From assembly GCA_035624455.1 (NCBI GenBank), contig DASPRM010000004.1, forward strand, positions 1 through 64,000: a DNA stretch of 64,000 nt. Reading direction: 5' to 3'. Positions 1 through 64,000 of the stretch are shown piece by piece. The notes under the pieces are model-generated. The model had not been told where the DNA came from and ran no database searches. It saw nothing but the letters and a program-made list of their open reading frames with translations. Numbering within the stretch: the stretch's first letter is position 1; every line of letters begins with the position of its first letter. Both the position numbers and the translations under genes were made by a program. Source of the DNA: Terriglobales bacterium (GTDB lineage Bacteria; Acidobacteriota; Terriglobia; Terriglobales; Acidobacteriaceae).

Positions 1-1083
1 TTACGTTCGCACGATCGGGTGCGCCAGCAAGCCTTTTGCCCTGCCTGCAGAGACGCGCCGCACGATCTCTTGACCGAGCTCCGCTAAGGGACAGATCTTG
101 TCCACGCATTGCAAACTCACCACCGCTCCGGGCATGCCCCAGACGACCGAGGAAGCTTCATCCTGCACCAAGACTTGCCCGCCGGCTTCGCGGATATGGG
201 TGGCTCCACGGGCGCCATCGGAGCCCATGCCGGTCATGACTACGGCAAGCACACCTGGGCCATAGCTGCGGGCCACAGAGCGAAACAGGACATCGACGGC
301 GGGGCGGCAGGAGTTTTCCGGTGGGTCCTGGTTTAGTTCCAAAACACTCTTCAGCCCCTTGCGGACCACGGTCATATGGAAATCACCCGGCGCGATCCAG
401 ACCTGCCCAGCTTCCAGCTGCCGTCCCGCTTCCGCCTCCCGCACCGGAATCCGCGATCGTGCATTCAATCGTTCTGCCAGCAGGCGGGTAAACAGCGGGG
501 GCATGTGCTGCACCACCACCGCCGGCACCGGCAGATTCTCAGGCAGCCGGGGAATCACCTCGGCGAGTGCGTTGGGGCCGCCAGTCGAACTCCCAATGGC
601 GAGAATCTCGATCCGGCTGGTGGCAGTTGGCCGTCTGCCAGGGGAAGTGGATCGAGGTCCCGCGACGGCATGGGCTTCGCGCTTGGCCAGGGCGAGAATC
701 TTCCGGCACAGTTCGCAGCGGATCTGCTCCATTGCGTTGGCCAGGCTTTCGCTGTCGCTCGGTTTAGTAACGTAATCGGAAGCGCCCATCGACAGGGCTT
801 CGAGAGTGATGGCAGCCCCTCTTTCCGTTAATGTGCTGAACATGATGACCGGCAGCTTGGGGTAATTTTTGCGGATCTCCTTGAGAGTCTCCATGCCGTT
901 CAGGCCCGGCATTTCGATGTCTAGCGTAATCACGTCGGGGTTCAATTGAGGGATCTTGGCCAGAGCAATGCTGCCGCTGGAGGCGGTTCCTGCCACCTGG
1001 AGTTCGGGACTGCCTCCCAGGGCATCGCACAAGAGCTTGCGGACCACTACGGAACCATCCACGATCAGAACTCGAGTCTGCAT
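1..1083 (-). CDS. cheB: CheB protein-glutamate methylesterase/deamidase
   Basis: Chemotaxis response regulator that removes methyl groups from receptor glutamates in the cytoplasm; 360 aa. The N-terminal receiver domain (about residues 1-120) has the phospho-acceptor Asp in 'LDIEMPG', the Thr/Ser switch in 'MFSTLT' and the Lys in 'TKPS'. The C-terminal esterase domain (about 165-350) has Ser in 'GSSTGG', His in 'QHMPP' and Asp in 'MGSDG', the CheB catalytic triad. The ATG at 1083 is chosen over an extension to 1107 because the receiver fold begins directly with 'MQTRVLIVD'. Oddity: the usual double-Asp Mg-binding pair reads Asp-Gly (GAT GGT), so phosphorylation control may be weakened. It is the last gene of the minus-strand chemosensory cluster; no cheR is visible. 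Confidence 0.93.
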
Positions 1084-1160
1084 ACCTGCCACCGCACGCG
1101 CAGCCAACAGATGGCAGTGCGCAGGCGGGCTCAGGCTGCGATCTGCGCACCACCAGTTTC

Positions 1161-1772
1161 TTAGCTAATGATGGGCTTGCCCAAAGGCAATACTTCTTTG
1201 CTGAAGGTGCCGTTCACCATTTCGGCAAATGAAACATAGAGTGCAGCCAGACCCGTCGCCAGACCCATCACCCCGCCAAGTGTTTTTCCCCTCGTCCATC
1301 CAAAGTCGGCGGCCGCGAGCAGGAAGAACGTAATCCACAGCAGTAGGAATGTAAGGAAGACGCCTTTGTTGGCCTTAAATGTACAAATCCACATGTAGCC
1401 GGAAAACACTCCCCACATCAACAACGTGGCACCCACTCCCACGGCGGCGGGTGGCTTGAGCCAGCCTGCCCCGACGGTCCAGATCAGCAGGGAGTACCAG
1501 CACCAGAAGGTCCCATAAGCGGTGAATGCAACCGTTCCAAACGTGTTCCCATTCTTGAATTCCAGTGCTCCGGTGATTAACTGGGCTAAACCGCCAACGG
1601 CAAACGCCAAAGGAACTACCGCCGGGATTGCCTCCTTTGGCAGGACTCCTGCGTTGATGCACGATAAAACTACGGTGGTTACTCCAAAAGCGGCGAGCCC
1701 CAGTGGCGCGGGATTCGCAACTTTCGGCATGCTCGGTGGAACCTCTAATGTTGGTTTCGCAATTGAGGCCAT
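1161..1772 (-). CDS. satP: Acetate/succinate uptake transporter (GPR1/FUN34/YaaH family)
   Basis: Integral membrane protein of the AceTr family that imports acetate and related short-chain monocarboxylates or succinate; 203 aa. It carries the family signature 'NPAPLGL' near residue 20, followed by about six hydrophobic helices and the conserved 'FKNGNTFGT' and 'AYGTFW' stretches. The start at 1772 is preferred over ATG at 1790 because AAGGAGA lies at the right spacing before it. The gene sits on the same strand between the methyl-accepting protein and cheB, which suggests, without proof, that the chemosensory system deals with acetate or energy metabolism. The family is clear; exact substrate is inferred. 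Confidence 0.88.
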
Positions 1773-1901
1773 CGGATACGTCTCCTTCATGGCGAATATG
1801 AAGTCAGTGCGTCCTATAGTGTGACCGGGGCTTCCTGCGGCGATGGACGCTGGAGTCACGCCACCGCATGTGAGTGGAAACCCGGGTTCCGATCATGCTT
1901 G

Positions 1902-3833
1902 CTATTGACAATTCAATTGTCGGACCAGGGCGCCCAAATCATTGGACATCTTGGCCAGAGCCTGAGCCGCTTTCAGCGAGTCGTTGGCTCCCTGGCTGGT
2001 GCTCTTGGCGGCTTCCGCGACCCCCCCGATATTCTTGGTGATCTCGCCTGACCCCTTTGCGGCTTCCCCGACATTGCGCGCCATCTCGTTGGTGGTGGCA
2101 TTCTGTTCTTCCACCGCGCTGGCGATGGTGTTGGAGATGTCGTTGACCTGCTTGATCACCTCGCTGATCTGGCTGATCGCCACCACCGCGTTCTTGGTAT
2201 CGGCCTGAATGGCTTCGATCTTGCGGCTGATATCTTCGGTGGCCTTGGCCGTCTGCTTGGCCAGCTCTTTCACTTCGTTGGCCACTACCGCGAAGCCTTT
2301 CCCCGCCTCCCCCGCACGAGCCGCCTCGATGGTGGCATTCAGCGCCAGCAGGTTCGTCTGTTGTGCGATGGAAGTGATGACCTTGATCACCTGCCCGATT
2401 TCCGTGGAGGAATCGCCCAGCTTGGTGACGATCTGATTGGTCTCCTCCGCTACGCGCACGGCGCTGGTAGCAACCTTGGCAGACTCGTGGGCATTCTTGG
2501 CGATTTCCTTGATGCTAGCACTCATCTCTTCGCTGCCGGTTGCGACCGTCTGCAGGTTCTTGTTCACTTGCTCGGCGCTGGCCGAGACCACATTGGCTTG
2601 CGCCGAAGTCTCTTCCGCGTTCGCGCTCATCTGCTGGCTGGTGGCGGTGAGTTCTTCGGAAGCACTGGCCAGGCCCTGCGAAATCTGCTCGACTTCCTTC
2701 GCCGTTTTCACCCGTTGCGTGACGTCAGTGGCATATTTCACGACCTTAAAAGGACGGTTGTTCAGATCGAAGATTGGGTTGTACGACGCCTGAATCCAAA
2801 CCTCTTTGCCGCCCTTGCCAATGCGCTTGTACTCCGCAGCCTGATACTCCCCACGATTCAGCTTCGCCCAGAATTCCTTATAGTCGGCACTGCGTCGATA
2901 CTCCTCCTCCACAAACATGCTGTGATGCTTGCCCTTGATCTCCTCGAGCGTATAACCGAGCGCCTTGAGGAAGTTTTCATTGGCGGTGATGACCGTGCCG
3001 TCCATGTGGAACTCGATCACCGCCTGTGCCTTGTTGATGGCCGCGATCTGCCCCTGGTAGTCAGCATTCTGCAGCTTCTGCCTGGTGACATCTGTGGCAT
3101 ATTTCACGACTCTGAAAGGCCGACCCGCCTCGTCCAGGATGGGGTTGTACGACGCCTGGATCCAGACCTCTTTGCCGCCTTTGCCCAGCCGTTTGAACTC
3201 GTCAGCAACGAACTCGCCGCGATTCAACTTGGCCCAGAACTCTTTGTACTCGGGACTATGACGGTAGGCTTCTTCCACGAACATGCTGTGATGCTTGCCC
3301 TTGATCTCCTCGAGCGTGTAACTCAGAACCTGAAGGAAGTTCTGGTTGGCAGTAATGACGGTGCCATCCATCTGGAACTCAATCACCGCTTGCGATTTGG
3401 AGATGGCCGCGAGTTGCCCGTCTACGTCATTTTCGTGCAGTCTTTGCGCCGTGGCGTCCCAGCAAAATTGCATCACTTTCGACAGCCGCCGCTGCGAATC
3501 CAACATGGGGTAATAGGCCGCGTCGAGCCAGATCCTTCCGCCGTCTTTGCGCCGCGCTTTGTAACAACCGTGCTGACCAACTCCCTGCTGCAGGTTGCGC
3601 CACAACTGCTGCAATTCGGCCGTCGCGTCGAGAATTGTGGTGTATGGTTTGCCCTTGATCTCGTCCATGGTGTAGCCGGCAAGGTCAAGAAAGAGCTGAT
3701 TACTGATAAGGAAGTGGCCGTCAGCGTCGAACTCAACGTAAGGCCGGGAATTGACGAAGCACTCCAGCTTCCTTGCGCTGTCGTTTCCGTTGTCGTCTTT
3801 GTGCAATTTTCTTGCTACCGAGGTCGCTGCCAT
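1902..3833 (-). CDS. Soluble methyl-accepting chemotaxis protein with three PAS domains
   Basis: Cytoplasmic chemoreceptor of 643 aa with no transmembrane segment. Three PAS domains (about residues 25-130, 145-250 and 265-375) are followed by a methyl-accepting coiled-coil signalling domain. The hairpin tip, which contacts CheA and CheW, is recognisable from '[19 protein letters not shown]' and '[12 protein letters not shown]'. PAS2 and PAS3 are near-duplicates: both contain '[14 protein letters not shown]' and '[15 protein letters not shown]'. PAS domains of this type often bind haem or flavin, but no cofactor ligand can be assigned here. A strong AAGGAGA precedes the start. The C-terminus ends 'LNCQ' and lacks a CheR/CheB-tethering pentapeptide. 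The gene begins 12 bp after cheW ends, in one operon with cheA. Confidence 0.92.
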
Positions 3834-3844
3834 TTGCTTTCTCC

Positions 3845-4321
3845 TTAATTAGTCGCGCCCGAATTTCTGCTGCGAATTTGCCGGACCACCCCCTCGCGAT
3901 CCCCCACCGCCCGTTCCGTGTCCAGGACCAACATGAGCCGGTCCTGAAGCTTGTACACGCCCCGTACCAGGTCCTGAGCCGGTCCCTGCAATGTTTCCGG
4001 AGGACGCTCGAAGGTCTGCTCGTCGACTTCCAGCACGTCTCCGATTTCATCGACAAGGAAACTGACGGCACCGTCTTCCGTGCGCACCACGACGTTCATG
4101 GGCAGCGACGATTCCGGACGGTCCACTATTCCGAAGCGCCGGCGCAGATCAATAGCCATAACGATCTGCCCGCGCAGATTGATCAACCCCCGTATCACCG
4201 CCGGGACCAGCGGCACGCGCGTCATCTCCTGATACCGGATCACCTCCTGCACCTGTTGCACGGGCACGCCAAAGAACTGGTCTTGCAGGAAAAATGTGCA
4301 GAATTGCTGGTTGTTCGCCAT
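3845..4321 (-). CDS. cheW: CheW coupling protein
   Basis: Scaffold protein that links chemoreceptors to the CheA kinase; 158 aa, about the usual family length. The single CheW domain spans nearly the whole protein, with typical elements '[15 protein letters not shown]' (about residues 16-30), '[20 protein letters not shown]' and '[16 protein letters not shown]'. GAGGAAGG lies just upstream of the ATG. The gene starts 13 bp after the cheA stop and is followed 12 bp later by the receptor gene, so the three are probably co-transcribed and form the core signalling array. Confidence 0.94.
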
Positions 4322-4333
4322 GCCTTCCTCGGT

Positions 4334-6697
4334 TTACGCCAGCGCCGCAGCATAAGAGTGGCTGCTGGCCGCTGCGGCTATCAAGCCGGGCAGATCCAAA
4401 ATGTCGGTCACTCGCTTCTGAATGACCGCCGAACCCAAAATTCCCTTGCGCCCCGACTGAGGCTGAAGCACAAAGGACTCTTCGACGATGTCGAGAATAC
4501 GGTCCACCACCAGCCCTACGCTGCGCCCGTTGTGGGTATAGACGACTACCTGCAGGGATTCGCCTTGGTTGGTGATCTTCTTCTGGCGGCTGCTCTGAAG
4601 AATTTCGGAAACGTGAACCAGGGGCATGATGTGGCCGCGGTATTGCACGACTTCCTGGTCGGCGGCGATTTCGACGGCGTCGCGCGGAAATTCTTCCAGC
4701 CGCGCCACCAGCGAGAGATCAATCCCGATTCTTCCGCTCTCCCCATGCTGGAACAGAAGCACCGCAGCGCGCTGACAGGCGCCGGCGAGAGCATGCGACT
4801 GCTTTTCTTCCGACTCCACCACGGCCCGGTCGCGAACCTCGCCAATCACGCTGGCGTGCTGCGCCAGGCCGAGCACGTCGAGGATGAGCGCAACCTTGCC
4901 GTCCCCCATGATGGTGGCACCGGCGTAGGTGTTAATGCTTTTCAGCTGTTTGCTGAGCGGCTTGACCACGATCTCTTCGGTGTCGTTGATTTCGTCAACC
5001 ACCAGCCCGAATTGCCGGTCATCGGCGCGCAAGACCACGATGCTGACGCTCTGCGCGTCCGCTTTCCCCGAAGCCGATGCCGCCGCTATCGGATCCACTT
5101 CCATTTCCGCCTTCAGTTCTTTCCTGAGGTAGACCAGGGGCAGCAGTTTTCCCCGCAGACGATATACGGGAGCGCCATTGACCAGTTCCAGGCCGTTGCG
5201 CGCCTGCTCCCCTTCGAGGCGCACCAACTCGAGCAGGCTGACTTGTGGAATGGCGTAGCGGTCGCCAGCGGTGGTTACGATGAGAGCGGGAATAATGGCC
5301 AGCGTGAGCGGGATCTTCATCCGCACCGTCGATCCCTGCCCGGGCCGGGATTGCACGTCTACCGTTCCACCGATCTTTTCAATGTTGGTTTTCACCACGT
5401 CCATGCCGACGCCGCGACCAGATACACTGCTGACTTTTTCCGCCGTCGACAAACCCGGAAGAAAAATCAGATTGGTAATCTCGCGCTCCGTCATCCGGGT
5501 AGCCTGATCGGGGTTGATCAAAGCCTTCTGGATCGCTTTATTGCGGATCTTCTCGTAATCCAGGCCGGCGCCGTCATCGGTAATTTCGATATTGACCTGC
5601 CCGCCCTCGTGAAAGGCTCGCAAGAACAGCCGTCCTTCGGGATCCTTGCCCGCCGCCCGGCGTACTTCCGGGGGCTCAATACCGTGATCGACCGCGTTGC
5701 GCACCAGATGCGTGAGAGGATCCTTGATCGCCTCGATGATGGTTTTGTCCAGCTCCGTCTCCTTGCCTTCCATCTCGATGCGGACCAATTTGCCGTAGGC
5801 CACAGCAATATCCCGGATCGTACGCGGGAACCTGCTCCAGACGTTGCCGATGGGCTGCATGCGGGTCTTCATCACGCTTTCCTGCAGTTCGGTGGTAAGC
5901 AGATTCAACCGTTGGCTGGTGCCCAGCAGCTCATTGTCCTGGCTGGAGTTGGTAAACTGCACGATCTGGTTGCGCAGCAACACCAATTCCCCCATCCGAT
6001 TCATTAAGCGGTCGAGTTGGGCCACGTCCACGCGGATGGTGCTGTCGCTAGCGCTTTGGCCGCGGGCCTGTTGCTGCACCTTGAGCGCGTCCACCACGTC
6101 CTGCGGCTTCAACACGCCCTTCGCTACCAGAATCTCGCCTACGTGCCGCGGGTCGCCCGCGTTCTGCTGCGTCAAGGCTTCGATAACGTCGCTGGGCTCG
6201 GCCTTGCCGTGGTTGATGAGAATGTCCCCCAGGGTCGGCACCGTCGGGGATGAATTCCCCGGCTGCTCTTCTGTTTTTGCAGGCGCGGGCTCTGGAGCTG
6301 GACCTGATTCCGGCTTGGGCTCGAGCACTTGGTTTAGGGCTGCGATCAGTTCACGGTCGTCCCGCTCGCCCTCGTTTCCAGTGGTCTCGATGGTTTCCAG
6401 CATCTGGCGAACCGCATCTACCATGGCCAGCAGCGCGCTTGTAATCTCCGGATTCAAGGCGAGCAAGCCATCGCGCAATCGAGCCAGCAGACTCTCACCG
6501 ATGTGGGTCAGAGCTTCGAGTTGATGGAAGGCCAAGAAGCCGGAGGTGCCCTTAATGGTGTGAATCGTTCGAAAAATGCTGGCCAGAGTCTCGCGGCTGC
6601 CAGGATTTTTTTCGAGAACGATCAGATCCTGATCCAGCCGGTCCAGATTCTCGTAACTCTCGACTAAGAACTCATTAATAATCTCGGCATTTTCCAT
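4334..6697 (-). CDS. cheA: CheA chemotaxis histidine kinase with two CheW-like domains
   Basis: Receptor-coupled histidine kinase of 787 aa. Order: P1/Hpt domain (about 1-110) with the phosphorylated His in 'IHTIKGTSGF'; a Pro/Glu-rich linker; two short tandem repeats (about 150-215, 'LGDILINHGK...' and 'VGEILVAKGV...') that resemble the type II secretion ATPase N-terminal fold; P3 dimerisation helix ('RLMNRMGELVLLRNQI'); P4 ATPase with N box 'HLVRNAVDHGIEPP', G1 'DDGAGLD' and G2 'GRGVGMDVV'; then two consecutive CheW-like P5 domains (about 455-590 and 640-780). A canonical P2 response-regulator docking domain is not recognisable. It is the first gene of cheA-cheW-mcp-satP-cheB. The start has only a weak ribosome-binding site. 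Confidence 0.94.
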   Translation of the reverse strand: MENAEIINEFLVESYENLDRLDQDLIVLEKNPGSRETLASIFRTIHTIKGTSGFLAFHQLEALTHIGESLLARLRDGLLALNPEITSALLAMVDAVRQMLETIETTGNEGERDDRELIAALNQVLEPKPESGPAPEPAPAKTEEQPGNSSPTVPTLGDILINHGKAEPSDVIEALTQQNAGDPRHVGEILVAKGVLKPQDVVDALKVQQQARGQSASDSTIRVDVAQLDRLMNRMGELVLLRNQIVQFTNSSQDNELLGTSQRLNLLTTELQESVMKTRMQPIGNVWSRFPRTIRDIAVAYGKLVRIEMEGKETELDKTIIEAIKDPLTHLVRNAVDHGIEPPEVRRAAGKDPEGRLFLRAFHEGGQVNIEITDDGAGLDYEKIRNKAIQKALINPDQATRMTEREITNLIFLPGLSTAEKVSSVSGRGVGMDVVKTNIEKIGGTVDVQSRPGQGSTVRMKIPLTLAIIPALIVTTAGDRYAIPQVSLLELVRLEGEQARNGLELVNGAPVYRLRGKLLPLVYLRKELKAEMEVDPIAAASASGKADAQSVSIVVLRADDRQFGLVVDEINDTEEIVVKPLSKQLKSINTYAGATIMGDGKVALILDVLGLAQHASVIGEVRDRAVVESEEKQSHALAGACQRAAVLLFQHGESGRIGIDLSLVARLEEFPRDAVEIAADQEVVQYRGHIMPLVHVSEILQSSRQKKITNQGESLQVVVYTHNGRSVGLVVDRILDIVEESFVLQPQSGRKGILGSAVIQKRVTDILDLPGLIAAAASSHSYAAALA

Positions 6698-7283
6698 AAG
6701 AAACTAATTTCGTCACGAGCAGGAGCATTGCCAAACCTTACCGGGCTATCCCGCTCGGGTGCTTTTGTCTCGGTTCGCTCCTACAAAGCGACGCAATGAA
6801 TTGTCAGTGAGGAACTTCCGGGACGTACGTTGCCTTCATCGGTCGATGACGCGACGGACTTTAAATTAAGGAAAGGCGGTTGAAAGAGTGCTTTGCGGCT
6901 CGCGCGGGATCCGGCGTGAGAAAAGCTCGTCCCAGAAATTAATATCGGATGGGAATTTCCGGCGAGACGCTGACGCCCACCCCCTCAGTTCAATGGCCTC
7001 GATTTGACCGAGCCAGCGCGGCAAGACCTAAAAAAGAGATAAATTTTTCATCTTTATTCCTAAATAAGGAATCCCATAAGAAACACCGTTTGAGTCTGGG
7101 TGAGGCAGGCCGACTGATATCGGTGTCAGGGGTAGCGTAGCGATGCGTCCAGCAGGATTACGGAACCCTTGCTGAGGCGGGTCCCACCGTAGCACTCCAG
7201 AGAAAGCTTTGTCTGGAGGCGTGTCTTCGCAACCTTCGCTGCTCACTGACAGTCCAAAGTTTGTGTGGGGTACAGAAGGTTTT
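6698..7283. promoter_or_regulatory. Divergent control region between cheA and the RND efflux operon
   Basis: This 586-bp gap has no convincing gene. It contains an AT-rich stretch (about 7028-7073) inside GC-rich surroundings. Within that is an inverted repeat ATTCCT-AAATA-AGGAAT at 7056-7072, a plausible operator. Nearer the efflux gene are two hairpins: an imperfect stem at 7159-7191 (TACGG/CCGTA outer pairs with an inner AACCC/GGGT stem) and a perfect 7-bp stem at 7195-7218 (CTCCAGA/TCTGGAG). Neither is followed by a T-run, so they look like 5' UTR structure rather than terminators. No known riboswitch consensus was recognised. Confidence 0.45.
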
Positions 7284-8408
7284 ATGGCCAAAAGGATGGT
7301 CCTGATGTTAACCGTGGCGGCGGCGCTGCTCACGGGGCTTGGTTATTTCAAGATGCGGCAGGTTCAGGCGGCAGTGAAGGCCAATACCTTCCAGCCTCCG
7401 CCGGAAGCTATTACGACCATAGTGGCGAAACAGGATACTTGGCCCACTACTCTCAAGGTGGTCGGGACGATGGTGGCGGTGCATGGGGTAACTGTGAGTG
7501 CGGATCTGCCTGGGGTTGTAGATCGGATCAACTTCGAGTCTGGTAAGGCGGTCCGCGAGGGAGAGGTGCTGGTAGAACTTGACACCCGCCAGGAACGCGC
7601 CCAACTGGCCGCGAATGAGGCGCAGCGGGATTTGGCGAAAATCAACTATGCCCGCTACGAGCAACTGGCGAAAGCAGGCGTGATCTCGAAGATGGATTAC
7701 GACAAGGCTACCGCCGATCAGAGGCAAACCGAGGCGAACGTTGCCGAGATCAAGGCCACCATCGAGCGCAAGACCATCAAGGCTCCCTTCTCCGGGGTGC
7801 TGGGCATCCGTCAGGTAAATCTGGGACAGTATCTGGCTGCGGGCGCCCCCATCGTGCCGCTTCAATCCTTAAATCCGATTTATGTGAACTTCAGTGTCCC
7901 GCAGGAGGTACTTGGTCAGATTCGAGTAGGACATTCCGTGCGGCTCACCACCGAGAATCTTGCCGGCCTGGAGTTCACGGGACGCGTAAACGCCATCGAT
8001 TCGGTGGTCGATGAGGCTACGCGTAACGTTCAGATTCAAGCGACCCTGGCCAATCCGGAAGGAAAGCTGCGTCCCGGCATGTTTTCTCAGGTCGAGGTGG
8101 GAGTGGGAGCGCAGCAAACGGTGATTCCGCTGCCGGCATCGGCGATCAGTTACGCTCCGTTTGGGGATTCAGTCTTTATTGTTACGGATCTCAAGGACCC
8201 CAAGGGAAATACTTACCGCGGTGTGCGCCAGCAATTCGTGAAGGTCGCGGGCTCGCGCGGTGACCAGGTAGGTGTTATTTCCGGCCTCAAGCGAGGAGAC
8301 GAGGTTGTGACCTCAGGAGTGTTCAAGTTGCGCAACGGCGCGGCGGTGGCAGTCAACAATAAGGTACAACCAGAAAACAATCCGAACCCCAGGCCTGAGG
8401 ACAACTAG
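7284..8408 (+). CDS. RND efflux periplasmic adaptor (membrane fusion protein)
   Basis: Periplasmic adaptor subunit of a tripartite efflux pump; 374 aa. A single N-terminal hydrophobic segment (about residues 3-20) anchors or exports it. The biotinyl-lipoyl-like half-motifs are 'VSADLPGVVDRINFESGKAV' (about 69-88) and 'IKAPFSGVLGIRQVNLGQYL' (about 170), flanking a short alpha-hairpin. Beta-barrel and membrane-proximal domains follow ('NAIDSVVDEATRNVQIQAT', 'LRPGMFSQVEVG'). ATG 7284 is preceded by GAAGG and places the signal segment at the N-terminus; upstream in-frame codons are not membrane-like. Its stop TAG overlaps the GTG start of the pump gene by one base, so the two are translationally coupled. 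No outer-membrane TolC-like factor is adjacent. Confidence 0.92.
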   Translation: MAKRMVLMLTVAAALLTGLGYFKMRQVQAAVKANTFQPPPEAITTIVAKQDTWPTTLKVVGTMVAVHGVTVSADLPGVVDRINFESGKAVREGEVLVELDTRQERAQLAANEAQRDLAKINYARYEQLAKAGVISKMDYDKATADQRQTEANVAEIKATIERKTIKAPFSGVLGIRQVNLGQYLAAGAPIVPLQSLNPIYVNFSVPQEVLGQIRVGHSVRLTTENLAGLEFTGRVNAIDSVVDEATRNVQIQATLANPEGKLRPGMFSQVEVGVGAQQTVIPLPASAISYAPFGDSVFIVTDLKDPKGNTYRGVRQQFVKVAGSRGDQVGVISGLKRGDEVVTSGVFKLRNGAAVAVNNKVQPENNPNPRPEDN

Positions 8409-11400
8409 TGAAGTTTACGGACCTCTTTATTAAGCGGCCAGTTCTCGCAATTTGCGTGAACCTGGTGATTCTGATCGCGGGCCTTCAGGCCATCAGGTCG
8501 CTGAGCGTACGTCAGTATCCGCGCAGCGATATCGCGGAGGTGCAGGTCACCACGGTTTATACCGGAGCCAACGCTGACCTGGTGCGCGGATTCATCACGA
8601 CTCCCCTGGAACGAGTGATCGCGAGCGCAGACGGCATCGATTACATGGAGTCGTCGAGCGCACAGGGCCTGAGCACGATCACCGTCCATCTCAAGCTCAA
8701 CTACGATACCAACGCGGCGCTCACTCAAATTCAGGCGAAGGTGGCGCAGGTCCGAAATGATTTGCCGCCGGAGGCCGAGGCGCCGGTAATCGAGCTGCAA
8801 ACCGCCGATAACCAATTTGCATCGATCTACCTGGGGTTTTCGTCCTCCGAACTGGATCAGAACCAGATCACCGATTACCTGACCCGTGTTGTTCAGCCTA
8901 AGCTGAGCGCGATCAGCGGCGTGCAGCGCGCCGATATTCTTGGCAAACGCACCTTTGCCATGCGCGTGTGGCTCAAGCCAGAGAAGATGGCAGCGCTCGG
9001 CATCTCCCCATCACAGGTGTGGGACGCGCTGGCGAACAACAACTATCTTTCTGCCCTGGGGCGGACCAAGGGCTCAATGGTTTCGGTGAACCTGGTAGCC
9101 AATACCAATTTGCGCACCGCGGAAGAATTTCGCCAGCTGGTGGTGAAGCAGGACAAAAGCACCATCGTTCGTTTAGGCGAGATTGCCGACGTGGTGCTGG
9201 GCGCAGAAACCTATGACGAGGATGTTCGCTTCAACGGGGAGGCCGCCACCTTCATGGGTATCTGGGTGCTGCCCACGGCGAACTCGCTCGAGGTCATTCA
9301 AAAGGTTCGAGAAGCGATTCCGGGGATTCGAGAGCAATTGCCGGCCGGTATGAAGGTGGGGATCCCTTACGATTCCACGGCCTATATTCAGGACGCGATC
9401 AAGGAAGTCTTGAGCACGCTGAGCGAGACCCTGTTGATCGTCATTGTGGTCATCTTCCTCTTCCTGGGCTCGTTCCGCTCCGTGCTGATCCCGATCGTCG
9501 CGATTCCCATCTCGCTGATTGGCGCTGTTTTCCTGATGCTGGTGGCGGGATTTACGATCAACCTGCTGACGTTGCTGGCGATCGTGCTTTCGGTCGGACT
9601 GGTGGTGGACGACGCCATCGTCATGGTGGAGAACGTAGAACGACATCTACACCAAGGCAAGACCCCCTTCCGCGCAGCGATTGACGCCGCCCGTGAGCTG
9701 GTGGGCCCGATCATCGCGATGACCATCACGCTCGCGGCGGTGTATGCCCCCGTCGGTATCCAGGGAGGATTGACGGGCGCGCTCTTCCGCGAATTTGCGT
9801 TTACTCTGGCGGGCGCCGTGGTGGTTTCCGGCATTGTCGCCTTGACTCTGTCGCCCATGATGGGCTCGAAGTTGCTGCGTGCCGGGGACACTGAGAAGGG
9901 TTTCTCCGGCTGGATCAATCGTCGTTTTGAGAGCGTGCGCAGGGCCTACGCGCGAACCCTCACGGGCACGCTGCAATACCGGCCGGTAGTTCTCGGTGTG
10001 TGGGTAATTGTCGCGCTGCTGATCGTTCCTTTCTACATGTTTTCGCAGCGCGAGCTGGCTCCGGCGGAAGACCAGGGAGTGGTCTTCGGTGTCGTGCAGG
10101 CATCGGCCAACTCAACCATTGATCAGACCAAGCTCTTCTCGACCCAGATCTATGACGTGTACCACTCTTTCCCCGAAAGCGAGAGCGTCTTTCAGATCAT
10201 GGATCCCAACGGTGGCTTTGGTGGCATGGTGACCAAACCCTGGAGCCAGCGCAAGAGAACCGCGCAGCAACTGCTGGTGGCGTCGACGGGGCCCTTATCG
10301 AAGATTGCCGGGGTTCGCGTAATTCCGCTAACCCCACCCCCGCTGCCGGGCGGCGGGAATTTTCCCGTCGATTTCGTGATCGCTTCCTCAGCTGAGCCGC
10401 AGCAGCTCGTCCAGATCGCGAATCAGCTTGTGGCAAAGGCATTTGCCAGCGGGATGTTCATCTACGCTGACTCTGACTTGAAGTTTGACCAGCCGCAGGC
10501 CGAGGTTGTCTTTGACCGTGACAAACTGCGCTCGGAAGGCGTGGATCTGAGCCAGGTTGGCAAGGATCTTTCCACCATGCTCGGTGGAAACTACGTGAAT
10601 CGGTTCAGCATCCAGGGGCAGAGCTATAAAGTGATTCCACAGGTCAAGCGCGTCGAGCGCTTGACGCCGGAACAACTTTCGCAGATCTACGTCAGAGGGG
10701 CGGATAACAAACTTGTCCCGCTGTCGACCTTTGCTTCGTTGAAGACGACCACGGAGCCGCGCGAGCTAAAGAAATTCCAGCAGCTCAATGCAGTGCGGAT
10801 TCAGGGCGTAATCCCGCCAGGGGTCCCGCTCGATCAGGCACTGAGTTTTCTGGAGACCGAAGCCAAGAAGATGTTGCCGCAGGGCTTCAACATTGACTAC
10901 GCGGGCGAGTCGCGTCAGCTGCGGGTGGAGGGAAGCAAGTTTCTTGGAACGTTCCTGCTATCGGCAGTCTTGATCTATCTTGTGCTGGCGGCGCAGTTCG
11001 AAAGCTTCCGCGATCCCTTCATTATTCTTGCCGGATCAGTGCCCCTGGCGATTTCTGGCGCGCTGTTGTTTTCGTTCCTGGGCTTCACGACGCTTAACAT
11101 CTACAGCCAGGTGGGACTGATTACTCTGGTGGGTTTGGTGTCCAAGAATGGCATTCTGATCGTCGAATTCGCCAACCATCTGCAGGAGACAGGAAAGGAA
11201 AAGCTGGCTGCGGTGATCGAGGCGGCCACCACTCGTCTGCGCCCGATTTTGATGACCACCGCCGCTACCGTGGTCGGCCACTTCCCACTGGTGCTGGCCA
11301 AGGGTCCCGGAGCCGGCGCGCGCAACAGCATCGGCATCATGCTGGTCAGCGGCATGATCATTGGAACGATATTCACATTGTTCGTAGTGCCGTCGATTTA

Positions 11401-11491
11401 CATGCTGGTGGCGCGACGACATGAGGGGCTGCCGTCAGAGGAACAGCGCTCCGAAGGCGATGTGCCCGAGCTGGCCGAGGCGGCGGTGTAA
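8408..11491 (+). CDS. RND multidrug efflux transporter permease (AcrB/MexF type)
   Basis: Proton-driven inner-membrane pump of 1027 aa, typical for the hydrophobe/amphiphile efflux family. Two homologous halves each begin with a transmembrane helix and a large periplasmic loop: first helix 'RPVLAICVNLVILIAGLQAI', then the loop starting 'YPRSDIAEVQVTTVYTGA'. Transmembrane helix 4 carries the paired Asp residues of the proton relay in 'LVVDDAIVMVENV'. The second half shows 'IYSQVGLITLVGLVSKNGIL' and 'GARNSIGIMLVSGM'. The GTG start overlaps the adaptor stop (TAGTG). Substrate cannot be predicted; antibiotics, solvents or bile-like amphiphiles are usual for the family. Confidence 0.95.
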   Translation: MKFTDLFIKRPVLAICVNLVILIAGLQAIRSLSVRQYPRSDIAEVQVTTVYTGANADLVRGFITTPLERVIASADGIDYMESSSAQGLSTITVHLKLNYDTNAALTQIQAKVAQVRNDLPPEAEAPVIELQTADNQFASIYLGFSSSELDQNQITDYLTRVVQPKLSAISGVQRADILGKRTFAMRVWLKPEKMAALGISPSQVWDALANNNYLSALGRTKGSMVSVNLVANTNLRTAEEFRQLVVKQDKSTIVRLGEIADVVLGAETYDEDVRFNGEAATFMGIWVLPTANSLEVIQKVREAIPGIREQLPAGMKVGIPYDSTAYIQDAIKEVLSTLSETLLIVIVVIFLFLGSFRSVLIPIVAIPISLIGAVFLMLVAGFTINLLTLLAIVLSVGLVVDDAIVMVENVERHLHQGKTPFRAAIDAARELVGPIIAMTITLAAVYAPVGIQGGLTGALFREFAFTLAGAVVVSGIVALTLSPMMGSKLLRAGDTEKGFSGWINRRFESVRRAYARTLTGTLQYRPVVLGVWVIVALLIVPFYMFSQRELAPAEDQGVVFGVVQASANSTIDQTKLFSTQIYDVYHSFPESESVFQIMDPNGGFGGMVTKPWSQRKRTAQQLLVASTGPLSKIAGVRVIPLTPPPLPGGGNFPVDFVIASSAEPQQLVQIANQLVAKAFASGMFIYADSDLKFDQPQAEVVFDRDKLRSEGVDLSQVGKDLSTMLGGNYVNRFSIQGQSYKVIPQVKRVERLTPEQLSQIYVRGADNKLVPLSTFASLKTTTEPRELKKFQQLNAVRIQGVIPPGVPLDQALSFLETEAKKMLPQGFNIDYAGESRQLRVEGSKFLGTFLLSAVLIYLVLAAQFESFRDPFIILAGSVPLAISGALLFSFLGFTTLNIYSQVGLITLVGLVSKNGILIVEFANHLQETGKEKLAAVIEAATTRLRPILMTTAATVVGHFPLVLAKGPGAGARNSIGIMLVSGMIIGTIFTLFVVPSIYMLVARRHEGLPSEEQRSEGDVPELAEAAV

Positions 11492-11547
11492 GAGGCGCGT
11501 CTGGCGATCTCTTCGCCGCAGTGATGGCAGTCACGAGGAGATAGGTC

Positions 11548-12228
11548 CTACACGGTGGGGGCCGATTCCAATGTGGAGCGCCGCTTCAGCAGGAATTGCT
11601 CAAATTCTGTAATGCCCTGCCCGGTGCGCACAGACACTTTCAGAACCGGCATGCCGGGGCGCACCAGTTGAATGTTCTGGATCAGCGCGTCGAGATCGAA
11701 GCCCAGCACATCAGTCAGATCCAGCTTGGTCACCAACGCTGCATCCGCGGTGTTAAAAATTGTCGGATACTTGAGCGGCTTGTCCTCACCTTCCGGAGTA
11801 GAAACGAGGACTATGCGCAGGTTTTCGCCCAGATCGAAGCTCGAAGGACACACCAGATTCCCAACATTCTCGATGAAAAGGAAATCGAATTCTTCCAGCG
11901 TCCAGGTTTCAACTGCTCTTTCCACCATGGTGGCATCGAGATGGCAAACCGTGCCGGTTGTGATCTGCTTTACTGGGGCACCGAAACGGGCCAAGCGGGC
12001 AGCATCATTTTCAGTCGCAAGATCCCCCACCAGGGCAGCAATCCGGTGATCACGGCCGAGGTCAGTGAGTACTCGTTCGAGGAGCGTAGTCTTGCCGGCG
12101 CCCGGACTCGAAACCAAACTAATCACCTGCACCCCGGCGCGGTGGAACCGGTCACGCAGGCGGCGGGCCACGAGATCATTCTCTTTCAGAATCTTGCGTC
12201 GAACCTCTACCATGCGTGGTTCGCTCAT
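11548..12228 (-). CDS. hypB: Hydrogenase nickel-incorporation GTPase HypB
   Basis: GTPase that drives nickel delivery to [NiFe]-hydrogenase large subunits; 226 aa. The P-loop is 'SSPGAGKTT' (about residue 40). The G-domain metal site is present as Cys-His in 'TGTVCHLDA' and Cys in 'NLVCPSSFD'; the guanine-specificity motif reads 'TKLDL' instead of NKxD. The N-terminus lacks the CxxCGC nickel motif and His-rich stretch found in some HypB proteins. Its ATG overlaps the hypA stop by 4 bp, so the pair is coupled. No hydrogenase structural gene lies in the window, so the client enzyme must be encoded elsewhere or be lost. Confidence 0.95.
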   Translation of the reverse strand: MSEPRMVEVRRKILKENDLVARRLRDRFHRAGVQVISLVSSPGAGKTTLLERVLTDLGRDHRIAALVGDLATENDAARLARFGAPVKQITTGTVCHLDATMVERAVETWTLEEFDFLFIENVGNLVCPSSFDLGENLRIVLVSTPEGEDKPLKYPTIFNTADAALVTKLDLTDVLGFDLDALIQNIQLVRPGMPVLKVSVRTGQGITEFEQFLLKRRSTLESAPTV

Positions 12229-12572
12229 CCGTCAATCTCCATTCCGGTAATTTCTAATTCCTCGCCGTGAACCACGCGCGCGGCGAGTGCCCCACATTCG
12301 GCGCATATCAATATCGGAAATGATTCGATCGGCCGCTCTGATCCGCATGCGGAACAGAGGACCACGACGTCTACATCCTCGATGATTAGCCGGGATTTTG
12401 CCAGAGGCGTCTCCTCAGATGCGACCCCATAAGAAAACAGCAGTGCATCTTTATCCACACCTGAGAGCCTGCCGAGGCGGAGGTGTATTGCGGAAGCCTG
12501 CGAAATGCCCCGGCGCTGCATCTCTTCCAGCGCGCCATCCACGATGTTTAGAGCGATCGTGAGTTCGTGCAT
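12225..12572 (-). CDS. hypA: Hydrogenase nickel chaperone HypA
   Basis: Nickel metallochaperone that works with HypB; 115 aa, the usual length. The start is placed at ATG 12572 because this yields Met-His-Glu, and HypA binds nickel through His2; an in-frame GTG two codons upstream would bury that His. The zinc site is formed by 'CSAC' (about residue 73) and 'CAEC' (about residue 91). The gene lies directly downstream of a 35-codon ORF and a degraded hydrogenase maturation protease, all on the minus strand, suggesting a partly decayed hydrogenase-maturation operon. Confidence 0.94.
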   Translation of the reverse strand: MHELTIALNIVDGALEEMQRRGISQASAIHLRLGRLSGVDKDALLFSYGVASEETPLAKSRLIIEDVDVVVLCSACGSERPIESFPILICAECGALAARVVHGEELEITGMEIDG

Positions 12573-12581
12573 CCGCACGCC

Positions 12582-12689
12582 CTACATTGCTTTCATCCTG
12601 GTGTAGCGTTTGTCGCCGCGGAAATACACTAACGAATAAATAAGGGCAGCAAGACTGCCCCACTTCATCAACTTGCCTATAGCTGACAT
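12582..12689 (-). CDS. Putative 35-aa single-span membrane protein upstream of hypA
   Basis: A short open frame with an ATG at 12689 and GGAGAAAG at good spacing before it. The product is one predicted membrane helix ('WGSLAALIYSLVYF', about residues 10-23) followed by a basic tail 'RGDKRYTRMKAM'. The stop lies 9 bp before the hypA start, giving operon-like spacing. From memory, small proteins with a helix plus a 'KRY..(I/M)K.M'-like tail (DUF6893 type) occur next to hydrogenase maturation genes. The resemblance is by eye only and the sequence is short, so it may be coincidence. Confidence 0.5.
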   Translation of the reverse strand: MSAIGKLMKWGSLAALIYSLVYFRGDKRYTRMKAM

Positions 12690-12701
12690 TGCTTTCTCCG
12701 G

Positions 12702-12960
12702 CTATGCCGGAGTTGCTCCTGTGCGGAAACGAATAATCATTTCCTCGATCACTATTCTCGCACCGTTCGGGCTCATCGTGTACTGCGTTCCGGGTTCGCC
12801 AACGCGGGGCAGCGCATCCACCAAAATCACCAGGCCCAGTGCTCCATGAGCGCGTACGCCAGGTCGCGCCGCGCGGTGATGAGCCAGCCATTTCCGTCCG
12901 GGTCCGTCAACGTGGCGAACGAGCGGTAGCGCGTGACCGGGCCTGGATGGCTGCCTCCAG
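12702..12960 (-). pseudogene. Chimeric relic: glyoxalase-like C-terminus joined to a frameshifted hydrogenase maturation protease
   Basis: No intact gene fits here, but two family signatures are readable on the minus strand. From about 12960 to 12875 the frame reads 'RYRSFATLTDPDGNGWLI', the usual C-terminal strand of glyoxalase/VOC proteins. It runs in frame into 'DLAYALMEH' (about 12866-12840). A shift to another frame then gives 'LVILVDALPRVGEPGTQY' and ends at a TAG at 12702. 'DLAYAL...LVILVDA.PR.G.PGT' is the core of HycI/HoxW-type hydrogenase maturation endopeptidases. The N-terminal metal-binding region is missing. This is best read as remains of a maturation protease next to hypA, partly deleted and fused to a glyoxalase remnant. 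Confidence 0.6.
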
Positions 12961-13005
12961 CGCTGCGTGGTAACGACCGTCGCGTTTCGACCATCGCATT
13001 GCGGA

Positions 13006-13464
13006 TCAAGCTACCTGTGTGGCGCCTCCGCTGTCGATCAAATTGGTCACAACGTTGATGTTGCCGTGGGTGGCTTTGGAATATGGACACTCCAAGTGTG
13101 CTCCCTCCACGAGTTTCTGGGCAACTTCGCGGTCTATACCTGGCAGGCTTACATTGAGACGAGCCTGAATGAAATAACCACCATTGGTTGTGCCCAAGTC
13201 CACTTCGGCGTCAACGGCAGCATCCACTGGCAGCCTGACTTTCATTCTGCCGGCGACGATCTTTATAGCCGACAGATAGCACGCTGACCAACCCACAGCG
13301 AACAACTGCTCTGGATTCGTACCGGTGCCGTGGGTTCCGGGAACCGAAAGCCTGACATCCAAGTGGCCGTCGGAGGTGCGCGATGCTCCTCCCTCCCGGC
13401 CACCTGTCGTGTGCGCTTTGGCGGTATAGAGAATTTTGTCGATGGGGGTTATGCCCTGTGTCAT
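13006..13464 (-). CDS. ohr: Organic hydroperoxide resistance protein (Ohr/OsmC family)
   Basis: Thiol peroxidase that reduces organic hydroperoxides, usually with lipoylated partners, in the cytoplasm; 152 aa. The two reactive cysteines are present: the peroxidatic Cys in 'VGWSACYLSAI' (about residue 61) and the resolving Cys in 'HLECPYSKATHGN' (about residue 125). The N-terminal 'ILYTAKAHTTGGREGGASRT' is typical of Ohr rather than OsmC. No OhrR-type regulator is adjacent. It is followed on the same strand by the glyoxalase/maturation-protease relic. Confidence 0.93.
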   Translation of the reverse strand: MTQGITPIDKILYTAKAHTTGGREGGASRTSDGHLDVRLSVPGTHGTGTNPEQLFAVGWSACYLSAIKIVAGRMKVRLPVDAAVDAEVDLGTTNGGYFIQARLNVSLPGIDREVAQKLVEGAHLECPYSKATHGNINVVTNLIDSGGATQVA

Positions 13465-13672
13465 GGCGAGTTCTCCCTTATTTGAATTTGGTGGTGAAAG
13501 AACGCTTGATCAATGCACGACTCGCAATTCAAGTCAGAAATGCAGGGACGAAACTATCGGAAGGGTATGGATTCATACCTTCGCATGAGTTGACATGCCT
13601 CGCACCTGCCCGGATTCAACAAATTTCTTTGAGGATGCCGAAAAGCGGTTCGTGCGTAGCATCAAACTTCGC

Positions 13673-14485
13673 CTACACGTATGCCGACCGGAGCATCTCG
13701 GCAGCGCTTTCGTCGAGCAGTTCGCGGCGACGCAACTCTTCGAAGCGATGCAAGAGCTCCTCGACCTGCAGGCGCTGCTTGGCCGTACCACAGCAATCGA
13801 TGGTGGTTCGGCCTTCGTACATCATCACCAGGCGGTCTCCCACATTGACCGCCTGCTGCATGGAATGGGTGACCATGAGGGTGGTCAGATGGTGATGCTG
13901 GACAACCTGGCGGGTAAGGCGAATGATCTGCTCGGCGCTTTTGGGGTCGAGGGCGGCGGTGTGTTCATCGAGTAAGAGCAGCTCAGGGCGGACGAGGGTT
14001 GCCATCATCAATGTGATCGCCTGCCGCTGCCCGCCGGAAAGCAGGCCGATGGGAGTTTGGAAGCGGTCTTCCAATCCCAAACCAAGGCTGGCCAGCTGAT
14101 GGCGGAGCTCTGCGCCTGAGCGGCGGCCCAGCGCCCAGCCCAGGCCGCGAGGTTGACCGCGTCTGGAGGCAAGGGCAAGATTCTCTCCGACGGTCAAATT
14201 GGGAGCGGTCCCGCTAAATGGATTCTGGAAAACGCGGCTGATAAGCCGCGCGCGGCGGTGCTCCGGCCAATGGGTGATGTTGCGTCCGCCCAAATGGATG
14301 CTGCCGCCATCCGGCAAGACCGACCCCGCAATGGCATTCAACAAGGTGCTCTTACCCGAGCCGTTGGTTCCAATCACCACCACGAAAGAGCCGGCTTCGA
14401 TTTCCAGGCAAACGTGGTCCAATGCCAGCACGGTATTGCCGGCATCAGCCTTGAAGGTCTTGGTCACCTCACGCAGCGTGAGCAT
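13673..14485 (-). CDS. ABC transporter ATP-binding protein
   Basis: Cytoplasmic ATPase subunit, 270 aa. Walker A 'GTNGSGKST' (about residue 36), Q-loop 'RVFQNPFSGT', signature 'LLSGGQRQA', Walker B 'LLLLDEHTAALDP' and H-loop 'MVTHSM' are all intact. ATG 14485 overlaps the 3' end of the permease gene by 17 bp, which supports this start over one at 14548. It is the last gene of a substrate-binding protein/STAS/permease/ATPase operon. The family is the poorly characterised COG1101-type transporter associated with PF04392 binding proteins (some are tryptophan or tyrosine importers); the substrate here is unknown. Confidence 0.92.
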   Translation of the reverse strand: MLTLREVTKTFKADAGNTVLALDHVCLEIEAGSFVVVIGTNGSGKSTLLNAIAGSVLPDGGSIHLGGRNITHWPEHRRARLISRVFQNPFSGTAPNLTVGENLALASRRGQPRGLGWALGRRSGAELRHQLASLGLGLEDRFQTPIGLLSGGQRQAITLMMATLVRPELLLLDEHTAALDPKSAEQIIRLTRQVVQHHHLTTLMVTHSMQQAVNVGDRLVMMYEGRTTIDCCGTAKQRLQVEELLHRFEELRRRELLDESAAEMLRSAYV

Positions 14486-15413
14486 GGCGTAATTTGAGGC
14501 GTCGAATATGAAACCGACGTGTGATAGATGGCACCACCAGCGCAACAAAAACGAAGGCAGCCGTAATCAGTTTCAGGTCGTTCGGATCCAGACCCCAGCG
14601 GAGTGCGATAGCCACCATCAGCCGGAACAGCACCGATCCAATTATGGTTCCTGCTATGGTGAAAGCCAGGTTGCTGGAACTGATCAGGGCTTCGCCGATA
14701 ATGACGCTAGCCAAGCCCCAAACCACCATGCCGATTCCCATCTGCACGTCGGCGAAGCCTTGATACTGAGCGAGCATCGCCCCGGACAACCCGACCAGCC
14801 CGTTGGACAATGCCAAACCGAGAACCGTCATGTTTTCGACGCTCACCGCAAGAGCGCGGATCATCTGCGGGTTGTCGCCGGTGGCGCGCATGGCGGTGCC
14901 CAGGTTGGTGCGGAAGAAACCATAGAGTGCCAATCCGATTACGATCGCCGAGAGAAAGGCAAAAAACAGCGAGGTGGCATCGCGTAGGGCAATTTCCCAG
15001 CCCAGGATATGGACCACATGCGCAGACCATATGCGCTGGGCGGCACTCTCCCCGAGGCTCGGAAGAGTGCGGCTGGACATAAGGGGCAGATTGCTTTTGC
15101 CCATCACATGAAGATTGATGGAATAAAGAGCGGTCATGGTGAGGATTCCAGCAAGCAGTTTGTTTATACCGAAGCGCGTATGAAACAACCCCGTGGCTGT
15201 GCCCGCGAGTGCGCCCGCGACCGCGCCTGCCGCAGTGGCCCACAGAGGATTGTGTCCTTTCACGATCAGAATGGCGGCCACGGAAGCGCCGAGGGTCAGC
15301 GAACCGTCGACGGTGATATCGGGAAAAGAGAAGATCCGAAAACTGATGTAGGTGCCCAAGGCGAGAAGCGACAGGATAAGGCCGATTGTCCAGGCGCTGA
15401 CGAGTAGAGTCAT
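14469..15413 (-). CDS. ABC transporter permease (COG4120-like)
   Basis: Inner-membrane subunit of 314 aa with about eight or nine hydrophobic segments. The N-terminus ('LILSLLALGTYISFRIFSFP', then 'DITVDGSLTLGASVAAILI') and 'LFHTRFGINKLLAGILTMTA' are typical of the branched-chain-permease-like family that partners PF04392 binding proteins. The ATG overlaps the stop of the STAS gene by 4 bp, and the 3' end overlaps the ATPase start, so the three genes are translationally coupled. Substrate is not predictable from sequence; aromatic amino acids are one possibility from family precedent. Confidence 0.88.
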   Translation of the reverse strand: MTLLVSAWTIGLILSLLALGTYISFRIFSFPDITVDGSLTLGASVAAILIVKGHNPLWATAAGAVAGALAGTATGLFHTRFGINKLLAGILTMTALYSINLHVMGKSNLPLMSSRTLPSLGESAAQRIWSAHVVHILGWEIALRDATSLFFAFLSAIVIGLALYGFFRTNLGTAMRATGDNPQMIRALAVSVENMTVLGLALSNGLVGLSGAMLAQYQGFADVQMGIGMVVWGLASVIIGEALISSSNLAFTIAGTIIGSVLFRLMVAIALRWGLDPNDLKLITAAFVFVALVVPSITRRFHIRRLKLRHAHAA

Positions 15414-16645
15414 ATGTTCCCATCCGGATGAAAATTAAGCCGGCCGATCCAGCAGGCGCCGCGCACCAGCGTAGTATCACCTGCGCCGTTGATCGGACGC
15501 TGATCGTTGAGCAGATGCAGTACGGAGGTGACAACCTGCGACTGAAAGGCGTTATGCGCAGTTGCCGGCAGTTCAAGTAGTCCACGCTGGATGGGACGGT
15601 AAGGGAACAGAGCAGCATGGAAGTGGCCGCGGATAGCGCTATCGGGATCCAAGGGCCGGAGGAATGGAAGTACTTCCGGCCAGGCATCGGAGCTGACAAT
15701 GCCGGCGGCGGCGACCGTGGAACGCGTGCCAGTGATCTCCGGCGCGAATGAAATGCACTCTCTAATTTTCGGGAAGTCCAGTTCTGTGGGCACTGCTGCC
15801 GGCGAGGATCTTAAGGCGGCGCCTACAACTCTCGACGCCTCCGCAATCATGGCAATCGCAATCGTAGTTGAACCCGAGATGTTCAGAGACTGGCGGACGA
15901 TCTCGAACAGTGTCCATCGCACATCGCGCCGGGAGTCAAAACGCAAAAACTGTGTCGGCATTCCATGGCACTCGATGCCATAGAGAACGTGTATCTCGGG
16001 CACGAACTCTTCAGCGGAGACCAGGTAGTCGGGAACAGAGGCGCCATCGGTGGGAAGATGCGCACAGCATCCGCCAAGAGCAACAAATTCCCCGAATCGA
16101 CATCGGCAGTCATCATAATCCGCCCCCAGTGCCCCAATTCCGAGCGCCAGATGAGAATCGGACAATTGCCGCGTTTGGCACGTTTCTGCAGAGATGTTCC
16201 CTCTCTTGACCACACTGGGAGAGTTGATGAGCCGGCACTCCATTCGTGCCGTGGGAGACAAGTTATAGACCTCAACCGTGCCACATTCCGTCTCTATGGT
16301 ATTGTTGGGTGCAGTTGTCGCGGAGGCAGCGATCGCCTGCTTGCCATCGCCGAACAAGATGGGCTCCAGCGCAACCAGCTTTAGGGTTGAGCGGACACGC
16401 TCGGAGGCTTTATCGATTACGAAGGTTCCGTGGATGGCTCGGAGTTGCCGGTAGACGCGCATCAAAATGCCAATACCTGCGGAACTGAGGAAATTAACGT
16501 CGGAGAGATCGAGGCGAAGATGGAGGGCGCCGTCGTTTACGGCAGTGTTGAGTCTTTGAGCAAGGAACTCGGACCAATAATTGTCCAACCGTCCCTTGAT
16601 GCTCAGCTCGAGCACATCACCGCGCTGTTGCTCGCTGATTTGCAT
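15410..16645 (-). CDS. STAS-domain protein with a large uncharacterised C-terminal domain
   Basis: Protein of 411 aa. Residues about 1-105 form a STAS domain like anti-sigma-factor antagonists: 'ISEQQRGDVLELSIKGRLD' then 'LDLSDVNFLSSAGIGILMRV', the latter containing the Ser that is phosphorylated in SpoIIAA-type proteins. The remaining 300 residues match no domain I can name with confidence; notable stretches are 'FGEFVALGGCCAHLPTDG', 'GHFHAALFPYRPIQRG' and 'VLHLLNDQRPI'. ATG 16645 follows GGGGAG. The gene overlaps the binding-protein gene by about 30 bp and the permease by 4 bp, so it probably regulates this transporter or reports its substrate. Not an obvious membrane protein. Confidence 0.75.
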   Translation of the reverse strand: MQISEQQRGDVLELSIKGRLDNYWSEFLAQRLNTAVNDGALHLRLDLSDVNFLSSAGIGILMRVYRQLRAIHGTFVIDKASERVRSTLKLVALEPILFGDGKQAIAASATTAPNNTIETECGTVEVYNLSPTARMECRLINSPSVVKRGNISAETCQTRQLSDSHLALGIGALGADYDDCRCRFGEFVALGGCCAHLPTDGASVPDYLVSAEEFVPEIHVLYGIECHGMPTQFLRFDSRRDVRWTLFEIVRQSLNISGSTTIAIAMIAEASRVVGAALRSSPAAVPTELDFPKIRECISFAPEITGTRSTVAAAGIVSSDAWPEVLPFLRPLDPDSAIRGHFHAALFPYRPIQRGLLELPATAHNAFQSQVVTSVLHLLNDQRPINGAGDTTLVRGACWIGRLNFHPDGNI

Positions 16646-17705
16646 CTGTCTCCCCAAGAACTTCGTTTGCGGAGCGCACTAACGCCGGCGGTAGTTGCAG
16701 ATCCAGTTCGCGTGCGGCATTGAGGTTGAGGACCACCGAGGTCTTGGTGAACCACTCCAGTGGAATATGGGCGGGATCTTCACCTCTCATGATGCGTACC
16801 GCCAGGGCAGCGGATTGGCGGCCTGCACCCGCGAAGTCCCGTGCCAACACGACCAGGGCCCCATCATTTGCTTGCTGTCGTTGAAAAGCAAAAACCGGCA
16901 ACTTCGCCCGGATGGCCGCCTGGTTGATGCTTCCGAAAGCGGATGCAGTCAAATTACCGGGAATCTGGCAAATGGCGTCGATGTGACGACTGGTCAGGGC
17001 AGCCGCGGCGTCTGGAATTTCGGTTGCGGTGCTCACCGGAACTGAAACCACTTTAATTTCTCGCGGATGAGCTGCTTTTTGCAGCTGGTTCAGCATATAC
17101 ACCATATTCACTTCCGAGGGAACGAAAAGCGTCCCCACTCGTTTTACCCGCGGGAACCAGGTGCGAATCAAAGCCACCATGTCTTCACTCGGCGGCGTGA
17201 GATTGACGCCAGTAAGGTTGGGCAGATGATCGGTCTCGCTTCGCCCGGCCCCGGCGATCAGACCATTTGCCACGTAGGTGAACACGATGGGCAAGGATGG
17301 AGCGCGTTGGATTGCTGCCTGTAATGTGGGGGTGGAAAATGTTATCAGCATATCGGCGCCGCCCGTCACGGCCGCATCGATCATCGCGCTGACGGTGGCC
17401 ATGTCTCCCTGCGCGTTCAGAATCTGAGTTACATAGTCATGTCCTTCTTTCAGCCCGGAATCGCGCAGCCCATCGAGTACGCCCCGTTCAGACTCTTTGA
17501 CGTCCAGCACGTCGTTGTACTCGATTAGATAAAGCTTCCACCTCTTTTTGTTGAGGGCGTTGTGGGCATTGTGGGAATCGTTGCTGCCCGGTTTTCGCCG
17601 GTCAAGATCGGAAAGCAGGAGAACGCTGGAGGCCAGGACGATCAGAACCGAAGCAAGCGCGAGGCTTTTGATGCTCCTCCACAACTGGTCACCCCCTAAA
17701 GCCAA
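16617..17705 (-). CDS. ABC transporter substrate-binding protein (PF04392-like)
   Basis: Extracytoplasmic binding protein, up to 362 aa, with an N-terminal hydrophobic export or anchor segment ('SLALASVLIVLASSVLLL'). The two-lobe fold is recognisable from 'VLDGLRDSGLKEGHDYV', 'GADMLITFSTPTLQAAI', 'PIVFTYVANGLIAGAG' and 'NLTGVNL', typical of ABC_sub_bind proteins such as the tryptophan-binding TrpX. No ATG starts the frame; TTG codons at 17705 and 17684 are candidates, and the latter has AGGGGG seven bases upstream and is my preference. It is the first gene of the four-gene operon reaching 13673. Confidence 0.87.
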   Translation of the reverse strand: MALGGDQLWRSIKSLALASVLIVLASSVLLLSDLDRRKPGSNDSHNAHNALNKKRWKLYLIEYNDVLDVKESERGVLDGLRDSGLKEGHDYVTQILNAQGDMATVSAMIDAAVTGGADMLITFSTPTLQAAIQRAPSLPIVFTYVANGLIAGAGRSETDHLPNLTGVNLTPPSEDMVALIRTWFPRVKRVGTLFVPSEVNMVYMLNQLQKAAHPREIKVVSVPVSTATEIPDAAAALTSRHIDAICQIPGNLTASAFGSINQAAIRAKLPVFAFQRQQANDGALVVLARDFAGAGRQSAALAVRIMRGEDPAHIPLEWFTKTSVVLNLNAARELDLQLPPALVRSANEVLGETDANQRATAR

Positions 17706-17853
17706 AGATTCGCGCCATACTGATGAATTTGGCTAATATCAGGCCAGCACTTGCTGGATCGGGATCATGCCGGAATAGCGGCGGATTTTAGCACGAAACC
17801 TGATACGCGACGATTGAACCGATTCACGGCCTATCTTAGAGAGCATTGGATAT

Positions 17854-18753
17854 ATGCCGGAACTGCCCGACATCGTCACCTATATCCACGCGCTTGAATC
17901 GCGAATCGTGGCACAGCCTGTCCAGCAGATACGGCTGGCGAGTCCGTTCCTGCTGCGTACCACGGAACCATCCCTGGCGGAGGTGGAGGGGCGCAACGTG
18001 CGTGAGTTGCGACGCATCGGCAAACGAATAGCTATTGGAGTCGAGGGCGATCTCTGGCTGGTGCTGCATTTGATGATCGCTGGGCGGCTGCACTGGCGAC
18101 AGCGAGGAGCAAAATTGGCGGGACGCCAGAGTCTGGCGGCTTTTGATTTTCCCAACGGCTCGCTCGTACTCACCGAAGCCGGCCTCAAGCGTCGGGCGTC
18201 GCTGCATATTCTGCGCGGGAAGGAGAGTCTCCAATCGGTTGACCCTGGTGGAATCGACATTTTCGCCAGCGATCTCGATGCATTTCGCCAGGCGCTCCGC
18301 GCCGAAAATCGCACGCTCAAGAGGGCACTTACCGATCCTCGCATCATCAGCGGAATCGGTAACGCCTATTCGGATGAAATCCTGCATGCAGCACAACTGT
18401 CTCCCATCACTCTTACGCAAAAACTAAGAGCGGAGGAGTGGGAGCGGCTATTCACAGCGGTTCGCGACACTATGAAGTTATGGATCGACCGGCTTCGCAG
18501 CGAAGCGGAGAACGGCTTCCCTGAAAACGTGACCGCCTTTCGCAAAGGGATGGCAGTACACGGTCGTTACGGGAAACCCTGTCCGAGATGTGGCGAAAAG
18601 ATTCAGCGCATCCGCTACGCTGACAATGAAACCAACTACTGTGCTCGCTGCCAGACCGGGGGAAAGCTGCTGGCGGATCGAAGTCTGTCGCGACTGCTGC
18701 AGTCGGATTGGCCAAGAACGATGGAAGAGCTTGAGGCTCTAAAACATCGATAA
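17854..18753 (+). CDS. Fpg/Nei-family DNA glycosylase/AP lyase
   Basis: Base-excision repair enzyme that removes oxidised bases and nicks the abasic site; 299 aa. After Met removal the N-terminal Pro of 'PELPDI' is the Schiff-base nucleophile, followed by the conserved Glu. The helix-2turn-helix region includes 'DPRIISGIGNAYSDEILHAA' (about residues 162-181). The C-terminal zinc finger is 'CPRCG' with 'YCARCQ' (about residues 245-270). About 30 residues extend past the zinc finger. The N-terminal 'PELPD' and the finger loop differ from textbook MutM, so 8-oxoguanine specificity is uncertain. The gene stands alone, divergent from the ABC operon. Confidence 0.92.
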   Translation: MPELPDIVTYIHALESRIVAQPVQQIRLASPFLLRTTEPSLAEVEGRNVRELRRIGKRIAIGVEGDLWLVLHLMIAGRLHWRQRGAKLAGRQSLAAFDFPNGSLVLTEAGLKRRASLHILRGKESLQSVDPGGIDIFASDLDAFRQALRAENRTLKRALTDPRIISGIGNAYSDEILHAAQLSPITLTQKLRAEEWERLFTAVRDTMKLWIDRLRSEAENGFPENVTAFRKGMAVHGRYGKPCPRCGEKIQRIRYADNETNYCARCQTGGKLLADRSLSRLLQSDWPRTMEELEALKHR

Positions 18754-18894
18754 CGATTCGAGGACTCTATCAAAGACAACGGGATCGCCTCGAGACAAAA
18801 GACTCCGCTAAGAAATGCAGCTGCGCCACAATCAACGGATATTGGTGGGAGAAGGAAGGCGTGAAGTTGCTGAATCTATTGGGCTGCCTGCCAG

Positions 18895-18926
18895 GGGATT
18901 CGAACCCCGATATGCTGATCCAGAGT
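18895..18926 (-). repeat. attL-like direct repeat: displaced 3' half of tRNA-Gln
   Basis: 32 bases identical to 21490-21521, the part of tRNA-Gln that runs from the T arm through the anticodon. Weaker similarity (small indels) extends left to about 18877, covering the acceptor end and the encoded CCA. The copy lacks the D arm and the 5' acceptor strand, so it is not a functional tRNA. This is the pattern left by a tyrosine-recombinase element that integrates at a tRNA anticodon loop and restores the gene at one end. Confidence 0.85.
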
Positions 18927-19084
18927 TTTACAGCAGTCGAGGCGGAATCTCTGGCAACGCCATTCTGATTCAGTGACTTGCGTAACCGCAAGCCCGCAGG
19001 GAAGCACCGCGTTCGAAGTATTGAAGAATCGCGCGTTGGCGCACAGGGGCTCGGACCGCATGGCACAGTTATGGCACAGGAGAC

Positions 19085-19113
19085 TTGACAACCGGAGACC
19101 AAGAGCGTAGCCT
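19085..19113 (+). promoter_or_regulatory. Putative promoter of the DUF1778/GNAT toxin-antitoxin operon
   Basis: TTGACA at 19085-19090 is followed after 17 bases by TAGCCT (19108-19113). The -35 box is a perfect consensus; the -10 box matches poorly. Downstream lies an inverted repeat that could be the operator. Confidence 0.45.
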
Positions 19114-19120
19114 CTATGTG

Positions 19121-19142
19121 TGTACGCACATTGTATGTACAA
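19121..19142. promoter_or_regulatory. Candidate operator for the DUF1778 antitoxin
   Basis: Overlapping inverted repeats lie just upstream of the antitoxin start: TGTAC at 19121-19125 pairs with GTACA at 19137-19141, and TTGTA/TACAA flank a 2-base centre at 19131-19142. Antitoxins of this ribbon-helix-helix type repress their own operon by binding such palindromes. Binding is inferred. Confidence 0.45.
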
Positions 19143-19153
19143 CGGAGAATGTT

Positions 19154-19444
19154 ATGGCGACGGCAGGTAAGAAACAGACGGCGAAGTCACAGAGGATTAA
19201 TTTCCGCGCATCCGCCGCTGAGGAGCGCCTGATTCGGCTCGGAGCGGCGAAAAGAGGCGAGAAGGTGACGCGCTTCATCGTGCAGAGCGCCTGCAGCGCC
19301 GCTGAGGTGGCGCTCGCTGACCAGAAACACTTCGAACTGGCTCCGTCCCAATTTGCACGTTTCGCGGAAGCGCTCGACCGCCCTGCAAAGGTCATCCCGT
19401 CGTTACAAAGACTGTTCTCGCAGGAGTCGGTTCTTGAACGCTAA
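19154..19444 (+). CDS. DUF1778 ribbon-helix-helix antitoxin (TacA-like)
   Basis: Protein of 96 aa. The N-terminal 'INFRASAAEERLIRLGAAKR' and 'VTRFIVQSACSAAEVALADQ' (about residues 15-57) match the ribbon-helix-helix DNA-binding domain of DUF1778 antitoxins. The C-terminal part, with 'FARFAEALDRPAKVIPSL', is the segment that wraps and neutralises the GNAT toxin in this family. ATG 19154 follows GGAG at normal spacing. The stop TAA is immediately followed by the TTG start of the acetyltransferase, a typical co-translated antitoxin-toxin order. The pair lies inside the tRNA-Gln island. Confidence 0.9.
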   Translation: MATAGKKQTAKSQRINFRASAAEERLIRLGAAKRGEKVTRFIVQSACSAAEVALADQKHFELAPSQFARFAEALDRPAKVIPSLQRLFSQESVLER

Positions 19445-19981
19445 TTGAACGAATCGCAAACAAAGCCGCCCCTCTCTGCGGTCGAACTGCTGACCTCCAA
19501 TCACGACGTCAGCCAGTTTGACTGCGGCAAGCACGTTTCCCTTACAGATTGGCTGAAGCGCTTTGCCCGCATGAACCAGGCCAGCGGCGACACGCGCACC
19601 TACGTCGTGCACCGAAATCTCCGGGTGGTCGGCTACTACTCTCTTGCTCCGGGGAGCGTCTCACGGAAAGAAGCGACTGCTCGGGCAAGCAGATCGGCCT
19701 CAGAGCCAATTCCAATTGTGCTGCTTGCGCGCCTAGCCCTTGACAAGGCAGAGCAGGGCCAAGGCCTTGGCGCTGCTCTGCTGAAAGACGCCTTGCAACG
19801 GGCCTATGCAGGGGCGGAGATCATCGGCGGCCGCGCCGTCTTGGTTCACGCCATCGACGCCGAAGCTGCAGCGTTTTACCGAAAGTACGGCTTTGAGAGC
19901 TGCCCTGGCCTTGAACTCCACCTGATGCTGATGATGAAAGACTTGCGCGCCACGCTTGGCGCTCTGACAGAAAAACGGTGA
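19445..19981 (+). CDS. GNAT acetyltransferase toxin (TacT-like)
   Basis: Protein of 178 aa starting at TTG immediately after the antitoxin stop. GNAT features are the acetyl-CoA-binding loop 'EQGQGLGAALLKDALQRA' (about residues 100-117), preceded by 'VLLARLALDKA', and the C-terminal 'AAAFYRKYGFESCPG' with the conserved Tyr. The N-terminal 'NHDVSQFDCGKHVSLTDWLK' is typical of TacT-type toxins, which acetylate the amino group of charged tRNAs and stop translation. Target tRNA cannot be told from sequence. Confidence 0.9.
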   Translation: MNESQTKPPLSAVELLTSNHDVSQFDCGKHVSLTDWLKRFARMNQASGDTRTYVVHRNLRVVGYYSLAPGSVSRKEATARASRSASEPIPIVLLARLALDKAEQGQGLGAALLKDALQRAYAGAEIIGGRAVLVHAIDAEAAAFYRKYGFESCPGLELHLMLMMKDLRATLGALTEKR

Positions 19982-20057
19982 ATGTCGCGCCGGATTCACG
20001 GAGGACTCGGGGGATGGGTCACACGTCCCCGCTGGGGAGGAGGTAGAAGGCATTGTT

Positions 20058-20083
20058 GGGCGTCGGACTACTTCCCGACGCCC
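20058..20083. other. Strong hairpin downstream of the toxin gene
   Basis: GGGCGTCGG (20058-20066) pairs with CCGACGCCC (20075-20083) around an 8-base loop. There is no T-run after it on the plus strand, so it is not a canonical intrinsic terminator. It may still protect or end the toxin-antitoxin transcript, or separate it from the converging genes. Confidence 0.4.
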
Positions 20084-20096
20084 CACAGATGGAATC

Positions 20097-20447
20097 TCAT
20101 CGTGAGCTGTCTTGCAGTTCCAGAGATGTGCCACCACAACTGCCGCCACCTGCCTCTTGACGTCGCAAAAGAAGCGCATCGCGCTTTGCACTCGGAGCGA
20201 GTGCAAGTAATGAGTCGCTTGAGTCGTACTCCCGATCGGGTCCTACTCTGCCGGCATCGATATGCAACACATATGTGCCAGCTGGAACGCCGTCAAAAGC
20301 AAAAGTGCCGTCAGCGTCCGAACTCGTGTTGTACACGGCTCCCGTTATCGCGTTCTGCAGTTTCAGCTTGGCGCCGACAATCGGCACGTCAATGCGGTGC
20401 AACAGTCTCTGAATGGGCGTCCCCCTTTTTGCCCGGCTGCGAGTCAA
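20097..20447 (-). pseudogene. Fragment of a carboxypeptidase-regulatory-domain protein
   Basis: The frame has no signal peptide and only a TTG available as a start. It clearly encodes a beta-sandwich regulatory domain: 'VPIVGAKLKLQNAITGAVY', then 'SDADGTFAFDGVPAGTYVLH', followed by a Cys-containing tail 'GGGSCGGTSLELQ'. Such domains normally follow an export signal in secreted acidobacterial proteins. The 5' end here (20380-20447) reads as unrelated sequence, so I take this as a truncated 3' remnant within the island. It could still be expressed as a short protein. Confidence 0.6.
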
Positions 20448-20689
20448 CTAGCTTGCCTGCGACACGGCGGGTCGCAGGAGCTAAGTCGCCCCAGTGACCG
20501 TCAACATGGACGTAGTTGTTGTGAACAGCCCTTTTGAATTCAAATCGTTCCCGACGTCAAAACTACTTATCCACGACCAGTCAACCGTTTACGACAACTT
20601 TACGCAATTTTCCCCGGACAGCAATGGTATTGCTTAATAGCAAGGCGAATACAACCAACTATTCCAACTTTGCACTCAGTCACAACGAA
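20448..20689. other. Non-coding stretch within the island
   Basis: No gene, RNA or convincing repeat was seen in this 242-bp stretch between the regulatory-domain fragment and the PEP-CTERM gene. It is more AT-rich than the flanking chromosome, especially about 20570-20690. Confidence 0.5.
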
Positions 20690-21263
20690 TTAACTTACCT
20701 TACGGCGGGTTGTGGACCGGCGCCGCCAGGGGCTCAGACCTGCAATCCCAGAGAACACCAGAAGCAGAGTGCTCGGTTCCGGGATAGCAGATGGAAGGGT
20801 TACCGACAAATCGTAGGTTCCCTCCGACGCGCCATTCAGGGGAGTTACTGATACATAAAAGACAGCACTGGTTGGGGCGATGAAGTTTGTAATCAACTCA
20901 TGAAATGGAGTGCCAGGGACACCGACTGCAAGTGACGTTTGCCGAAGCGTCCCACAATGCCGGCTCCACCAAGAACGCATTAGCATTTGAGATTAAGTCG
21001 ATGTTGATCGAGTCTGCGGCCGACACTGGCGGAAGGCTGAAGAAGGCGCCATTCGCGCCGCAATTCGAGGCCGTGCTTACTGATCCAAGAAGGTCGACCG
21101 TACCATTAACTACTCCAGGCGATAGATCTTGCGCCGTCGCGATCGTGCAATGGGGCGCTGCTTCCTCAACGATCGTTGATGCGCAAGCGGGAGCCGCGGC
21201 TGATAAAGCCATCACCAGTGCGAGGAGCACAATTAGACCTTTTGCAACGGTGCGCTGTCTCAT
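20690..21263 (-). pseudogene. PEP-CTERM secreted protein interrupted by a frameshift
   Basis: AAGGAGG precedes the ATG at 21263. The first frame encodes a signal peptide ('GLIVLLALVMALSAAAPACA') and a pre-peptidase-C-like beta domain ('ATAQDLSPGVVNGTVDLLG', 'ADSINIDLISNANAFLVEPA'), and would stop near 20898. A second frame picks up at about 20940 with 'VGVPGTPFHELITNFIAP' and continues through 'EGTYDLSVTLPSAIPEPS' to a C-terminal helix and Arg cluster, i.e. a PEP-CTERM sorting signal (Pro-Glu-Pro, hydrophobic stretch, 'WRRR'). A single indel near 20940 would restore one protein of about 190 aa. It implies an exosortase elsewhere in the genome. Confidence 0.75.
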
Positions 21264-21476
21264 GTGGCCTCCTTCCGTGTCGCAAGACTCATTCGAACAG
21301 CGGCAATTCCATTGCCAATTGTTATGAAGAAAACACCGGGTTTCCGGTCCTGCATTCGAAGGTGGATGCAGAAGCTTGCACACAGTAATCACGTGGCTAC
21401 CACAGTTACGCTACTTGCGAGCGCTGAAAGTCCCCACAGAGACGAATGGGTGCAGTAGCTAAGTTGTTGGGTATAT

Positions 21477-21550
21477 TGGCTGCCCCCCAGGGATTCGAAC
21501 CCCGATATGCTGATCCAGAGTCAGCTGTCCTACCATTGAACGAGGGGGCA
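21477..21550 (-). tRNA. tRNA-Gln (anticodon CUG)
   Basis: The minus strand folds as a standard cloverleaf. The 7-bp acceptor is TGCCCCC paired with GGGGGCA, the discriminator is G, and CCA is encoded. The D arm contains 'TTCAATGGTAGGA'. The anticodon stem GCTGA/TCAGC encloses loop CTCTGGA, giving anticodon CTG. The T arm CGGGG-TTCGAAT-CCCTG is conserved apart from the last pair. Its 3' half (21490-21521) is repeated at 18895-18926, marking an integration site. Confidence 0.95.
21490..21521 (-). repeat. attR-like direct repeat inside tRNA-Gln
   Basis: 32-bp perfect match to 18895-18926, spanning the T arm, variable loop and anticodon region of the intact tRNA-Gln. Together the copies bracket about 2.6 kb that holds a toxin-antitoxin pair and two broken secreted-protein genes. 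Confidence 0.85.
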
Positions 21551-21795
21551 GCGAAAAGGCAGTTATTTCAGGATTTACGGCTGGAACCGTTCTCCACCAT
21601 CGATTTTATGTATGCTGCGGGGAATGGTCAATGCTGCTTCTGGACAATCGCCGCATCAGATCCCGCCCAGAGGCCGTGTGAATGCCGGTCCGCGAGCGTT
21701 GCATGGCAGAGTCACCCGCCTCGCCCCTGGAACCCGAGCTTTCAGCGGGGGACTACAATAGTTCCGCTTCGAAAAAGTGTAGATGGTGAACTCCG

Positions 21796-22404
21796 ATGAT
21801 TGCCGCCGTAGGGAAACTGTACACTTCGCCCGATACAACTGAGTTTGCCCGACGCCCCCTCCAGGCTGAAGAATGTGCCCTGGTGGTGGTGGATATCCAG
21901 CAGAAGCTCCTGCCGCCAATCTTCAACAAAGAGGAACTGGTGCGAAATGGACAGCTGCTGGTCCGTCTCGCCAAGATCATGAAGCTGCCGATGCTGGTCA
22001 CCACTCAGTACGCGCGCGGATTGGGATCGACAATTCCTGAAATAGCATCTCTGCTGCCGGAGATCGCCCCCATCGACAAGCTGGAATTCAGCTGCTTCGG
22101 CAGCGACGAATTTTGCAATTCCCTAAAGAATCTGCCAGGCAATCGCAACACTGTGCTGCTGTGCGGCATGGAGACTCACATCTGCGTGATGCAGACGGCG
22201 CTGGCAGCGCTCAATCGCGGATATTTGGTGCACGTGGCTTCCGATGCCGTGGGTTCTCGCGTGGAATGGAACTGGAGGATCGGATTGGAGCGCATGCAGG
22301 CGGCCGGTGCCCTTATCTCATCCACCGAAACGATGATCTACGAGCTGCTGCGGTCCTCCGGCAGCTCGAGCTTTAAAGAGATGCTGCCTTATTTGAAGGG
22401 CTGA
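21796..22404 (+). CDS. Isochorismatase-family cysteine hydrolase
   Basis: Cytoplasmic hydrolase of 202 aa. The catalytic triad of the family is visible: Asp in 'ALVVVDIQQKL' (about residue 33), Lys in 'APIDKLEFSCF' (about residue 95) and Cys in 'CGMETHICVMQTA' (about residue 132), with the usual cis-peptide region before the Cys. Relatives include YcaC-like and nicotinamidase-like hydrolases; the substrate cannot be assigned. It stands alone just beyond the tRNA-Gln gene, so it lies outside the island. The start is supported by the extent of similarity rather than by a strong ribosome-binding site. Confidence 0.88.
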   Translation: MIAAVGKLYTSPDTTEFARRPLQAEECALVVVDIQQKLLPPIFNKEELVRNGQLLVRLAKIMKLPMLVTTQYARGLGSTIPEIASLLPEIAPIDKLEFSCFGSDEFCNSLKNLPGNRNTVLLCGMETHICVMQTALAALNRGYLVHVASDAVGSRVEWNWRIGLERMQAAGALISSTETMIYELLRSSGSSSFKEMLPYLKG

Positions 22405-22453
22405 ATTTCTGCCGCATCTGGCGCATCTCTTGCGTTCCTGGACACAACGGCCT

Positions 22454-24193
22454 TCACCATCGCTTGGGATCGTAGGTGAAATCCACCAGACCGTCTCGGT
22501 AGTCGATCTTGATATCGAGAAGACGAAGCATGGCGAAACCAAGCAAGCCGGAAACATCCGTTCCGGCGCCGTTGCTCATGGATGTCATGTCGAACGCAGT
22601 CAGGTCCTGATTTTCCTGACGCAGGTGACCGAACTGGAGAATCGCTGTGTCGGCTGAATACACGTTCTTGACCGAGCCGCTGATGCCTTTGACGATCATG
22701 CCGGAGTTGCCCTGCACTTTGGTGACCTCCCTGGCGGCATCGGTGGAGATGAGATTACTGAAGGCGCCGGTGTCGAGCAGAAACAGCTTGGGTGGTATTT
22801 CGCCAATGCGGGTGGGGACCAAGAGGTAGTGCCCGAAACGGTAAACCTGCGTCCAGGACTTCATCTCCGGGGCGATATAGCGATCCTGGAGGGCAGGCGC
22901 CTGACTCGAATCATTTTTCGTGTTTGTGGAATCATCCTTCTGAGGTCGTTCTGAACCGGAACCGGAATCGGAGTCGTCGGCGTCGGCATGTAGAGCGATA
23001 TTGGTCGAGCCTTCCCCAGGACGCTTCGGCAGCTCCCGCAAATACAGCTTCTCTCCCGGAAAATCGATTTCCACCAGAAAAGCATCAAAGACGTCTGCGC
23101 CGATGAGCCCATCCTCCCCGGCCACCGAGCGATCTTCAAGCACCCTCACCGGACAATCTTTGAACTCCAGGTCACCGATCTTGAGAGAATCCGCCAATCC
23201 CAGATATCCCGCTCGATTGCCTTTGTCCCCGATGCCACGAATATCGACGTCCGAGAGTCTGTGGACACCGGCTTTGACCGCCAGGTTGCGGTTGATCATG
23301 ATCCCCGATGCGCCAGTGTCGAGTAACAACTTGGATTTCTGTCCATTCACTGCCACTGACAAACCGTAGCCCCGAAGATGCTGGGGGTCGAGCAATAGAC
23401 GGACGAGTTCGGTTTGCGTGCTGGTGGATTTGCCGGCCAGATGGCAAGCACCCCGGGGGTCCTTCGTCCGAGCCTTCAGGTACTCGAGATACTGCCGCAT
23501 ATGGGCGCGGGTTTCCTCATCTTCGTAGGATTCGGCAGCGAGGGATTCCTCCAGGTATTTTATGCGTTCTGCGCGGCTTAGCCGCCTCGACCAAAGGCCA
23601 GTAATTTCCGGGTCGGTGGGGTCCATCTCGTGCGCTTTGGCGATCATGGACCAGCCACTCTTGTACATGGAAAGCGCCCATCGCACCCGCGCCAGTCCCA
23701 TGTATGCCCAGGCATTGGGATATCCGGCATTAATTACGTTGACCCACTCTCTTTCAGCCTCGGGAATCTTGCCCTGGCGAAAATAAACTTCGCCCAAAGC
23801 GACCCGTACGACTGGCGAATTGGCAACTTCGAGAGCCTTGGTGATCGTCTCGTTGGCTTTCGCGACATCCTTCTTCTTCAGGTAAACGCGAGTCAGGCCG
23901 GCGTAGGCGTCTGGCGATTTCGGCCGCTCCTGAAGCAATTGCTGGTATTTCTCAATGGCATGTTCAAAATCTCCCTTGAGGTAGCAGGCTTTGGCATCGC
24001 CTAGCGGATTGGGTACGGCAGCGCCAGGCGCGGCAGCTAGTCCAGCATTGGTTGCAGCTTGCGGGAGAGTTGAAACCGCTGCAGGAGCGCCAGATTGGCC
24101 AGGGGAGTTGGATTGAGATTGGTTGTTGCCCGAATCGGCGATAGAACAAACGCTGCACCCAATCAGCAGGCACACACATAGAGCCCGAGGCAT
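22454..24193 (-). CDS. Exported TPR protein with two retropepsin-like aspartic protease domains
   Basis: Protein of 579 aa. A short N-terminal hydrophobic stretch ('ALCVCLLIGCSVC') suggests export, possibly as a lipoprotein. Residues about 65-250 contain tetratricopeptide-like repeats ('YLKGDFEHAIEKYQQLLQER', 'VYLKKKDVAKANETITKALE'). Two aspartyl protease modules follow, each with an intact active-site triplet: 'LLLDTGASGIMI' (about residue 310) and 'FLLDTGAFSNLI' (about residue 490). An acidic linker with 'DADDSDSGSGSE' separates them. Each retropepsin fold supplies half an active site, so the two halves could pair within one chain. ATG 24193 starts the signal sequence. Substrate unknown. 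Confidence 0.85.
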   Translation of the reverse strand: MPRALCVCLLIGCSVCSIADSGNNQSQSNSPGQSGAPAAVSTLPQAATNAGLAAAPGAAVPNPLGDAKACYLKGDFEHAIEKYQQLLQERPKSPDAYAGLTRVYLKKKDVAKANETITKALEVANSPVVRVALGEVYFRQGKIPEAEREWVNVINAGYPNAWAYMGLARVRWALSMYKSGWSMIAKAHEMDPTDPEITGLWSRRLSRAERIKYLEESLAAESYEDEETRAHMRQYLEYLKARTKDPRGACHLAGKSTSTQTELVRLLLDPQHLRGYGLSVAVNGQKSKLLLDTGASGIMINRNLAVKAGVHRLSDVDIRGIGDKGNRAGYLGLADSLKIGDLEFKDCPVRVLEDRSVAGEDGLIGADVFDAFLVEIDFPGEKLYLRELPKRPGEGSTNIALHADADDSDSGSGSERPQKDDSTNTKNDSSQAPALQDRYIAPEMKSWTQVYRFGHYLLVPTRIGEIPPKLFLLDTGAFSNLISTDAAREVTKVQGNSGMIVKGISGSVKNVYSADTAILQFGHLRQENQDLTAFDMTSMSNGAGTDVSGLLGFAMLRLLDIKIDYRDGLVDFTYDPKRW

Positions 24194-24408
24194 GGTTTCA
24201 CCCAAAATGATCGCCGTTAAGAATAGGGGGAGGACGACATTCTGGCATGCCACTCTAGAGGGCACAAGAGCAAATCGAATTCGTGCGCTTTGTGAAGCGA
24301 GTCCCTTGCAACGAGCAGAATTACGGGCGTGCTATGGATATCAGCGCCACTGGCTTTGGCGAGCCAAGGCCGGTAGAGCGCCTCATCATGGTCGGAAGGG
24401 TTGCAAGC
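24194..24408. other. Intergenic region between two minus-strand genes
   Basis: 215 bp with no recognisable gene, RNA or terminator. It presumably contains the promoter of the TPR/aspartic-protease gene, but no clear boxes were identified. Confidence 0.4.
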
Positions 24409-25356
24409 TCAGTAGTCTTCGGGCTCTTTAGGGAAATCCGCTGCTTCCTCGGATGACATTTCCGCTTCCGGAAAGGTCTCTGACGACACCTCTGGCGTTT
24501 CAGCCGCGGCCTGGGCAGCGCTTTTCTTTACTCGCACCACGATGATTTTCGAAAAGCCTTCATCGAAGCTGGGTGGACGCAACTTCTGCGCCATGCGCTG
24601 CATGACATCCTCGGGCACCATGCGGTGGCGCTTGCGGTTGCGCTCCATGCAGACTTCCAGGGGAACGTCGAAGAAGACGGCGTGTACGTCGTAGCCGAAT
24701 TCGTGCGCCATCTTGATCCAGCCGCGGCGCTCGCGGGGGGAGAGGTTGGTAGCGTCGACGTAATTCCAAGGCATGCGCGCGATCAAGCGAGCACGCAGCA
24801 GATAGCGCAAAGTGGAGAAGGTAAGGTCTTGATAGCGCTGCTCGGTGATGTCGTCGAAGAGCAACATGCGGAGGACATCGCTGGAAAGGGGCGTAATTCC
24901 TCGGCGTCGATACCAACTCGTCTTGCCCGAGCCGGGGAGTCCGATGGCCAACACAACCGTACCGCGAGGCTGACGTTTTGCGGGGGTGGGTGCGGTGACC
25001 CCGGGCACGACGGCCGCTCTGCTTTCGTCTAGAGATTCGGCTCCCGCCTGGGCGCTGGGTTCGGCGGTTGCTGCTTCCTGCCGCGGGGAAGCGGTCGTCT
25101 CCGGCGTGGGCCTGACACGCGGCTGTTCCGGCCGAGCCCCGCGCCTGCGGCGGCGACGTCCACGCGCAGCGGGAGGCTGGTTCCGGCCGGGTTCGGGAGC
25201 CGCGGCAGAATCGCGCGCTTCTGCCGGCGGCGGCTCGGGTTGAGATTCCTGGACTGGCGTCTCCCCAGGTTCCGGATAGGCAGGCTGCAGCGGCGCTTCG
25301 GTTTTGGCAGGAGCTCCATTTCCCCGCCGACGTCGTCTTCTCTTACCGCGATCCAT
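24409..25356 (-). CDS. P-loop (polynucleotide-kinase-like) ATPase with Arg-rich N-terminus
   Basis: Protein of 315 aa. The N-terminal 130 residues are low-complexity and rich in Pro, Glu and Ala, with two arginine blocks ('KRRRRRRGNG' and 'RGRRRRRRGARP') that look nucleic-acid binding. The C-terminal half is an AAA_33/zeta-like kinase domain: Walker A 'AIGLPGSGKTSW' (about residue 140), 'DVLRMLLFDD', the lid 'NRKRHRMVPEDVMQRM', and 'VHAVFFDVPLEVCMERN'. Related domains act on RNA or DNA ends or on small molecules. ATG 25356 precedes the first Arg block; an upstream start at 25392 seems less likely. No operon partner is evident. Confidence 0.8.
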   Translation of the reverse strand: MDRGKRRRRRRGNGAPAKTEAPLQPAYPEPGETPVQESQPEPPPAEARDSAAAPEPGRNQPPAARGRRRRRRGARPEQPRVRPTPETTASPRQEAATAEPSAQAGAESLDESRAAVVPGVTAPTPAKRQPRGTVVLAIGLPGSGKTSWYRRRGITPLSSDVLRMLLFDDITEQRYQDLTFSTLRYLLRARLIARMPWNYVDATNLSPRERRGWIKMAHEFGYDVHAVFFDVPLEVCMERNRKRHRMVPEDVMQRMAQKLRPPSFDEGFSKIIVVRVKKSAAQAAAETPEVSSETFPEAEMSSEEAADFPKEPEDY

Positions 25357-26657
<1,301 letters not shown>

Positions 26658-26727
26658 CTGACCCGTTAGACGAGTTGCAAACATCCGGCCGCCTTGTTTT
26701 GGAGTCAACCATCGCTTTGAAAGCCGT

Positions 26728-26762
26728 CCGCAGCCGCCGGGGAGTGTTTCGGCGGCGTGCGG
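26728..26762 (+). other. GC-rich hairpin between gap and pgk
   Basis: CCGC-A-GCCGCC (26728-26738) pairs with GGCGGC-GT-GCGG (26751-26762) around a 12-base loop. No T-run follows. It could stabilise or process the gap-pgk mRNA; it lies directly before the pgk ribosome-binding site. Confidence 0.4.
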
Positions 26763-26776
26763 CGGGAGGTGCGTGA

Positions 26777-27982
26777 ATGTCAAAGCTGTCGGTTCGCGAC
26801 CTTTCTCTGAATAATCATCGCATCTTCATGCGTGTGGACTTCAACGTTCCACTCGACGAGCACGGGCGAGTGACCGACGACACGCGCATCCGCGAAACCC
26901 TACCTACCATCGAGTACGCACTGCGACATGGGGCGCGACTGATCCTGGCTTCGCATTTGGGCCGTCCCAAGGGAAAGCCGAGCCCGAAGATGAGCCTGCG
27001 GCCTGTAGCCGAGCGCCTGCGCATGCTGCTGGACAGCAATCTGAGCCGCGGCGAGAACGTCGGCTTTTCCACCGACTGCATCGGGGTCCAGGCAGAAGAA
27101 ATGGCTGGCAAACTGGAGCGCGGGCAGACGCTGCTTCTGGAGAATCTGCGTTTCCATGCGGAGGAAGAGGCGAACGACGAAAAGTTCTCCAAGGAGCTGG
27201 CCAAGCTGGCCGACTACTATGTGAACGATGCCTTCGGGGCAGCTCACCGGGCGCACGCCTCCACAGTTGGGATCACGCATTACGTGGAGAAATCCGCAGC
27301 CGGCTTGCTGATGGAGAAGGAACTGGAATACCTGGGACGGGCGCTGCACAATCCTGCCAAGCCGTTCATTGCAATCCTGGGCGGGGCCAAAGTCAGCGAC
27401 AAGATTGATGTGATTCGGAGCCTCATGACTCACGTCGATGCCCTCCTCATTGGCGGGGCGATGGCTTACACCTTCCTGAAGGCCGAGGGCAAGCAGATCG
27501 GCAAATCCAAGGTTGAAGACGACAAGATCGAATTGGCCAAGGAACTGCTCCAGGAGGCCGCGCAACGCAGGGTGAAATTCCTGCTTCCGGTGGATCATGT
27601 GGTTGCGTCAGAGATATCAGCCGATGCATTGACTCGCACGGTAGACGAAATACCCGCGGACGCCATAGCGCTGGATATTGGCCCGAAGACGATTGAACGG
27701 TTTGCGGAGGAGATCAGCCGCGCAAAAACCATCGTGTGGAACGGCCCCATGGGGGTTTTCGAAGTCCAGCCGTTTGCGCGGGGAACGAACCGCATTGCGC
27801 AAGGCGTAGCTGCGAACGCCGGAGCCGTCTCGATTGTCGGTGGAGGGGATTCCGTGGCTGCCGTGAGGAACGCCGGGGTCGCCGACAAGATCACGCACAT
27901 CTCCACCGGCGGGGGTGCGTCGCTCGAGTTTCTGGAGGGCAAGAAGCTGCCCGGTGTGGAGGCCTTGACCGAGAAGAAATAA
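26777..27982 (+). CDS. pgk: Phosphoglycerate kinase
   Basis: Glycolytic kinase making ATP from 1,3-bisphosphoglycerate; 401 aa. Hallmarks are '[20 protein letters not shown]' (about residues 19-38), '[11 protein letters not shown]', '[17 protein letters not shown]', '[12 protein letters not shown]' and '[20 protein letters not shown]'. GGGAGG precedes ATG 26777. It follows gap by 119 bp, with a GC-rich hairpin between them, and precedes tpiA by 24 bp, so it is part of a glycolytic operon. Confidence 0.97.
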
Positions 27983-28006
27983 CTTCGGACCCGCCATTTC
28001 CAAGCT

Positions 28007-28759
28007 ATGCCGCGCAAGAAACTGATCGCTGCCAATTGGAAGATGTATAAGACCCCGGAGCAGACCCGGGAATTCTTCGCCAACTTTCTGCCCCTGGTGT
28101 GGGATCACCAGCGCGACGAGATCGTGATCTGCCCACCGTTCCCGGACATCCCCGCAGCGGTGGAAGAAGCCAAGGGCTCACGCCTGGGAATCGGCGCGCA
28201 AAACATGTTCTGGGAAAAGGAAGGCGCTTACACCGGGGAGGTTTCCGCTGCAATGCTGCTGGCTGTGGGATGCAGCCATGTGATCATTGGCCACTCGGAG
28301 CGGCGGCAATATTTCGCCGAGACCGACGATACGGTGAATAAAAAGCTCAATGCAGCCTTGGATGCCGGGTTGACTCCGATTGTTTGTGTGGGTGAGATGC
28401 TGGAGGAGCGCGAGGCTGGTCTGACCGATGACGTTCTGTGCCGCCAGTGCATCATGGGCCTGCGTGGCATTTCCGGAGAACGAGCATCCAAGCTGGTCAT
28501 CGCCTATGAGCCGGTGTGGGCCATTGGGACGGGCAAGACCGCGACCCCAGAGATCGCGGCCGATGCCCACCGAACGGTTCGCGCCGAAGTGGCTAAAGCT
28601 GTGGGCCAGGAGGTCGCGGACCGCATGCGCATCCTGTATGGCGGCAGCGTGAAGCCGGACAACGCCAAGGCGCTGATGTCAGAAGCGGAGATCGATGGCG
28701 CGCTGGTTGGCGGAGCCAGCCTGGATCCCAAATCGTTTGCGGCGATTGTGCGGTACTGA
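28007..28759 (+). CDS. tpiA: Triosephosphate isomerase
   Basis: Interconverts glyceraldehyde-3-phosphate and dihydroxyacetone phosphate; 250 aa. It has the substrate Lys in 'AANWKMYKT', the electrophilic His in 'VIIGHSERRQYF', the catalytic Glu in 'IAYEPVWAIGTGKTAT' and the phosphate-gripping 'ILYGGSVKPDN'. ATG 28007 lies 24 bp after the pgk stop; only a weak ribosome-binding site is seen. Last gene of the gap-pgk-tpiA group. Confidence 0.97.
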   Translation: MPRKKLIAANWKMYKTPEQTREFFANFLPLVWDHQRDEIVICPPFPDIPAAVEEAKGSRLGIGAQNMFWEKEGAYTGEVSAAMLLAVGCSHVIIGHSERRQYFAETDDTVNKKLNAALDAGLTPIVCVGEMLEEREAGLTDDVLCRQCIMGLRGISGERASKLVIAYEPVWAIGTGKTATPEIAADAHRTVRAEVAKAVGQEVADRMRILYGGSVKPDNAKALMSEAEIDGALVGGASLDPKSFAAIVRY

Positions 28760-28792
28760 AGTGCTGGTTCCAATCCTTTGCAGCCGCTTTGT

Positions 28793-28798
28793 TATAAT
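28793..28798 (+). promoter_or_regulatory. Putative -10 box upstream of tRNA-Leu and secG
   Basis: Perfect TATAAT 66 bp before the tRNA. No good -35 lies at 17 bases; the nearest candidate, TTCCAA, is 19 bases upstream. Confidence 0.45.
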
Positions 28799-28863
28799 CG
28801 CTTTACAAGCTGAAGTTTGCGGTCGGCTGGTTTTGCACCCCTCCAAACCGGTCTGGCTGGTGT

Positions 28864-28948
28864 GCGGAAGTGGTGGAACTGGCAGACACACCATCTTGAG
28901 GGGGTGGCGCCGAAAGGCGTGGGGGTTCAAATCCCCCCTTCCGCACCA
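28864..28948 (+). tRNA. tRNA-Leu (anticodon GAG)
   Basis: An 85-nt class II tRNA with encoded CCA. The acceptor GCGGAAG is closed near the 3' end, the D arm contains 'TGGTGGAACTGGCAGACA', and the anticodon stem CCATC/GGTGG encloses loop TTGAGGG, giving anticodon GAG. A long variable arm (GCGCC-GAAA-GGCGT) and a T arm GGGGG-TTCAAAT-CCCCC follow. It lies between tpiA and secG. Confidence 0.95.
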
Positions 28949-29041
28949 TCATTCCCCCACAGCTTCGGGAATTAAAAGAAAAGGCTACGCTGAGCTGCTG
29001 GAGTCGTTCGAAGAGCCAGGCGCGGCCGGTTGGGAATTGAA

Positions 29042-29365
29042 ATGGTTATTCTGATCACGGCTATTCATGTTGCTGTTTGTCTTTTTCTGATCGTGGTTGT
29101 ATTGCTGCAGAGCGGCAAGAGCGCCGACATCGCCGCGGCGTTCGGCGGCATGGGCAGCCAGACGGCTTTCGGCCCGCGCGGTGCCGCTACTGTGCTCAGC
29201 CGCGCCACTACCTGGTCTGCCATCTTATTCATGATTACTTCGATCACCTTGTCTGTGTTGGCCTCGCGACGCTCGAGCTCGGGTTCGGTGCTCCAGGGGA
29301 TCAAGCCCGCTCCGACGCAGCAGCAGAAGGCTCCGGCGAACCCCAATCCGCCGCTGCAGAAGTAA
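29042..29365 (+). CDS. secG: Preprotein translocase subunit SecG
   Basis: Small inner-membrane subunit of the SecYEG channel; 107 aa. It has two transmembrane helices ('ILITAIHVAVCLFLIVVVLL' and 'SAILFMITSITLSVLA') separated by the conserved cytoplasmic loop 'QSGKSADIAAAFGGMGSQ', followed by a Pro/Gln-rich C-terminal tail. ATG 29042 is preferred over an in-frame TTG at 29030. Its place after tpiA and tRNA-Leu is a widely seen arrangement. Confidence 0.95.
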   Translation: MVILITAIHVAVCLFLIVVVLLQSGKSADIAAAFGGMGSQTAFGPRGAATVLSRATTWSAILFMITSITLSVLASRRSSSGSVLQGIKPAPTQQQKAPANPNPPLQK

Positions 29366-29478
29366 ATCCGAGGTTCTCACTCGGCTCTTAAACCAACTCC
29401 CCACCCTAGCCAACGGAAGGCCTGGATGGGGACCCTCAGCATCGCGGATGAGGTGCTAAGCTAGCTCCAAGAGCGTCC

Positions 29479-30105
29479 ATGATCCACGAGATCTTTCCCG
29501 TCGGGCCGCTGCAGTGCAACTGCTCTGTCGTAGGGGACGAAACCACGCATGAAGGCATGGTCATCGACCCGGGCGACAACATCGAGCGCGTGCTCGAGAT
29601 CCTGAAAGAGCACGGCCTCAAGTTGAAGCAGATCGTGATCACCCACGGCCACATTGACCACGTCGGTGGTGCTATGAAGCTGAAACGGGCCACCGGAGCA
29701 CCTATCCTGATCAACAAGAACGATTCCACCCAGCTCGGGTTGCTGGATATGCAGGCGTCATGGTTAGGTATGCGCGCCCCGGGGCCAGTGGACATCGATG
29801 CCAGTCTGGAAGAGGCGGATCAGCTTGAGGTGGGGCAATCTCGGGCTACAGTGATGCACACCCCCGGTCATACCGAAGGCAGCACCTGTCTCTACTTCCC
29901 TGCCGAAAAAAAACTGATCGCCGGAGACACGCTGTTCGCGGGAAGCATCGGGCGAACCGATCTCCCGGGCGGAGACTTCGACAAAATCATGCGCTCGCTG
30001 CGCGATCGGCTGATGGCACTACCTGATGAAACCGAAGTCATCCCCGGGCACGGGCCGCTAACTACGATAGGCGAAGAGCGCGAAAGCAATCCCTTCCTCC
30101 AGTAG
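29479..30105 (+). CDS. Metallo-beta-lactamase-fold hydrolase (glyoxalase II-like)
   Basis: Cytoplasmic binuclear-metal hydrolase, 208 aa. Metal ligands are present: 'THGHIDHVGG' (HxHxDH, about residue 55), His in 'HTPGHTEGS', Asp in 'IAGDTLFAGS' and His in 'IPGHGPLT'. The short length, without the glyoxalase II C-terminal helical domain, and 'GRTDLPGGDFDKIM' place it with YcbL-type proteins that hydrolyse S-lactoylglutathione-like thioesters or related substrates. The exact substrate is unknown. The gene appears monocistronic. Confidence 0.9.
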   Translation: MIHEIFPVGPLQCNCSVVGDETTHEGMVIDPGDNIERVLEILKEHGLKLKQIVITHGHIDHVGGAMKLKRATGAPILINKNDSTQLGLLDMQASWLGMRAPGPVDIDASLEEADQLEVGQSRATVMHTPGHTEGSTCLYFPAEKKLIAGDTLFAGSIGRTDLPGGDFDKIMRSLRDRLMALPDETEVIPGHGPLTTIGEERESNPFLQ

Positions 30106-30204
30106 ATTCCGAGAGTTGGTGTCTACGGATCGTGCAATCGGGTAAGTGGTAATCGGGCAATCTGGAAAACCGCCAGACTGCCGTCACGCGTGCAGGCAGA
30201 CCTC

Positions 30205-31392
30205 TCAGGACGAAGCACCCACAAAGCTCAAGAGTTCGCGGATTCCAGCCGCGAATTCCGCCTCGGGCGTGATCAAGCTCACTACCAGGTAGCCCTCGGA
30301 GTGAAAATCATAGAAATGGCCAGGGTGAACCAGTATCTGCCGCTCTTCAAGCAAGCAGATGACGAGTTCCTCGTCAGGCCGAGTACTAGGAACGCGCAGG
30401 ATCGCGTACCATCCACCTTCAATCAGCAGGCGTGAGCAAATTTCTTGCCCCGCAACCTGCCGATCCAGTTCTGCCAAGTTGGTTTGAATGCGGCGGCAAA
30501 GCTGCCGCTGAAATTCATATCGCGTTCCAAGCAGGACAGGCGTGGCTATTTGGACCGGCGTGCTCACAGATAGATAGGTATCGGCAATCACCTCCAGACG
30601 AGCCAAGGCTTCTTGCTGCTGTTTTGTGTCACCGCTCACTGCGAGCCAGGCCAATTTCATCTGCGGAAGGCCGGCGATCTTCGAAAGTCCGCTGAGCGTG
30701 AATGTGAGCGCTTCCCTGTTAAGCGCGAAACTGGTACGCACTTCGCCATCGAGAGCGAAATCTAGAAAAACCTCGTCGACGATCAGGGCCAGCCCGCGCG
30801 CTCTGCAGATTTCGTTCAGCCTGCGAATTTCCGGCTCATGAATGTATGACCCGGTGGGATTGTTCGGATTCACCAGGATGATGGCGCGAGACTTCGACGA
30901 GAGAGCGCGCTCGAGCGAGTGAAAATCAATCTGCCATCCATGGTCATAAAACAATTCGAACGAAACCAGCCGCACATCCTGGAGGTCAGCCAGAAACTGA
31001 AACAGAGGATAGCTAGGACTCGGAACTAGAACTTCATCTCCAGCGTTGCACAACAGGCGAAACACGTACGAGTAGGCTTCGCTGGTGCTGGTGGTCAGGA
31101 TGATGTGATCGGGATTGGGGGCCGGCAGGTTGCGGGAAGCATCAACTCGAGAACGATAGTAGGCTGACACGGCCTCGCGAGCGGGAAGAAGTCCCTTCGG
31201 TTCCGGATCGTATGAGAGCGCTGCCGGATTTGAGAACGCGTCTACTATCCTGGCAGCGTCGTAGTGCAGCCCGACTTTGGTCGGGTTCGACGCGGTCAGA
31301 TCGAGCAGCTGTTTGCCACGTGCCCGCTGTCTGGCGAGCGATTCGGCGAATCGGTTGGGTTCGAGATTCCAGCCTGTGCGGTTGGAGAACAT
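30205..31392 (-). CDS. Class I/II PLP-dependent aminotransferase
   Basis: Protein of 395 aa. The PLP Schiff-base Lys lies in 'TLSGLSKIAGLPQMKLAW' and the cofactor-binding 'ILVNPNNPTGSYI' precedes 'LALIVDEVFLDFALDG'. The N-terminal 'LLDLTASNPTKVGLHYD' is typical of alanine/aspartate-type aminotransferases of this group. The ATG at 31392 is chosen because similarity starts there; extending to 31515 would overlap the preceding gene and add unrelated residues. It lies 49 bp behind the ROK gene and may be co-transcribed. Substrate unknown. Confidence 0.87.
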   Translation of the reverse strand: MFSNRTGWNLEPNRFAESLARQRARGKQLLDLTASNPTKVGLHYDAARIVDAFSNPAALSYDPEPKGLLPAREAVSAYYRSRVDASRNLPAPNPDHIILTTSTSEAYSYVFRLLCNAGDEVLVPSPSYPLFQFLADLQDVRLVSFELFYDHGWQIDFHSLERALSSKSRAIILVNPNNPTGSYIHEPEIRRLNEICRARGLALIVDEVFLDFALDGEVRTSFALNREALTFTLSGLSKIAGLPQMKLAWLAVSGDTKQQQEALARLEVIADTYLSVSTPVQIATPVLLGTRYEFQRQLCRRIQTNLAELDRQVAGQEICSRLLIEGGWYAILRVPSTRPDEELVICLLEERQILVHPGHFYDFHSEGYLVVSLITPEAEFAAGIRELLSFVGASS

Positions 31393-31441
31393 ACGGACCA
31401 ATGTATCGGGATCGGCCTTCGGGTTTCCAGTGTTGTGGAAG

Positions 31442-32404
31442 TTAGCGCGAAGTTTCTTTCGATGCCGCTTCCCAGGCCAGGCGTGCGGCGCCAAGGAGAG
31501 CTGCCTTGTCACCAAGCTTGCTCAGTTTGATTTGAACTTTCTTGGCGAGCAAGGGATGACAGCGGGCGAGTGCGGTCTGCGTGAGTTCGTCCCAGAACAG
31601 ATCCGCGGCGCTGGTCATGCTGCCGCCCAGCACGAGCATCTCGGGATCGAAGAGGCTGATGAGGCTGGCCGCTGCTAATCCCAACTGACGGCCGGCACGC
31701 CGGAAGATGTTGCGGGCGGTAAGATCGCCTTCGCGAGCGAGCGTGGCGACGTCGGCCGCAGTGAATTTGTTGGGATCGTATTCGGCGAGCAGGCCGCCAA
31801 ATCCGGCATCTATGGCGTTCTTTGCTGCCCGCACCACGCCGGACTCAGAACAGAAAGCTCCCAAACCCCCGAAGCGGCGCACTTCAAATCCATCCGCCTC
31901 GGAGACTGCCATCCACGCCGCATTTCCCGACAAGCCGTGAGACCCTTTCAGCAGGCGCCCGCCAGTCAGCACCCCCGCTTCGATCCCGGTTCCGGCAAGC
32001 AACAGCACCACATCATTTTTCTTTGCCGCCGAACCCTTCCATGCTTCTCCCAGCAGCATGGCATTGCGATGTTGTTCTGTGAGCAGAGGGATCTTAAGCT
32101 TCTTCTGAAGAGCCTTTACGACTTCAGCTTCGTTCGTGCTGGAGGGTCCCGGTCGCTTTATGCCATCAGACTCGTTGGCAACCGTCCCACCGACCGAAAC
32201 GCCGCCGGAGACCAGTTTGTATTTAGTGCGAGCCGATTTAGCGACTGCACTCGCGAGATCCAGGCAGCGGTCCGCAAATGCCGATTGCGAGGTGAATTCC
32301 GGAGTGGCTTCCGATCGCTCCGCCAGGCTCTTGCCGCTGCGGTCGATCACCGCAAGCACAATGCGCGTTTTGGCGAAATCGGCGGCAAGCACTGCGGAAA
32401 TCAC
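31442..32404 (-). CDS. ROK-family sugar kinase-like protein
   Basis: Protein of 320 aa with the actin-like ATPase fold. The N-terminal phosphate loop is 'LAADFAKTRIVLAVIDRSG', then 'GGVSVGGTVANESDGIKRP' and 'LLLAGTGIEAGVLTGGRLLKGSHGLSG' (family positions about 95-195). The zinc-binding CxCGxxGC motif of many ROK proteins is absent; the region reads 'RRFGGLGAFCSESG'. The start is placed at GTG 32404 because GGAGG lies eight bases upstream and the fold begins there. It could be a glucokinase, an N-acetylglucosamine kinase or a non-catalytic relative. Confidence 0.75.
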   Translation of the reverse strand: MISAVLAADFAKTRIVLAVIDRSGKSLAERSEATPEFTSQSAFADRCLDLASAVAKSARTKYKLVSGGVSVGGTVANESDGIKRPGPSSTNEAEVVKALQKKLKIPLLTEQHRNAMLLGEAWKGSAAKKNDVVLLLAGTGIEAGVLTGGRLLKGSHGLSGNAAWMAVSEADGFEVRRFGGLGAFCSESGVVRAAKNAIDAGFGGLLAEYDPNKFTAADVATLAREGDLTARNIFRRAGRQLGLAAASLISLFDPEMLVLGGSMTSAADLFWDELTQTALARCHPLLAKKVQIKLSKLGDKAALLGAARLAWEAASKETSR

Positions 32405-32611
32405 CTGATGTTCCTCCAGGGACGGGAAAGCAGAGCCTATGCTGCCTGATAGGCAAATCTGGTCATCGGCTGAGCTTTCAAAAAGCGATTCTAGTGTGGT
32501 CCGACCGCAACCACAAAAGCAGAAATCACGCGCCCTTGTGACAAACCACTGGGGCTGGAGATGGGTGCACAACCGGATAATGGCTTCGCTGCTAGGCTCA
32601 AACAGAGAGGA

Positions 32612-34018
32612 ATGAGAAAATCACTGGAGATGCGGAAAAGGCATTCAGTAGCGTGCCTAATCTTAGGGCTCGGGCTCGTACTCGATAGTGCTGCGCAGAC
32701 GCCCCCTCCGGGCCAGTTGATCGAAAAGGTCACGGCCATCGCACAACCCGTCCAGAGCTACGCTCTATATTTGCCTTCCAACTACACTGCCCAGAAGAAG
32801 TGGCCGATCCTGTTTGCATTTGATCCCTCGGCTGACGGAAAGATCCCGGTAGACAAATTCCGTGAGGCGGCTGAAAAGTACGGATACATCGTGGTCGGTT
32901 CGAACAACTCGCAGAATGGGCCGTTCGCGCCGGAATTGGCCGCCTTCAAAGCGATGTGGGAGGATACCCACGCTCGTTTGGCGATCGACGATCGCCGCGT
33001 TTACTTCACCGGCTTTTCCGGGGGCGCGCGCGTCGCCACCTCGATTGCCTTGCTCTGCAAAAACTGCGCTGCTGGAATCATCGCTTGCGGCGCGGGATTT
33101 CCTGCCTCTCAGGATCCAGCCAAGCCGCTTCCCTTTGCCTATTTTTCGACCATTGGGCTGTACGACTTCAATTTTTTCGAAGTCAAGGACCTGCACGACA
33201 AGCTCGAGCGGCTGCAGACTCCCCATCGCCTGTCAATCTTTCCCGGGCGACACGAATGGCTGCCCAAGGAACTCGCGGTTGAGGCCATCGAATGGATGGA
33301 GTTGCGTGCCATGGCGAGCGGACTGCGGCCAAAGGATGAAGCCTTCATCGAGACAAAATGGCAGCAGGGGATGCAGCGCGCCCAAAAGCCGGCAAATGAG
33401 AAAGATGTAGCTGCAGAATATGAAGCCTATAAGCATCTGGCTGCCGATTTTCGAGGATTGCGCGACGTCGGTGACGTGGAGAAGCAAGCTCAGAGCCTGG
33501 AGAAAAGTCCGGAAGTCCGCGCCGCTGCCAAAAAATTATCGGACCAGGAGCGAATGCAGCAGCAGTTGACGGGCGAGCTGATCGCAAAAATGGAGACTCT
33601 CAAGGACGATCCCGGCAATCTGGTCGATCGTCTGCAGGAACTGCATGGCCGGCTCGCTCAACTGAAATCCCAGCGGGACAAAGAAAAAGATCCCGATACA
33701 GTTACCGTACTGCGAAGGTCTTTGGGATCGCTGTATGTTTACGCCTGGGAGAATGCAGACCGCATGCGGGAGCGCAGGAATTTTTCGCTGGCGGCGACCT
33801 ATCTGGAATTGAACACCGAGATCACCCCCGACAATCCCGAGCTGTACTACAACCTGGCCGCCATTGGCTCATTGGCGCGCGACAAAAAGAAGGCTCTCTC
33901 CGCGTTGAGGAAAGCCATGGATCATGGCTACCAGGACATGGCCAGGCTGAACACCGACCCAGATCTCGAGTTCGTGCGTCAGACACCGGAATTCAAGTCG
34001 CTCACTGCTCATCAGTAA
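32612..34018 (+). CDS. Secreted alpha/beta-hydrolase with C-terminal TPR-like region
   Basis: Exported protein of about 468 aa. A signal peptide ('VACLILGLGLVLDSAAQ') is followed by an esterase-like domain. It opens with 'SYALYLPSNYTAQKKWPILF' and 'FDPSADGK', carries the nucleophile Ser in 'VYFTGFSGGARVA' and probably the catalytic His in 'FPGRHEW'. This is the layout of PHB-depolymerase or feruloyl-esterase-like proteins. Residues from about 270 are helical, ending in a TPR-like repeat ('TYLELNTEITPDNPELYYNL'). ATG 32612 or 32630 could start the protein. Substrate not predictable. Confidence 0.75.
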   Translation: MRKSLEMRKRHSVACLILGLGLVLDSAAQTPPPGQLIEKVTAIAQPVQSYALYLPSNYTAQKKWPILFAFDPSADGKIPVDKFREAAEKYGYIVVGSNNSQNGPFAPELAAFKAMWEDTHARLAIDDRRVYFTGFSGGARVATSIALLCKNCAAGIIACGAGFPASQDPAKPLPFAYFSTIGLYDFNFFEVKDLHDKLERLQTPHRLSIFPGRHEWLPKELAVEAIEWMELRAMASGLRPKDEAFIETKWQQGMQRAQKPANEKDVAAEYEAYKHLAADFRGLRDVGDVEKQAQSLEKSPEVRAAAKKLSDQERMQQQLTGELIAKMETLKDDPGNLVDRLQELHGRLAQLKSQRDKEKDPDTVTVLRRSLGSLYVYAWENADRMRERRNFSLAATYLELNTEITPDNPELYYNLAAIGSLARDKKKALSALRKAMDHGYQDMARLNTDPDLEFVRQTPEFKSLTAHQ

Positions 34019-34059
34019 TACTGGGTGCAATCCGATCCGCTCAACTCGTTGGAGGACGC

Positions 34060-34920
34060 CTGAAAGTCGCAATCACCGGAAGCAACGGCTTGTTCGGACA
34101 TGCCCTGACGCTCGTTTTTGGCGAGCGACACGAAGCTGTGGCTCTTACCCGCCGAGATTTCGACCTCACCGATCACCAACGCATGCGCTCGGTACTGCTG
34201 CATTTGAGGCCACAACTGATCGTTCATCCTGCCGGAATTCCCGATATCGACCTATGCGAGCGGGAGCCAGAGCTAGCTTACGCTGTGAACACAGAAGCCA
34301 CGAAGGCTCTGGCCGAACTGGCACAGGAGATCGGCGCCGCGCTGGCGTACATTTCAACTGACGCCGTATTCGACGGCAAGAAGAGCAGCCCGTATGTTGA
34401 GAGCGATCCGACCGATCCGCCCTCGGTGTACGGACGCACCAAGCTGCTGGGCGAACAGGCAGTGAAAAAAATTCCCCAGCATTGGATCTTTCGTGTGTCA
34501 GTGCTTTTCGGGCCGGGCAAGACGAACTTTGTCGAGAAAGGGCTGCGAGCGCTGTCTGCTGGAAAAGACTATGTAGTAGCCGCCGACCAGGTCGGATCGG
34601 CTACATACACCAGCGATGCGGCACGAAAAATTCTTGAAGTGATCGAAAGCCGGCGCTTCGGTCTCTACCATCTGTCGAACCAGGGCGCGTGCAGCCGCCT
34701 GGGGCTTGCGGTCGCGGCGGCGGAGTTGGCAGGGCTGGATAAGAGCAAAGTGATTGGCAAGTCTTCCGACCAGATGGGGCGGATCGGGCCGCGGCTGAAG
34801 TATGCAGTCATGGAGATGAATGCTCTGCAGGCCGCCGGATTCGCACTGCCTCGCCCCTGGCAGGAAGCATTGGATGAGTATGTTGGATCGCTTAAGCAAG
34901 CTGGCACGGTCAAATTGTGA
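34060..34920 (+). CDS. RmlD-like NAD(P)-dependent sugar nucleotide reductase
   Basis: Extended short-chain reductase, 286 aa, resembling dTDP-4-dehydrorhamnose reductase. The cofactor loop is 'VAITGSNGLFGHAL' (Gly-x-x-Gly-x-x-Gly). 'YISTDAVFDG' and the catalytic 'YGRTKLLGE' (Tyr-x-x-x-Lys, about residue 130) follow. No ATG, GTG or TTG lies in frame before the Gly-rich loop; a CTG at 34060 has GGAGG four bases upstream and gives 'LKVAITGSNG', so CTG initiation is proposed. A TTG inside the loop at 34090 would destroy the cofactor site. No other rhamnose genes are nearby, so the true substrate is open. Confidence 0.83.
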   Translation: MKVAITGSNGLFGHALTLVFGERHEAVALTRRDFDLTDHQRMRSVLLHLRPQLIVHPAGIPDIDLCEREPELAYAVNTEATKALAELAQEIGAALAYISTDAVFDGKKSSPYVESDPTDPPSVYGRTKLLGEQAVKKIPQHWIFRVSVLFGPGKTNFVEKGLRALSAGKDYVVAADQVGSATYTSDAARKILEVIESRRFGLYHLSNQGACSRLGLAVAAAELAGLDKSKVIGKSSDQMGRIGPRLKYAVMEMNALQAAGFALPRPWQEALDEYVGSLKQAGTVKL

Positions 34921-34950
34921 TTGACCCGCGCTGTCCGGTCCGCTTAAACT
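34921..34950 (+). promoter_or_regulatory. Putative promoter of the hom leader
   Basis: TTGACC (34921-34926), an 18-base spacer, then TAAACT (34945-34950). Transcription would begin near 34957, only a few bases before the leader ATG at 34961, so the leader mRNA may be almost leaderless. This fits the lack of a Shine-Dalgarno sequence. Confidence 0.5.
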
Positions 34951-34960
34951 GACGCCAGAC

Positions 34961-35053
34961 ATGAGTTCCGCCTGCCAAAACCGCGTAACCCGGACCGGCC
35001 GAATTACCATGGCCATGCGCATGCGCTTTTGGCGAGGGGAGCTTATGAGCTAA
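34961..35053 (+). CDS. Putative leader peptide of the hom-metX attenuator
   Basis: A 30-codon ORF (ATG to TAA) between rmlD and hom. It contains three Thr (ACC), one Ile and five Met codons after the start. Codons 15-21 (35003-35023) read Ile-Thr-Met-Ala-Met-Arg-Met, directly before a segment that forms an antiterminator. The end products of hom are threonine, methionine and (via threonine) isoleucine, so these are the expected control codons. No Shine-Dalgarno sequence is visible, but the predicted start of transcription lies next to the ATG. The peptide itself shows no domain. Confidence 0.65.
   Translation: MSSACQNRVTRTGRITMAMRMRFWRGELMS
35024..35034 (+). promoter_or_regulatory. Antiterminator arm of the hom attenuator
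   Basis: CGCTTTTGGCG (35024-35034) can pair with 35087-35100: GGCG with CGCC (35087-35090) and CGCTTTT with AAAAGCG (35094-35100), leaving a 3-base bulge. This 11-bp structure and the terminator at 35080-35107 exclude each other. A ribosome stalled at codons 15-16 would leave it free; one reaching the stop codon region would cover or disrupt it. Confidence 0.6.
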
Positions 35054-35079
35054 TCGGCATTTATAAGGCGCTCAAACGC

Positions 35080-35117
35080 AACCCAACGCCAGAAAAAGCG
35101 TTGGGTTTTTGATTTTT
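35080..35117 (+). terminator. Rho-independent terminator (attenuator) upstream of hom
   Basis: A perfect 10-bp stem, AACCCAACGC (35080-35089) with GCGTTGGGTT (35098-35107), has an 8-base loop and is followed by a T-rich run broken by one GA. It sits 27 bp after the leader stop and 30 bp before hom, the position of a transcription attenuator. Confidence 0.85.
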
Positions 35118-35146
35118 GCGGGACACAACGAGACAGAGGGTCGAAA

Positions 35147-36445
35147 ATGAGCACTCTTCCCGACTCAGAAATCATGACCGAATCGAGCCTGCGGCCGTGT
35201 AATGTGGCAATTCTCGGTTTCGGCAACGTCGGCCGTTCGGTCGCCGACATTCTCTGCCATCGAGTTTCGCCGCGACTCCGTCTCACGCACATCTTCAACC
35301 GCGGGGTCGGCCGAAAACGGGTGTCCTGGATGCCGCCGCATGTCCACTGGACAGAAGACATCGAAGACATTGTCAGCTCCGATGCGGACATCGTCGTGGA
35401 AGTCCTGGGCGGCCTGGATCCTGCAGAGCAGTGGATACGCCGGCTGCTCGAGTCCGGGAAATCAGTGGTGACGGCCAACAAACAACTCATTGCGAAGTCC
35501 GGGCCAGAGTTGCAGGAACTGGCGCAGAAGCACGGACAGCAATTGGAATTCGGGGCATCGGTCGCGGGCGGCATTCCAGTGCTCTTGGCCCTGCAACAGG
35601 GTCTCGCCGGTGATGTGATTTTCAAGGTTACAGGAATTCTGAACGGTACGTGTAACTACATCCTGACGAAAATGGAAGCGGCGGGTGCGACGTTTGAAAC
35701 GGCGCTCGCTGAGGCGCAGCAATTCGGATTTGCCGAGGCCGATCCTACCGACGATGTCGAAGGGTACGATGCGCGGGCCAAGCTGGCCATCCTGGCGCGC
35801 GTGGGTCTGCACGCACAGATTCGGCCCGAGGACATTAGTTGCGCATCGATTCGTCCACTGGGAGCTGCCGATTTTGTTTACGCCACCAAACTCGACTGCA
35901 CCATACGCCAGGTTTCACGAGCGGAAGTGGAAGGCCGTCACGTGGTGGCGGCGGTGGAACCAGCGTTGGTTCCCGTCTCCTCGCCGCTGGCACGTGTGCA
36001 AGGCAGCCAGAACCTGGTAATTGCCACCGGAAAATATGGCGGCGAAACTGTTCTGGCGGGGCACGGCGCTGGCGGGCACCCGACGGCGGTGGCCGTGGTC
36101 TCGGACGTGATCGCGATTGCCCGAGCGCGCTCCGAAGATGAAGGCTTTTTCCATCATCGGCGAATTACGCCGTCGAAGATCACCGACGATTTCACCGCTC
36201 CGCGATACGTGCGCTTCGTGGTGAAAGACCGTCCCGGGATCATTGCACGTCTTTCCGGCACGTTCGCCAAGCACGCCATCAACATTGATTCCGTTTTGCA
36301 ATACCCGGGATATCCCAAGAACGAATTGCCATTCGTAATCACGCTGGAAGCATGCGGAAAGTCATTGCTGCAGGAAGCGTTGGCGGAAATTAAGGATGAG
36401 GATTTCCACGTCCAGCCGCCACTGGCCCTGCCGATTCTCCGCTGA
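35147..36445 (+). CDS. hom: Homoserine dehydrogenase
   Basis: Reduces aspartate semialdehyde to homoserine, the branch point to threonine and methionine; 432 aa. The Rossmann loop is 'VAILGFGNVGRSVADIL' (about residues 20-36). 'VVTANKQLIAKSG', 'GASVAGGIPVL', 'GILNGTCNYILTKM' and 'EADPTDDVEGYDARAKLAIL' are catalytic-domain signatures. A C-terminal ACT domain (about 345-430, starting 'RYVRFVVKDRPGIIARLSG') suggests feedback inhibition by threonine. GAGGG precedes ATG 35147. The gene lies behind an attenuator and is followed 55 bp later by metX. Confidence 0.96.
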   Translation: MSTLPDSEIMTESSLRPCNVAILGFGNVGRSVADILCHRVSPRLRLTHIFNRGVGRKRVSWMPPHVHWTEDIEDIVSSDADIVVEVLGGLDPAEQWIRRLLESGKSVVTANKQLIAKSGPELQELAQKHGQQLEFGASVAGGIPVLLALQQGLAGDVIFKVTGILNGTCNYILTKMEAAGATFETALAEAQQFGFAEADPTDDVEGYDARAKLAILARVGLHAQIRPEDISCASIRPLGAADFVYATKLDCTIRQVSRAEVEGRHVVAAVEPALVPVSSPLARVQGSQNLVIATGKYGGETVLAGHGAGGHPTAVAVVSDVIAIARARSEDEGFFHHRRITPSKITDDFTAPRYVRFVVKDRPGIIARLSGTFAKHAINIDSVLQYPGYPKNELPFVITLEACGKSLLQEALAEIKDEDFHVQPPLALPILR

Positions 36446-36500
36446 ACCTCAATTGCAGAGGGAGCAACACAAGATCAGGTCCGGCCACACGGGAGATGAT

Positions 36501-37646
36501 ATGAAACTGTTCGAGCCTACTCTGGAAGGCGACTTTCTTTTTGCCGAAGACCAACCGTTCCGGCTCGAAGCTGGCGGTACGCTGCAACCGGTTTCTCTTC
36601 ACTACGCGATTTACGGATCCCTCAACGCGCTCGATAACGTGGCGCTCGTCTGTCATGCGCTATCAGGGTCGGCGCGGGTTGCCGATTGGTGGGAAGGAAT
36701 GTTTGGCACCAGCGAAGCCTTCGATCTCGCGCGCTGCTGTGTTATCGGGATCAACGTGCTCGGGTCGTGCTATGGCTCAACTGGTCCAACTTCAGTCAAT
36801 CCGGAAACAGGAATCCCCTATGGTCCGGACTTCCCGCTCATCACCATTCGCGATATGGTACGCAGCCAGGCTCGCCTGCTGGATCATTTGGGGATTTATC
36901 GGCTACGGACGGTCATCGGCGGATCGATCGGCGGAATGCAGGCGCTGCAGTGGGCAATTGAGTTTCCCGATAGAGTAGCGACCTCGATTCCCATTGGAGC
37001 TACACCCCTCTCGGCCATGGGACTGGCGCTGAACCACATTCAGCGGCTCAGCATTCAGTCGGATACTCACTGGAACGGCGGCCGGTATACTCCCGAAGCA
37101 CCGCCCAACGCGGGGCTTGGCCTGGCGCGGGCATTAGCCATGTGCTCATACAAATCGGCCGAGTTGTTTGACGCTCGCTACGGGCGTCGCGCGAACCGCA
37201 ACGGCGAAAACCCTTACGCATCGCTCGAGCACCGTTTCGATATCGCGGGCTACCTCGACTATCAGAGAAATCAGTTCAACAGCCGCTTTGATGCCAACAC
37301 TTACATTACGATCTCGAAGGCGATGGATATCTTTGACCTGGTGCGCACTTACGGATCGGAAGACGCAGCGTTCGAGAGAATCCGCTCACGCGTGCTAATG
37401 ATCGGAGTCTCCTCCGACTGGCTCTTCCCTGCAGCCGATGTGCGGGCTTTGACACTCAGGATGCAGAACGCAGGAGTTCGCGCCCGCTATGCGGAGCTGG
37501 TGAGTTCGCATGGCCACGATGCTTTTCTGGCCGATGCGGATGAGCTGTCGTCAGTGATTTCGGCGCATGAAGGCTGGTTGCATCCGACGGTGAATCGCAT
37601 CCCGGAAGGTCGCCACGATCAGGGTTCATTAGCAGCGGGATACTGA
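36501..37646 (+). CDS. metX: Homoserine O-acetyltransferase
   Basis: First committed step of methionine synthesis, acetylating homoserine; 381 aa. Alpha/beta-hydrolase fold with the nucleophile Ser in 'VIGGSIGGMQALQWAIEF' (about residue 143), the Asp in 'SSDWLFPAADV' and His in 'SSHGHDAFLAD'. 'CYGSTGPTSVNPETG' and 'LICHALSGSARVAD'-like ('LVCHALSGSARVAD') are MetX signatures. Some MetX-like enzymes use succinyl-CoA, so the acyl donor is not certain. ATG 36501 follows GGGAG. The gene is probably co-transcribed with hom under the same attenuator. Confidence 0.94.
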   Translation: MKLFEPTLEGDFLFAEDQPFRLEAGGTLQPVSLHYAIYGSLNALDNVALVCHALSGSARVADWWEGMFGTSEAFDLARCCVIGINVLGSCYGSTGPTSVNPETGIPYGPDFPLITIRDMVRSQARLLDHLGIYRLRTVIGGSIGGMQALQWAIEFPDRVATSIPIGATPLSAMGLALNHIQRLSIQSDTHWNGGRYTPEAPPNAGLGLARALAMCSYKSAELFDARYGRRANRNGENPYASLEHRFDIAGYLDYQRNQFNSRFDANTYITISKAMDIFDLVRTYGSEDAAFERIRSRVLMIGVSSDWLFPAADVRALTLRMQNAGVRARYAELVSSHGHDAFLADADELSSVISAHEGWLHPTVNRIPEGRHDQGSLAAGY

Positions 37647-37744
37647 AGAGCGGCGCACCGCCAGGCCCTAGCCGCTGGTAACTTCCTCGATCCTTTGCGT
37701 TCGCTAACAGCCTGCCGGCCGGTTTACCATAGGCATGTCCCGGA

Positions 37745-40528
37745 ATGCCAAACTTCTACGACAAGATCCTGGAATCCGCAGGCAAGTGGCCCAACGCGAC
37801 TGCCCTCCAGATGCAGTACGAGGATGGGAGGCTGGAAGGCTACACCTACTCCGAGGTCCGTCATATTGCGGATAGCGTGGGCAATTGGCTGTCCAGGACA
37901 GAGCTGGCGCGCGGCAGCCGATGCGCAATCCTGGCCAACAATGGCCCTCGCTGGGTCTGCGTTTACCTGGGAACCCTGGCGGCCGGGCTGGTGGCAGTTC
38001 CGCTGGACACCGCCTTCACTTCCAGCCAGGTCACAAAGCTGCTCACGGACTGTGGTGCTTCCCTGCTATTTGTCGACTCCAGGCAATTAGCCAAAGCGCG
38101 TGAGGCAATTACTGAAGTGGAAACGCCGGTGCGCCTGGTCTTGCTGCGCTCAACGGAAGAAGAATCCCGCCTGGTCTCTGTCGACGACATGCTCGGTTCC
38201 GGCAGCGGCGGATTCGAGCGAGTGGATGTCGGATTCGACGATACTGCCGCTATCCTCTACACCTCGGGGACTACTTCCGATCCAAAAGGAGTAATGCTCA
38301 GCCACCGCAACATCGATGCGGAAGCTGAGAGTGCTTTCCAAGTGCTCACGGACATCGGACCGCAGGATTCCATCCTGGGAGTCTTGCCCCTCTTTCATGC
38401 CCTGGCGCAGATGGCCAACCTGCTGCTTCCGCTGATCGTGGGAGCACGAATTGTTTTTCTTGAATCGCTGAATACTACCGAACTACTGCGCGCGCTTCGC
38501 GAGCGCGACATTACTCTCTTCTGCTGTGTTCCCCAATTCTTTTACCTGATTCACACGCGCATCTTCAAAGAAGTGCATGCCCGCGGGCGCCTCACCGAAA
38601 CGATTTTTTCCTATCTTCTGGCGCTCAATGGGCGGGCAAGAAGGTTCGGCATCAATCTGGGGAGGCTGTTCTTCCCACGTGTGCACGAGCTGCTGGGAAG
38701 GCGCATGCATTACCTGATCACCGGCGGTTCGCGCCTGGACCCGCAGGTGGGACGAGACTTCGAAGCGCTGGGCTTCACCATCCTCAACGCCTACGGGCTG
38801 ACGGAAACCAGCGGCGCCGCCACCCTGACGCCGCCGAAGAAGAATGTAGTCGGGTCAGTGGGCAGAGCGCTGCCGGGAAATGAAGTTCAGATCTTGCGCC
38901 CTGAGACCGATCCCGAGACTGGCCATCGGATCGGCGAAATCGCTGTCCGCGGCGGGATCGTAATGAAGGGTTATTACAACCGCCCCGATGCCACCGCTGC
39001 GGCGCTCGAGGATGGGTGGCTGCGCACCGGCGATCTCGGCTTCATGGATGCTGAGGGCAACGTTTTCATCACCGGCCGAGCCAAGGAAGTCATCGTCCTC
39101 AGTTCGGGAAAAAATATATATCCCGAAGAAATCGAAGCGCACTATGGCCGCAGCGCGTTCATCAAGGAGATGTGTGTGTTGGGGATCGAGGGCCAGCCGG
39201 GCGAGCCGCTCTCCGAGAGACTTCACGCCGTGATTGTTCCCGATTTTGACGTTCTGCGCGAGCAGAAGATTGTGAATGCGAGAGAGATCATTCGCTACGA
39301 AATCGAGGGTTTCTCTTCCCAACTGCCTTCCACCAAACGAATTTTGAGCTACGAAATATGGCAGGAGGACCTTCCGCGTACCACGACGCGCAAGCTGAAG
39401 CGAAACGCGGTGGAAGCGCAGGTGAGAGCAGGCGATGGACAGCGGGCCGAAGCGGAGCCATTGCGGCCGCGAGCCTTGAATGCAGGTGATCGCGAATGGG
39501 TGGCAATTCCAGATGTCCAGCGCGCGCTGGAAGTGGTACGGGCCTCGTCAAAAAAGCAGGTTGCGGAGGTTCACCCCACGGACAATCTGGAGCTTGATTT
39601 GGGCTTGGACTCGATGGAGCGCGTCGAACTACTAGTGTCGCTGGAGCGCGAACTTGGGGCTCACGTTCCCGACGGAGTCGTGTCGGAGGTTTACACGGTT
39701 CGCGAGTTGATAGATGCCGTGCGTAGCAACATGGGCAGCAATGGCAAACGCAAGTCCGCCACCGCTTGGGGCTCCGTACTTAGCGCCGATCCCACCGAAC
39801 CCGAAATTGTCGAGTTTTCCAAGCCTCACTCGTTCGCGCTGCATTTTTGGTACACCGTGGGTTGTATTGTTCAACTATTCGCGCGAGACCGATTCCAGCT
39901 GAGCGTCACCGGTCTGGAAAAACTGCCAAAGAGCGGTCCGTTTATTCTTTCGCCCAATCATCAGAGCTATCTCGACCCAATCATTTTGCTGAGTGTCCTC
40001 CCCTGGCGGTTGTTTCGCGACCAGTTTTCGGTGGGGACCAGCGAGATTTTCGGAACCGGCCTGGCGCGAAAGCTGGCGTACACGCTGAATCTGGTACCGG
40101 TAGATCCAGATGCCAATCTGGTTCCCGCTATGCGCGCCGGCGCTTTCGGTTTGCGGCGCGGAAAGGTGCTCATTCTTTTCCCGGAAGGCGAACGAAGCAT
40201 CGACGGCAGCCCGAGGATTTTCAAGAAAGGCGCCGCCATTTTGTCCTGTAACCTCCAGGTCCCAATCTATCCCGTCGCGCTTGATGGATTTTATGAGGCT
40301 TGGCCACGCGGCAAGCATTTCCAGCGATTCGCGCCTTTGAAGATGGCATTCGGCGATCCCATCTATCCGCCCAAGGAGACTTCAGATCCCGAAGCTGCCT
40401 ACGAAGAGCTAACCTCTCTGCTGAAGAAGCGAGTGATGGAAATGTGGCTGGCACTGCGCGGGGAGCAGCGGCCTACAGAGAATGGCAATGCTGCGGTGCA
40501 GGAGCCGCAGGCTATGTTGGCCAGGTGA
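37745..40528 (+). CDS. Fused acyl-AMP ligase, acyl carrier protein and PlsC-type acyltransferase
   Basis: A 927-aa protein with three domains. Residues about 1-560 are an AMP-binding acyl-CoA/ACP synthetase ('AAILYTSGTTSDPKGVMLSH', 'NAYGLTETSGAATLTPP', 'WLRTGDLGFMD', 'GKNIYPEEIE'). Residues about 590-660 form a carrier domain with the phosphopantetheine Ser in 'LELDLGLDSMERVELL'. Residues about 690-900 form a 1-acylglycerol-3-phosphate-acyltransferase domain with 'LSPNHQSYLDPIILL' (HxxxxD) and 'LILFPEGERSIDG'. The arrangement resembles the lysophospholipid-repair enzyme Aas but with an added carrier protein. Probably activates a fatty acid, loads the internal carrier and acylates a lipid at the inner membrane. 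Confidence 0.9.
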   Translation: MPNFYDKILESAGKWPNATALQMQYEDGRLEGYTYSEVRHIADSVGNWLSRTELARGSRCAILANNGPRWVCVYLGTLAAGLVAVPLDTAFTSSQVTKLLTDCGASLLFVDSRQLAKAREAITEVETPVRLVLLRSTEEESRLVSVDDMLGSGSGGFERVDVGFDDTAAILYTSGTTSDPKGVMLSHRNIDAEAESAFQVLTDIGPQDSILGVLPLFHALAQMANLLLPLIVGARIVFLESLNTTELLRALRERDITLFCCVPQFFYLIHTRIFKEVHARGRLTETIFSYLLALNGRARRFGINLGRLFFPRVHELLGRRMHYLITGGSRLDPQVGRDFEALGFTILNAYGLTETSGAATLTPPKKNVVGSVGRALPGNEVQILRPETDPETGHRIGEIAVRGGIVMKGYYNRPDATAAALEDGWLRTGDLGFMDAEGNVFITGRAKEVIVLSSGKNIYPEEIEAHYGRSAFIKEMCVLGIEGQPGEPLSERLHAVIVPDFDVLREQKIVNAREIIRYEIEGFSSQLPSTKRILSYEIWQEDLPRTTTRKLKRNAVEAQVRAGDGQRAEAEPLRPRALNAGDREWVAIPDVQRALEVVRASSKKQVAEVHPTDNLELDLGLDSMERVELLVSLERELGAHVPDGVVSEVYTVRELIDAVRSNMGSNGKRKSATAWGSVLSADPTEPEIVEFSKPHSFALHFWYTVGCIVQLFARDRFQLSVTGLEKLPKSGPFILSPNHQSYLDPIILLSVLPWRLFRDQFSVGTSEIFGTGLARKLAYTLNLVPVDPDANLVPAMRAGAFGLRRGKVLILFPEGERSIDGSPRIFKKGAAILSCNLQVPIYPVALDGFYEAWPRGKHFQRFAPLKMAFGDPIYPPKETSDPEAAYEELTSLLKKRVMEMWLALRGEQRPTENGNAAVQEPQAMLAR

Positions 40529-40540
40529 GACTCGCGTATA

Positions 40541-43018
40541 TTACGTCAGCTGCGGAACCGGAGCTTCGACGGGTCGCGAATACTCGCAGTTTTCGTTCGG
40601 ACAGGCGATCACCGGCCCCGATTTCAGGAATTTCTGCACCAGGTACTCGTGTCCGCATTCCGGGCACCTCTCAGGAATCGGCCGATTGGCAGAAGTGAAC
40701 TTGCATTTCGGGTAATTCGAGCAGCCGTAAAACGAGTTCCCTCGCTTGCGGGCCCGCTTTTCCACGAGCTCTCCGTCCTTGCATTGCGGGCATTTCATGC
40801 CAATGAAGTTCTGCTTGACGTACTTGCATTCCGGATAGCCACTGCACGACGTGAACTCACCATAGCGCCCATGCCGGAGGATCAGATTCCGCCCGCACTG
40901 GGGACACTTCTCGTCCAGGGGAATGTCGGGGACCTTTTTCCCCTGATCGAGGCGCCGCGTGGTTTTACAATCCGGATACCCGGTGCAGGCCATGAACTGT
41001 CCGAAGCGTCCACGCTTCAGGACCATGGGGCGGCCGCAGTTTTCGCAGTACTCCTCCTGCGTGGTCTCCTGCATGTCGGCCGAATCGAGATCCGGCAGAT
41101 CGATAGGATTTTCCTTGGTGAAGGTGCAACTGTTGGGATCGTTTTTGTCGTAAGAACTGCAGGCATAAAACGATCCGTGTTTGCCCCACTTGATAACCAG
41201 CGGTGATCCGCAGCGCTCGCACTTTTCGTCGGTGGGCTTCTCCATCGCCTTGAGATTTTCCATGTGCTTCTCGGCGTAGGAGAGGTCGCGCTGAAATTTC
41301 TTGTAGAACTCCTTCAGCGCCTCCGTCCACTTCTCTTTGCCTTCTTCGATATCGTCGAGTTCTTCCTCGAGACGCGCAGTGTATTGCGGATCAAAGATGT
41401 CTTTGAAGTTCTCAACCAGAAGATCGGTGACCACCAGTCCAATCTCCGTGGGGACGAATTTGCCTCCCAATTTATTGACATACTGGCGCTCCTGAATCGT
41501 GCTCAGGATCGCCGAATAGGTGGAAGGACGGCCGATTCCGCGCTCCTCAAGCTCTTTCACCAGAGAAGCTTCGTTGTAACGCGGCGGTGGCTCGGTGAAA
41601 TGCTGCTCCGGACGCAGTTGCCTGAGGGTGAGCTTTTGTCCCTCTGCCAGCGGTGGCAGCTTATGTTTCAGCGCCTCCTCGTCTTCGTCCCGCATGTCTT
41701 TCGATTCTTCGTAGACTTTGAGGAAGCCATCAAACTTCAGTACGGAACCGGTGACGCGGAGCCGGTAGGATTCGCTTCCCTGCTGGGCATCGATGTCAAC
41801 CGTGGTTTGATCGAAAACTGCCGGCGACATCTGCGAGGCGACGAAGCGTTGCCAAATCAGCTTGTAAACCTTGTACTCGTCTTCCTTGAGATATTTCTTT
41901 ATCGCGTCGGGATGGCGGAGAGCCGAAGTTGGCCGAATGGCTTCGTGCGCTTCCTGGGCTCCTTTCTTGGATTTATAGAGATTGGCGCTTTCAGGAAGAT
42001 ACTGCGCTCCGAACTGCAGCGGGATCATCTCGCGCACTTCCGTCAGCGCGTCATTCGAGACGTGCACGGAGTCGGTGCGCATATACGTGATGAGCCCGAC
42101 GAGGCCCTCGTCGCCCAACTCTACGCCTTCATAGAGACGCTGAGCGATCATCATTGCGCGCTTCACGCTGAAGCGCAGTTTGCGTGAGGCATCCTGCTGG
42201 AACTTGCTGGTGGTGAACGGAGCTGCCGGATTGCGGCGGCGTTCCTTCTTTTCGACCGAGCGGACAACCCAGTCCGCCTTTTCCAGGAAAGTCTTGATCT
42301 TGTCGGCTTCTTCCTGGTTGGGAATTTCGATTTTCTCGTTGTCCTGGCCCTTGCCGATCAGGCGTGCATCGAAGGCAGGCGGTTTTGCCGCGGCCAGATG
42401 GGCATCGATGGTCCAGTATTCCTGCTTCTGGAACGCCTTGATTTCGCGTTCGCGCTCGACAATCAAGCGCAGCGCTACGGTCTGGACTCGTCCCGCGGAG
42501 AGCCCACGACGTACCTTATCCCAGAGCAGCGGGGAAACCTGGTAGCCTACCAGGCGATCTAAGACGCGGCGGGTTTGTTGGGCATCGACCAGATTGCGGT
42601 CGATGTCGCGCGGATGCTCGAACGCCGCCTTCACCGCGCGTGCCGTGATTTCGTTGAAGGTGACGCGGCGAATATCCAGTTTGCTAGCCTTCTTTTTCTT
42701 CTTTCCGTTGAATGCCTCCCCGCCAAGCTCTTCCGCTAAGTGTGCAGCGATGGCCTCGCCTTCGCGGTCGGGGTCGGGCGCCAGATAGATTGCATCCACA
42801 GACTTGGCGGCCTTCTTCAGCTTCGCCAGTACTTTTTCTTTACCGGGGATGACGACGTACTCGGTTTCGAAGTCGTTATCGATATCGACCCCGAGATTGC
42901 TTTTGGGCAGATCCTTCACATGGCCGAGTGACGCCTCGACCGAATAGCCCCTTCCCAGGTATTTCTGTATGGTTTTCGCCTTAGCCGGCGATTCAACGAC
43001 AACTAAACCTTTCGCCAA
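40541..43018 (-). CDS. topA: DNA topoisomerase I
   Basis: Type IA topoisomerase that relaxes negative supercoils; 825 aa. The Toprim domain has 'VVESPAKAKTIQKYLG' at the N-terminus and 'DPDREGEAIAAHLAEEL'. The catalytic Tyr lies in 'GLITYMRTDSVHVSN' (about residue 315). The C-terminal part, after about residue 600, has five consecutive zinc-ribbon modules, each with paired Cys such as 'CERCGSPL', 'CENCGRPM', 'CPQCGRNL', 'CPQCKDGE' and 'CPECGHEY'. It converges with the acyl ligase fusion, with 12 bp between stops. Confidence 0.97.
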   Translation of the reverse strand: MAKGLVVVESPAKAKTIQKYLGRGYSVEASLGHVKDLPKSNLGVDIDNDFETEYVVIPGKEKVLAKLKKAAKSVDAIYLAPDPDREGEAIAAHLAEELGGEAFNGKKKKKASKLDIRRVTFNEITARAVKAAFEHPRDIDRNLVDAQQTRRVLDRLVGYQVSPLLWDKVRRGLSAGRVQTVALRLIVEREREIKAFQKQEYWTIDAHLAAAKPPAFDARLIGKGQDNEKIEIPNQEEADKIKTFLEKADWVVRSVEKKERRRNPAAPFTTSKFQQDASRKLRFSVKRAMMIAQRLYEGVELGDEGLVGLITYMRTDSVHVSNDALTEVREMIPLQFGAQYLPESANLYKSKKGAQEAHEAIRPTSALRHPDAIKKYLKEDEYKVYKLIWQRFVASQMSPAVFDQTTVDIDAQQGSESYRLRVTGSVLKFDGFLKVYEESKDMRDEDEEALKHKLPPLAEGQKLTLRQLRPEQHFTEPPPRYNEASLVKELEERGIGRPSTYSAILSTIQERQYVNKLGGKFVPTEIGLVVTDLLVENFKDIFDPQYTARLEEELDDIEEGKEKWTEALKEFYKKFQRDLSYAEKHMENLKAMEKPTDEKCERCGSPLVIKWGKHGSFYACSSYDKNDPNSCTFTKENPIDLPDLDSADMQETTQEEYCENCGRPMVLKRGRFGQFMACTGYPDCKTTRRLDQGKKVPDIPLDEKCPQCGRNLILRHGRYGEFTSCSGYPECKYVKQNFIGMKCPQCKDGELVEKRARKRGNSFYGCSNYPKCKFTSANRPIPERCPECGHEYLVQKFLKSGPVIACPNENCEYSRPVEAPVPQLT

Positions 43019-43126
43019 AACAACCTCATTCTTAAGAAACTGTTCTTGAAGCTAGCACGGATACGGGACGGTTCGTCAACCGTTGGTTTGAGAACGGAAG
43101 TGTTATTCCCTTGGCAACCGGCTGAT

Positions 43127-44281
43127 TCAGAAAGTCTTGACGTAATTTTTCCCGGGCAGTTGCTTCACTCTTCCCGACATCTCCAATTCAAATAGCGACG
43201 CGAAAATTTCCGATGAGGACATCGCGTCGGCCAAGCGTTCCACGATCTCGTCGATGTGCACCGCCTCGTCCGCCCGCAGCAGCTGAAATATCTTCCTCTC
43301 CTGCGGCGCTAACGATTCCTGCTCGAATAACGATGCCGTAGAACCGCCTTTGGTTGCGAAACCCGCCTCGGGCGCGAGTTGCAGCCGCAGATCTGGAGGG
43401 ATCTCTTCCCACACATCTTCCCAGGTTGCAGTGAGCTTCGCTCCCTGCTTGATGAGGGTGTTAGGTCCCCAGGAGTTCTTGTTGGTCACATTTCCGGGAA
43501 CGGCGAAAACTTCGCGGCCTTGCTCCAGTGCGCAACGTGCGGTAATGCGTGTGCCGCTGTATTCGCCCGCCTCAATCACCAGCACGCCGATCGAGAGCCC
43601 GCTGATAATGCGGTTGCGAATCGGAAAATTCTGCGGAGCTGCAAAGGTCCCCAACGGGAACTCAGAGATCAAAGCCCCACCCAGAGCCAGAATCTGCTCC
43701 GACAATTTCTGATTTTCGCGGGGATAAATGACGTCGACGCCGGTCCCAAAGACAGCTACGGTTTTACCCTTCGCCTCGATCGCGCCGCGGTGGGCTGCGC
43801 TGTCCACCCCCCGGGCCATGCCACTAATAATGATGATGCCGCGCGCCGCCAAGTCGCAGGAAAGCCGGGACGCCATGCCGATCCCGTAGGGCGTCGGATG
43901 CCGGGTTCCGATCACGGCAATTCCGGCTGATCCAATAATTCCCTTGTTTCCAATGACATACAGGCACACCGGTGGATCGTAGATCTGCCGGAGCGGCGAC
44001 GGATAGGCGTCGTCGGACAGCGTGATTATTTCGGCCCCCACCGCTGTTGCGCGTGCAACTTCCTCTTCCGCCTTAGCCAGCGATTCTCCGTTGAAGATCG
44101 CCTGCGCCGAAACCGGCTGCAGGCCAACAGCCTCCAACTCCGTAAGCGACGCGTGAAACACGCGGTCCGCATTGCCGAAGTGATCCACCAGATGCCGTGA
44201 GCGCGTTGCCCCAAGACCTGGCGTAAGTGCCAGCGCTAACCATTCCAGTTGCTGTGTCGTAGCGGGAGATGAAGTACTCAA
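43127..44281 (-). CDS. dprA: DNA-processing protein DprA
   Basis: Loads RecA on incoming single-stranded DNA in natural transformation; about 384 aa. The Rossmann-like core has 'IAVIGTRHPTPYGIGMASRL', 'IISGMARGVDSAAHRGAI', 'AVFGTGVDVIYPRENQKL' and 'GALISEFPLGTFAAPQNFP'. A C-terminal winged-helix (from about residue 325) begins 'ERKIFQLLRADEAVHIDEIV'. The start is uncertain: TTG 44281 has AGGA eight bases upstream; an ATG at 44368 would add 29 unlikely residues and overlap the mqnA promoter. It lies downstream of no other competence gene and upstream of topA on the same strand. Confidence 0.93.
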   Translation of the reverse strand: MSTSSPATTQQLEWLALALTPGLGATRSRHLVDHFGNADRVFHASLTELEAVGLQPVSAQAIFNGESLAKAEEEVARATAVGAEIITLSDDAYPSPLRQIYDPPVCLYVIGNKGIIGSAGIAVIGTRHPTPYGIGMASRLSCDLAARGIIIISGMARGVDSAAHRGAIEAKGKTVAVFGTGVDVIYPRENQKLSEQILALGGALISEFPLGTFAAPQNFPIRNRIISGLSIGVLVIEAGEYSGTRITARCALEQGREVFAVPGNVTNKNSWGPNTLIKQGAKLTATWEDVWEEIPPDLRLQLAPEAGFATKGGSTASLFEQESLAPQERKIFQLLRADEAVHIDEIVERLADAMSSSEIFASLFELEMSGRVKQLPGKNYVKTF

Positions 44282-44394
44282 CCGAATTTCCTGAGGGTCC
44301 GCCGGGAATTCACTAAACCTGGCGAATGTATCCGGCTGTTGTCCGCGCGTCAAGGAAGTACGTCGCATTCGCTTTGTTACAATGGACCGTTTTG

Positions 44395-45246
44395 ATGCGC
44401 CCGCTCCGGATCTCCGCGATCTCCTACCTGAATACTGCCCCTCTTATGTGGGATTTCCAACACAGCTCGGTGGGAAAAGATTTTGAGATCTCCTACACCA
44501 TTCCCTCGGCGTGCGCAGAAGCGCTGGCGACGGGCGTGGCTGACATAGGGATCATCCCCTCTGTCGTGTTCGCCACGATTCCGAATCTGCTGATCATTCC
44601 CGATGCAGCCATCGCCTCCAAACGGGCTGTGCGATCCATTTTGCTGATCTGCAAGAAGCCGCTGGAAGAAATTCGCACCGTTGCTGCTGACACTTCGTCC
44701 CGAACTTCGGTGGCGTTGGCCCAGATTCTGATGGGAAGGTTTTTTCCAACCGGGGCCGGAGTGCGCCGGGAATTCGTGCCCATGCCTCCAGATCTTGAGC
44801 TAATGCTGGCGGGATGTGATGCTGCATTGCTGATAGGGGATCGCGCACTGCAGGTGGGGCGCGAGCGATACCTGACCTACGACCTCGCGGAACAGTGGCA
44901 TCAGTTCACTGGCAAGCCGTTTGTGTTCGCTTTCTGGGCCATCCGGATGGCGGCTCTGTCTGAAGCGCATCCGCGCATGGAACTGGACTCGATTTTCAGC
45001 AGCTCTCGCGATCATGGCTTGGAGCCGCAGAATGTTGCCACCCTGGGCCGTGAATGGGCGCCCAAATTAGGGCTCACTCAGGAAAACGTGCACTCTTATT
45101 TGACCCAGAACATTCATTATTATCTGGATCGCGAGAACCTGGAAGGGCTGGAACTCTTCTACCGTTATGCGGCCGAGTGTGGTTTGATCGCCGCGCCTCC
45201 GACGGTTCGCTTCGTGGGCAGTGCCGCGTTTCGGATGTATGGATAG
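44395..45246 (+). CDS. mqnA: Chorismate dehydratase MqnA
   Basis: First enzyme of the futalosine route to menaquinone, converting chorismate to 3-enolpyruvyl-benzoate; 283 aa. Recognised by 'LRISAISYLNTAPLMWDF' at the N-terminus, 'DIGIIPSVVFATIPNLLIIP', 'DTSSRTSVALAQILM' and 'CDAALLIGDRAL' in a periplasmic-binding-protein-like fold. ATG 44395 is chosen because the conserved strand begins there; TACAAT at 44378-44383 may be its -10 box. It is divergent from dprA. Confidence 0.93.
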   Translation: MRPLRISAISYLNTAPLMWDFQHSSVGKDFEISYTIPSACAEALATGVADIGIIPSVVFATIPNLLIIPDAAIASKRAVRSILLICKKPLEEIRTVAADTSSRTSVALAQILMGRFFPTGAGVRREFVPMPPDLELMLAGCDAALLIGDRALQVGRERYLTYDLAEQWHQFTGKPFVFAFWAIRMAALSEAHPRMELDSIFSSSRDHGLEPQNVATLGREWAPKLGLTQENVHSYLTQNIHYYLDRENLEGLELFYRYAAECGLIAAPPTVRFVGSAAFRMYG

Positions 45247-45308
45247 GTTGGCTCTGAGCTCCTCGCCCAACTTAGTTCACGAACCTTCCACTCCAGAGCG
45301 GAAGCACC

Positions 45309-45911
45309 TTAGTCTGTCTTCCCCCGGCTGGCTGGCGGCACGATTCCGTTCATCCGCAGATACTCCACCATCTGTCCATAATGATCGTATGCGTGAGCAA
45401 CGCCGAATGTAGCCAGATTCAGGCGCGGCGATCTGCTGTGCTCCGGCACCTGCATCATGTTTTCAGGTGTCAAGCTGGCAGCTGCTCTGTGCCCCAGGGC
45501 AAAAGAATCGTTCAAGAACTTCATGATCTCCGCTTTGGTCTTCAAGTTCTCGGGACCGTTCCCGTCCTTCAAACCTTCGGGCAGCTTCTCGCCTGTAACC
45601 GGAGACCATATAAAGTAATTAGAAGCGGCAACATGCCGCACCTGCACAGCAAATGTGCGCACACCTTTGTAGTCGCTGCCGGGAATGTTCAAACTCTCAG
45701 GAGAGAAATTGAACTTATCTTCCGGCATGGCATCGGCGACGCCTACGATGAGCTTCTCAATGTTGCTGATTTGACGGTCCACCACCGACGCGACGGTTGG
45801 CGGCGGTTGCGTCTGAGGCGAACTCCCAGCCTGGCTGTTTGTCCCTTGTCCCATGAGCGTCACGGAAAAAATAAGCACTGCCGATACGAAGAAGAGTCGC
45901 ACTTGTTTCAT
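45309..45911 (-). CDS. Exported DinB-like four-helix protein
   Basis: Protein of 200 aa with a signal peptide ('VRLFFVSAVLIFSVTLMGQ'). The mature part is a DinB/YfiT-type helix bundle: 'QISNIEKLIVGVADAMPEDK' in helix 1, 'FAVQVRHVAASNYFIW' with the first candidate metal His, and 'FGVAHAYDHYGQMVEYLRM' with two more. DinB proteins bind a metal and include thiol-dependent transferases, but no specific reaction can be assigned. ATG 45911 starts the signal peptide. It converges with mqnA. Confidence 0.83.
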   Translation of the reverse strand: MKQVRLFFVSAVLIFSVTLMGQGTNSQAGSSPQTQPPPTVASVVDRQISNIEKLIVGVADAMPEDKFNFSPESLNIPGSDYKGVRTFAVQVRHVAASNYFIWSPVTGEKLPEGLKDGNGPENLKTKAEIMKFLNDSFALGHRAAASLTPENMMQVPEHSRSPRLNLATFGVAHAYDHYGQMVEYLRMNGIVPPASRGKTD

Positions 45912-46098
45912 TGGAGTAACCTTTCCCTGGCGGAGCCCGCAGGTTCCTGCCGTCGGCAAGCACCGGCTTTTGCTCCCCTTAGACGTAGGTTTGATTTGAA
46001 GGTTCTGGCAATTCTTTCAAACCATGACAAGCAGTGGTGCGCTTTCGCGGCTCTAGCGTCTACAATGAACCTGCGGGTTTCTTTACCCGGGAGTGGGG

Positions 46099-47145
46099 AT
46101 GTCGCTAACCAGACAACAAGCGCTCGAGATGTTCCGGTCTGACGACCTGATTGGCATCGGCATGGAAGCCGACCAGCAGCGGCGAAAGCTTCATCCCGAT
46201 GGCATCGTCAGCTACATCATCGACCGCAATATCAATTACACGAATTTCTGTACCGAGTACTGCACTTTTTGCGCGTTTTACCGTCCGCTGAAAGGCAAGC
46301 TGGCTGCCGAAGGCTACATCCTCGATTTTGAGACCATTTACGACAAAATCCGCGAGACCGTCGAGCTGGGGGGAACCGGCGTGTTGATGCAGGGCGGTCT
46401 GCATCCCGATCTGAAGATTGACTGGCACGAGCAGCTGTTGCGCGGCATCAAGCAGCTCTTTCCCAGAATTCATCTGCATTGTTATTCGGCTTCTGAGATC
46501 ATCGCCATCGCCGAGTACAGCGGGCTTACAATTGAGGACACTATTAGGCGTCTGCGCGACGCGGGCCTGGACTCCATCCCCGGCGGCGGAGCCGAAATTC
46601 TCGATGACGAAGTGCGTTATCGAATCGCCCGGCTGAAATGCCTCACTGAAGACTGGATTAACGTTCACCAAACCGCGCACAAGCTCGGCATGCGCACCAC
46701 CGCTACCATGATGTTTGGCGTCGGCGAGAGTTACGAGCATCGTGTAAATCACTTCCAAAGGTTGTACGAGCTTCAGGAGGAAACCGGCGGATTTACAGCC
46801 TTTATCCCCTGGAGTTTTCAGCCTAAGAATACCGCTATGGGCGGACGCCACTGGGATGAAGCTACCGCGGTCGAGTACTTGAAGGTTCTGGCGATCTCCC
46901 GTTTGTATCTGTCGAATTTCTTGAATGTGCAATCAAGCTGGGTGACCCAGGGACTGAAGGTTTGTCAGCTGGGCCTGCGGTTCGGCGGCAACGATGTCGG
47001 TTCGGTGATGCTCGAAGAAAACGTGGTGAAGGCAGCAGGAACGAGCAACTGCACCACCGAAGAAGAGCTGCGTCGGATCATCCGCGATGCCGGCTTTCGC
47101 CCGGTGCAACGCGATACGCTATACAGAACGTATTTCCTGAATTGA
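46099..47145 (+). CDS. mqnC: Cyclic dehypoxanthine futalosine synthase MqnC (radical SAM)
   Basis: Radical SAM enzyme of menaquinone synthesis by the futalosine pathway; 348 aa. The [4Fe-4S] motif is 'CTEYCTFCAF' (CxxxCxxC, about residues 53-60) after 'DRNINYTNF'. 'GVLMQGGLHPDLKIDWHEQL', 'DSIPGGGAEIL' and 'TATMMFGVGE' are family signatures shared with MqnE and CofH; 'IPWSFQPKNTAM' and length favour MqnC. ATG 46099 follows a GGGAG-rich stretch; an upstream GTG at 46093 is less likely. TACAAT near 46061 may be the -10 box. Confidence 0.93.
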   Translation: MSLTRQQALEMFRSDDLIGIGMEADQQRRKLHPDGIVSYIIDRNINYTNFCTEYCTFCAFYRPLKGKLAAEGYILDFETIYDKIRETVELGGTGVLMQGGLHPDLKIDWHEQLLRGIKQLFPRIHLHCYSASEIIAIAEYSGLTIEDTIRRLRDAGLDSIPGGGAEILDDEVRYRIARLKCLTEDWINVHQTAHKLGMRTTATMMFGVGESYEHRVNHFQRLYELQEETGGFTAFIPWSFQPKNTAMGGRHWDEATAVEYLKVLAISRLYLSNFLNVQSSWVTQGLKVCQLGLRFGGNDVGSVMLEENVVKAAGTSNCTTEEELRRIIRDAGFRPVQRDTLYRTYFLN

Positions 47146-47250
47146 GATCCGCGGACAGTCATGATTGCCTGTCCTCGACAGACCCAACCGCCCTTCAAGT
47201 AAAATGCATCGTTAGCTGCTGCAAGTCGATCTCTGTTTCCCGGGGACAAA

Positions 47251-48885
47251 TTGGTTTTTGCGCTCGCATTCTTGGCGTTTAGTGTGTTTGCCCAACCGAG
47301 GGGGATTGGGCACTGGGTCCGCACCCACGTACTCGATACGACCTTTCGCGGGCTATACCGTGCCAATGCCTTCGATATGGCGCTGTTGATCCCCTATTTC
47401 ATCGTTCTTATCCTGCTGGCGTTCTATGGTCTGCATCGCTATCAACTGGTCTACATGTATTACAAGAACCGCAGGAACAAGAAGACAGAGGCGACGCACA
47501 AATTCTCGGAGCTGCCTCTGATCACCATCCAGTTGCCTATTTTCAATGAACAGTTCGTGGTCGATCGCTTGGTGGACGCGATTTGCCGGCTTGAATATCC
47601 GCGCGAGAAGCTGGAAATTCAGGTACTCGACGACTCTACCGATGAGACGGTCGAAGTCGCACGCGGTGTCGTAGAGCGCTACGCTGCCATGGGTCACGCC
47701 ATCAGCCATATCCATCGCAGCAATCGTTCGGGCTACAAAGCCGGCGCGCTGCAGCACGGGATGCAACAAACCAGGGGAGAGCTGATCGCGATTTTCGATG
47801 CCGACTTCGTTCCTGCGGAAGACTGGCTCATGCGCGTTGTCCACTTTTTTGCCGACCCTGAGATCGGCATGGTCCAGACCCGCTGGACTCACCTGAATCG
47901 CCACTACTCGTTTCTTTCCGAAGTGGAAGCCATCCTTTTGGACGGCCACTTTGTCCTTGAGCACGGCGGACGTTCGCGCAGCAATCTTTTTTTCAACTTC
48001 AACGGCACCGCCGGAATGTGGCGTCGAAAGGCCATTGACGAAGCGGGCGGCTGGCAGCACGACACGCTCACGGAGGATACCGATCTCTCCTATCGAGCGC
48101 AGCTGAAGGGATGGAAATTTCTCTACCTGGAGGACGTGGAATGTCCCGCCGAGTTGCCGGTGGAAATGACCGCCTTCAAGACCCAGCAGGCGCGCTGGGC
48201 CAAAGGTCTGATTCAGTGCGCCCTCAAAGATCTTCCCCTGGTTTTGAAAAGCAATGCCCCGCGACGGGTCAAGATGGAAGCCTGGTATCACCTGACGGCA
48301 AATATCAGCTATCCGCTGATGATCGTGCTATCGACCTTGCTGCTGCCGGCCATGATTATTCGCTTTTACCAGGGCTGGTTTCAGATGCTCTACATCGACC
48401 TGCCGCTGTTTATGGCCTCGACGTTTTCGATTTCCAGCTTCTACCTCGTCTCCCAAAAGCAGCTCTTTCCTCGTACCTGGCTTCGCACATTCCTCTACCT
48501 GCCCTTCCTGATGGCTTTGGGCATCGGTTTGACTATCACCAACACCAAGGCAGTGCTGGAGGCGCTCTTCGGAAAACAGACGGCCTTTGCCCGGACTCCC
48601 AAGTACCGGGTGATCTCCAAGAGCGACAAGCCGCGCACCGGCAAATATCGCAAGCGTCTGGGATGGATTCCCTGGGCCGAGCTGGGAATCGGGACGTATT
48701 TTGCGGCTACGGTTTACTACGCCGTAATCAATGAGAATTACATTACGGTGCCTTTTCTCGCCCTTTTCGTCTTCGGCTACTGGTGCACCGGTCTGATGTC
48801 GCTGTTGCAGGGAAGATTCGAGCGATTCCTGGGCCGGGAAGCGCGTGAGCCACAGACGGCAAAGCCCTATCCTGTCGGCGTTTGA
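47251..48885 (+). CDS. Membrane-bound processive family 2 glycosyltransferase
   Basis: Inner-membrane glycosyltransferase of 544 aa, like cellulose-synthase-type enzymes. One transmembrane helix (about residues 45-63) precedes the catalytic domain with 'ITIQLPIFNEQFVVDRLVDA', 'VLDDSTDET', the DxD motif in 'AIFDADFVPAEDWLM', 'TLTEDTDLSYRAQLKGW' and the processivity motif 'QQARWAKG'. About four to six helices follow (about 350-520). No PilZ domain, co-polymerase or export gene is adjacent, so the polymer is unknown; a mannan- or glucan-type glycan is possible. Start is TTG 47251 after GGGGA. Confidence 0.9.
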   Translation: MVFALAFLAFSVFAQPRGIGHWVRTHVLDTTFRGLYRANAFDMALLIPYFIVLILLAFYGLHRYQLVYMYYKNRRNKKTEATHKFSELPLITIQLPIFNEQFVVDRLVDAICRLEYPREKLEIQVLDDSTDETVEVARGVVERYAAMGHAISHIHRSNRSGYKAGALQHGMQQTRGELIAIFDADFVPAEDWLMRVVHFFADPEIGMVQTRWTHLNRHYSFLSEVEAILLDGHFVLEHGGRSRSNLFFNFNGTAGMWRRKAIDEAGGWQHDTLTEDTDLSYRAQLKGWKFLYLEDVECPAELPVEMTAFKTQQARWAKGLIQCALKDLPLVLKSNAPRRVKMEAWYHLTANISYPLMIVLSTLLLPAMIIRFYQGWFQMLYIDLPLFMASTFSISSFYLVSQKQLFPRTWLRTFLYLPFLMALGIGLTITNTKAVLEALFGKQTAFARTPKYRVISKSDKPRTGKYRKRLGWIPWAELGIGTYFAATVYYAVINENYITVPFLALFVFGYWCTGLMSLLQGRFERFLGREAREPQTAKPYPVGV

Positions 48886-48989
48886 TCTCAGAGAGGGAAG
48901 GATGCTCTTTTCCTCTGGCCCGCTAAGCACTACAATGCCGCCCGGCTTTCCCCCAATTCACGATGATTCGGCCTCAATGGAGGTGTCTG

Positions 48990-49982
48990 ATGTCGTCGAA
49001 GCGAAGCTGTTGGTTGCTCTTACTTCCGGTTCTCCTTCTTGTTATTACAACCGGCTGTGGCGAGCACAGCGCTGATGAGCGCTATTACCTGGTTACCGTG
49101 AACACTCAAATTCCCTACTGGCAATCAGCGGCTGCAGGATTTCTCAAATCAGCCACCGAAATCAAGGTTCGGGCTGAGATCGCAGGACCAGACACCTACG
49201 ACGCTAAGGCTCAACAAGACGAGTTCAGGCGGATATTGGCAAAAAATCCGAAGCCCTCAGGGATTCTTATTTCCCTTGCCGATCCCCAATTCATGAAGGC
49301 CGATATCGATAATGCGATTGCGGCGGGGATCCCGGTGCTCACTATCGATTCAGACTCTCCAGCCAGCAAACGCCTTTTCTTTATTGGCACAAACAACTAC
49401 CAGGCCGGAATCCTGGGTGGCGAGATCGCGGCTAAGCAACTGCAGGGTAAAGGCACGGTCATCGTGTTCACCATGCCCAATCAGACCAACCTCGAGGATC
49501 GCTTACGCGGGTACCGGCAGGTGTTTGAGAAGTATCCTCAAATCAAAATTGCTCGCGTCGTGGACATTAAGGGCGACCCGCGCGTGGCCTTCGACGAAAC
49601 TCAAAAGGTGATCGACAGCAAGGAGAAGATCGATGGTTTTCTCTGTCTGGAAGCTCTGGCGGGGAAAGAAGTAGCCACCGTCATCAACAACAGTAAAACT
49701 GCCGGAAAAACCATTATCGCCATGGACACCGATGAAGCTACGCTGGACTGGGTGAAGAAAGGCGTCATCGCGGCTACTATCGCGCAACGGCCTTACACCA
49801 TGGGTTACTTCGGCCTGAAGATGCTGGATGACCTGCACCACGCGTATCCCACGCTGCCTTCGGTCTCCGGCTCCACAACTTCTCCACTTCCCGCTTTTGT
49901 GGACACCGGGGCGATCTTGATCGATAAGACGAATGTCGACAGCGTGATCCAGGCACAAGCTGCCAACAAGCCGGGTAAGTAA
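48990..49982 (+). CDS. Sugar ABC transporter substrate-binding lipoprotein (RbsB-like)
   Basis: Lipid-anchored binding protein of 330 aa. The signal sequence ends in a lipobox ('VLLLVITTGCGE', Cys at about residue 23). The periplasmic-binding fold is of the ribose/galactose type: 'NTQIPYWQSAAAGFLKSA', 'ILISLADPQFMKADIDNAI', 'AAGIPVLTIDSDSP', 'FIGTNNYQAGILGGEIAAKQL' and 'IAQRPYTMGYFGLKML'. GGAGG precedes ATG 48990. No cognate permease or ATPase is next to it, so it is an orphan binding protein or uses components elsewhere. The ligand is probably a sugar; this is inference. Confidence 0.9.
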   Translation: MSSKRSCWLLLLPVLLLVITTGCGEHSADERYYLVTVNTQIPYWQSAAAGFLKSATEIKVRAEIAGPDTYDAKAQQDEFRRILAKNPKPSGILISLADPQFMKADIDNAIAAGIPVLTIDSDSPASKRLFFIGTNNYQAGILGGEIAAKQLQGKGTVIVFTMPNQTNLEDRLRGYRQVFEKYPQIKIARVVDIKGDPRVAFDETQKVIDSKEKIDGFLCLEALAGKEVATVINNSKTAGKTIIAMDTDEATLDWVKKGVIAATIAQRPYTMGYFGLKMLDDLHHAYPTLPSVSGSTTSPLPAFVDTGAILIDKTNVDSVIQAQAANKPGK

Positions 49983-50054
49983 GCCGGTTCCTTACAAATC
50001 GCGATTGCTGCAGTGTTGCGACGCTAGCGCATCGGAGATGAAAAATTGCCGATG

Positions 50055-50060
50055 TATAAT
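50055..50060 (+). promoter_or_regulatory. Putative -10 box upstream of the M24 peptidase
   Basis: Perfect TATAAT located 34 bp before the TTG start at 50094. No convincing -35 box was found at the usual distance. Confidence 0.4.
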
Positions 50061-50093
50061 CCCGCGCATCTCCTGCTGTAACTGCGAGGCAGA

Positions 50094-51413
50094 TTGCGCA
50101 AGCCGCTGATCCCTGTTCTTCTTCTGATTACATCGCTGTTGTGGGCGATCGAGCGTCAGCCGAATGCGGATTACCGGGCTCGGCGCACTCGGCTCGCCGA
50201 GAAGGCTGAGGGTGCCTTCCTCGTTTTCGCGGCGACGGAAGCGCAAGGGCCCAATGCAGTTTATGGTTTTCGTCAGGACGACAACTTCTATTACTTAAGC
50301 GGATGGGCCGAGCCGGGGGCCGCAGTTCTCATCATCCCTGCGCACCCAGCAAGCGATTCAAGCCCGGCCCAGCCCTACAGTGAAATCCTGTTTCTTCCGG
50401 CTCATAATCCGATCCAGGAAAAATGGACTGGGGGCAAGCTGGGAGCAGACAACCGCCAAGCGGCGCAGGTTACAGGCTTTGATCGCGTAGAGACGCTCGA
50501 TCAACTGCGCGATGAGCTAATGCGACTTCTGCCCTCTGGCCGCAGCACGTTGTACGTCAACAAAGGGCCCATCTCCGACGCGTCGATAGAATGGCTGCAG
50601 CGCGCCAACGCGTTTCCCCCATATCTGTCTATCGCCGACATCGGACCCCTTCTTGCCGCCCTGCGTGTGGTGAAGGATGCCGGGGAGATCCGGCTGATCC
50701 GAGCGGCTACCGATGCTTCCGTAGCGGCTCATCAGGCAGCCATGAAGGCAGTGCGGCCGGGGCTCAACGAGCATGACATTTCCGCACTGATGCAGTACGA
50801 ATTTCAGAAGCGGGGCTGCGAAAGGCCAGCCTATGCACCGATTGTGGGTTCAGGCCCTGATTCCACGGTGCTGCACTACTCCAGGGACGACCGAGCGATA
50901 AAAGATGGAGACCTGGTACTAATGGATGTTGCCGGAGAGTACTCAATGTACGCCTCCGATATCACTCGTACCCTGCCTGCCAACGGCAAGTTCACTCCTC
51001 GGCAACGCGAGATCTATGACATCGTGCTGGGTGCGCAGGATGCCGCCGTCAGGGCATTTCAAGCCGGAAAGTCCAGCCTCGGCCGTGATGGTCCGGACTC
51101 GCTTTACCGGGTTGCCCTCGATTACATCAATAGCCATGGCAAAGACCTGCACGGTCATCCATTGGGCCCGTACTTCATCCACGGGCTCAGCCACCACGTA
51201 GGTCTGAATGTCCACGATGTAGGCGACACTTCCATCCCGCTCGACAAGGGCATGGTATTCACCATTGAACCCGGAATATACATTCCCGAGGAGAACCTCG
51301 GAGTCCGCATCGAGGATATCTTTTGGGTCGATGAGGGCGGCAGGCTGGTACGCTTGTCAGGAAACCTGGTACGGACAGCGGACGAAGTAGAGGCGGCGAT
51401 GGCGGCCAGGTAG
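50094..51413 (+). CDS. Exported M24-family aminopeptidase P-like metallopeptidase
   Basis: Predicted Xaa-Pro aminopeptidase, 439 aa. An N-terminal hydrophobic segment ('LIPVLLLITSLLWA') suggests export. An aminopeptidase-P N-terminal domain ('FRQDDNFYYLSGWAEPGAAV') precedes the pita-bread catalytic domain. The dinuclear metal ligands are Asp in 'VLMDVAGEY', Asp in 'SDITRTLP', His in 'SHHVGLNVHDVG', Glu in 'FTIEPGIYI' and Glu in 'VRIEDIFWV'. Start is TTG 50094; no ATG precedes the signal-like segment. It likely removes N-terminal residues before proline from peptides. Confidence 0.9.
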   Translation: MRKPLIPVLLLITSLLWAIERQPNADYRARRTRLAEKAEGAFLVFAATEAQGPNAVYGFRQDDNFYYLSGWAEPGAAVLIIPAHPASDSSPAQPYSEILFLPAHNPIQEKWTGGKLGADNRQAAQVTGFDRVETLDQLRDELMRLLPSGRSTLYVNKGPISDASIEWLQRANAFPPYLSIADIGPLLAALRVVKDAGEIRLIRAATDASVAAHQAAMKAVRPGLNEHDISALMQYEFQKRGCERPAYAPIVGSGPDSTVLHYSRDDRAIKDGDLVLMDVAGEYSMYASDITRTLPANGKFTPRQREIYDIVLGAQDAAVRAFQAGKSSLGRDGPDSLYRVALDYINSHGKDLHGHPLGPYFIHGLSHHVGLNVHDVGDTSIPLDKGMVFTIEPGIYIPEENLGVRIEDIFWVDEGGRLVRLSGNLVRTADEVEAAMAAR

Positions 51414-51485
51414 AGGGAATCGCCCTCTGCTCTAACCGCCCGGCTGAGGAGAATTCAGTACTGACTTTGGTATTCTATTCACGCA

Positions 51486-51659
51486 TTGATAATTAAATTC
51501 CTGTTTGCGGTCTGTGTGCTGAGTGGAGTGGCGCTGCTGTGGGCGTCAGCTTCGTTCTATCTCCGTATTCGCCACGAGATGTTTGAGTCCGATGCCATGC
51601 TGCGCAAAGCCCTTCAGGAGATCGAAGAGCAGCAGATGGTGAGCAGCGGCAGAGACTAG
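51486..51659 (+). CDS. Small predicted membrane protein
   Basis: A 57-aa frame from TTG 51486 to TAG. One hydrophobic helix ('FLFAVCVLSGVALLWASASF', about residues 5-24) is followed by a charged amphipathic tail rich in Glu and Gln ('LRKALQEIEEQQMVSS'). No Shine-Dalgarno sequence precedes the start, and a TATTCT about 15 bases upstream might be a -10 box, so translation could be leaderless. It ends 21 bp before bioY. No family is recognised; coding is plausible, not proved. Confidence 0.45.
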   Translation: MIIKFLFAVCVLSGVALLWASASFYLRIRHEMFESDAMLRKALQEIEEQQMVSSGRD

Positions 51660-51680
51660 TCGCGGAAAGGGGGAAACAGC

Positions 51681-52265
51681 ATGTCAAAGACAGCGGTGAG
51701 CGCTGCATCACGACCGTCGTCGGTGATCCTCAAACAGGTGGCGCTCGTGGTCGGAGCCAGCCTGTTTATGGCTGTGTGTGGACGGTTATCCATTCCTTTA
51801 CCTTTTACCCCTATTCCTCTGACATTAGCTAATTTCGGCGTGCTATTGATTGGATTGGTCTTGGGTGCGCGTCGAGGTTTTGCTGCCCTCGTGCTTTATC
51901 TGCTGGAAGGCGCGTCAGGTATGCCGGTGTTCAGCCCCGCCGGTCCGGGAGGAATTGCTCAGCTCTTTGGCCCGACTGGTGGCTACCTGATGGCTTACCC
52001 ATTTGTGGCCGCGCTGACGGGCTGGATCGCTCAAAGTGATGGGGCCAGTTTCTTACGAAACCTGGTTGCTTGTTGCGCAGGTGAGTTGGCGCTCTTTGCT
52101 TCCGGGATCGGTTGGCTGATGCTCCTGATCCACACGCCTTTCAGCAAGGCGGCCTATTTTGGCTTCTATCCATTCATTTTCGCAGAGGTTATCAAGATCC
52201 TATCTGCGGCAGCAATATCGTTGCGACTGAAGCGCAGCCCTATTATCGGGAGTTTCTTCAGCTAA
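51681..52265 (+). CDS. bioY: Biotin transporter BioY
   Basis: Membrane S-component for biotin uptake; 194 aa with about six transmembrane helices. Family hallmarks are 'RLSIPLPFTPIPLTLANFGV' (about residues 35-54), 'LVLGARRGFAALVLYLLEGA' and 'GMPVFSPAGPGGIAQLFGPT', followed by 'GGYLMAYPFVAALTGWI'. A purine-rich ribosome-binding region precedes ATG 51681. No ECF ATPase or BioMN is adjacent; BioY can work alone or with shared energising modules. mqnD follows 47 bp later and may be co-transcribed. Confidence 0.94.
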   Translation: MSKTAVSAASRPSSVILKQVALVVGASLFMAVCGRLSIPLPFTPIPLTLANFGVLLIGLVLGARRGFAALVLYLLEGASGMPVFSPAGPGGIAQLFGPTGGYLMAYPFVAALTGWIAQSDGASFLRNLVACCAGELALFASGIGWLMLLIHTPFSKAAYFGFYPFIFAEVIKILSAAAISLRLKRSPIIGSFFS

Positions 52266-52312
52266 GCTCCGGCCAGCGGGAGATTGCGAGAATCGCTCCG
52301 GGGAGACCGAAA

Positions 52313-53170
52313 ATGGCGACCACTAGTACAACTGCACTCGTTCAAGACGTCACTGTCGCCCACAGTCCGGATTCCGATGATGCCTTCATGTTTTACGGAC
52401 TGGCGACAAACAAAGTCCGGGTTCCTGGCCTCAAGTTCAGCCATACCCTCTGTGATATCGAGACACTGAATCGCAAAGCGATGGATGGCGTATACGACGT
52501 TTCCGCCATTTCCTTCCACGCCTACCCCTATGTGCAGGAGAAGTATGCGCTATTGTCGAGTGGAGGCAGCGTAGGGGAAGGATATGGGCCCATGATCGTC
52601 GCCAACCGAAAATTTTCCGTCAACGAGATCAAGGAGATCAGGCTCGCGATTCCTGGCACGCTAACGACCGCGTATCTGGTGCTGCGATTATTCGCGCCCA
52701 GGGTGGAAACCGTTGTGGTGCCTTTCGATCAGATCATCCCACGTATTCTCGAAGGCCGATACGACGCTGGATTGATTATTCATGAAGGGCAGTTGACCTA
52801 TTCCAGGTCGGGTTTGCACCGCATCGTGGACCTGGGAAAATGGTGGCGCGATATGACAGGTTTCCCCTTGCCTCTGGGCGGAAATGTGATCCGGAGAGAC
52901 CTGCAGCCGGAAGTGATCAAAAGCGTCGCTCTGGCATTGAAGAACAGCATTCAATACGCATTGGATCATCGCGAAGAGGCCCTGGCCTATGCCATGCAGT
53001 TTGCCCGCGATCTCGATGCACAGTCAGCCGACAAGTTCGTGGGAATGTATGTTAACGAGCGCACGGTGGACTACGGAGCGGAAGGGCGGGAAGCGGTGCG
53101 ACGGCTTCTGGATATGGGCTATGAGGCGGGGATCATACCGCATCCGGCGAAAGTCGATTTCGTGAGCTAA
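52313..53170 (+). CDS. mqnD: 1,4-dihydroxy-6-naphthoate synthase MqnD
   Basis: Futalosine-pathway enzyme that converts cyclic dehypoxanthine futalosine to 1,4-dihydroxy-6-naphthoate; 285 aa. 'VTVAHSPDSDDAFMFYGLAT' near the N-terminus, 'DVSAISFHAYPYVQEKYALL', 'GEGYGPMIVANRKF' and 'DAGLIIHEGQLTYSRSGLHR' (with the conserved active-site His) are clear MqnD signatures. ATG 52313 follows GGGGAG; upstream in-frame sequence overlaps bioY. With mqnA and mqnC in the same 9-kb stretch, the organism very likely makes menaquinone by this route. Confidence 0.94.
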   Translation: MATTSTTALVQDVTVAHSPDSDDAFMFYGLATNKVRVPGLKFSHTLCDIETLNRKAMDGVYDVSAISFHAYPYVQEKYALLSSGGSVGEGYGPMIVANRKFSVNEIKEIRLAIPGTLTTAYLVLRLFAPRVETVVVPFDQIIPRILEGRYDAGLIIHEGQLTYSRSGLHRIVDLGKWWRDMTGFPLPLGGNVIRRDLQPEVIKSVALALKNSIQYALDHREEALAYAMQFARDLDAQSADKFVGMYVNERTVDYGAEGREAVRRLLDMGYEAGIIPHPAKVDFVS

Positions 53171-53238
53171 ACTTTCCTTCAGGAACCTCCGACTCAGTTT
53201 CAAACCAAACATAAGGCACTCTGTTTGATTTGTCGATA

Positions 53239-53949
53239 ATGGCTGCTTTGTCCAACAACGGCTCCCAAACTCTGCTGATCGATGCAGATGACACGCTTTG
53301 GGAAAACAACATCTATTTCGAGCGCGCTATTGCCAATTTCATTTCTTTTCTGGATCAGAAGCACTATTCGCCTGCTGAGGTGCGCGAGTTTCTCAACGAC
53401 GTAGAGCGCGGCAACATCCTGAAGCACGGATACGGCCTGCACAGTTTCGCTCACGCTCTGGTGGAAACCTTCGAACGGCTTTCGGTCGAGCCGATCACTC
53501 ACGAACTCCACCAGAAGATAGTTGGTTTCGCCCACTCGATTGCCGACCACCCCGTGGAGATCATCGAAGGCGTGCCCGAGACGCTGCTGTATCTTTCCGA
53601 GCGGCATCATCTCATTCTGGTCACCAAGGGCAACCTGACGGAGCAGTCCGGCAAGGTCGAACGCTCTGGTCTGAAAGAATATTTTGCCGCCATTGAAGTG
53701 GTGGCAGAAAAAGATGTCCCGGTCTATCGATCGATTGTCCAGAAGTATGGCTTATCGACCGAGGTCACCTGGATGGTGGGCAACTCTCCCAAATCCGATA
53801 TTAATCCGGCAATCGGCGCCAGTCTGAACGCGGTTTTTGTGCCCCACGATAACACCTGGGTACTGGAGGACGAAGACCTCTGCTCCGAACCCTCGAATCG
53901 CAAACTTCTCGTCTTGAAACGCTTTCCGGAGCTGCGCGCGTATTTCTGA
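53239..53949 (+). CDS. HAD-superfamily hydrolase
   Basis: Cytoplasmic phosphatase-like protein, 236 aa. HAD motif I is 'LLIDADDTLWENN' (nucleophile Asp), motif II Thr in 'ILVTKGN', motif III Lys in 'VVAEKDVPVY', motif IV 'MVGNSPKSDINPA'. The helical cap lies between motifs I and II (about residues 25-110), placing it with class I HAD phosphatases. The start is ATG 53239 or TTG 53230; neither has a strong ribosome-binding site. Substrate unknown. Confidence 0.85.
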   Translation: MAALSNNGSQTLLIDADDTLWENNIYFERAIANFISFLDQKHYSPAEVREFLNDVERGNILKHGYGLHSFAHALVETFERLSVEPITHELHQKIVGFAHSIADHPVEIIEGVPETLLYLSERHHLILVTKGNLTEQSGKVERSGLKEYFAAIEVVAEKDVPVYRSIVQKYGLSTEVTWMVGNSPKSDINPAIGASLNAVFVPHDNTWVLEDEDLCSEPSNRKLLVLKRFPELRAYF

Positions 53950-54298
53950 GCGCAGAGCGGGTATCAGAAGTTTTTATCCCCTCCATACAAACTTCGCATG
54001 TCGGCCCTTACGACTTCTTTATGCGATTCGGTCTACCTTTCGCTTACTTGAACATTTCAGATTGCCCGCACCAAAGAATGACTTCGTGAGGGGAAGATGT
54101 CCGACTGCTAATAGCTTTCTCAGTGCCTGGCATAAGAATTCGTTTCCCACGTAATTCCCTGATGTTTGCAACAAAACTTATGCGTGGAAGAAGCGCAGGG
54201 GGATTTCTGTACCTCCTCCAGAGAATAGGGTCAGCAGTCGTGGATTTCTGAACCGCAATACAAAGGAGCAAGTCTGGCTCCCCCGGAGGGTGCATCAC
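53950..54298. promoter_or_regulatory. Upstream region of the TonB-dependent receptor gene
   Basis: 349 bp without a gene, noticeably more AT-rich than its surroundings. It should hold the receptor promoter, and ends with the ribosome-binding site GGAGG at about 54283-54287. No operator or riboswitch was recognised. Confidence 0.4.
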
Positions 54299-57200
54299 GT
54301 GCTTAGACTTTCGTCGGCTGCAACTGTTCTGCTGGCCTGTGCCGTTGTTCTCTCCTCGGCGGCACATGCCCAGTCCACCTTCGGCTCGATCCTGGGCGTA
54401 GTAAAAGACCCCAGCGGGCTAGTCATCCCTGCGGCCAAGATCACGCTTCTTAGCCTGGAGGAGCAGTCCACGCATGATACCGCCTCTGAAATGGATGGCT
54501 CCTTTCAGTTCATGAACGTAAAACCTGGTCGCTACGAGATCACGGCCAATGCCCAGGGCTTCAACCAATTCAAGCTGGAATCGGTGCAACTCGAAGCTCG
54601 TCAGACTCTGCGTGTCGATCTCTCGATGAAAGTGCACAGCGGATCAGAAATCGTCGATGTCGGCAGCACCGCGCCCATGATCAACACCGAAAGCGCGACG
54701 CTCGCCGAGTCCAAGGACTTCATCCAAATCTCTCAGCTCCCGGTCAACTATCGTGGCGCAACCACCAGTTCCCTGGCAATGCTGGCCACGGTCCCAGGCA
54801 CACAGCAGGATGGCAACGGCAATGTCACCATTGGCGGCGGCCTGCCCTCGCAAGTCCAGTACTCGGTCGACGGCGCTTCCACGGTCAACATCCGACAGAA
54901 CGGGGCACTGGCGAATATGAACCCTTCGTCGGAGCTCATCAGCGAGTTCAAGGTCTCGCAGTTCAACAACAACGCGGAATTCGCTCAGCTCGGCGATGTC
55001 ACCATCGCCACCAAGAGCGGCGGCGATCACTTTCACGGCAGCGCTTTTGAGTACCTGCAAAACAGCGCTCTGGATGCCACCACTTATGGATTTCCCAGCA
55101 AGCCCCATAAGGCCTTCAACACCTTCGGCGGAAGCCTGGGAGGACCGCTGAGGATTCCCCACCTGACGGGCAAGACACCCCACACATTTTTCTTTGTCGC
55201 TTACGAAGGAAACCGTCGCCGCACAGTAACGCCGTTGTTCTTAAACGTGCCGAGTCTAGATATGCGGGCGGGCAATCTGAATGAGCTGACTGGCAGCTAC
55301 GGCCGGGTAGTTGATCCGCTTACTGGTCAGCCGTTCGCCAACAACACGATTCCCGCCAACCGCATTAGCGCCACCTCCGCATCGTTGTTGCAGAATTACC
55401 TGACGCAGCTACCTAATGCGACAGCGGCAGGCGCAAATTATCTGCAGCAGACTGCAACCCCCAGCAACACCGATGGCTACGACATCCGCGTAGATCACAC
55501 GCTGACTAACAAGCAGTCTCTCTACGTTCGCTGGAGCGCGAAAAACATTTCTACCACGATCGCCAACCCGCTTCTTCCCAGCGATCAAGACAGCGAAACC
55601 GATCGCAACTTGATCTTCTCTCACAACTACGCGATCACCAACACTCTGGTGAATGAAGCGCGTTTCGGACTATCGATGTTCCGGATGAGCGTGCAGTTTC
55701 CCATTCAGGGTGCGACCGCAGTGCAGGACTTGGGCCTGCTCGGGCTTGACCTCAGCGACCACCCCGATGCTTCGGCCTTTCCTACTTTCAATTTCAACGA
55801 CGGCACGGGTCTCACTCCCATTGGTCGCGACAAAGCGGGCGTAACCAAGTCGCAAACGATCCAATTCACCGACAACCTGAGTTGGGCACGCGGCAAGCAC
55901 AGCCTGAAGTTTGGGGCTGACATTCGTCGTGTCGCTTACGCCGATATCGAGAGCTTCGGCGGATCCGACGACTTCGGGGCGTTTACGTTTACCTCCGGCG
56001 CTCTGACGGGAAACAAGGCCTGCGGCGATCCCACCGCAACGGCTCCTTATCTCTGCGAGTCGGCATTTGCCGACTTCCTGCTCGGATTGCCGGCCAAGAC
56101 CTATGTGGCACAATCAGGGCCGGATGTGCTTGCCCACACCTGGCAGACCGGACTCTACGCGCAAGACGAATGGCGCATCCACCCTCGGTTGACCTTGAGC
56201 TTCGGCCTGCGCTGGCAAGCCTTGCCGCCTTTCGTCAGCCCGCTCAACAACCTCACCGCATTCGACAAGAGGAATGGAGGCGTAATTGTTCCTGATCACA
56301 ACGTGCCCGTGCAGGGATTCCTCGAGTCCATCAATGCTTGTGCTGGAGCGTACAACCCCTATGGTATCTCCAATCCCGCGCTTCCCTGCGGTCCGGTAGA
56401 ATCCGCCAGCTCGCAAGGACTGGGCTCTGGGGTCCGCGAGTTCTACAAAAAGAACTTTCAGCCGCGCATCGGATTCGCCTATCGCCCATTCGGCAACGAA
56501 AAAACTGTGATCCGTGGCGGCTTCGGGATTTTCACCATGACAAACCTGGGGCAGCTCTCGTTCAACACCACCAATATCAGCGTAGGTGTTGTGCGCACCA
56601 CCGCCAATGGTGTGGTCAGCGGCCTGCCGGCCTACCAGTTCCCCAACGTTCGCACACCCGACAATCCTCTGACGATAGCCGGAACGGGCGACTTCTATCA
56701 GAACACGCCCATCAACTATCGGGATCCGCAGTCAGCGCAATGGAATTTGACTGTGGAAAGAGAATTGATTCGCGACACCACCCTGCGTGTCAGCTATGTC
56801 GGCACCAACTCGTATCGCATGAGCCAGACCGTGGACTTGAATCAGGTCCCGCCCAGTGCAGTGTCGCCCAATCCCAATCTGCGGCCGTACCTCAACTGGG
56901 GACGCATTCTCTCCTCTGAGAATCAAGGCTCCGTCAACTACGAAGCCCTGCAGTCGGAAATCAACCATCGCAGCCGCGGTGGCCTGACGCTACAGGCGAG
57001 TCACGTGTGGGCCAAGAGCCTGGGCAATGTGGGCGGAGATGCTCCCACTGCCTTCTCTCCCGAAGTCATCTACGGAACCCCCGTAGCCAACCGATTCGAC
57101 CTGGCGGCCAATCGCGGTGACGTCGCGGCCGTTCGGCGTAATCGGGTGCTGGTCTCCGCGATCTACGAACTTCCGGTGGGCAATGGCCGGCACTTCCTCA

Positions 57201-57703
57201 ACCATATGAGTTCCGTGCCACAAGCCATTTTTGGTGGATGGTCGATCAGCACCGTCAGCATGTGGCAGACGGGACCATTTCTGACTCCGGTGACGAGCCC
57301 CAATTACGATCCTGGAAATCTCAACCTTGTTTATCGTGGCGCACTCCAGCGGCCGGATTGCGTAGCCAACGGTAACCTCTCGCAGCCTACCGTGAACGAA
57401 TACTTCAATATCAACGCGTTCAATCCTGTTCCTGCTGGAGCAACCGGCAACTGCCGCGTTGGAAGTCTGGTAGGCGCAGGCACGGTGGCAATTGCGGGCG
57501 GACTCTCCAAAACCTTCGCTATTGGGGAGAAGGCTCGAATCAAATTTGAGAGCACGTTCACCAATCTGCCCAATCATCTCAACTATGCAGCCCCTTCGAC
57601 CGATGTTTCTTCTCCCGCCACCTTCGGGAAGATCACCAGTGTTCAGACCGCCGAAAACGCCGGCAACCGCACAGGTCAGCTGGCGCTACGGGTCGAGTTC
57701 TGA
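54299..57703 (+). CDS. TonB-dependent receptor with N-terminal carboxypeptidase-regulatory domain (Oar-like)
   Basis: Large outer-membrane protein, 1134 aa, of the type abundant in acidobacteria. A signal peptide ('AATVLLACAVVLSSAAHAQ') is followed by a regulatory beta-sandwich (about residues 25-110, 'GSILGVVKDPSGLVIPAAKI', 'DGSFQFMNVKPGRYEITA'), a plug domain (about 120-240, 'LPSQVQYSVDGASTVN', 'IATKSGGDHFHGSAFEYLQ') and a beta-barrel to the C-terminal aromatic 'LALRVEF'. GTG 54299 is preferred because GGAGG lies nine bases upstream; the GTG at 54290 is too close. Ligand is unknown; glycans or oligomers are likely for the family. A terminator follows at 57741. Confidence 0.92.
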   Translation: MLRLSSAATVLLACAVVLSSAAHAQSTFGSILGVVKDPSGLVIPAAKITLLSLEEQSTHDTASEMDGSFQFMNVKPGRYEITANAQGFNQFKLESVQLEARQTLRVDLSMKVHSGSEIVDVGSTAPMINTESATLAESKDFIQISQLPVNYRGATTSSLAMLATVPGTQQDGNGNVTIGGGLPSQVQYSVDGASTVNIRQNGALANMNPSSELISEFKVSQFNNNAEFAQLGDVTIATKSGGDHFHGSAFEYLQNSALDATTYGFPSKPHKAFNTFGGSLGGPLRIPHLTGKTPHTFFFVAYEGNRRRTVTPLFLNVPSLDMRAGNLNELTGSYGRVVDPLTGQPFANNTIPANRISATSASLLQNYLTQLPNATAAGANYLQQTATPSNTDGYDIRVDHTLTNKQSLYVRWSAKNISTTIANPLLPSDQDSETDRNLIFSHNYAITNTLVNEARFGLSMFRMSVQFPIQGATAVQDLGLLGLDLSDHPDASAFPTFNFNDGTGLTPIGRDKAGVTKSQTIQFTDNLSWARGKHSLKFGADIRRVAYADIESFGGSDDFGAFTFTSGALTGNKACGDPTATAPYLCESAFADFLLGLPAKTYVAQSGPDVLAHTWQTGLYAQDEWRIHPRLTLSFGLRWQALPPFVSPLNNLTAFDKRNGGVIVPDHNVPVQGFLESINACAGAYNPYGISNPALPCGPVESASSQGLGSGVREFYKKNFQPRIGFAYRPFGNEKTVIRGGFGIFTMTNLGQLSFNTTNISVGVVRTTANGVVSGLPAYQFPNVRTPDNPLTIAGTGDFYQNTPINYRDPQSAQWNLTVERELIRDTTLRVSYVGTNSYRMSQTVDLNQVPPSAVSPNPNLRPYLNWGRILSSENQGSVNYEALQSEINHRSRGGLTLQASHVWAKSLGNVGGDAPTAFSPEVIYGTPVANRFDLAANRGDVAAVRRNRVLVSAIYELPVGNGRHFLNHMSSVPQAIFGGWSISTVSMWQTGPFLTPVTSPNYDPGNLNLVYRGALQRPDCVANGNLSQPTVNEYFNINAFNPVPAGATGNCRVGSLVGAGTVAIAGGLSKTFAIGEKARIKFESTFTNLPNHLNYAAPSTDVSSPATFGKITSVQTAENAGNRTGQLALRVEF

Positions 57704-57740
57704 AGATGCGGCAGGTCGGCTGAGAGGAACAGCACAATGA

Positions 57741-57770
57741 GGGCGCGGCTCTCGGGTCGCGCCCGCTTTT
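57741..57770 (+). terminator. Rho-independent terminator after the TonB-dependent receptor
   Basis: GGGCGCG (57741-57747) pairs with CGCGCCC (57758-57764), followed by GCTTTT. It lies 37 bp past the receptor stop. Confidence 0.75.
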
Positions 57771-58015
57771 AGCGCGCGGACCCCGTCATTTGCTCTACTT
57801 CGGAAGTATCTACAAGATCGCACGCGACATCAAGTCGACTTCCACATCGCAGCCGGACTCTCTGGAGCAGCACCCGACGTGTTCGTCGGAGCAGGCTATT
57901 CGTTTCTGTTTCGATTGGCAAAGTGAAGCAGGAGCCCTGCTTTATGGTTCTTTTATGAACCTTTTATTCAAACGTTATGCCCTCGGGTATCCAATCAAAG
58001 CGAGGGATGATTGGT
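57771..58015. other. Intergenic stretch before a small conserved-looking ORF
   Basis: 245 bp without a supported gene. A 5-bp hairpin GGTTC/GAACC at 57946-57961 followed by TTTTATT might be a weak terminator, but its short stem makes this doubtful. Confidence 0.35.
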
Positions 58016-58264
58016 ATGTCCATTAAAGAAGTCTCTGCCGAACAGCTCGCACAACTCTTTCATCATTACCACGAAGCGCTTGCCGCCGATTTTGGCTGCA
58101 ACCACCAGCCCAGTGCTGAGACCTGGGGCGAACTCTCCGCCAACGAGCAGCGCCGGATGGTTGCGGCGGCGCGCCTGGCATTACTGGAAATCAATACTCA
58201 TCAGGACCAACAAGAGCAACGGCGCTGGTTTGCGAAACCAGGCCAAGCCGAATGGGGTTGTTGA
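58016..58264 (+). CDS. Small acidic/helical hypothetical protein
   Basis: An 82-aa protein starting at ATG 58016 with GAGGG nine bases upstream. It is mostly helical and hydrophilic: 'SIKEVSAEQLAQLFHHYHEA' then 'SAETWGELSANEQRRMVAAA', ending 'FAKPGQAEWGC' with a Cys next to the C-terminus. It lies 48 bp upstream of a winged-helix regulator and may be co-expressed with it. I do not recognise the family. Confidence 0.6.
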   Translation: MSIKEVSAEQLAQLFHHYHEALAADFGCNHQPSAETWGELSANEQRRMVAAARLALLEINTHQDQQEQRRWFAKPGQAEWGC

Positions 58265-58312
58265 ACACAGTTGCATCGCCAACAACACAAAGTATTCAAA
58301 GAAGGAGGGCCC

Positions 58313-58687
58313 ATGGCTCATACCGCAAACGTAAGGCCATTTCCTCAACGCGCGAGTGACGACGAAGGAGGCCATCCGTCAACCGATGTTATCGATGTGG
58401 GTGACTTTCACATTGACCTCTCGGCGCGCACCGCCACCGTGCGAGGGCGAGAACTGCGGCTCACACCCGAAGAATTTGATCTGTTGATGTTTCTCACGTC
58501 GCATCCCAAAAAGCTGGTCACACCATCGACGCTGCTATCCACCAACTGGAATCGGAAGGGAGTGCAGCACGCGGAGTTCCTTCGCGTTCTACTGTCACTG
58601 CGGAGGAAATTAGAAGAGGATGGGCCTCAACATTACATCCGAACTGAGCCTTGGGTCTTATACCGCTTCGACCCCGTAGCCTCCTGA
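58313..58687 (+). CDS. Orphan OmpR/PhoB-type winged-helix DNA-binding protein
   Basis: Protein of 124 aa consisting of a flexible N-terminal 35 residues and one Trans_reg_C winged helix. 'DVGDFHIDLSARTATVRGRE', 'LRLTPEEFDLLMFLTSHPKK', 'LVTPSTLLSTNW' and 'HAEFLRVLLSLRRKLEED' match the effector domain of response regulators, ending in the usual wing 'YIRTEPWVLYRF'. There is no receiver domain and no adjacent sensor kinase. AAGGAGG lies just before ATG 58313. It could be a constitutive or partner-dependent regulator; its target is unknown. Confidence 0.85.
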   Translation: MAHTANVRPFPQRASDDEGGHPSTDVIDVGDFHIDLSARTATVRGRELRLTPEEFDLLMFLTSHPKKLVTPSTLLSTNWNRKGVQHAEFLRVLLSLRRKLEEDGPQHYIRTEPWVLYRFDPVAS

Positions 58688-58820
58688 GCAAATGGGTACG
58701 GGGCGCGAATGGTCATCGCCGCTTGATACTCGGGTCTTCGCATTGGGCGCTGCCTCCCATTCGGGGCTGTTGAGGAAGCAGTTGTCATAAAGCCAACCGG
58801 TTTGCGACGGCTCCAGTCCA

Positions 58821-59195
58821 TCAATTCTTTCGCGCGATCCCCACGATCTCAAAGCGTCCCTGCCGGAGCAGTGGGCCCGACCCAATGAAGGCTCGTGCGG
58901 GCAGAGGTCCCTGGAAATACTCGCGGTATCTTTTGTTGAAATGCTCGAATAGTCCGAGGTTGCAGCAGAATATCTGCACCAGCACCAGGTCATTCAAGGT
59001 CATCCCCGCTTCCGCCAGGACGGCCCGCAGGTGCTCGAACAGCAGCGTGATCTCGTGATCCACATCCATGGGCGCAATGCCCAGGGCGGGATCGATTCCG
59101 ATACATCCTGATAGATAGAGCGTGTCGTCGACCAGTACGGCATCACTAAACGGTAAACTCTCCGGATGATGAAGCAGGTTGATGTGCGTGCGCAT
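58821..59195 (-). CDS. RidA/YjgF-family protein
   Basis: Small trimeric enzyme-like protein, 124 aa. The RidA fold is seen in 'LPFSDAVLVDDTLYLSGCIG', 'LFEHLRAVLAEAGMTLNDLV' and 'FNKRYREYFQGPLPARAF', with the conserved substrate-binding Arg in 'PARAF'. Many family members hydrolyse reactive enamines or imines made by PLP enzymes; others have different roles. It is divergent from the CYTH gene by 57 bp. Confidence 0.88.
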   Translation of the reverse strand: MRTHINLLHHPESLPFSDAVLVDDTLYLSGCIGIDPALGIAPMDVDHEITLLFEHLRAVLAEAGMTLNDLVLVQIFCCNLGLFEHFNKRYREYFQGPLPARAFIGSGPLLRQGRFEIVGIARKN

Positions 59196-59252
59196 GCAGT
59201 CTATCTACTCCTGAATTGTTTAAACCTTGGGCCTGAGAGGAACAGCCCTGCG

Positions 59253-59846
59253 ATGCCGCAGATAACTTATACTTCTTTGGTGGCTGAGCACAAAGAAGTC
59301 GAAATCAAGTTTCGGATTCCCGATCTGACGAAGCTTGAAGCGCGACTGTTTGAGCTCAACTTCCACCAGCAGACGCCACCCAGCCATGAGATGAACATAC
59401 TCTACGATCGCGGAGGTGAACTACGCCGCGGTGGTTCTTTGCTTCGGCTGCGCAAGTACGGCGACACCTGGCTGCTGACGTACAAGGGACGCTCGGACGA
59501 GAACGGCAGCCACAAAACCCGCATCGAGATTGAGACCGAAGTGGCTGATGGCGAGCGGATGAATGCCATGCTGCTGGCTCTAGGCTATGCTCCCAGCTTC
59601 CGCTACGAAAAGTTCCGCAGCGAATGGACTGACGGTGAAGGAAAGGTCGTGCTGGACCAAACTCCCATCGGCAACTTCGGCGAAATCGAAGGTTCTCCTG
59701 ATTGGATCGACCGCATTGCCTCTGAGCTTCACATCCCTCGTGAGCACTACATCACCAAGAGTTACGCAGAGCTGTTTTTTGAATGGCAGAAACAGACTCA
59801 CAACGAAGCCGAAGAAATGACCTTTGCGGCGATACCGCGACTCTAG
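59253..59846 (+). CDS. CYTH-domain protein (class IV adenylate cyclase / thiamine-triphosphatase type)
   Basis: Protein of 197 aa with a CYTH tunnel fold. The signature ExExK appears as 'KEVEIKFRI' near residue 16. Other triphosphate-tunnel residues lie in 'GGSLLRLRKYGDTWLLTYKG' (Arg and Lys alternate) and in 'RIEIETEV' and 'RSEWTDGEGKVVLDQTPIG'. Such proteins bind an inorganic or organic triphosphate; members make cAMP, hydrolyse thiamine triphosphate or cut tripolyphosphate. Similarity in length and the 'GNFGEIEG' strand suits CyaB-like proteins, but activity cannot be decided. ATG 59253 is probable. Confidence 0.88.
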   Translation: MPQITYTSLVAEHKEVEIKFRIPDLTKLEARLFELNFHQQTPPSHEMNILYDRGGELRRGGSLLRLRKYGDTWLLTYKGRSDENGSHKTRIEIETEVADGERMNAMLLALGYAPSFRYEKFRSEWTDGEGKVVLDQTPIGNFGEIEGSPDWIDRIASELHIPREHYITKSYAELFFEWQKQTHNEAEEMTFAAIPRL

Positions 59847-59877
59847 AGTGTGAATGAGAACCTGACGTTTGGAATGG

Positions 59878-62826
59878 TTACGCGTTCTGGCCGCAGCACT
59901 TCTTGTACTTTTTGCCGGAGCCGCAGGGGCACGGATCGTTGCGGCCAATCTTGGCGCTGCCCCGAACCACCTGCTGCACCTGGCGCATGTCGCCGGCTCC
60001 CGCCATACGCGCTTCCTCCAGTTCGCGTTTCTTGCGCCGCAAAAATGCCTCTTCGATTTCGTCGACACTGGTCGCCAGGGGCCGGGGACGCCGTCCATCA
60101 CCGCCTCGCGGCTCGCGCGCTCCCAAATCAGGCGGCTGTTCGCCCCCCGGCGCACCCACAGCAACCTCAACTCCGGCCGGCCCGATGATCTGCATCAGGT
60201 ACAGATAGCGCGTCGTGTCCTCCTGGAAGCGCTTCATCATCTCTTCAAACATATCGAAGGACTCGCGCTTGTATTCCACCAGAGGATCGTGCTGCCCGTA
60301 CCCGCGAAGCCCGATGCCTTCCTTCAGATGATCCATGTTGAGCAGGTGATCCTTCCACTGCGAATCGAGCACACTCAACATGATCATGCGTTCGTGGCGG
60401 CGCATCTCGGTGGGACCGATCAACCTCTCCTTAGCGTCGTAACGCTGCTTCAGCTTGTCAAAGATCGCGTCGCCGAGCTCCTGCCGGTTGAGAGTCTCCG
60501 GCTTGATGCCCTCAGCTAGAATGTCCACACCGAACCGGGTGAAGATCGCATCTTTCAAGCCCTTGGTGTCCCAGTCCTCCGGATGCACATCCCGGGCACA
60601 GTAGCGATCCATCAGATCGCTCAGGATGTCGGCGACATAATCTTCCAGAATCAGTTCTTTCTGATCGACACCCTCCAGCAGCTGGCGGCGAAGGCTGTAG
60701 ACAGCCTCGCGCTGCTTGTTCATCACGTCGTCGTATTCCAATAGGTGTTTGCGGGCTTCAAAGTTCTGCGCTTCTACGGCTTTCTGTGCGGCTTCAATCC
60801 TGCGAGTGATCAGCCGCGACTCGATGGGAATGCCCTCTTCCATGCCCAGCCGCTGCAGCAGCGTCGAAACCCACTCCTTGGCGAAGATGCGCATCAAGTC
60901 GTCTTCCAGCGACAGATAAAACCGGGAAGAACCGGGATCGCCCTGGCGTCCAGCACGACCGCGTAGCTGGTTATCGATCCGTCGGGCCTCGTGACGTTCG
61001 GTGCCCAGGATGTGAAGCCCACCAACGCCTACAACTTCCCCGTGATCGCCATCGGTTTGGGATTTGTACTTTTCCAGGGTCTGATTCCATAGATCAGCCG
61101 GACATTCGAATTCGCTGCCCTGGTAGTACCAGACGGTGGTGTTCTCGGTGTCGTGAGTTTCAATTTCGCCACCTGCCTGCTGCACGGCGCGGGCGATCCC
61201 CTGCTTCACCAGTTCCTGCTTAGCCATGAACTCGGGATTCCCACCCAACAGGATGTCCGTTCCGCGCCCGGCCATGTTGGTAGCGATGGTGATGGCTCCC
61301 TTGCGGCCTGCTTGCGCCACGATTTCCGCCTCTCTTTCGTGATACTTGGCGTTCAGCACCACATGCCGTTTTAAGCCTTTCTTCGTCAACAGTTCCGCGA
61401 GCCGCTCCGATTTTTCAATCGAGGTAGTACCCACCAGAATCGGCTGGCCGAGATCGTTCAATCTCTTAATTTCGTCGGCCACTGCGAAATACTTCTCCCG
61501 CTCCGTGCGATAGACGATGTCAGAATTCTCAACGCGCAGCAGCGGCCGGTTCGTGGGAATCACGATGACTTCGAGCTTATAAATCTTGTCGAACTCGGGC
61601 GCTTCGGTCTCGGCGGTACCAGTCATGCCGGCCAGTTTCTTGTACATGCGGAAATAGTTCTGGAACGTGATGGTGGCCAGCGTCTGATTTTCCCGCTCGA
61701 CCTTGACGTTCTCTTTCGCCTCGACCGCCTGATGTAGCCCATCGGACCAGCGGCGGCCGGGCATCAGGCGTCCGGTGAACTCATCCACAATAATGACTTC
61801 ACCCTCTTTGACCACATATTCGACATCGCGCCGATAGAGCGCGTGAGCTTTGACCGCGGTTTCCGCGTGGTGCTTGAGATCCCAGTTTTCTGGATCTGCA
61901 ATGTTGCCGATGCCCAGCAACTGCTCCACCTTCTCCCAGCCTTGGTCGGTGATGGTGATGGTGCGGTGCTTCTCGTCAACTGTGAAGTCCCCGGTATAGG
62001 TCTTCCCTTCCCCCGGCGGTCCATCAATTTCCTCACCCTTCGTGAGCTTGGGAATGATCTTGTTTACGCGGTAATACTTGTCGGTGGATTCCTCGCTGGC
62101 GCCGCTGATGATCAAGGGTGTACGCGCTTCGTCAATCAGGATGGAGTCGACCTCGTCCACGATGCCAAAGTTGTGCCCCCGCTGCACACATTCCGATAGA
62201 TCGAATTTCATGTTGTCGCGGAGATAGTCGAAGCCAAATTCGTTGTTGGTCCCATAGGTGACATCGGCGGCATAGGCTTCGCGCCGCTGATTGTCGTCGA
62301 GATCGTGAACGATCACCCCCACGCTCAACCCCAGGAAGGTATAGATCTTGCCCATCCACTCCGAGTCGCGTTTGGCCAGGTAATCGTTCACCGTGACAAC
62401 GTGAACACCGCGTCCGGACAGCGCATTCAAGTACACCGGAAGGGTGGCAACCAAGGTCTTTCCTTCGCCGGTCTTCATTTCGGAAATCCTGCCCTGATGC
62501 AGCACCATGCCGCCGATCAACTGCACATCGAAGTGACGCATGTTCAGGACACGCCGGCCCGCCTCCCGAACCACAGCGAAGGCTTCGGGCAGGATCTGTT
62601 CCAGAATTTCCTTCAACGCCTGCGAACGCTCGTCTTCATCCTCCAAGCCTTCCAGATGTGCGGCGATGCGCTTGCGGAATTCGTCGGTCTTTTCTCGCAG
62701 CTGCACATCCGAGAGTTTCTTCATCTCCGGTTCCAGTGCGTTGATCTGCTGCACGACCGGCTGCAGGCGCTTGATCTCGCGCTCGTTCTTGGTCCCAAAA
62801 ACCTTACCTAAAAGCTGATTAATCAA
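59878..62826 (-). CDS. secA: Preprotein translocase ATPase SecA
   Basis: Motor of the Sec export pathway, 982 aa, somewhat longer than the common 900. DEAD-box motor motifs: Walker A '[20 protein letters not shown]' (about residues 116-135), '[19 protein letters not shown]', and second-domain '[18 protein letters not shown]' and '[20 protein letters not shown]'. A charged, Gly/Pro-rich linker leads to the C-terminal zinc-binding and SecB-binding tail '[20 protein letters not shown]'. secG lies elsewhere in the window. No stall-peptide gene such as secM was seen upstream. Confidence 0.97.
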
Positions 62827-62957
62827 TGTCTTATCCCTTCCGTGATCATCCCAAGTGAAGGAAAGAAAGCCGGGGCATGCTACAGGCTAACACACATCTG
62901 TTAGATGATCCTTGGCCAACCGAGAACCACATTCCCAGAAGAATTCCGGGGGACAGC

Positions 62958-62963
62958 TATAAT
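62958..62963 (+). promoter_or_regulatory. Putative -10 box upstream of the secreted Cys/His protein
   Basis: Perfect TATAAT 91 bp before the start at 63054. No clear -35 box was found. Confidence 0.35.
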
Positions 62964-63053
62964 GCATGGCACTATTTCGAGCCCGGCTACTGGTTTTGGG
63001 ATTCACACCGATCCCCAGCCCCTTGAACCGATTGCTCGTGGAGGATAGGAACA

Positions 63054-63581
63054 ATGAAGAGATGGTTCTCCCTGGCCGCCATTGTAGTCATCTCCTGCTG
63101 TGCCCTGATGTGGTCACAGACCACGAAAACGCAGGACAGCAAGCCCGCAGAAACCCAACAAGAAGCGTTGAAGCAGTTTGGCAGTACGGATTCCGCTAAG
63201 TGGACGGACACCAGCAAAGAAGCGGCTGCTACCGACGAGCAAAAAGCCTGGCTCAACAAAGGCAAGCCGGAAACCATCAGCGGCGAGGTGGTGGACGTCT
63301 CCTGCTACATGCAACTGGGCAAGACAGGTGCCAAGCACGCCGACTGCGGCGGCAAATGCGTGAAGAACGGGCAACCGATCGGGATTCTCACTTCCAGCAA
63401 AGAGCTATACCTGGTTATTCCGGAAGAGCATCACCCACGGCGCGACGGCCAGACCAATATTCGCGACGCTTTCGCCGCGCAGATGGGCAAGCAGGTCAAA
63501 GTAACGGGGATGGTACAGCAGACTCCGCAAGGCAAGGCGATTTTCGTCTCCAACATGGATGTGCAGAAGAGCGGCGACTAA
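63054..63581 (+). CDS. Secreted protein with a conserved Cys/His-containing domain
   Basis: Exported protein of 175 aa: signal peptide ('LAAIVVISCCALMWSQ'), a hydrophilic linker, then a domain from about residue 75 reading 'ISGEVVDVSCYMQLGKTG', 'KHADCGGKCVKNGQPIGILT' and 'ELYLVIPEEHH', and closing with an OB-like 'QVKVTGMVQQT...AIFVSN'. The arrangement of one Cys, a His and two further Cys could bind metal or form disulfides. I have seen similar domains in environmental bacteria but know no function. AGGA precedes ATG 63054; a strong terminator follows. Confidence 0.8.
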   Translation: MKRWFSLAAIVVISCCALMWSQTTKTQDSKPAETQQEALKQFGSTDSAKWTDTSKEAAATDEQKAWLNKGKPETISGEVVDVSCYMQLGKTGAKHADCGGKCVKNGQPIGILTSSKELYLVIPEEHHPRRDGQTNIRDAFAAQMGKQVKVTGMVQQTPQGKAIFVSNMDVQKSGD

Positions 63582-63604
63582 GCTCTGGAGTTCGATAACG
63601 CGAA

Positions 63605-63628
63605 GGGGCGGCGCGGGCCGCCCCTTTT
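63605..63628 (+). terminator. Rho-independent terminator after the secreted Cys/His protein
   Basis: GGGGCGGC (63605-63612) pairs with GCCGCCCC (63617-63624) around a 4-base loop, followed by TTTT. It lies 24 bp past the stop and would end the gene beginning at 63054. Confidence 0.85.
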
Positions 63629-63682
63629 CGTTGACAATCTGTTTGTGCAGAATGCCGAAGGCTTCTCTGGGTCCGTCCCGTG

Positions 63683-64000
63683 TTAAGACGCCACGTGCTT
63701 GGGAGAGGCCTTTGTCAGTTCGCTCAGCAAAGCAGCACTTGCTGGGGGCGCTTTGACTGCCCCTTCCCGAACAATCTGCTTCGCTGAGAATTCTTTTCCG
63801 TAAAGATCCTTGTTGCCGCCATCATCGGAGCGGAGAGTAGAACCTTCCAGCGAGATCCCCGCAAAGACCCCCTGAGCACGTGAGTAGGAGAGCATTTCGG
63901 CTTTCATGACTACATCCGTGGCAGCGGCGGCATCGCGCCCCTTTGGCCCAGCCGCCGCGGAAGCGTCCGCTCCAAGCTTGACCTTACTGGACATCACCGA
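63683..64000 (-). CDS. SYLF-domain (Ysc84-like) lipid-binding protein, 3' part
   Basis: The last 105 residues of a gene that runs off the right edge. The sequence 'SSKVKLGADASAAAGPKGRD', then 'MKAEMLSYSRAQGVFAGISL' and 'EGSTLRSDDGGNKDLYG' is the second half of a SYLF domain, which binds phosphoinositides in eukaryotes; bacterial members are usually exported. The C-terminal 30 residues form an Ala/Ser-rich tail. The start and any signal peptide lie outside the window. Confidence 0.9.
   Translation of the reverse strand, partial: SVMSSKVKLGADASAAAGPKGRDAAAATDVVMKAEMLSYSRAQGVFAGISLEGSTLRSDDGGNKDLYGKEFSAKQIVREGAVKAPPASAALLSELTKASPKHVAS

Follow-up and report, generated by a model that had tools for sequence, protein, structure and literature searches.

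A STAS protein with an ALDC/PTD012-fold domain recurs within TrpX-type ABC importer operons and may serve the importer as an accessory subunit

A 411-residue protein encoded within an ABC importer operon combines an N-terminal STAS domain with a C-terminal domain that, judged from its sequence and a structure model, has the ALDC/PTD012 fold and a conserved putative metal site. The gene unit recurs in other genomes, the C-terminal domain is confined to the unit, the partner ATPase carries a distinctive tail, and in some relatives kinases and phosphatases are encoded nearby; the protein is therefore best read as a subunit with an accessory or regulatory role and a link to a phospho-switch. In its specific form, to which we give slightly less than an even chance, this subunit would be docked on the ATPase, be controlled through Ser55, and hold the metal-site domain on the cytoplasmic face of the importer. 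A subunit of this kind had been proposed from the letters alone; the recurrence, the domain's confinement, the tail and the kinases and phosphatases of some relatives favor that proposal, and against it stands that the window (the whole 64,000-nucleotide stretch of DNA analyzed) encodes no kinase, phosphatase or further STAS protein beside this one; the enzyme fold of the C-terminal domain amends it.

The four genes of the operon all lie on the minus strand and encode a substrate-binding protein (SBP; 17705-16617, 362 residues from a TTG start; PF04392, TrpX-like, Pfam 1.7e-46), the STAS protein (16645-15410, 411 residues plus stop, from an ATG at 16645), a permease (15413-14469, 314 residues; PF02653, Pfam 5.1e-29) and an ABC ATPase (14485-13673, 270 residues plus stop, from an ATG at 14485; PF00005, Pfam 3.5e-28). 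Overlaps of about 30, 4 and 17 bp had been read from the sequence, and we measured 29 bp (SBP/STAS), 4 bp (STAS/permease) and 17 bp (permease/ATPase). Promoter and terminator scans gave nothing above chance. The PF04392 SBP, PF02653 permease and ABC ATPase, encoded together, make up a TrpX-type importer set. PF02653 was the only family above the Pfam cut-off for the permease, which did not match the lipid-type (MlaE) permease. The SBP scored 148.7 bits against the NCBIfam TrpX equivalog (NF041285), below the cut-off of 390 for a tryptophan-specific SBP; its relatives in the PDB are 3lkv, 6hni and 3lft, and its N-terminus has a hydrophobic segment in which no lipobox was seen by eye.

The sequence-only reading left open whether these genes recur together. 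They do, in 35 further non-redundant loci that span several bacterial groups but come for the most part from Acidobacteriota (13 from phylum genomes and 22 from a genome-contig search, with L047, L059, L061, L062 and L064 removed as duplicates of phylum-locus contigs). Where the contig leaves room, the permease gene lies downstream of the STAS gene in 32/32 loci, the ATPase gene is present in 30/30, and the SBP gene lies directly upstream in 30/34. The STAS proteins share 32-43% identity, with two remote members at 19-21% (alignment A3). Because the protein is conserved at the former level and the gene order recurs in this way, the arrangement is not a chance one. Alignments A3 and A4 hold 32 proteins (the window, 12 from the phylum genomes and 19 from genome contigs) and leave out L044 and L070 (cut), L052 (run of Ns) and L066 (split). 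Genes appear broken or split in four loci (STAS in L038 and L066, ATPase in L051 and L053); an apparent fusion of the STAS and permease genes in L052 was rejected, as the frame runs through a stretch of Ns. The distance correlation used 23 of the 35 loci, dropping L038, L051, L052, L053, L057, L058, L066, L067 and four that lack a gene.

Searches from either side of the operon gave the same picture. A profile of the C-terminal domain, with the best first-look candidates per genome scored, found 13 places in 11 of 297 phylum genomes, all 13 fused to STAS. A permease search of 396 genomes (E up to 1e-30) found 14 places at 48% identity or above, 13 of them with STAS upstream; in the fourteenth (G330) the contig ends within the permease gene. 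Permeases of 11 other genomes are 58-66% identical to that of the window. The genome-contig scan confirmed no relative with a single protein as query and found 27 with alignment A2; no relatives were confirmed on viral contigs (C-terminal part as query) or plasmids. Clustering of neighbor genes, with Pfam searches of 40 chosen neighbors, revealed no recurring metabolic enzyme, and the neighborhood therefore offers no clue to the substrate.

The C-terminal domain (residues 113-411; 15413..16309, minus strand) had been described as some 300 residues of no known family. At the level of sequence this holds, and at the level of fold it does not. A confident structure model (pLDDT 92.7, pTM 0.92) placed the domain in the ALDC/PTD012/AF0104-like fold group. 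PTD012 was its top Foldseek match (E 3.9e-6; Z 14.9 over 234 residues at 4.3 Å), and the ALDC structure 6j92_A aligned with a VIA Z of 18.1 over 203 residues at 2.9 Å and 13% identity. PPC/AF0104-type structures gave Z 8.3-10.5, and the next structure outside the fold group 3.8. ALDC structures share 10-14% identity with the domain, and neither PF03306 nor PF08925 appeared among Pfam matches at E up to 1 in the 13 members checked; two Pfam matches outside STAS (E 0.23, one member each) were dismissed as chance-level. PF08925 was found in none of the 297 genomes and in none of 14 control genomes either, so its absence is uninformative. The search for the C-terminal domain and its neighborhoods that had been proposed thus yielded no sequence family, a known fold and a conserved operon. 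Sequence homology to ALDC was rejected, as hhalign comparisons of the domain profile with one ALDC, with five ALDCs, and with four ALDCs plus two ALDC-like proteins were not significant (E 0.1-0.59); kinship with ALDC therefore rests on fold and motif order.

The Gly-Glu, Arg, HxH and third His of ALDC have proposed counterparts in the same order in the C-terminal domain. Glu186 (16088..16090, minus strand; Glu in 32/32 proteins) is proposed to correspond to the invariant Gly-Glu of ALDC, with which it falls in register in the hhalign overlap, itself insignificant. Arg279 (15809..15811, minus strand) would, by motif mapping, match the ALDC Arg three residues before a Pro; the position holds Arg in 25/32 proteins, Lys in 3/32 and no basic residue in 4/32. 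The putative metal ligands of His341-Phe-His343 (15617..15625, minus strand; His at both positions in 32/32) share one strand of the model, and HxH is invariant in the five ALDCs aligned. His377, the putative third ligand (15515..15517, minus strand; 31/31 rows with a letter), lies on the next strand, with a helix between. The residues of this putative three-His and Glu site are thus conserved, and their strand order in the model is that of ALDC. Given the modeled fold and this conserved putative site, an enzymatic role for the domain appears no less likely than a purely sensing one.

Enzymes are often encoded in the same operon as the importer of their substrate. The fold and conserved site would also suit a cytoplasmic enzyme that is merely co-transcribed, with the STAS domain a dimerization or folding module that never contacts the importer. 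We consider this arrangement highly improbable, as it sits poorly with the invariant STAS serine, the ATPase tail and the near-constant place of the gene directly before that of the permease.

The tail in question comprises the last 25 residues of the ATPase (13676..13750, minus strand), and its type was confined to the STAS-linked group. It has a Tyr-Val/Ile end that is common to STAS-linked ATPases and missing in 10/10 STAS-less relatives, ten of the 78 plasmid records in which the ATPase had a match. Arg253, Leu266 and Tyr270 (query numbering) are each present in 30/30 STAS-linked ATPases (among them that of L091, whose STAS gene lies off the contig), compared with 2, 7 and 0 of the 10 STAS-less ones, which also carry an end piece, shorter and different in sequence. 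Mean conservation in the STAS-linked group is 0.72 for the tail and 0.76 for the rest of the ATPase, so the tail is no better kept; the corresponding STAS-less values are 0.53 and 0.66. The cut ATPases of L048 and L057 were dropped from the comparison, as were those of L092 and L093, which are STAS-less. Given how close the kinship among STAS-linked ATPases is, the tail may mark a clade.

Some ABC ATPases, such as MetN and ModC, carry regulatory C-terminal domains. The protein could likewise be a docked regulator with no enzymatic activity, its ALDC-fold domain binding imported substrate or metal and using STAS to throttle the ATPase; we hold this less likely than not. Operon conservation and the ATPase tail fit it equally well, no free-standing enzyme form of the domain turned up in the 297 genomes, and the proposed ALDC Arg is not strictly conserved. 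Against it, the His and Glu site persists even at 19-21% identity, which fits a working metal centre.

The STAS domain itself (residues 1-100; 16346..16645, minus strand; PF01740 4.4e-13 over residues 5-96) bears the serine of anti-sigma-factor antagonists, as claimed from the sequence alone: Ser55, a putative phosphorylation site (codon 16481..16483, minus strand), sits in LSSAG and is Ser in 32/32 aligned proteins. It presumably occupies the register of Ser58 of B. subtilis SpoIIAA and would be equivalent to Thr52 of MlaB. Structural matches include RsbV, SpoIIAA, RsbS and MlaB, with MlaB chains at Z 11.1-12.5 against the STAS part of the model. The NCBIfam mlaB equivalog scored 19.7 bits against a cut-off of 90. 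The best-scoring models were those of anti-sigma antagonists, with TIGR00377 (E 1.2e-13) at 50.9 bits, slightly below its cut-off of 53.45. The genome itself has a single further STAS match, STAS-only and weak (E 1.4e-4).

RsbW-type kinases are encoded within 1.5 kb of the operon in 6/35 loci and within 4.2 kb in 8/35, and most of the six close loci also encode a SpoIIE phosphatase or a small STAS protein. Five of the six close kinases are PF13581 matches above 70 bits; the sixth (L048) is truncated where its contig ends. There are 15 such matches in about 43 Mb of nine genomes, so that for 83 kb of close flank one would expect about 0.03. These kinases, and the resemblance of the STAS domain to anti-sigma antagonists, would also suit a protein that acts on transcription as an anti-sigma antagonist, the importer being co-transcribed merely as sensor input. 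We think this unlikely: of the eight loci with a kinase, five (L046, L053-L056) have a small STAS protein of their own, kinase-fused in L053, that could serve that role; 27/35 loci have no kinase in the flanks examined, some of which are short; and STAS accompanies this permease together with an ATPase that has a tail of its own.

In the reading we prefer, the 411-residue protein would sit in the cytoplasm and serve a TrpX-type (PF04392/PF02653/ABC_tran) importer as an accessory subunit. The STAS domain would dock on the ATPase as MlaB does on MlaF, with the ATPase tail helping to hold it. Phosphorylation of Ser55 by an RsbW-type kinase may loosen this contact, and its restoration may fall to a SpoIIE phosphatase equipped with a Cache or GAF sensor. 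The linked genes of some relatives and the invariant serine are what suggest that such a partner switch gates transport. The C-terminal domain would most likely run a metal-dependent reaction on the cytoplasmic face of the importer; the probable reaction is the decarboxylation of a keto or hydroxy acid that has been taken up. Weighing against this reading are the window's lack of a kinase, a phosphatase and a further STAS gene, the 27/35 loci with no kinase in the flanks examined, the insignificant profile similarity to ALDC, the proteins that have no basic residue at position 279, a tail no better kept than the rest of the ATPase and possibly a clade mark, and the broken or split genes of four loci. 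The full model is more doubtful: STAS would bolt a metal-dependent decarboxylase to the ATPase, the imported acid would be converted as it emerges, pulling uptake, and an RsbW/SpoIIE switch with its sensor would attach or release the subunit. If it is true, the output of partner switching here is transport itself and not a sigma factor. More broadly, recurrence of the unit and the occasional adjoining phospho-switch suggest on-off control of the importer and, possibly, processing of its cargo. With a candidate partner tail, an invariant serine and a kinase and phosphatase adjoining in some genomes, partner-switch control of a transporter is directly testable.

Literature searches on STAS with such importers, partner switching or ALDC returned nothing on this system, and no paper combining 'acetolactate decarboxylase' with 'STAS domain'. 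The importer resembles TrpXYZ-type systems in its SBP, permease and ATPase families; the ten STAS-less plasmid relatives differ in lacking both the STAS gene and the STAS-linked ATPase tail. The canonical RsbU-RsbV-RsbW and SpoIIE-SpoIIAA-SpoIIAB scheme, as outlined in PMC8256260, offers the parallel of a conserved STAS serine, with an RsbW-type kinase, SpoIIE phosphatase and small STAS gene beside the operon in some relatives; here, however, the STAS domain is encoded within an ABC operon and joined to a domain of enzyme fold, with no kinase/phosphatase module in the window. The C-terminal domain is like ALDC (PF03306) in fold and motif order, but lacks a PF03306 match, is fused to STAS, has a helix separating HxH from the third His and, among the best first-look candidates scored in the 297 phylum genomes, was not found stand-alone. 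PTD012/C11orf54 (DUF1907, PF08925) is described in a commentary (PMC12435205) as a beta-keto-L-gulonate decarboxylase with Zn on three His, in vertebrates mostly a stand-alone enzyme. The C-terminal domain shares its fold, and its three conserved His, putative metal ligands, may parallel that zinc site; it differs in its fusion to STAS and its lack of a PF08925 match. The ALDC/PTD012 fold group thereby gains a dedicated branch. The closest precedent for a STAS domain on an ATPase is the docking of MlaB on MlaF in the E. coli lipid transporter, the one STAS-ABC pairing of solved structure that we encountered, described in PMC7367683, whose authors state that at publication no other PDB entry held both STAS and ABC domains and raise possible similar control in other ABC transporters. 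In MlaFEDB as here a STAS domain is encoded with the ATPase of an ABC transporter, and the ATPase tail of the STAS-linked group recalls the MlaF-MlaB pair; MlaFEDB is an MCE lipid system, whereas this is a PF04392 SBP and PF02653 permease importer, and the STAS domain here, unlike MlaB, is fused to a 300-residue ALDC-fold domain. STAS-accompanied ABC transporters are thus already known and the present combination is a variant, one that looks like an independent STAS-ABC case in a nutrient importer.

The operon occupies the reverse strand of the window as a row of four genes: SBP (17705–16617, PF04392), STAS protein (16645–15410, PF01740), permease (15413–14469, PF02653) and ABC ATPase (14485–13673, PF00005). 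Successive genes overlap by 29, 4 and 17 bp, and the sequence-only reading of an overlapping four-gene row is accurate. Downstream on the same strand (11548–13464) are HypA-like, HypB/CobW-like and OsmC-like genes by Pfam; no tie between these and the importer was seen.

Whether the gene set recurs as a unit had been left as a check, and it does. The STAS protein has a match somewhere in 264 of 396 Acidobacteriota genomes, mostly to the STAS domain alone. Full-length proteins are present in 10 other genomes of the 396 at 35–45% identity, the copy in one of these (G188) being broken past residue 356; two remote copies (21 and 25% identity) occur in two of the 10 genomes, and one further piece is truncated where its contig stops. 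Scanning GTDB genomes turned up 27 loci, 22 of which were additional to these; most are from Acidobacteriota, with others from MAGs labelled Deltaproteobacteria, Desulfobacterota, Proteobacteria, Planctomycetota, Nitrospirae and Bacteroidia, labels that are taken from record titles and could reflect mis-binning. Among the 35 non-redundant loci, a permease gene lies 3' of the STAS gene in 32/32 with contig room, an ATPase gene is present downstream in 30/30 and an SBP gene lies directly 5' in 30/34 with room. Two of the four exceptions, the remote copies, are permease-SBP fusions, in which the permease frame runs on into two ABC_sub_bind domains (locus L042, 5244–8117, minus strand, 957 aa) or one (locus L043, 6456–8588, minus strand, 710 aa). 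Tandem SBP domains precede the STAS gene in many loci, with two per frame in L033, L034, L037, L038, L040, L041 and L044 and three in L055; such domains perhaps differ in affinity or specificity while serving the same importer. Pairwise distances (23 loci) correlate at 0.90–0.93 among STAS protein, permease and ATPase and at only 0.69–0.72 where the SBP is involved, which fits a core inherited together and by itself does not demonstrate contact.

A permease search of the 396-genome phylum sample (E up to 1e-30) gave matches at 16 places in 14 genomes. The STAS gene lies 5' of the permease in 13 of the 14 places with at least 48% identity, and in the remaining one (genome G330) the contig stops inside the permease gene; the two permeases at 32–37% identity have no STAS gene. 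This search found the permease in none of the other members of the window's family, at least 42 of which were covered, and its presence in the window's genome is therefore sporadic. A profile of the C-domain alone (residues 113–411), run against 297 genomes, matched at 13 places spread over 11 of them, all 13 being STAS fusions; both searches score the best first-look candidates per genome, so very distant copies could escape. Since every C-domain place is a STAS fusion and STAS precedes 13 of 14 close permeases, the C-domain appears, from these distributions, to be dedicated to this PF04392/PF02653/ABC importer.

Pfam matches to the window's STAS protein stop at residue 96, with none beyond it at E up to 1, in agreement with the earlier description of a C-terminal part without a recognised family. 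For the 13 members aligned first, Pfam identified STAS in 13/13; its two other matches, each in a single member, are at chance level (E 0.23). NCBIfam gave STAS-type models and two matches at E 0.19, again in one member each. The window's C-domain has no PHROGs match with an E of 0.1 or below. The model of the full STAS protein has a pLDDT of 85.4, and a C-domain-only model from 32 sequences has a pLDDT of 92.7 and a pTM of 0.92. VIA-align, with 989 chains aligned, ranked ALDCs first (6j92_A, Z 18.1, 203 residues, 2.9 Å, 13% identity), human PTD012 second (1xcr, Z 14.9, 234 residues, 4.3 Å) and PPC/AF0104-type proteins third (Z 8.3–10.5), the following row having Z 3.8. Foldseek concurs (PTD012, E 3.9e-6; best ALDC, E 2.3e-5). 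Because profile-profile comparison of the C-domain with ALDC was non-significant, the kinship is a fold relation. The C-domain thus belongs to no sequence family, as had been claimed, yet has a known ALDC/PTD012 fold in the model. As to the counter-case of that reading, a well-known enzyme family in an unconserved operon, an enzyme fold was found, the ALDC family test failed and the operon is conserved.

Gly-Glu, Arg, HxH and GGH are all invariant in the alignment of five ALDCs. All 32 aligned C-domains have Gly185-Glu186 and His341-x-His343; His377 is kept in 31/31, and position 279 is Arg in 25/32 and Lys in 3/32, a pattern that fits that of ALDC. The HxH and His377 lie on consecutive strands of the model with a helix in between, and we infer that His341, His343, His377 and Glu186 jointly form a putative metal site. 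A commentary (PMC12435205) describes the recent identification of PTD012 as a beta-keto-L-gulonate decarboxylase that holds zinc through three His and is structurally related to ALDC; on these grounds, the natural first guess for an activity of the C-domain is that it decarboxylates a keto or hydroxy acid. No PF03306 ALDC was found in the window's genome. Two frames elsewhere, L089 1384–2052 (plus strand) and L090 1468–2304 (minus strand), exceed the PF03306 cut-off of 25 bits, scoring 39.9 and 26.2; they have GE, HxH and GH motifs as well as a hydrophobic stretch at the N terminus, and form an ALDC-like group that may be exported.

In canonical partner switching, as outlined in PMC8256260, a kinase phosphorylates the STAS Ser and a phosphatase restores it. 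With a profile built from four operon-linked kinases, RsbW-type kinase genes were found in 8/35 loci, six within 1.5 kb of the operon, the remaining two 2.0 and 4.2 kb away. In L046, L050 and L056, a co-directional kinase gene lies upstream, preceded by a Cache-HAMP-SpoIIE phosphatase gene; L046 and L056 also have a small STAS gene, placed between those for the kinase and the SBP. In L054 and L055, genes for a kinase and a small STAS protein lie directly downstream and are oppositely oriented, accompanied in L055 by a GAF-SpoIIE phosphatase. L053 carries kinase and STAS as a fusion, with GAF-SpoIIE farther away, and the kinase gene of L048 is truncated by the contig end. Across ~43 Mb (eight host genomes and the window's genome) there are 15 PF13581 matches above 70 bits, the operon-linked match is the best by position in 7/8 host genomes, and chance alone would place ~0.03 such matches in the 83 kb immediately flanking the operons. 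For some of the relatives, gene linkage gives good support to a phospho-switch. For the window's operon such a switch is only possible: the 64-kb window has no kinase, SpoIIE phosphatase or small STAS gene, and the three PF13581 kinase matches above 70 bits in its genome lie away from it. In L056, an NMT1/THI5-like binding protein gene (3260–4243, plus strand) immediately precedes the genes for the SpoIIE phosphatase and the kinase of the switch module.

As described in PMC7367683, the ATPase MlaF of E. coli is bound by MlaB, a STAS protein, and a C-terminal extension of MlaF contributes Tyr and Leu residues to the interface. STAS-linked ATPases share a C-terminal tail (~FEEVRRxEQLDESAAEMLRRxYV) with Arg253, Leu266 and Tyr270 (numbered as in the query, one higher than in the 270-aa protein) in 30/30, a set that includes L091, whose STAS gene would fall beyond the contig. 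Ten ATPases of plasmid operons without a STAS match within about 4 kb are 49–55% identical and have a shorter end, with Arg253 in 2/10, Leu266 in 7/10 and Tyr270 in 0/10; Phe249 is common to both groups and so uninformative. By this residue pattern, the STAS-linked tail could resemble a docking tail. Because these ATPases are closely related, it could instead be a clade mark, and conservation in the tail does not exceed that of the remaining ATPase (mean 0.72 vs 0.76).

The conserved operon, the invariant STAS Ser, the modelled ALDC/PTD012 fold with a conserved polar site, the special ATPase tail and the partner-switching genes linked in some relatives are established. In the proposed working, the STAS domain would dock onto the ABC ATPase, Ser55 phosphorylation would control the STAS protein, and the C-domain would act on the imported compound or sense it. 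The window's SBP is nearest to TrpX-type proteins, far under the tryptophan equivalog cut-off (NCBIfam). On Burkholderiaceae plasmids (L100, L101), STAS-less TrpXYZ-like operons adjoin genes for UbiD/UbiX decarboxylases, a thiamine-pyrophosphate enzyme and an FAD oxidoreductase, which may hint at what importers of this broader class take up.

Among the papers searched, none dealt with a STAS/ALDC-fold ABC importer. Like MlaF, the ABC ATPase here comes with a STAS protein; unlike MlaB, that STAS protein fails the MlaB test, and unlike that of MlaFEDB, the permease fails the lipid-type permease test. The C-domain is like ALDC in fold and unlike it in failing the family test. We file the gene set as a new variant among STAS-accompanied ABC transporters.

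Follow-up and report, generated by a model that had tools for sequence, protein, structure and literature searches.

A probable ribosome-mediated attenuator with a near-leaderless leader ORF upstream of hom-metX, and related leaders before other amino acid and sulfur operons in Acidobacteriota

The thr and ilv operons of enterobacteria are preceded by attenuators (thrL and ilvL) in which a short ORF carrying codons for the end-product amino acids is combined with alternative 1:2, 2:3 and 3:4 pairings and an intrinsic terminator before the first structural gene. The region upstream of hom in the 64,000-nucleotide stretch of Terriglobales bacterium DNA analyzed here (contig DASPRM010000004.1, positions 1 to 64,000; called the window below) resembles them in its ORF with pathway codons, its alternative pairings and its terminator before the first structural gene. 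It differs in having Met codons rather than long Thr/Ile runs and no match to Rfam Thr_leader, in the position of its AUG about 4 nt from the predicted 5′ end without a Shine-Dalgarno sequence, in the location of segment 2 inside the ORF, and in that hom-metX would be the operon controlled.

Other described systems share parts of this design. Mycobacteria carry leaderless polycysteine short ORFs (Canestrari et al. 2020, as cited in PMC13236596), first proposed in PMC4633059; the likeness is one of description, in that sulfur genes there lie downstream of a short leaderless ORF containing consecutive sensing codons. The leaders discussed here belong to another phylum and have a defined antiterminator/terminator core common to Thr/Ile-, Met- and other leaders. 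The 5′ end of the attenuator transcript of Sinorhizobium meliloti trpL is the start codon of its leader ORF (PMC7298713), but trpL is Trp-sensing and alphaproteobacterial, and the likeness is one of design, with no similarity claimed. SAM-II riboswitches act at metA and metZ by premature termination (PMC9373788), and the hom leader is like them in lying before methionine genes and in its predicted premature termination; they rely, however, on a metabolite aptamer, whereas the hom leader has a putatively translated ORF and no Rfam match. According to one survey (PMC2965389), hardly any attenuator predicted in Acidobacteria had a function. In the papers covered by full-text searches, leader peptides for hom, methionine or cysteine are not described for Acidobacteriota. 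A preliminary description of this DNA likewise names no earlier account of such a leader for hom in acidobacteria, and Rfam has no family for it. The mechanism would be that of classical ribosome-mediated attenuation, and the near-leaderless Acidobacteriota family is apparently undescribed.

The genes and main leader elements are the following.

34921-34950, forward strand: promoter with -35 TTGACC, an 18-nt spacer and -10 TAAACT (sequence scan)
34961-35053, forward strand: leader ORF of 30 codons, MSSACQNRVTRTGRITMAMRMRFWRGELMS (ORF translation)
35003-35023, forward strand: sensing block, codons 15-21, Ile Thr Met Ala Met Arg Met (ORF translation)
35080-35117, forward strand: intrinsic terminator (3:4), stem 35080-35089/35098-35107, then a T-rich tail (scan and covariation)
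35147-36445, forward strand: hom, homoserine dehydrogenase with a C-terminal ACT domain, putatively the first regulated gene (Pfam, NCBIfam)
36501-37646, forward strand: metX, homoserine O-acetyltransferase (NCBIfam PRK00175 metX, above cut-off)

The metX start is tentatively placed at 36501; the longest ORF, from 36396, overlaps hom. Beyond this operon, positions 37745-40528 hold a single 927-aa ORF that combines an AMP-binding enzyme, a phosphopantetheine site and an acyltransferase domain. Upstream, promoter, leader ORF and terminator all fit between the stop of an rmlD-like gene on the same strand (34090-34920) and the hom start at 35147, with 30 nt from the T-run to hom. Both the 30-codon ORF with Ile-Thr-Met-Ala-Met-Arg-Met at codons 15-21 and the perfect 10-bp terminator with its T-run (35080-35107) between it and hom, as reported in the preliminary description, are seen in the sequence. 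The promoter position predicts a transcription start at about 34957 and hence a 5′ UTR of about 4 nt; with a start so near, this ORF could have no Shine-Dalgarno sequence. The stop codon lies at 35051. Scans of the leader region found one promoter, against 0.2 expected in shuffles, and one terminator, against 0.4 expected; by themselves these scans are only suggestive, and it is the comparative evidence from related leaders that places the window case well above chance.

Three further RNA segments would complete the proposed switch.

34960-34986, forward strand: segment 1, 5′ arm of a protector hairpin, pairing with 35021-35047 (RNA fold)
35027-35038, forward strand: segment 2, 5′ arm of the antiterminator (UUUUGGCG-A-GGG), within the last ORF codons (fold; family core CUUCUGGCGNNGGG)
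35082-35094, forward strand: segment 3, 3′ arm of the antiterminator (CCCAACGCCAGAA), overlapping the terminator 5′ arm and loop (fold and comparison)

The naked leader is predicted to fold into a long 1:2 hairpin plus the 3:4 terminator, at -62.5 kcal/mol (z = -4.1 against composition-matched shuffles, 0 of 200 of which equalled it). The strong 1:2 hairpin (34960-34986/35021-35047) was missing from the structures first listed, whose coordinates were right, and equivalent hairpins are predicted in five further hom leaders (L005, L015, L032, L036 and L037). The antiterminator pairs 35027-35034 (UUUUGGCG) with 35087-35094, and 35036-35038 with 35082-35084; an 11-bp alternative pairing of 35024-35034 with 35087-35100 had been proposed earlier, and its part 35027-35034 is borne out, but it lacks the outer GGG:CCC pairs at 35036-35038/35082-35084. 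Over 35022-35099, which is approximately the RNA left free by a ribosome waiting at codons 15-17 and lacks the 3′ terminator arm not yet made, the best predicted structure is the antiterminator (-25.2 kcal/mol). When a ribosome occupies the stop codon (RNA free from about 35067), the terminator alone remains in the predicted fold. Over the full 35022-35117 the terminator is predicted to be thermodynamically preferred to the antiterminator, so the switch must be kinetic.

It is very probable that a ribosome-mediated transcription attenuator with a near-leaderless leader ORF controls hom-metX. Transcription would start about 4 nt upstream of the leader AUG, where a ribosome would initiate without a Shine-Dalgarno sequence. 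With sufficient charged tRNAs it would pass Ile15-Thr16-Met17-Ala-Met19-Arg-Met21 and reach the stop codon at 35051; its footprint there and the re-formed 1:2 hairpin would hold segments 2 and 3 apart, allowing the 3:4 terminator to form and RNA polymerase to halt near 35117. Under a shortage of Met (probably also of Thr or Ile), the ribosome would stall at codons 15-19 and leave segment 2 free to pair with segment 3 before segment 4 is made, so that the terminator would be blocked and hom-metX transcribed. We infer where transcription starts, that the near-leaderless AUG is translated, that ribosomes stall and that Met elicits the response; the sequences themselves show that the elements are present, conserved, covarying and coevolving, and that the sensing codons fit the function of the operon. 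The ribosome-dependent attenuation of hom-metX put forward in the preliminary description gains support from homologous leaders in other genera, frame-preserving indels in the met-type leaders, terminator covariation, antiterminator coevolution and operon-matched codons.

The hom loci were compared in 61, later 398, genomes of the family. In the examined loci hom often lies directly after lysC, and then has no leader of its own, and no terminator stands directly upstream of hom at the nearest hom matches in named genomes. Leaders are present before hom-initiated operons in G015 (L005) and G101 (L032), both hom-metY-metX, and before hom-thrC operons in G021 (L015), G178 (L036) and G078 (L037). 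The met-type peptides are MSSACQNRVTRTGRITMAMRMRFWRGELMS, MSFISQNAVLAQGRITTMAMCMHICTFRREELLT and MSTRCQIRTIVACRRPAMAMSMHMCTIRPTGAGFQQS, and the thr-type peptides are MKTNVQICTSITITATTMVAIHPCFWRT and MSCIVNTTGVNTPATAGTGITRLTVEDG. Met-Ala-Met-x-Met is common to all three hom-met peptides; Ile and Thr are also encoded in two of the three, with Ile-Thr before Met in the window and G015, and the block of L032 is M-A-M-S-M-H-M, without Ile-Thr. Indels among the three met-type leaders are all multiples of three, which keeps the reading frame, and CATGGCCATG is kept at the nucleotide level. A covariance model built from these three leaders (R1) scores those of G015 and G101 at E 8e-43 and 1e-36, both being among its seeds. 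Only three hom-met leaders of the window type were found in the 398 family genomes, each the sole one seen in its genus; when more species were sought in the genera to which the window and G015 belong, those genomes alone came up. A one-mismatch pattern, CATGGCCATGNNNATGCNC, matched nearly all of the 398 genomes and is uninformative as a leader marker. Of the two hom loci in G015, hom-metY-metX (L005) has the met-type attenuator, whereas in lysC-hom-thrC (L194) no leader stands immediately upstream of hom, which ties the met-type leader to a dedicated methionine branch in that genome.

Across the wider set of leaders, in which ORFs were picked by rule with the start chosen manually in 16 cases, the sensing codons match the operon product. 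In the three hom-met leaders Met, start codon excluded, accounts for 11% of residues; 14 lysC or hom-thrC leaders contain 21% Thr and 9% Ile, and 46 leaders of cysteine operons 24% Cys. In 27 leaders 92.6% of terminator cells are paired, with compensatory changes at 7 of 11 pairs and 0 of 500 shuffles as good; the antiterminator alignment is 82.9% paired, against 36-50% when slid, and its covariation score was matched by 2 of 500 shuffles (here and in the swap test below, representative leaders are treated as independent, though they are related). Own partners of segments 2 and 3 pair more stably than swapped ones among 28 dissimilar representatives (-21.0 kcal/mol on average, against -18.7 kcal/mol after swapping; z = -6.1, 0 of 20,000). 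This signal belongs to the set: the window's own segment pair is unremarkable singly, 59% of swaps doing equally well, since the conserved core is common to its partners. Of the 27 leaders, 16 read that core in frame 0, 5 in frame 1 and 6 in frame 2, which implies selection on RNA pairing and not on the peptide tail. Alignment of the region upstream of hom in relatives, proposed in the preliminary description as a check, finds the ORF frame kept and Met codons common in the hom-met leaders; the compensatory terminator changes and coevolving antiterminator partners are seen in the wider set of leaders.

The spacing of promoter and ATG is shared as well. In 44 of 66 leaders, 6-13 nt separate the ATG from the end of a promoter (scoring at least 9 of 12); this holds for 2 of 2191 other ATGs in these loci and 43 of 6600 shuffled upstream regions, so a near-leaderless design is predicted to be general in these leaders. 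A simple scan finds no promoter in 15 of 67. The predicted start about 4 nt from the window ATG, without a Shine-Dalgarno sequence, agrees with this placement, but the view of it as an oddity of the hom locus gives way, since it appears to be the rule in a large attenuator family.

The R1 search of the 398 family genomes gave 118 matches in 101 genomes, 70 of which were read individually. Sulfite reductase, cysK, cysG or cysD follows in 51 of these 70, nearly all with Cys runs (e.g. MSDSQNLRAVCCCTCCCCACVCTGAGRLLT), and lysC follows in 12, with Thr/Ile (e.g. MKTLIQKSTRITSTGTGMSTRITCLLEDGIG). Because the R1 model contained no Cys runs, the Cys-run leaders are independent evidence. In the genome of the window itself, a sulfite reductase gene is preceded by a Cys-rich leader, MISSCQIVGSGVACNTCCCTTPSSGAGRRLE, and a terminator (G000:C139:38400-38503; L277, L280), arranged like those of hom. 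Elsewhere in this genome, on the minus strand at G000:C133:21796-21897 (L281), a Cys-rich leader, MKLCCLNACCCRAMHMRASSASAAGS, with a weak match to a second model (R2) lies before a rhodanese-like gene. A weak R1 match at G000:C115:56048 (E 0.79) was set aside as chance; a convincing leader ORF and a downstream biosynthetic gene are both absent there.

R2 was made from 27 leaders and spans segment 2 to the T-run; the window leader, itself one of the 27 seeds, scores 58.2 bits (E 2e-9) and fits the family core of CUUCUGGCGNNGGG / CCCAYCGCCAGAAG plus terminator. The matches of R2 extend to other families of the phylum and to further operons: MSHVGQNTVGVLLLIGVSVVLLITPVLAGRT, rich in Leu/Ile/Val, before an ilvD-like gene (L291, G098); a Trp-rich leader with QGWWRWCIPTEVAF before an anthranilate-synthase-like (trpE-like) gene (L300, G476); and MTTTNYNSRTINAAWYWWSVNVGGCVVWREM, rich in Trp/Tyr, before a DAHP-synthase-like gene (L303, G598), these three gene names being read from the protein sequences. 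These leaders suggest that sensing in the attenuator family extends to more amino acids. R2 also found cysK and cysD leaders and, in another family of the phylum, a second Met-rich leader, MAMAMRGPTGGGGALM, with terminator before metY at a contig edge (L305, G715), while R1 over the class found the lysC leader MLSLANSKRGASSISMATTTIITTTITTTGASGEGRNS in another family. The shared core and the cross-detection of leaders by the models favour descent of the cassettes from a shared ancestor within the family over convergence.

Methionine is probably the main signal of the hom-met leaders, since Met codons are the sole feature common to these three and the metY leader. Stalling had been placed at Ile15/Thr16 in the preliminary description; its attenuation model is retained, with the main signal probably Met instead, as L032 lacks Ile-Thr. 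Sensing mainly of Thr and/or Ile, with the Met codons secondary, is the less likely reading, though one with several points in its favor: in the window and G015 the Met codons come after Ile-Thr, Thr and Ile are also supplied through hom, the lysC and hom-thrC leaders related to this one are rich in Thr/Ile, and a stall at codons 15-16 should free segment 2 clearly, while a ribosome at Met21 would, by its expected footprint, cover part of it. The M-A-M-S-M-H-M block of L032 speaks against it, as do the operons, each of the three leading to methionine rather than threonine.

Three other readings fare much worse. A metabolite riboswitch, such as a SAM- or methionine-type aptamer in the 34960-35047 hairpin, with the ORF incidental, would accord with the strength of that hairpin, with an operon that makes methionine (a usual target of SAM riboswitches) and with the nucleotide-level conservation of CATGGCCATG. 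It is nonetheless very unlikely: the leader matches no Rfam cis-regulatory family (Thr_leader, SAM riboswitches, T-box) even at a permissive threshold, the Rfam matches of the window being tRNAs only; the indels come in multiples of three; and an aptamer explains none of the Cys, Thr/Ile, Ile/Leu/Val and Trp codon runs found on one scaffold before matching operons. It is still more improbable that the terminator merely ends the rmlD-like transcript, with the hom promoter further downstream and the ORF and alternative pairing due to chance. The terminator does sit between two same-strand genes, and the single-window scans are barely above expectation, but a promoter is present between the rmlD-like stop and the terminator, only 30 nt separate the T-run from hom, no rmlD-like gene was found beside hom at the other met-type loci, and terminator, antiterminator and ORF are conserved jointly. 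Action of the small peptide in trans, besides or instead of attenuation in cis, has just as slight a chance; C-terminal motifs are conserved within subgroups (SSGAGRLLT, LLEEG) and S. meliloti peTrpL has a published role in trans (PMC7298713), but the tail is the translation of segment 2 in three frames, and RNA pairing explains its conservation.

With ribosome-mediated attenuation as the preferred reading of the hom leader, we lean, with some reserve, towards one ancestral cassette in Acidobacteriota, consisting of a near-leaderless ORF that encodes the antiterminator segment at its 3′ end and a covarying terminator. It may have been copied or re-tuned between operons by exchange of the sensing codons alone (Met, Thr/Ile, Cys, Ile/Leu/Val, Trp, Trp/Tyr) and may serve as the phylum's general amino acid and sulfur regulation, with Met sensed by stalling at Met codons. 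One RNA core is retained in these leaders while the sensing codons vary. Many Acidobacteria attenuators would gain a function and a testable rule, that the sensing codons predict the operon, and a methionine-sensing leader, of which no earlier description was found in the literature searched, would join the known attenuators. The near-leaderless start would load the ribosome as the RNA emerges, which bears on coupling without a Shine-Dalgarno sequence, and the core may be used for annotating leader peptides overlooked by gene finders.
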